11,305 nucleotides of DNA from Spirochaetaceae bacterium (GTDB taxonomy: Bacteria > Spirochaetota > Spirochaetia > SZUA-6 > Fen-1364), in contig PMDT01000057.1 of NCBI GenBank assembly GCA_003154555.1, positions 1 to 11,305 of the forward strand. The letters are read 5' to 3'. Under the pieces are notes generated by a model that was not told the origin of the DNA, did no database searches, and was given only the letters and a program-made list of their open reading frames with translations. How positions within the stretch are numbered: the stretch's first letter is position 1; each line of letters begins with the position of its first letter. A program made the translations under genes and the position numbers. Below are positions 1 to 11,305 of the stretch, in pieces.

Positions 1-174
1 GGAAGGGAAGACGATAGAAGTCTAGTTCGAAGAGATCCCCAGGCTCTCGCTGTCTCCTTCGGAGCCCAAATGTCGCCAGGAGCGACCGGGCTGCCGCCCT
101 TCGCACGGAGTACCGTGCTACGGCTATGGACAACCCCCTGAAAAGCCGACAACAATGGAGGGAAGGAGATTCGA
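1..174. other. Upstream region of the first gene, no gene supported
   Basis: No coding region can be supported here. One frame is open from base 1 to a TGA at 139-141, but its 46 residues show no recognisable motif. A perfect hairpin with a 6-bp stem (GCACGG at 103-108, loop AGTA, CCGTGC at 113-118) is present. It has no T-run after it, so it is not an intrinsic terminator. No convincing -35/-10 pair was found. The Shine-Dalgarno of the next gene lies at 163-168. Confidence 0.4.
163..168 (+). promoter_or_regulatory. Shine-Dalgarno AAGGAG fixing the start at 175
   Basis: AAGGAG lies 6 bases before the ATG at 175. It selects this start over an out-of-frame ATG at 155 and the ATGs just downstream, which are in other frames. 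Confidence 0.75.
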
Positions 175-1494
175 ATGCCGACGTGCCGGAACCATGCACA
201 TGCATCGATTGACCGCCGGATCCGGAGGCGCCGCCGGACCATCCTGTGCGCCTGCGCAGCCGTCCTGCTTGCCGGCATGCCCCTTGGGGCCCAGCAGGTG
301 GCAGCCCCCCAGACCGACACGGCGAACACCCTGTTCGTGTCGCACCTGAACGTCGAGCCGGTGGACTACCAGGTGAAGGTGTCGTGGCTCGATCCCCCCG
401 ATGCCAGGGGCATGTGCCTGGTCTACCGCGCCTCCGCGGAGATCACCACGCAGAACGTCGGCGCGGCGCGGCTCGTCGGAAAAGCCCCGACGGGAACTCA
501 GTATTTCATCGATACTCCCCCGGACCGAAGCGGCTACTATTACGCGGTCCTGTTCCAGGACCCCGCGGGAACCCTTTATCCCCTGGTCATCCCCTTCCGC
601 AACAAGACAAGCTCGCCCGTTGCCGCCACGACCTCCGCGCCGGAGGAAAAGCTCGCCGCGACCATCACGGGCATCACCGCCGCGCTCACCAGCAGCGGAG
701 ACGGGATCGCAATATCCTTCTCCACGTCGAGCCCGGGGCGTGATCTCCTTCTCTTCTGGGGCACGGCGCCGCTCACGGTCCCCGAAGATCTCGTGAAGTC
801 CACCTCGACTGTTTCACTGGACGCGGGTGCCACGCGCTACGTGCTCGCGGCTCTGCCCGGCGTGGATTACTGGTTCGCGGTCCTGGATTCCGGACTCTAT
901 AAGCTCGGCCAGGCCCCCCTTACAAAGGGAGCGAATACGACGGCCCGACCCGTCCAGCTTCCCGTCGGATCCGGGAGGATCTCTCTCTCATCGCCCGGCC
1001 TCGAGCGCCGCGCGCTCCCACTTCCCTCTCTCTCGCTGATTTACGACGTACAGTCCGGCGTCCTGCTCCCCGCGACGGAGGTCCCCGACCTGCCGCCCCC
1101 ACGGAAAGTATCCCCGGACACGGAGAAAGCCATCGGCCGGCTGATGCTTGAAGCCCCGCCGGCGCAATCGATGCGGCCGTCGCCGCAAGTGCTGCGATCC
1201 GACATGACCCCGACTCCGAGTGGAGAGATCGCGCGCCTCCAGGAGATCGTCCAGGGTCCATTCCTTGGCGGTGACATGGCGGCGGCGCAGAAGAGGCTCG
1301 GCGATTTCCTGAGCCTGCCGCGGTCCGCGGAGGTCAAGGCCCGCGCCCGCTTCTACCTTGGCCAGGTGTATTTCATCCAGGGACGGGATCGAGATGCGCT
1401 CCTGGAGTTCCTCGCGGCGGAAGACTATTTTTACCAGGAAAGTCAGGCCTGGATCGCCGCCTGCTTCGACAAGTTGGAGAAGATCGACCTGTAA
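175..1494 (+). CDS. Exported protein with two FN3-like repeats and a TPR-like C-terminus, function unknown
   Basis: 439 residues. I do not recognise a named family. The N-terminus is a long, arginine-rich signal sequence: basic residues about 14-21, hydrophobic core about 22-37, and a likely signal peptidase I site near Gly38-Ala-Gln. There is no lipobox. Two beta-rich segments follow (about 56-142 and 162-255). Each ends in an aromatic strand of the type YYYAVLF or YWFAVLD, which resembles degenerate fibronectin type III domains and suggests an internal duplication. Residues 260-350 are rich in Pro and Ser and probably extended. Residues about 352-436 are helical, with the pattern of tetratricopeptide repeats (for example ARFYLGQVYFIQGRDRDAL). 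A periplasmic or outer-membrane-associated scaffold is a reasonable inference. It is a separate transcription unit with its own terminator. Start chosen from the AAGGAG at 163-168. Confidence 0.8.
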   Translation: MPTCRNHAHASIDRRIRRRRRTILCACAAVLLAGMPLGAQQVAAPQTDTANTLFVSHLNVEPVDYQVKVSWLDPPDARGMCLVYRASAEITTQNVGAARLVGKAPTGTQYFIDTPPDRSGYYYAVLFQDPAGTLYPLVIPFRNKTSSPVAATTSAPEEKLAATITGITAALTSSGDGIAISFSTSSPGRDLLLFWGTAPLTVPEDLVKSTSTVSLDAGATRYVLAALPGVDYWFAVLDSGLYKLGQAPLTKGANTTARPVQLPVGSGRISLSSPGLERRALPLPSLSLIYDVQSGVLLPATEVPDLPPPRKVSPDTEKAIGRLMLEAPPAQSMRPSPQVLRSDMTPTPSGEIARLQEIVQGPFLGGDMAAAQKRLGDFLSLPRSAEVKARARFYLGQVYFIQGRDRDALLEFLAAEDYFYQESQAWIAACFDKLEKIDL

Positions 1495-1523
1495 GGCTAC
1501 GGCCTAGCTCCCGTGCATCCGCG

Positions 1524-1547
1524 GCCGCGGTACCCCGCGGCATTTTT
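1524..1547 (+). terminator. Intrinsic terminator of the exported-protein gene
   Basis: GCCGCGG (1524-1530), loop TACC, CCGCGGC (1535-1541), then ATTTTT. The 7-bp all-GC stem lies 29 bases after the stop codon. The T-run exists only on the plus-strand side, so it serves the plus-strand gene and not the convergent GH57 gene. CCGCGGCCGCGG at 1519-1530 is itself palindromic and could form a competing hairpin. Confidence 0.75.
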
Positions 1548-1574
1548 GCACTCGCTCGGCCTCGCCTTCCGTGG

Positions 1575-3605
1575 CTACGGCGCCTGGGTCTTTTCGAAGC
1601 CTACCGACATGTGATTCTCCCAGGTCTCCCTTGAGCCGAGCTCCAATCCCCAGAGCGGCACGAAGCAATGCGACTGGAACTCGCTCTGCCCGGCGCGTGA
1701 CGAGGTCCGCACAGGCACGCTCCAGGATCGGAAGGACTTTGCCGACGACAACGTGACGGAGACCTCGTTGCGCACGTCCCGCAGGAGCAGGGCGCCCACC
1801 CCGTCGATCTCCGCGGCATCGGAGCCGAATTCCATCTTCCGGTTCTCCTCGATCTGGAAAAGCCTTCCATGCTCGGGCCCGCGGGCGGCCAGGGAGAGAT
1901 TGATCTCCACCCCGAATGTCGTCCCCAGGTCGGTCTCGGCAAGATTCGTGACGCGATAGTAGACGTCGATCGAGCGGGGGCGGAAAACGAAACGCTTCTC
2001 AATGCGGACGGGAAGCGGGGCCCCGGCAACGAGCACGCAGCCGTCCCGGCGCATCAGGAGCTCGGGCAGAGCGCGATTGAGCTCCACCAGATCGTACAGC
2101 CCGCGCGCGAAATCCCCCGCCTCGCAATGACGACCCGCTTCGAAATCCGTGATCGAACAATCCGACGTGCAGAAATGGTCGATAAAGGCCTTGCGCGGAT
2201 AGGCCGCTGCCGCGCCGGGTTTCGGATCGGCGCCCGTCTCGGCGGGCAGATCGCGATCGACCATCGTGTCCAGGTAGTTCCAGGAGGCGGGAAGAAAGTC
2301 CAGCTCGAAAAGGGCCCCGCCCTCCGTGTGGATGTAGGCGTTGAGCTCCGAGCCCTGGTAGAGATATTCGATGCTTCCGTCCATGTCGAAATCGACGCCG
2401 ATGATCGATGGGGCGAATATCTCGGTGGCGCGTGTGATTTTCTCCGCCTCGATGAGGGACCTGTACGTGGCTTTGCGCAGCTCGTTCTCATATATTCCGC
2501 CCGCTTCTCCATGCCAGTAGGCGTAGTGGCATTGGCCCTTCCACAGCTCGTTCTGCGCGGCCTTCTTCTTGTACTTGTCGCCCCGCACCTGGCTCACCAG
2601 GACGTGGGTATTCATCATCTTGGCGTAGAGAAGCCATGCTTCGGGGTAACGCTCAAGAAAGTTTCGGAAATGCCCACCGACGACGAATTGCTCATCTGCG
2701 ACACCCGTCCGCCCGAGCAGGCGCGCGTACGCCTCCCTCCTGCCGGGAGCAAGGCTCCAGCTCATGATGCTCGCCGAGGCGCTCGCGGGAACGTAGAGCC
2801 TGTGTGTCGGTGGATGATCCTTGAGGAACTGCCCCGCCGTCACCGGCTCCAGCCAGTCGGCGTTCTCCGCGGCGCAGCGGACAAACTCCTCCAGCCAGCC
2901 GTCGCGCAGCAGCGTCGCCGCGGCTGTCGCCCCATCGTCCATGATGACTGCCAGGGGATGCCCCCCGCCGCCGGGTGCGTCAGGTTTCCCGGACGTCGAG
3001 GGCAGATGTCGCAGGCGCTCGATGACCTCCGCGGGCGACGAGGTCGCCGCAAGCCGGGACAGCCTGTCCGCGATGGGCAGGAGCGAAATGATCTTCCCCT
3101 GGTCTTCCATGATGGCGGGCTCCCACAGGAACCCTTCCGTGGCGCCCGCCAGGGCGAACTGCCCGTCGTCGATGAATGTGTAGTCGATGCCACTTGCGCG
3201 GAGCACGGAGGCGAGCGCCGGCTCCCACACCTTCTCCGCGATCCAGCAGCCACGCGGCCGGGTCTCAAAGCGCACGCGCAGCCAGGTCGTCATTTTTTCG
3301 AGTTGTCCCAGCTTGTCGTTCATCGGGAGCAGCGGCAGGATCGGGTCGTAATAGCCGCCGCCAAGGACCTCGACCTGGCCGCGACCGACCATTTCGCCCA
3401 GGAGTGCCAGGAACTCGGGATGTGCCTCCTCCAGCCACTCCATCAGGATACCGCTGTAATGGAGCGTCATGGGAAAGGCCGGGTACCGGTACAGCACCGC
3501 CAGGAGGGGCTTCAGCGCCTCCTGGTAGAGCTGCTCGGCCGATGCTTCGCTTCGCCCAAGGGGGAGATGGTTGTGCGTGCCGACAATGATGCCCGTCCGC
3601 CCCAT
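1575..3605 (-). CDS. GH57 family enzyme, 4-alpha-glucanotransferase / alpha-amylase type with C-terminal DUF1926 domain
   Basis: 676 residues, close to the roughly 660 of the Thermococcus litoralis 4-alpha-glucanotransferase, which it matches along its length. Such enzymes cut and transfer alpha-1,4-glucan chains in the cytoplasm; no signal peptide is present here. Visible landmarks: THNHLP at 10-15 (family HNHQP), GCWIAEKVWEP with the nucleophile Glu124, an Asp pair MDDG at about 222-225 (family HDDGEKFG), KGQCHYAYWHG with GGIY in the middle domain, and a beta-rich C-terminal DUF1926 region including FIDHF and FGVEINL. Two conserved sites are altered: HQP has become HLP, and the EKFG plus about six residues after DDG is missing. 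Activity or specificity may therefore differ from the family. The start has AAAGGAG five bases upstream. It is the last gene of the Rnf operon, an unexpected partner. Confidence 0.9.
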   Translation of the reverse strand: MGRTGIIVGTHNHLPLGRSEASAEQLYQEALKPLLAVLYRYPAFPMTLHYSGILMEWLEEAHPEFLALLGEMVGRGQVEVLGGGYYDPILPLLPMNDKLGQLEKMTTWLRVRFETRPRGCWIAEKVWEPALASVLRASGIDYTFIDDGQFALAGATEGFLWEPAIMEDQGKIISLLPIADRLSRLAATSSPAEVIERLRHLPSTSGKPDAPGGGGHPLAVIMDDGATAAATLLRDGWLEEFVRCAAENADWLEPVTAGQFLKDHPPTHRLYVPASASASIMSWSLAPGRREAYARLLGRTGVADEQFVVGGHFRNFLERYPEAWLLYAKMMNTHVLVSQVRGDKYKKKAAQNELWKGQCHYAYWHGEAGGIYENELRKATYRSLIEAEKITRATEIFAPSIIGVDFDMDGSIEYLYQGSELNAYIHTEGGALFELDFLPASWNYLDTMVDRDLPAETGADPKPGAAAAYPRKAFIDHFCTSDCSITDFEAGRHCEAGDFARGLYDLVELNRALPELLMRRDGCVLVAGAPLPVRIEKRFVFRPRSIDVYYRVTNLAETDLGTTFGVEINLSLAARGPEHGRLFQIEENRKMEFGSDAAEIDGVGALLLRDVRNEVSVTLSSAKSFRSWSVPVRTSSRAGQSEFQSHCFVPLWGLELGSRETWENHMSVGFEKTQAP

Positions 3606-3610
3606 TCACA

Positions 3611-3617
3611 CTCCTTT
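3611..3617 (-). promoter_or_regulatory. Shine-Dalgarno AAAGGAG of the GH57 gene, overlapping the rnfA stop
   Basis: The minus-strand AAAGGAG ends 5 bases before the ATG at 3605 and shares bases with the rnfA stop codon (3616-3618). It is the clearest ribosome-binding site in the operon, so GH57 can be translated independently of rnfA. Confidence 0.8.
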
Positions 3618-4209
3618 AACTGCCCAGGAGACGCAGCAGGAACGTACGATCGAAGGCCATGAACGCATACGCAAGCAGCCCGGCGGAAATCAGGTGGAGG
3701 GGAAAGCCCCGCAGCGCTTCCGGCGTCTGCTCGACGTCGAGCCGCTCGCGGATCGCCGTCATCAGCGCCGTCACGATGAAGTACCCCAACCCAGCGGAGA
3801 GGCCGACGACGACGCTCTGGGACGCGGTGAAGCCCGCGCGGGTGCTGATAAGCACGACGCCGATCGTGGCGCAATTGACGGCGATCTCCGGCAGCGATAT
3901 GCCGGCCGCGTCCAGCAGCCGGGGCATCGCGGCCCGCGCGAGGGCATGCAGGCCGAAAGCGAGCCCGGCGACCAGCAGCACGAAGACGGGCGTGCGCAGG
4001 AACGCGAAACCCAGCGGAGAAAGGACAAGGCTGTCCACGGCCCATCCCGCGAGGTTGGCCAGCGCCATCAGGACCGCCGTGAAGAGCCCGACGATCCGCG
4101 CCGTTCGCATGTCGACCGGGGCGCAGACCCCGGGGGAGACGCCGAGGAGCCTCGAGAGGATCACATTATCGACGAGCGAAAAAGTAAGGATGATGCCCAT
4201 CCAGCTCAT
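3616..4209 (-). CDS. rnfA: Rnf complex membrane subunit RnfA (RnfA/NqrE family), with an altered cysteine ligand
   Basis: 197 residues with about six membrane segments, the usual size for RnfA. Family landmarks are kept in order: LVDNVILSRLLG (family VNNFVL.. FLG), LRTPVFVLLV, ISLPEIAVNCATIG, TAIRERLDV, AFRG-like ALRGFP, and the terminal GLLAYAFMAF. In Rnf and NQR, this protein and RnfE/NqrD pair as inverted homologues and jointly hold an iron-sulfur centre in the membrane through four cysteines. Here Cys113 (VNC) is kept. The first cysteine of the family GLCP motif is Ser25 (GVSP); the only nearby cysteine is Cys29, four residues later. It starts in an ATGA overlap with the rnfE stop. The standard next gene, rnfB, does not follow. 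Family assignment is firm; a working metal centre is doubtful. Confidence 0.9.
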   Translation of the reverse strand: MSWMGIILTFSLVDNVILSRLLGVSPGVCAPVDMRTARIVGLFTAVLMALANLAGWAVDSLVLSPLGFAFLRTPVFVLLVAGLAFGLHALARAAMPRLLDAAGISLPEIAVNCATIGVVLISTRAGFTASQSVVVGLSAGLGYFIVTALMTAIRERLDVEQTPEALRGFPLHLISAGLLAYAFMAFDRTFLLRLLGS

Positions 4210-4892
4210 CGGGGGCCATCCTTCGACGACTCACCCGCCGTACCGGATGCCAGGCGCCGCTTCCGCGCCAGGCGCACAAGGGCGGCAAGGTAGCCCAGGC
4301 AGATCAAGCCGCCTCCGGCGAGCCCCAGCGCGCGGGCGGGGTCGTCGATCAGGCCGGGAACCGCGATCACTCCGCTGAACTGGCCGACGGGGAAAAGGGT
4401 CATGGTCCCGGCACCCAGCACTTCCCGCAGAATCGCAATGAGAATCAGGCAGGCCGCGAATCCGATGCCCCTGCCCAGCGCATCGGCAAGCTCGCGTCCC
4501 ATTGAGGTTCCGCTGTCCACGGCGCGCGTCATGCTGAGAACAAGGAAGTTCACGGCGATCAGGGGTGCATAGATGCCAAGACTCGCGCTCGCCTCCGGGT
4601 CGGCGCTCATGAGAAGGATTTCAAACGATGCCGTGAGCACGGAGCTCACGATGAGCGCAGAGAAAAAGCGGCCCTGCGGAGGCGAGGCGTCCTTCTGCGT
4701 CCCCGGGTTTCCCGCCCTGACGATCAGCGACATGCATGCGCGGGAAAGCAGGAGAACAGCGACAACACCCGCTGCCATCCACAGCGCGTCGATCACCCTG
4801 ACTGCCACGGCGATGGCAGGCGTGAGGCTCATGAGCAGGGCAAGCTCCCCATTGTACGTCGTCACGCCGCCGCGGGTCGCCGACGCATTCAT
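4206..4892 (-). CDS. rnfE: Rnf complex membrane subunit RnfE (RnfE/NqrD family), both conserved cysteines lost
   Basis: 228 residues, about six membrane segments. It aligns to RnfE through LALLMSLTPAIAVAVRVIDAL (family LLGLCPLLAVT..NAL), SLGIYAPLIAVNFLVL (family SLGIFIPLIVTNCIVV), ADALGRGIGF and AILREVLGAGTM (family LREIIGNGT), followed by a hydrophobic C-terminal half and a basic tail. In characterised RnfE and NqrD, the cysteines of the LCP and TNC motifs bind the membrane iron-sulfur centre with RnfA/NqrE. Here these positions are Thr24 and Phe116; I checked the codons as ACG and TTC. The hydrophilic loop at about 60-75 is specific to this protein. The start codon overlaps the rnfD stop (ATGA), which leaves no space for rnfG, whose usual place is between rnfD and rnfE. 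RnfA is excluded by the better match of the neighbouring gene to that family. Confidence 0.87.
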   Translation of the reverse strand: MNASATRGGVTTYNGELALLMSLTPAIAVAVRVIDALWMAAGVVAVLLLSRACMSLIVRAGNPGTQKDASPPQGRFFSALIVSSVLTASFEILLMSADPEASASLGIYAPLIAVNFLVLSMTRAVDSGTSMGRELADALGRGIGFAACLILIAILREVLGAGTMTLFPVGQFSGVIAVPGLIDDPARALGLAGGGLICLGYLAALVRLARKRRLASGTAGESSKDGPR

Positions 4893-5974
4893 TCCCTGCG
4901 CCCCCTGCTCAATGCCGTCGCGCGACCATCGAACCGGCTATCGATAAGCGGCACGACGCAGTTGCCCAGGACGATTGCAACCGCGACCCCGTCACCGAGA
5001 GAACCGAAAAATCTCATGACGAACGCAAGCACACCCAGGCTGATGCCAAAGATGATCTGCCCCCGGCTCGAAAGCGGCGAGGTTACAGGATCGCTTGCCG
5101 CGAAAAGAGCGCCCAGCACGATGCTCCCCGCGAACAGGTGGAATCCGGGTCCGCCCGACAACCAGCTCCCGCCGGATGCGATCCCGCCGAGCGCCAGCGT
5201 CAGGAAAAAAAAGGCGGAAAGAAAGAAAACAGGCACGCGCCAGCGGATGATCTTCCGTCGAAGCAGAAAGGCCGCTCCGACGAGGAGAAGCGGCACGGAA
5301 AGGGCCCCGATCGGACCGGGAGTGCGCCCGATCAGCATGTCGAAGGTTCCAGGCTGCAGAGCGGTCCCCAGGCCCGCGAAGACGTGCGTGTTGATCCAGG
5401 CAATGACCCTCGCGTCGAGATCGCTCCAGCGATAGCCGCTTGCCGCGAGCACCGAAAGCGGCGCGCCTCCTGTGGGCGAGGGAAGCGCCTGGCGCAAAGC
5501 CACCAGTGGCGGCAACGCGGCAGCATTGCGGGCGGCAAATGCCCCGGTCCAGCGGGAGGTCGAGCCCGGCCAGGAGAGAAGAGCAAAAAGCACGCCTCCC
5601 ATTGCCGGGTTCATCCAGTTTCGCCCGAGGCCGCCGAAACTCTGCTTGACGACCAGGATCGCAAATGCAGACGCCGCCGCCGGGACGTAAAGCGGTGTGG
5701 ACGGGGACATGAAAAGACCGACCAGGAGTCCTGTAAGAAACGCACTCCCATCGGTGATTGTCAGTTTCTTTAAAAAGAACGACGAGAGAAGCTCGGCAAG
5801 CAGCGCGGCGCCCACTGAAACGCAGAGGACGATGGCGGCAGGGACCCCAAAGAGGAATATGCCCCAGGCTGCCGCGGGAGCGAGTCCTGCCGCAACGAGC
5901 CAGGCCATGCGGGCGGATGAGGAGCGCATGCCGAGATGGGGTGCCGACGACAGGACGAGCCGGGCAGGCTCCAT
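4889..5974 (-). CDS. rnfD: Rnf complex membrane subunit RnfD (NqrB/RnfD family), covalent FMN site lost
   Basis: 361 residues and about nine to ten membrane segments. RnfD normally forms the ion-conducting core with a covalently bound FMN. Landmarks: VLSSAPHLGMRSS at the N-terminus (family SSSPHIRS), DGSAFLTGLLVGL at 75-87, KQSFGGLGRNWMNPAM at 110-125, IGRTPGPIGAL at 215-224, LGALFAASDPVTSPLSSRGQ at 287-306, and the end motif NCVVPLID. The flavinylation motif, usually S-G-A-T-P-L with FMN on the Thr, reads T-G-G-A-P-L at 168-173. The acceptor is thus Ala171 (codon GCG), with no Ser or Thr in register. I chose the ATG at 5974 because GAAGGA precedes it and MEPARLVLSS resembles the start of the family. 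An in-frame ATG at 5995 adds seven residues and overlaps rnfC. Confidence 0.88.
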   Translation of the reverse strand: MEPARLVLSSAPHLGMRSSSARMAWLVAAGLAPAAAWGIFLFGVPAAIVLCVSVGAALLAELLSSFFLKKLTITDGSAFLTGLLVGLFMSPSTPLYVPAAASAFAILVVKQSFGGLGRNWMNPAMGGVLFALLSWPGSTSRWTGAFAARNAAALPPLVALRQALPSPTGGAPLSVLAASGYRWSDLDARVIAWINTHVFAGLGTALQPGTFDMLIGRTPGPIGALSVPLLLVGAAFLLRRKIIRWRVPVFFLSAFFFLTLALGGIASGGSWLSGGPGFHLFAGSIVLGALFAASDPVTSPLSSRGQIIFGISLGVLAFVMRFFGSLGDGVAVAIVLGNCVVPLIDSRFDGRATALSRGRRE

Positions 5975-5983
5975 GGAAACATG

Positions 5984-5989
5984 TCCTTC
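5984..5989 (-). promoter_or_regulatory. Shine-Dalgarno GAAGGA supporting the rnfD start at 5974
   Basis: GAAGGA on the minus strand lies 9 bases before the ATG at 5974 and overlaps the rnfC stop codon (5988-5990). The alternative ATG at 5995 has only a G-rich stretch upstream. Confidence 0.5.
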
Positions 5990-7295
5990 AGCCATTCCCG
6001 CCCCCGGCAAGAGCCTTCTTGCCTTCGTGAAAGACGGCGACCAGGGGGATATGAGAAGGGCACGCAAACGCGCAGCAGCCGCACTCGGTGCAGCGGGACA
6101 GGCCTTCCCTGTCCGCCGCGGCAAGCGATCCCTGGCGGACAAGCTTGTAGAGGCGCGTCGGAAAGAGGTCCCACGGGCAGACCTCGACGCACGCACCGCA
6201 GCGGATACAGGGCCACTCGGTGCGGGTGCGGGCCGCCGACTCATCGAACACCGTCACACCCGAGGTTCCCTTTGTCACGGGAATATCCAGTGAGCTCACG
6301 GCGACGCCCCGCATCGGCCCACCGATCACGATCTTTCCCGGCGCTGCCAGGAGTCCACCGCATTCCTCGAAGAGGTCCCCCAGGCGCGTGCCCAGTCGAA
6401 CCTTGAGATTCCGCGGTCTGGCGACGGGCGCGCCGGCGACAGTGACGACCCGCTCGATGAGAGGCCTGTCGAGGACGACTGCTTCGTAGACGGCATGCAG
6501 GGTCGCGACATTGAGGATCACTGACCTCCCCGGAGCTCCTTTGACGCCAATGGAGCCCAGGACGATCTGCTCGTGCCCCTGGGGATAGGTGGAAGGAAGG
6601 ATCGCGATGTCACAGGCGAGCTTTGACGTGGCGCATGCCTCCTCGAAAGCCCCGGCCAGCTCCCGTGCATCCTCGCCGAGTGCAAGCACGATGCGTTGCG
6701 GCTCAAGGAGCGCACGGCAGATGCGCAGGGCTTCCGCGATCTCCGCCGTCTTCTCCCGGAGAAGCGCAAAATCCGCGCTGAGCCCCGGCTCGCCGTCGAT
6801 GCCATTGGCGACCAGCAACGCGACGGGGCTTCCGGGGGCGGACGCGAGCTTCAGGTGCGTTGGCATGCGCGATCCACCGAGACCCACGACACCGGCGGAC
6901 TGGATGCGCCCAAGCAACTCGATCCTGGATGCGCCCTCCCATGCCCGTGGCTGCCGCGGCTTGCCGGATTTCCCGAACTCCCCTTCCAGGTCGATCACCA
7001 CTGCCTGGCTCGCGACACCGCCCGGCAGCGTGATGCCCGTGACGGCGACCACGGTGCCAGGAATCGAGGAGTGGACGTTGGCGGACAGCGCACCCTCTGC
7101 CTTGCCGATGAGCATGCCCTCACTGACCTTGTCCCCCTGCTGCACGACACAGCGCGCAGGTGTTCCCGCGTGCTGGAGCAGAGGAATGACGGCACGCGAC
7201 GGCACCAGGGCATTCGCGATGGGTGCCGTGCGCGAAATGTTACTGTCGTTGGGCGGGTTGACGCCGCCATGCGGGAGCTTCCTGGTGTCCGTCAT
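5988..7295 (-). CDS. rnfC: Rnf complex peripheral subunit RnfC with two 4Fe-4S motifs
   Basis: 435 residues, normal RnfC length. RnfC is the cytoplasmic NADH-side subunit, related to NuoF and NqrA. Seen here: an N-terminal biotinyl-lipoyl-like beta region (about 30-105, with VHSSIPGTVV), a Rossmann-like Complex1_51K region (about 130-275, with YPQGHEQ), the SLBB-like segment ending VIGGPMRGVAVSSLDIPVTKGTSG (about 323-346), and two clusters with Cys363/366/369/373 and Cys402/405/408/412. Both 4Fe-4S motifs are intact. The normally strict GLGGAGFP (or GGATFP) is GLGGSRMP at 138-145, and the NAAECEPY segment is NGIDGEPG at 164-171. NADH or FMN binding may therefore be changed. The start overlaps the preceding stop by ATGA. 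It is first among the rnf genes, as in rnfCDGEAB operons. Confidence 0.93.
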   Translation of the reverse strand: MTDTRKLPHGGVNPPNDSNISRTAPIANALVPSRAVIPLLQHAGTPARCVVQQGDKVSEGMLIGKAEGALSANVHSSIPGTVVAVTGITLPGGVASQAVVIDLEGEFGKSGKPRQPRAWEGASRIELLGRIQSAGVVGLGGSRMPTHLKLASAPGSPVALLVANGIDGEPGLSADFALLREKTAEIAEALRICRALLEPQRIVLALGEDARELAGAFEEACATSKLACDIAILPSTYPQGHEQIVLGSIGVKGAPGRSVILNVATLHAVYEAVVLDRPLIERVVTVAGAPVARPRNLKVRLGTRLGDLFEECGGLLAAPGKIVIGGPMRGVAVSSLDIPVTKGTSGVTVFDESAARTRTEWPCIRCGACVEVCPWDLFPTRLYKLVRQGSLAAADREGLSRCTECGCCAFACPSHIPLVAVFHEGKKALAGGGNG

Positions 7296-8839
7296 GGAAT
7301 TTGATTTCGCCGCGCGAAGCTATTAAAGCGTAGAAGAATGCCCTCGATCAAGGGTCGCACGCCGGGATCCCGGGCGAGCAGCACGAGCAGCGCCGCCACC
7401 GCCAGGAGAACCGCGAGCAGCTCTCCCGCGATCCAGCGGAACGGCCCCCGCACGGCGACCGCGACAGGCCTTCGCTGCTCCCGGAGGAGGAAAGCGATGC
7501 TTCCCGGCGTGGCGCGTCCGAGAACGCTCCGCAGCCATGTCGTGTCGAAGGTCTTCGCCATCCTCTGACGCTCGGTCACGATCCCGGTCGATCCGTCATT
7601 CACGTAGGTGCGCAGGTAGACGCGCTCATCGGGAGTCGGCAGCCCCCCGCTCCGGCCGAATGCCATCCCTTCCTGCAGCGCCTCATGGAGAACGAGGCTC
7701 GAAAAATCGGGCAGACGGTGCGTGCCTGCCGCGCGGCGGAGCCGTGCGACTGCCGCCCACGAAAAGTCGCGGGCGCCCGGCAGCGGGAGCGGCGTCGGCA
7801 GCGGCGCGTTGCGCAGGAGCGCCACGAGCGCCACGATAATCAGGAAGCACCCGCCGATGAGAAGCGCTGCACGCGCCACGCGGGACGGTTCACGCGCCGG
7901 CCGCACGATCGGGATGGGAGCAAATGCCGCGCGCTTTTTTCTGGTCCGCTTTGCCCTGCCCCAGATTCCCGCGACGCCGGCCAGCAGCAGGAGTGTCCCG
8001 AGAAGCGGTGGAAGATAGGAAAGCACCGGCAGGAGGGAGGGCCCGGCGAGCAGGGTCTGGATCACGAGGCCGGTAACGGCAACTCCCGCTTGCGCGGCCA
8101 GCCAGGGCCGCATCTCGCGCACCAGCTTCTCGTCCCACCCATGGAGCACGACCAGCACCCGCATCAGCTCGGACCACGGCAGGAGGGAAGCCATGGCGAA
8201 TGCGAGCCGGTCCAACCCGCCGGAAAGCACATAGGGTGTCCAGAGAAACGCTGCCGCCGCGGCAAGGGGAAATGCGATGCGGCGCGGCGATTCCTGGCAC
8301 GCGGCAAGCAGGAGCGCGAATCCGAAAAGCCCGAGCACCGCCAGCGATTTCTCCACCGGGTCGAACTCGATGAGACGCCATGAGCCGCGCGCGGGGACGC
8401 CCAGGTGCGCAGCGATGCGCAGGAAGACCCGCGCCGAGGGAAGGCGTGCCGGGATGTATACGAGCTGCGTATCAGCGTCGGGACGGAAGTATCCCTTCGC
8501 CCGGTCCATGAATGCATCGTGACGCGGATCCCGGGGATCGAGACGGGCGTCGAGCCGCGCAATGGAGACGCTCTCCAATCCGGTGAAGCTCCAGAAGTCG
8601 ACCGTCGAGGTCTCCTCCGTCGCCACCCCGGGTCCGAGTGCCCCCGCGACGATCCGCGCGGCCCCCGCGCCGGCGGGCCCTGCCCGGACAAGGAGGGTCT
8701 GGTACCCCCGCCAGACCCGCGTCGCCTGGACCATGGGCACCCGCACCAGCGGGAACCATGCGGCGAGCGCCGCGCAGACGAGCAGTCCCATCCCCCGGAA
8801 CGCGGGGGCCGCGCTCCTTGTTCGGTCGGAGGCGCGCAC
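7292..8839 (-). CDS. Uncharacterised polytopic membrane protein with a large extracytoplasmic N-terminal region
   Basis: About 515 residues from a GTG at 8839 that overlaps the preceding stop (TAGTG). An ATG at 8791 (residue 17) is an alternative; neither has a good Shine-Dalgarno. I do not recognise the family. One membrane segment at about 17-34 is followed by a soluble region of about 125 residues (about 35-160; it includes DFWSFTGLESVSIARLDARLD). Then come about six hydrophobic segments (about 163-181, 187-205, 211-233, 247-265, 268-291, 325-342), a basic cytoplasmic-like loop KRTRKKR at 297-303, a second soluble region (about 345-468), and a last membrane segment at about 470-489. No FMN-binding motif of the RnfG type (S/T-G-A-T/S) was seen, so it is not a disguised RnfG. 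Being translationally coupled to both DUF212 and rnfC, it is a candidate accessory part of the complex. Confidence 0.72.
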   Translation of the reverse strand: MRASDRTRSAAPAFRGMGLLVCAALAAWFPLVRVPMVQATRVWRGYQTLLVRAGPAGAGAARIVAGALGPGVATEETSTVDFWSFTGLESVSIARLDARLDPRDPRHDAFMDRAKGYFRPDADTQLVYIPARLPSARVFLRIAAHLGVPARGSWRLIEFDPVEKSLAVLGLFGFALLLAACQESPRRIAFPLAAAAAFLWTPYVLSGGLDRLAFAMASLLPWSELMRVLVVLHGWDEKLVREMRPWLAAQAGVAVTGLVIQTLLAGPSLLPVLSYLPPLLGTLLLLAGVAGIWGRAKRTRKKRAAFAPIPIVRPAREPSRVARAALLIGGCFLIIVALVALLRNAPLPTPLPLPGARDFSWAAVARLRRAAGTHRLPDFSSLVLHEALQEGMAFGRSGGLPTPDERVYLRTYVNDGSTGIVTERQRMAKTFDTTWLRSVLGRATPGSIAFLLREQRRPVAVAVRGPFRWIAGELLAVLLAVAALLVLLARDPGVRPLIEGILLRFNSFARRNQIP

Positions 8840-9321
8840 TACAGCGTGCAAAAGGCGACCGCGATGAAGAAGCCCAGCAGCGTTCCCACGAACACCTCCG
8901 GCATGGTGTGTCCATGAACCTCTTTCACGAGTCTGCTGCGAAGGGCGAAATGAGGCGAGAGGTCTCTGATTAACTGATTGATCACCTTTGCCTGCGCACC
9001 GGCAGAACGCCGGACGCCCAGCGCGTCCCGCAGGGTGAGCATTGCATAGAAGAGTGTCACGAAGAAAAGGGTCGAATCGGGGCCCTCGACGAATGCCGCG
9101 GAGGTCGCGAGCGACGCCACGACGGCAGAGTGGCTGCTGGGCATCCCCCCGGTTGCCCAGAAGATGTGGAGCAGGATCTCCCGCGCGGAGCGCGGACGGT
9201 TGCGGACGAGCATGATGCACGATTTGAGGACCTGCGCGACGAGCCAGCTGGAAAGGGCGGAAAGGAAGACAGGGTTCTCGAAGATCCGCGTGAGCAGGTC
9301 GACGGTGCGCTGCGAAAGCAT
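8839..9321 (-). CDS. Divergent PAP2 family protein (DUF212, acid phosphatase/vanadium haloperoxidase-related)
   Basis: 160 residues with about four hydrophobic segments, the usual size for the family. Its core motifs are present: TGGMPSSHSAVVASLAT at 57-73, RDALGVRRSAGAQAKVINQLI at 98-118 (family DA.GVRR.aG.QA..lN.L), and KEVHGHTMPEVFVGTLLG at 133-150. These resemble the phosphate-binding motifs of PAP2 phosphatases (SxxxH and RxxxxxHxxxD) but are rearranged. A membrane lipid-phosphate substrate is only inference, since the family has no settled function. The ATG at 9321 has AAGGGA ten bases upstream; the frame is open farther upstream to 9423, but the added residues show no family similarity. 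It is first in the operon and divergent from the lipid-transport genes. Confidence 0.88.
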   Translation of the reverse strand: MLSQRTVDLLTRIFENPVFLSALSSWLVAQVLKSCIMLVRNRPRSAREILLHIFWATGGMPSSHSAVVASLATSAAFVEGPDSTLFFVTLFYAMLTLRDALGVRRSAGAQAKVINQLIRDLSPHFALRSRLVKEVHGHTMPEVFVGTLLGFFIAVAFCTL

Positions 9322-9331
9322 CGGGTGAGTG

Positions 9332-9337
9332 TCCCTT
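9332..9337 (-). promoter_or_regulatory. Shine-Dalgarno AAGGGA fixing the DUF212 start at 9321
   Basis: Minus-strand AAGGGA ends 10 bases before the ATG. It supports this internal start over the upstream in-frame ATG at 9423, which would fall inside the divergent promoter region. Confidence 0.55.
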
Positions 9338-9388
9338 GGAGCATTCGATTGTGTCAAGCCTGAGCGGCCCCGGAGAAAGGAGAAAATC

Positions 9389-9417
9389 TTGACAGCCGGC
9401 CACGGGGGCACTACTAT
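9389..9417 (+). promoter_or_regulatory. Sigma-70-type promoter of the ABC ATPase / MCE unit
   Basis: A perfect -35 TTGACA (9389-9394) and TACTAT (9412-9417) are separated by the optimal 17 bases. Transcription would start near 9424, giving a leader of about 80 bases before the GTG at 9503. Confidence 0.65.
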
Positions 9418-9418
9418 C

Positions 9419-9430
9419 GACATGCATGTC
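9419..9430. promoter_or_regulatory. 12-bp perfect palindrome over the predicted transcription start, possible operator
   Basis: GACATGCATGTC is a perfect inverted repeat that begins two bases after the -10 hexamer and is centred on the expected +1. A dimeric regulator bound here would block initiation. No regulator gene lies in the window, so this is a positional inference. Confidence 0.35.
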
Positions 9431-9502
9431 CCCGCTGCACAGCGATGATCACGACGGAGGAAAGCGCCCGGCCGCGCCGTGGGTCGTCATCGGGGGCGGG
9501 CG

Positions 9503-10252
9503 GTGATCCGCGCGCGCGACGTGCATTTCTCCTTCCCCGGCCGCGAGGTGCTCCACGAGCTCACCATCGATGTGGAAGAATCCCTCACGACCGTGATCGT
9601 CGGGCGCAGCGGCATCGGCAAGTCGGTCTTCCTGAAATGCATCACGGGTCTCCTCCGGCCCCAGGCGGGGAGCATCACGATCGACGGGGAGGAGGTCGTG
9701 AATGCCGGGCGGGCGGAGCTGCGCTCCATCCGTCGCAAGATCGGCATGTTGTTCCAGGAGGGAGCTCTGTTCGATTCGTTGAATGTGAAGGAGAACGTCG
9801 CCTTTCCACTCGTGTATCACAAATCCGCGACTCCGCGGGAGATCGATATGAAGGTTGACAGCTACCTCGATCTCGTGGGCATGAGGGACAGCGCCACCTC
9901 GATGCCGCAGGAGCTTTCGGGGGGCATGAAGCGCAAGGTGGCCATCGCGCGCGCCATGATCCTGGAGCCGCGTTATCTTCTCTACGATGAGCCGACCTCG
10001 GGTCTGGATCCCGCGAGCTCCGCGATCGTCGAATCGATGATCAAGAGACTCCAGGAGGAGCGGGCAATCACGTCACTCGTTGTCACCCACGATATCGACC
10101 TCACGCGCTTCATCGCGGATCGCATCGCGCTGCTCGAGGACCAGAGAATCATCGCCCAGGCGGGAAGAGAAGACGGGTTTCGGGAGGATTCCCCGATCTA
10201 CGTCCATTTCATTAAAAACCGAGAAAGGATCCGGGCAGAAAATGGCTACTAA
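9503..10252 (+). CDS. mlaF: ABC transporter ATPase of the Mla/Mkl lipid-transport type (MlaF-like)
   Basis: 249 residues from GTG 9503. All ABC motifs are intact: Walker A GRSGIGKS at 34-41, Q-loop Gln85 in MLFQEGALFDSL, signature LSGGMKRKVAIARA at 138-151, Walker B YLLYDEP with Glu163, D-loop SGLD, and His196 in VVTHD. The sequences FQ.GALFDSL.V.ENV.FPL and LSGGM.+KVA are typical of the MlaF/Mkl group, which powers phospholipid movement between the inner and outer membranes with an MlaE permease and an MCE protein. The start is uncertain. GTG 9503 (MIRARDVHFSF) suits the family and has GGGGG upstream; GTG 9479 would add eight residues, and an in-frame TGA at 9446 limits anything longer. It overlaps the MCE gene by 11 bases. 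No permease gene is next to it. Confidence 0.92.
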   Translation: MIRARDVHFSFPGREVLHELTIDVEESLTTVIVGRSGIGKSVFLKCITGLLRPQAGSITIDGEEVVNAGRAELRSIRRKIGMLFQEGALFDSLNVKENVAFPLVYHKSATPREIDMKVDSYLDLVGMRDSATSMPQELSGGMKRKVAIARAMILEPRYLLYDEPTSGLDPASSAIVESMIKRLQEERAITSLVVTHDIDLTRFIADRIALLEDQRIIAQAGREDGFREDSPIYVHFIKNRERIRAENGY

Positions 10253-11186
10253 AGCATCGAGGATCTTCAGGGTCATCGTCATCATTATTCTGGCCCTCGC
10301 GGCCTCCCTCTTTCTCTACCTCCTGATCAATAATTTCCAGTTCACCCGGGGGCTCTCCATCAAGGTGCATTTCTCTTCCGTCGGGGATCTCAACACGGGT
10401 GCCTGGGTGCGAAAGTCGGGCCTCAAGGTAGGCTCGGTGACAAGAATCGCGCCTGCCGAAGATGAGAAGACCATAGTGGCAACAATCACATTCAAGCCCG
10501 GCCAGATCGTGCGTACCGGAGACAAATTCGCCCTCGTCTCCAAGGGCATCCTCGGGGATATGTACATCGAGCAGAATCCCGGGCCCAAGGAAAATCCGCG
10601 CGTGGAGGAAGGTCAGCTCTTCGAGGGCGTGCCCTCCTTCAACATCACCGATGTGCTCGGCGGCGACACGATGGGCATGGTGACCGATATTGCCGGCAGC
10701 TTGAAGAGCGTCCTCGATACCCTCAAGAAAAACCAGGATGCGCTGGACAGCTCGCTGAAGGACATCGCCGCAACGGCGAAGAACGTGCGCATCATCACCG
10801 ACCGCGCAATAACCATGACCGAGTCCGTCCCGGTCATCACGAAACAGATCACCTCTTCCATGGACCAGCTCCAGGCCGCGGTGAAAGACGTGACGGTGAC
10901 AACGGAGAAGCTGCTGGCGAAGCTTGAAACAAACCTCACCAGCAGCGCCGATGACCTGGCCGCGTCCCTCAAGGCCATCCGGCAGAGCAGCGGCACCATT
11001 CAGACCGCCGTCACCCAGCTGACCGCGGAGAAGTCCGTGATCTCAACCCTCAGCTCGCCCGCCGTTGCCCAGAGTCTCGACGCGACGGTGAAAAACCTCG
11101 AAGAGATCTCCCGGGGACTGGTGACCGTGACCCGCGACGCCCAGAAGGTCGTCAGCGGGATCAGCGCGATCTTCGAGACGCAGTAG
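10242..11186 (+). CDS. mlaD: MCE-domain substrate-binding protein, MlaD-like, with long helical tail
   Basis: 314 residues. A single membrane anchor at about 9-30 is followed by an MCE domain at about 38-112. The domain contains VHFSSVGDLNTGAWVRKSGLKVGSVTRI, the usual 'GL..GA.V...G..VG.V' pattern, and ends KGILGDMYIEQNPG. Residues about 145-314 are almost entirely helical, rich in Ala, Ser, Thr and Lys, with regular hydrophobic spacing. This fits the coiled-coil needle or tube extensions of longer MCE proteins. MlaD of E. coli is much shorter (about 183 residues), so this one resembles the Mce/PqiB-style proteins that bridge the periplasm. The start ATG lies inside the last codons of the ATPase gene, with AAAGGA about 12 bases upstream, implying coupled expression and a shared complex. 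A strong terminator follows. Confidence 0.9.
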   Translation: MATKASRIFRVIVIIILALAASLFLYLLINNFQFTRGLSIKVHFSSVGDLNTGAWVRKSGLKVGSVTRIAPAEDEKTIVATITFKPGQIVRTGDKFALVSKGILGDMYIEQNPGPKENPRVEEGQLFEGVPSFNITDVLGGDTMGMVTDIAGSLKSVLDTLKKNQDALDSSLKDIAATAKNVRIITDRAITMTESVPVITKQITSSMDQLQAAVKDVTVTTEKLLAKLETNLTSSADDLAASLKAIRQSSGTIQTAVTQLTAEKSVISTLSSPAVAQSLDATVKNLEEISRGLVTVTRDAQKVVSGISAIFETQ

Positions 11187-11211
11187 TCCACGTCTCCGGA
11201 ACCCCCGTAGC

Positions 11212-11242
11212 CCGGGATGCCGCGGCATCCCGGTTTTTTTTT
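11212..11242 (+). terminator. Strong intrinsic terminator after the MCE gene
   Basis: CCGGGATGC, loop CGCG, GCATCCCGG, then nine T. The 9-bp stem is perfect; the whole 22 bases (11212-11233) are a palindrome. It begins 26 bases after the stop codon and closes the ATPase-MCE unit, so nothing downstream (such as a permease) belongs to it. Confidence 0.93.
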
Positions 11243-11246
11243 GCTC

Positions 11247-11275
11247 TTGACAAACCGTACGTATACGTATATCTT
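11247..11275 (+). promoter_or_regulatory. Sigma-70-type promoter for a gene beyond the window end
   Basis: TTGACA (11247-11252) and TATCTT (11270-11275) are spaced by 17 bases, directly after the terminator. The sequence turns AT-rich here. The remaining 30 bases (11276-11305) contain no start codon with a ribosome-binding site, so the gene begins past the window. Confidence 0.6.
11258..11269. promoter_or_regulatory. 12-bp palindrome in the promoter spacer, likely repressor operator
   Basis: TACGTATACGTA is a perfect palindrome made of two tandem TACGTA units. It fills most of the gap between -35 and -10, preceded by AAACCG. Operators in this position with ACCGTACG-like sequences are common in front of self-repressed TetR-family regulator genes. 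The downstream gene may therefore be such a regulator; that part is inference. Confidence 0.5.
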
Positions 11276-11305
11276 AAATTGAAACATCTCCATTCGCTTA
11301 CTTAC

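What the first reader, a model, noticed from the sequence alone, without database searches (positions are those of the whole stretch)
3616..7295. A maintained Rnf-like complex stripped of most of its redox-cofactor sites
RnfC, D, E and A are intact, in frame and tightly coupled. Yet the two covalent-FMN sites (RnfG, and the Thr of RnfD) and three of the four cysteines expected to bind the RnfA/RnfE membrane iron-sulfur centre are gone, and RnfB is not in the cluster. RnfC keeps both 4Fe-4S clusters. Losses this coordinated, in proteins that otherwise keep their fold and motifs, suggest a changed function rather than decay. Possibilities are an ion pathway driven by other means, a sensory or assembly role, or an alternative electron route through RnfC and the extra membrane protein. 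I do not know of a described Rnf variant of this kind.
Basis: partly seen in the sequence, partly recalled or inferred. Interest (0 to 1): 0.85.

Follow-up and report, generated by a model that had tools for sequence, protein, structure and literature searches.

The report
Spirochaete Rnf complex, mostly unwired
In a group of uncultured spirochaetes, a well-known membrane ion pump that runs on electrons has lost most of its internal wiring, yet its genes appear to be kept intact by natural selection, so it probably does a different and still unknown job.

Summary
The operon DUF212–X–rnfC–rnfD–rnfE–rnfA–GH57 (minus strand, 9423–1575) is intact and tightly packed. RnfG and RnfB are absent from it. 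The RnfD flavinylated Thr is Pro155. RnfA Cys25 is Ser; RnfE Cys25 and Cys108 are Thr and Phe. RnfC keeps all eight Fe-S cysteines, and RnfD keeps the riboflavin ligands.

It is not an isolated oddity. A tree of 101 spirochaete RnfC+RnfD places it in one divergent clade nested among canonical rnfCDGEAB operons at the same locus (22 members, 100/99 support in a 54-row tree). Inside, at least one 2Fe-2S ligand is lost in 11 of 20 rows (outside 0 of 72), and RnfG and RnfB are lost in some lineages. The RnfC 4Fe-4S cysteines and RnfD riboflavin ligands are kept in 24 of 24. Rough dN/dS (0.18–0.28) argues against decay.

"Changed function, not decay" is supported. Best reading: a non-pumping Rnf derivative keeping a short cytoplasm–RnfC–riboflavin electron route to an unknown acceptor. 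Partner and activity are inferred, not shown. It is a new variant of a known kind.

The parts
3616..4209 (-). rnfA: 2Fe-2S ligand Cys25 replaced by Ser (4135-4137); Cys113 kept (3871-3873); cytoplasmic gate Leu108 replaced by Glu (3886-3888)
4206..4892 (-). rnfE: both 2Fe-2S ligands lost (Thr24 at 4821-4823, Phe116 at 4545-4547); Arg123 (4524-4526) at the Na+-site Glu position; clade-specific Cys198 (4299-4301)
4889..5974 (-). rnfD: flavinylated Thr/Ser replaced by Pro155 (5510-5512); riboflavin ligands Asn122 (5609-5611) and Asp295 (5090-5092) kept; new Cys339 (4958-4960)
5988..7295 (-). rnfC: both 4Fe-4S motifs kept (6177-6209, 6060-6092) and FMN glycine loop kept (6846-6878)
7292..8839 (-). 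X: multi-TM protein with two extracytoplasmic domains (by model), upstream of rnfC in canonical and reduced operons alike; weak RND-like fold; likely GTG start at 8839
8839..9423 (-). DUF212 (divergent PAP2) membrane protein, first gene of the operon
1575..3605 (-). GH57 / 4-alpha-glucanotransferase, last gene of the operon

Best explanation
A member of a divergent clade of spirochaete Rnf complexes that descends from a normal rnfCDGEAB operon at the same locus (shown by tree and synteny). In this clade the long U-shaped path (ferredoxin - RnfB - 2Fe-2S of RnfA/E - FMN of RnfG - FMN of RnfD) has been dismantled stepwise, while the short cytoplasmic end, the two 4Fe-4S clusters of RnfC next to riboflavin in RnfD, keeps its ligand residues throughout (shown as residue conservation only). 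In the window RnfC also keeps its FMN loop, so the likely electron route is NADH - FMN - two 4Fe-4S - riboflavin, ending at an unknown acceptor at or in the membrane (inferred). RnfA and RnfE remain as a membrane scaffold without their cluster, so the complex should not couple ferredoxin:NAD+ oxidoreduction to ion pumping by the known mechanism (inferred).
For: Single origin: the 22 divergent rows tested form one side of a branch, 100/99 support, nested among canonical operons (54 rows); 24 rows at SH-aLRT 97 in the 101-row tree. Residues inside versus outside: RnfC eight Fe-S Cys 24 of 24 vs 77 of 77; RnfD N123 and D249 24 of 24 vs 77 of 77; RnfA C25 10 of 20 vs 72 of 72; RnfA C113 13 of 20 vs 72 of 72; RnfE C25 16 of 22 vs 74 of 74; RnfE C108 12 of 22 vs 74 of 74. 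In 121 RnfD rows close to the window (window plus 120 listed homologues) Asn122 is kept in 120, while the FMN site is Pro in 100 and Ser/Thr in 5. Purifying selection. RnfG and RnfB absent at the locus; no RnfB over cut-off in G000 or G001. In G007, outside the clade, only RnfC and RnfD remain at the locus.
Against: No activity data. 9 of 20 divergent rows keep all four 2Fe-2S cysteines, and 10 of 24 have an RnfB hit, so part of the clade may still use the long path. No acceptor was found: no FMN-binding domain protein was found in G001, and X matched no Pfam family. The RnfC FMN loop Gly-Gly is lost in 19 of 24 divergent rows, so NADH is unlikely as donor there. RnfA and RnfE are conserved (dN/dS 0.26-0.28), which a passive scaffold explains only partly. 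Ligand residues do not prove that riboflavin is bound.
Confidence: 0.43

Rival explanations
1. Non-redox role: the RnfC-D-E-A assembly is kept as a membrane scaffold, ion path or sensor, perhaps for the co-encoded X protein, and electrons no longer matter.
For: Repeated loss of redox sites; gate Leu108 of RnfA is kept in only 4 of 20 divergent rows and Glu115 of RnfE in 0 of 22; X is kept next to rnfC in reduced operons and looks weakly RND-like. In Bacteroides the Rnf membrane part supports toxin action without electron flow (PMC12718326, passages).
Against: All eight RnfC Fe-S cysteines and both riboflavin ligands are kept in 24 of 24 divergent rows, which a non-redox role would not need.
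Confidence: 0.22
2. Ordinary Rnf with parts in trans: RnfB and RnfG come from elsewhere, the FMN of RnfD is bound non-covalently and other residues hold the cluster.
For: The window genome is 69% complete and has apbE and two FMN-binding proteins elsewhere. RnfA has Cys29 close to the lost Cys25. 9 of 20 divergent rows keep all four cluster cysteines.
Against: In congener G001 (91% complete) no FMN-binding domain protein and no RnfB over cut-off were found. The window's apbE/FMN-binding pair at C348 sits with another system. Phe, Trp, Val and Pro replace ligands in the window or relatives.
Confidence: 0.13
3. Slow decay: the complex lost its role and the genes linger in the operon between DUF212 and GH57.
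For: Piecemeal, repeated ligand loss; 12 of 18 further genomes with the divergent copy have a second RnfA/E-type pair of at least 150 bits. G007 has lost rnfE and rnfA at this locus.
Against: dN/dS 0.18-0.28, no stop codons inside the RnfD matches of G000, G001 and G002, 61 RnfE and 68 RnfA positions at least 90% conserved among 121 rows each; no other pair found in G000, G001 and 6 of 18 further genomes.
Confidence: 0.1
4. Neofunctionalised by new ligands: two new intramembrane cysteines, RnfE Cys198 and RnfD Cys339, form or replace a redox or metal site.
For: Cys198 in 111 of 121 and Cys339 in 112 of 121 close rows, above the old ligands (61-85%); in fetched loci neither occurs outside the divergent clade.
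Against: Cys198 is in only 2 of 22 divergent loci and Cys339 in 12 of 24. Distance between them unknown; no complex was modelled; small residues in a helix can be conserved for packing.
Confidence: 0.08

Closest known systems
Rnf complex (ferredoxin:NAD+ oxidoreductase; C. tetanomorphum 7zc6, A. woodii 9eri, A. vinelandii 8ahx)
   Same: Homologous RnfC, D, E, A in the C-D-(G)-E-A order; both RnfC 4Fe-4S motifs, the FMN loop and the riboflavin ligands of RnfD
   Different: No RnfB or RnfG at the locus; RnfD FMN site is Pro; 2Fe-2S site has one of four ligands; Na+-site Glu of RnfE and gate Leu of RnfA changed
Nqr/Rnf-like two-subunit systems (PMC8238504, PMC11334425; passages read)
   Same: Half of the Nqr/Rnf path; RnfD-type subunit without the flavinylated Thr but with an apparent non-covalent flavin site
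   Different: Those fuse RnfD to an NqrF-type NAD domain and have an FMN-binding partner; here RnfC is separate, RnfA/E are kept and no FMN-binding partner is encoded in the operon. The window's genome has a separate set of that known type at C348
Na+-NQR
   Same: Proposed to derive from Rnf after loss of RnfB (PMC4014512, passages); electrons leave from riboflavin to a membrane acceptor, ubiquinone (PMC12174285, passages)
   Different: NQR keeps NqrC, both covalent FMNs and the 2Fe-2S cluster, and NqrA has no cofactors, whereas RnfC here keeps its cluster ligands

Membership tests
Rnf complex | RnfC with FMN/NADH fold and two 4Fe-4S clusters | tested here: met
   TIGR01945 380.5 bits over cut-off 245.95; eight Cys and GG loop
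Rnf complex | RnfD with riboflavin ligands | tested here: met
   PF03116 268.6 bits over 27.7; TIGR01946 205.5, just under its cut-off 207.05; N123 and D249 equivalents present
Rnf complex | RnfA and RnfE membrane pair | tested here: met
   PF02508 105.6 and 80.9 bits over cut-off 23.8; TIGR01943 and TIGR01948 are best NCBIfam hits but well below their cut-offs
Rnf complex | Four Cys holding the 2Fe-2S cluster | tested here: not met
   One of four
Rnf complex | Flavinylated Thr/Ser in RnfD | tested here: not met
   Pro155
Rnf complex | RnfG with covalent FMN in the operon | tested here: not met
   rnfD and rnfE overlap by 4 nt
Rnf complex | RnfB ferredoxin-side subunit | tested here: not met
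   Not in the operon; none over cut-off in G000 or G001, G000 being incomplete
Rnf complex | Ferredoxin:NAD+ activity coupled to ion transport | not testable with these tools
   Needs biochemistry
Nqr/Rnf-like two-subunit system | RnfD domain fused to NAD-binding domain, with FMN-binding partner | tested here: not met
   RnfD has one Pfam domain only; no FMN-binding gene in the operon; met instead at C348 (its RnfD domain scores 26.6, just under the 27.7 cut-off)
Na+-NQR | NqrA/B/D/E type subunits scoring above Rnf models | tested here: not met
   Rnf models score higher than Nqr models for all four
RND superfamily (protein X) | RND fold | tested here: inconclusive

The most novel reading that the evidence does not exclude
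A widespread spirochaete complex built from Rnf parts that is no longer a redox-driven ion pump: only the riboflavin - 4Fe-4S end is under lasting selection, possibly with a new intramembrane site formed by RnfE Cys198 and RnfD Cys339, and it serves a membrane redox or transport task not described for any Rnf or Nqr.
Probability: 0.38. Interest if true: 0.8.

Novelty: new variant of a known kind. Interest (0 to 1): 0.62.

Why it matters
The transmembrane cofactors of Rnf and Nqr are described as strictly conserved (PMC12174285, passages). This clade is a natural dissection of the machine: repeated removal of ligands and subunits thought essential, with the same short segment kept in each case examined. 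It suggests which part has a separable use, gives natural variants for testing which cofactors ion pumping needs, and warns that finding rnfC, D, E and A in a genome does not show an energy-conserving Rnf.

Tried and rejected
Misalignment corrected. In some searches I took TGGAPL of RnfD for the flavinylation site and read canonical spirochaete RnfD as lacking the Thr. One search shows the site lies upstream (DAVTGASPL in L035, ALPPL in the window); the RnfD readings are withdrawn. The RnfA and RnfE readings stand. A note names Pro156; the site is Pro155.

RnfG flavin motif as a clade marker: not clean. The strict motif D-x-x-[ST]-G-A-[ST] is found in 2 of 10 RnfG hits inside the clade but also in only 44 of 75 outside.

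Na+-site Glu of RnfE as a marker: weaker than it first looked. It is Glu in 0 of 22 divergent loci (3 Asp) but Glu in 15 and Asp in 36 of 121 rows close to the window.

X as a new electron carrier: set aside. It is upstream of rnfC in canonical relatives too (64 X-like ORFs among 102 distinct loci), has no Pfam family in the window protein and only single-member weak hits among 57 relatives. Its model (mean pLDDT 88) resembles RND proteins only weakly.

The apbE/FMN-binding pair at G000:C348 as a stand-in for RnfG: it sits with an RnfD–NAD-binding fusion, an Nqr/Rnf-like gene set.

Limits. dS is 1.1–1.8, near saturation, so dN/dS is rough, and only one congener was available. Protein searches list 120 of 431, 136 and 160 hits. 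The genome-contig scan kept 80 of 235 loci and used motifs of the window's RnfD clade, so it is not a random sample. RnfG/RnfB calls depend on contig ends; L055, L057, L075, L079, L125 and L128 are among those cut short. L070 was left out of the trees because of a run of N. The careful tree used 54 of 101 rows: 22 of 24 divergent (L055 and L068 left out as long branches) and 32 of 77 others (L065 and L067 left out as long, further rows for speed). Parsimony changes come from FastTree trees and may include regains. Several rows, the window's among them, have unusual amino-acid make-up.

Full report
What is there. The minus strand carries one tightly packed operon: DUF212 (8839–9423), X (7292–8839, likely GTG start), rnfC (5988–7295), rnfD (4889–5974), rnfE (4206–4892), rnfA (3616–4209) and a GH57 glucanotransferase (1575–3605). 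C to A are recognised by Pfam, and Rnf models of NCBIfam score above Nqr models, although only RnfC passes its NCBIfam cut-off. Stops and starts overlap by 4 nt at X/C, D/E and E/A, so rnfG (between D and E in most of these bacteria) and rnfB (after A) are missing from the operon. The contig is G000:C255, from a 3.47-Mb assembly that is 69% complete, and holds the only RnfA/E-type pair found there.

The cofactor sites. In A. woodii Rnf (PMC11889175, passages and part 1 of section 8 read) the 2Fe-2S cluster is held by C25 and C113 of RnfA and C25 and C108 of RnfE, FMN is attached to T156 of RnfD, and riboflavin is held by N123 and D249 of RnfD. In the window these are Ser, Cys, Thr, Phe, Pro155, Asn122 and Asp295. 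RnfC keeps all eight Fe-S cysteines and the glycine loop of the FMN site. So three of four cluster ligands and the covalent flavin sites are gone, and the RnfC–riboflavin end is intact.

Relatives. Of 61 genomes searched, 59 match RnfD. I fetched 40 neighbourhoods and 80 loci from named genomes; with the window these make 102 distinct loci. Of these, 74 have hits for both RnfG and RnfB, mostly in the order rnfC–D–G–E–A–B–GH57, often with DUF212 and X upstream. RnfG and RnfB are both missing between intact neighbours in the window, G001 (same genus, L033), G002 (same family, L034), three CSSed MAGs (L080, L088, L096; soda-lake origin is my recall), G020 (L070, with a run of N in rnfD) and G007 (L043). 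In G007 rnfE and rnfA are gone as well, leaving X–rnfC–rnfD–GH57.

One clade. A tree of concatenated RnfC+RnfD (101 rows) puts the window in a 24-row clade (SH-aLRT 97). In a careful tree of 54 rows the 22 divergent members included form one side of a branch with 100/99 support, nested among canonical operons. G007 lies outside it, so its reduction is separate. Isolate names point to a fen and to Lac Pavin for two members.

What is kept and what is lost (inside versus outside). Kept: RnfC Fe-S cysteines, all eight in 24 of 24 vs 77 of 77; RnfD N123 and D249, 24 of 24 vs 77 of 77. Lost piecemeal: RnfA C25 kept in 10 of 20 vs 72 of 72; RnfA C113 13 of 20 vs 72 of 72; RnfE C25 16 of 22 vs 74 of 74; RnfE C108 12 of 22 vs 74 of 74. 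Taking the four together, 9 of 20 inside keep all four and 11 have lost one or more, against 72 of 72 kept outside. RnfA gate L108 is kept in 4 of 20 vs 72 of 72. RnfE E115 is Glu in 0 of 22 (Asp in 3) vs 74 of 74, but among 121 rows close to the window it is Glu in 15 and Asp in 36, so that site is eroded rather than uniformly lost. The Gly-Gly of the RnfC FMN loop is kept in 5 of 24 (the window and G001 among them) vs 75 of 77. RnfG hits number 10 of 24 inside and 75 of 77 outside, RnfB hits 10 and 70 (contig ends lower these). The strict flavinylation motif is in 2 of 10 RnfG hits inside and 44 of 75 outside, so it separates the groups poorly. In L093 and L100 the ORF at the RnfG position has no Pfam match. 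Parsimony needs 4 or 5 changes per Cys site on the RnfC+RnfD tree.

The window's close relatives. Among the window and 120 listed homologues each, RnfE keeps both cysteines in 95 of 121, one in 10 and none in 16; RnfA keeps both in 54, one in 46 and none in 21 (some of the single ones are fragments). On their trees RnfA C25 needs 19 changes and C113 12; RnfE sites need 5 and 3. The RnfD site is Pro in 100 of 121 and Ser/Thr in 5, while Asn122 is kept in 120 and Asp295 in 25 of 25 aligned. The Cys losses are therefore stepwise and probably recent compared with the RnfD change, and the congener G001 has the opposite pattern to the window (RnfE C, C; RnfA W, T). Whether the homologues with all four Cys also lack rnfG and rnfB could not be seen.

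Selection. Against G001, rough Nei–Gojobori dN/dS is 0.21 (rnfC), 0.18 (rnfD), 0.28 (rnfE), 0.26 (rnfA), 0.18 (GH57), 0.07 (DUF212) and 0.43 (X); dS is 1.1–1.8, so these are rough. With 61 RnfE and 68 RnfA positions conserved in at least 90% of 121 rows, simple decay is unlikely.

Is it the only Rnf? In G000 and G001 no further RnfA/E-type pair and no RnfB over the cut-off was found, and in G001 no FMN-binding domain protein. G002, G007, G010, G020 and G052 have others. Of 18 further genomes with a divergent copy, 12 have another pair of at least 150 bits and in 6 none was found (their completeness is not given). So the divergent complex is sometimes a second copy and sometimes the only one found.

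Gained features. RnfE Cys198 is present in 111 of 121 and RnfD Cys339 in 112 of 121 rows close to the window, more often than the old ligands. In the fetched loci Cys198 occurs in 2 of 22 divergent rows (window and G001) and Cys339 in 12 of 24; neither occurs outside. By sequence both lie near the charged end of the last helix. Whether they meet is unknown.

Mechanism. In the known scheme (PMC12174285 and PMC9588780, passages) electrons go from ferredoxin through RnfB, the 2Fe-2S cluster, FMN of RnfG, FMN and riboflavin of RnfD, then RnfC to NAD+. In the window every step before riboflavin lacks a subunit or ligand, and the ligands from riboflavin on are kept. The simplest reading is a short electron route between the cytoplasm and RnfD riboflavin. 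In the window the RnfC FMN loop suggests NADH as donor; in most divergent rows that loop is degraded, so another partner would be needed there. The outlet is unknown. This is inference from residues; no activity was tested.

Known relatives. The nearest idea in print is the Nqr/Rnf-like system (PMC8238504, PMC11334425; passages read): half of the path, an RnfD domain without the flavinylated Thr fused to an NAD-binding domain, and an FMN-binding partner. The window's genome has such a set at C348; the operon here is different. Na+-NQR is thought to have arisen from Rnf by loss of RnfB (PMC4014512, passages), a precedent for remodelling. I found no description of this variant in the listings of five searches of the held library or in the passages read; the library lacks most subscription journals.

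Verdict. It is a new variant of a known kind, a natural dissection series of Rnf, with its function open. On checking I lowered two odds slightly (best explanation 0.45 to 0.43, novel case 0.40 to 0.38) and raised one rival (parts in trans, 0.12 to 0.13) because 9 of 20 divergent rows keep all four cluster cysteines.

Noticed in passing
L153:4423-7129 (G000:C348): The window's own genome has an Nqr/Rnf-like set: RnfD-type membrane domain fused to an NAD-binding domain, ApbE, and an FMN-binding protein with an SGAT motif.
   Followed up: partly
L154:3729-4712 (G000:C121): A second FMN-binding protein, with a DAVSGAT motif and a hydrophobic stretch before it, not beside any Rnf gene in the ORFs listed.
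   Followed up: no
window 7292-8839: Protein X: confident model (mean pLDDT 88) with several TM helices and two extracytoplasmic domains; top structural matches are mostly RND-type proteins, but weak.
   Followed up: partly
L043:3090-9065 (G007): X-rnfC-rnfD-GH57 with rnfG, E, A and B all gone at this locus, RnfD keeping DAVTGAS; the genome has other RnfA/E-type genes.
   Followed up: partly
L093:7109-7564 and L100:7136-7579: ORFs in the RnfG position without an FMN-binding domain match; both complexes lack the two RnfA cysteines but keep an RnfB.
   Followed up: partly
L053, L080, L083, L126 and others of the divergent clade: The RnfC FMN glycine loop is degraded in 19 of 24 rows while all Fe-S cysteines stay, so RnfC there may not use NADH.
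   Followed up: partly
window 4299-4301 and 4958-4960: Two intramembrane cysteines special to the window's relatives (RnfE Cys198, RnfD Cys339), more conserved there than the old cluster ligands.
   Followed up: partly
window 9479-11186: Neighbour on the other strand: MlaF-like ABC ATPase and MlaD/MCE protein, presumably lipid transport.
   Followed up: no
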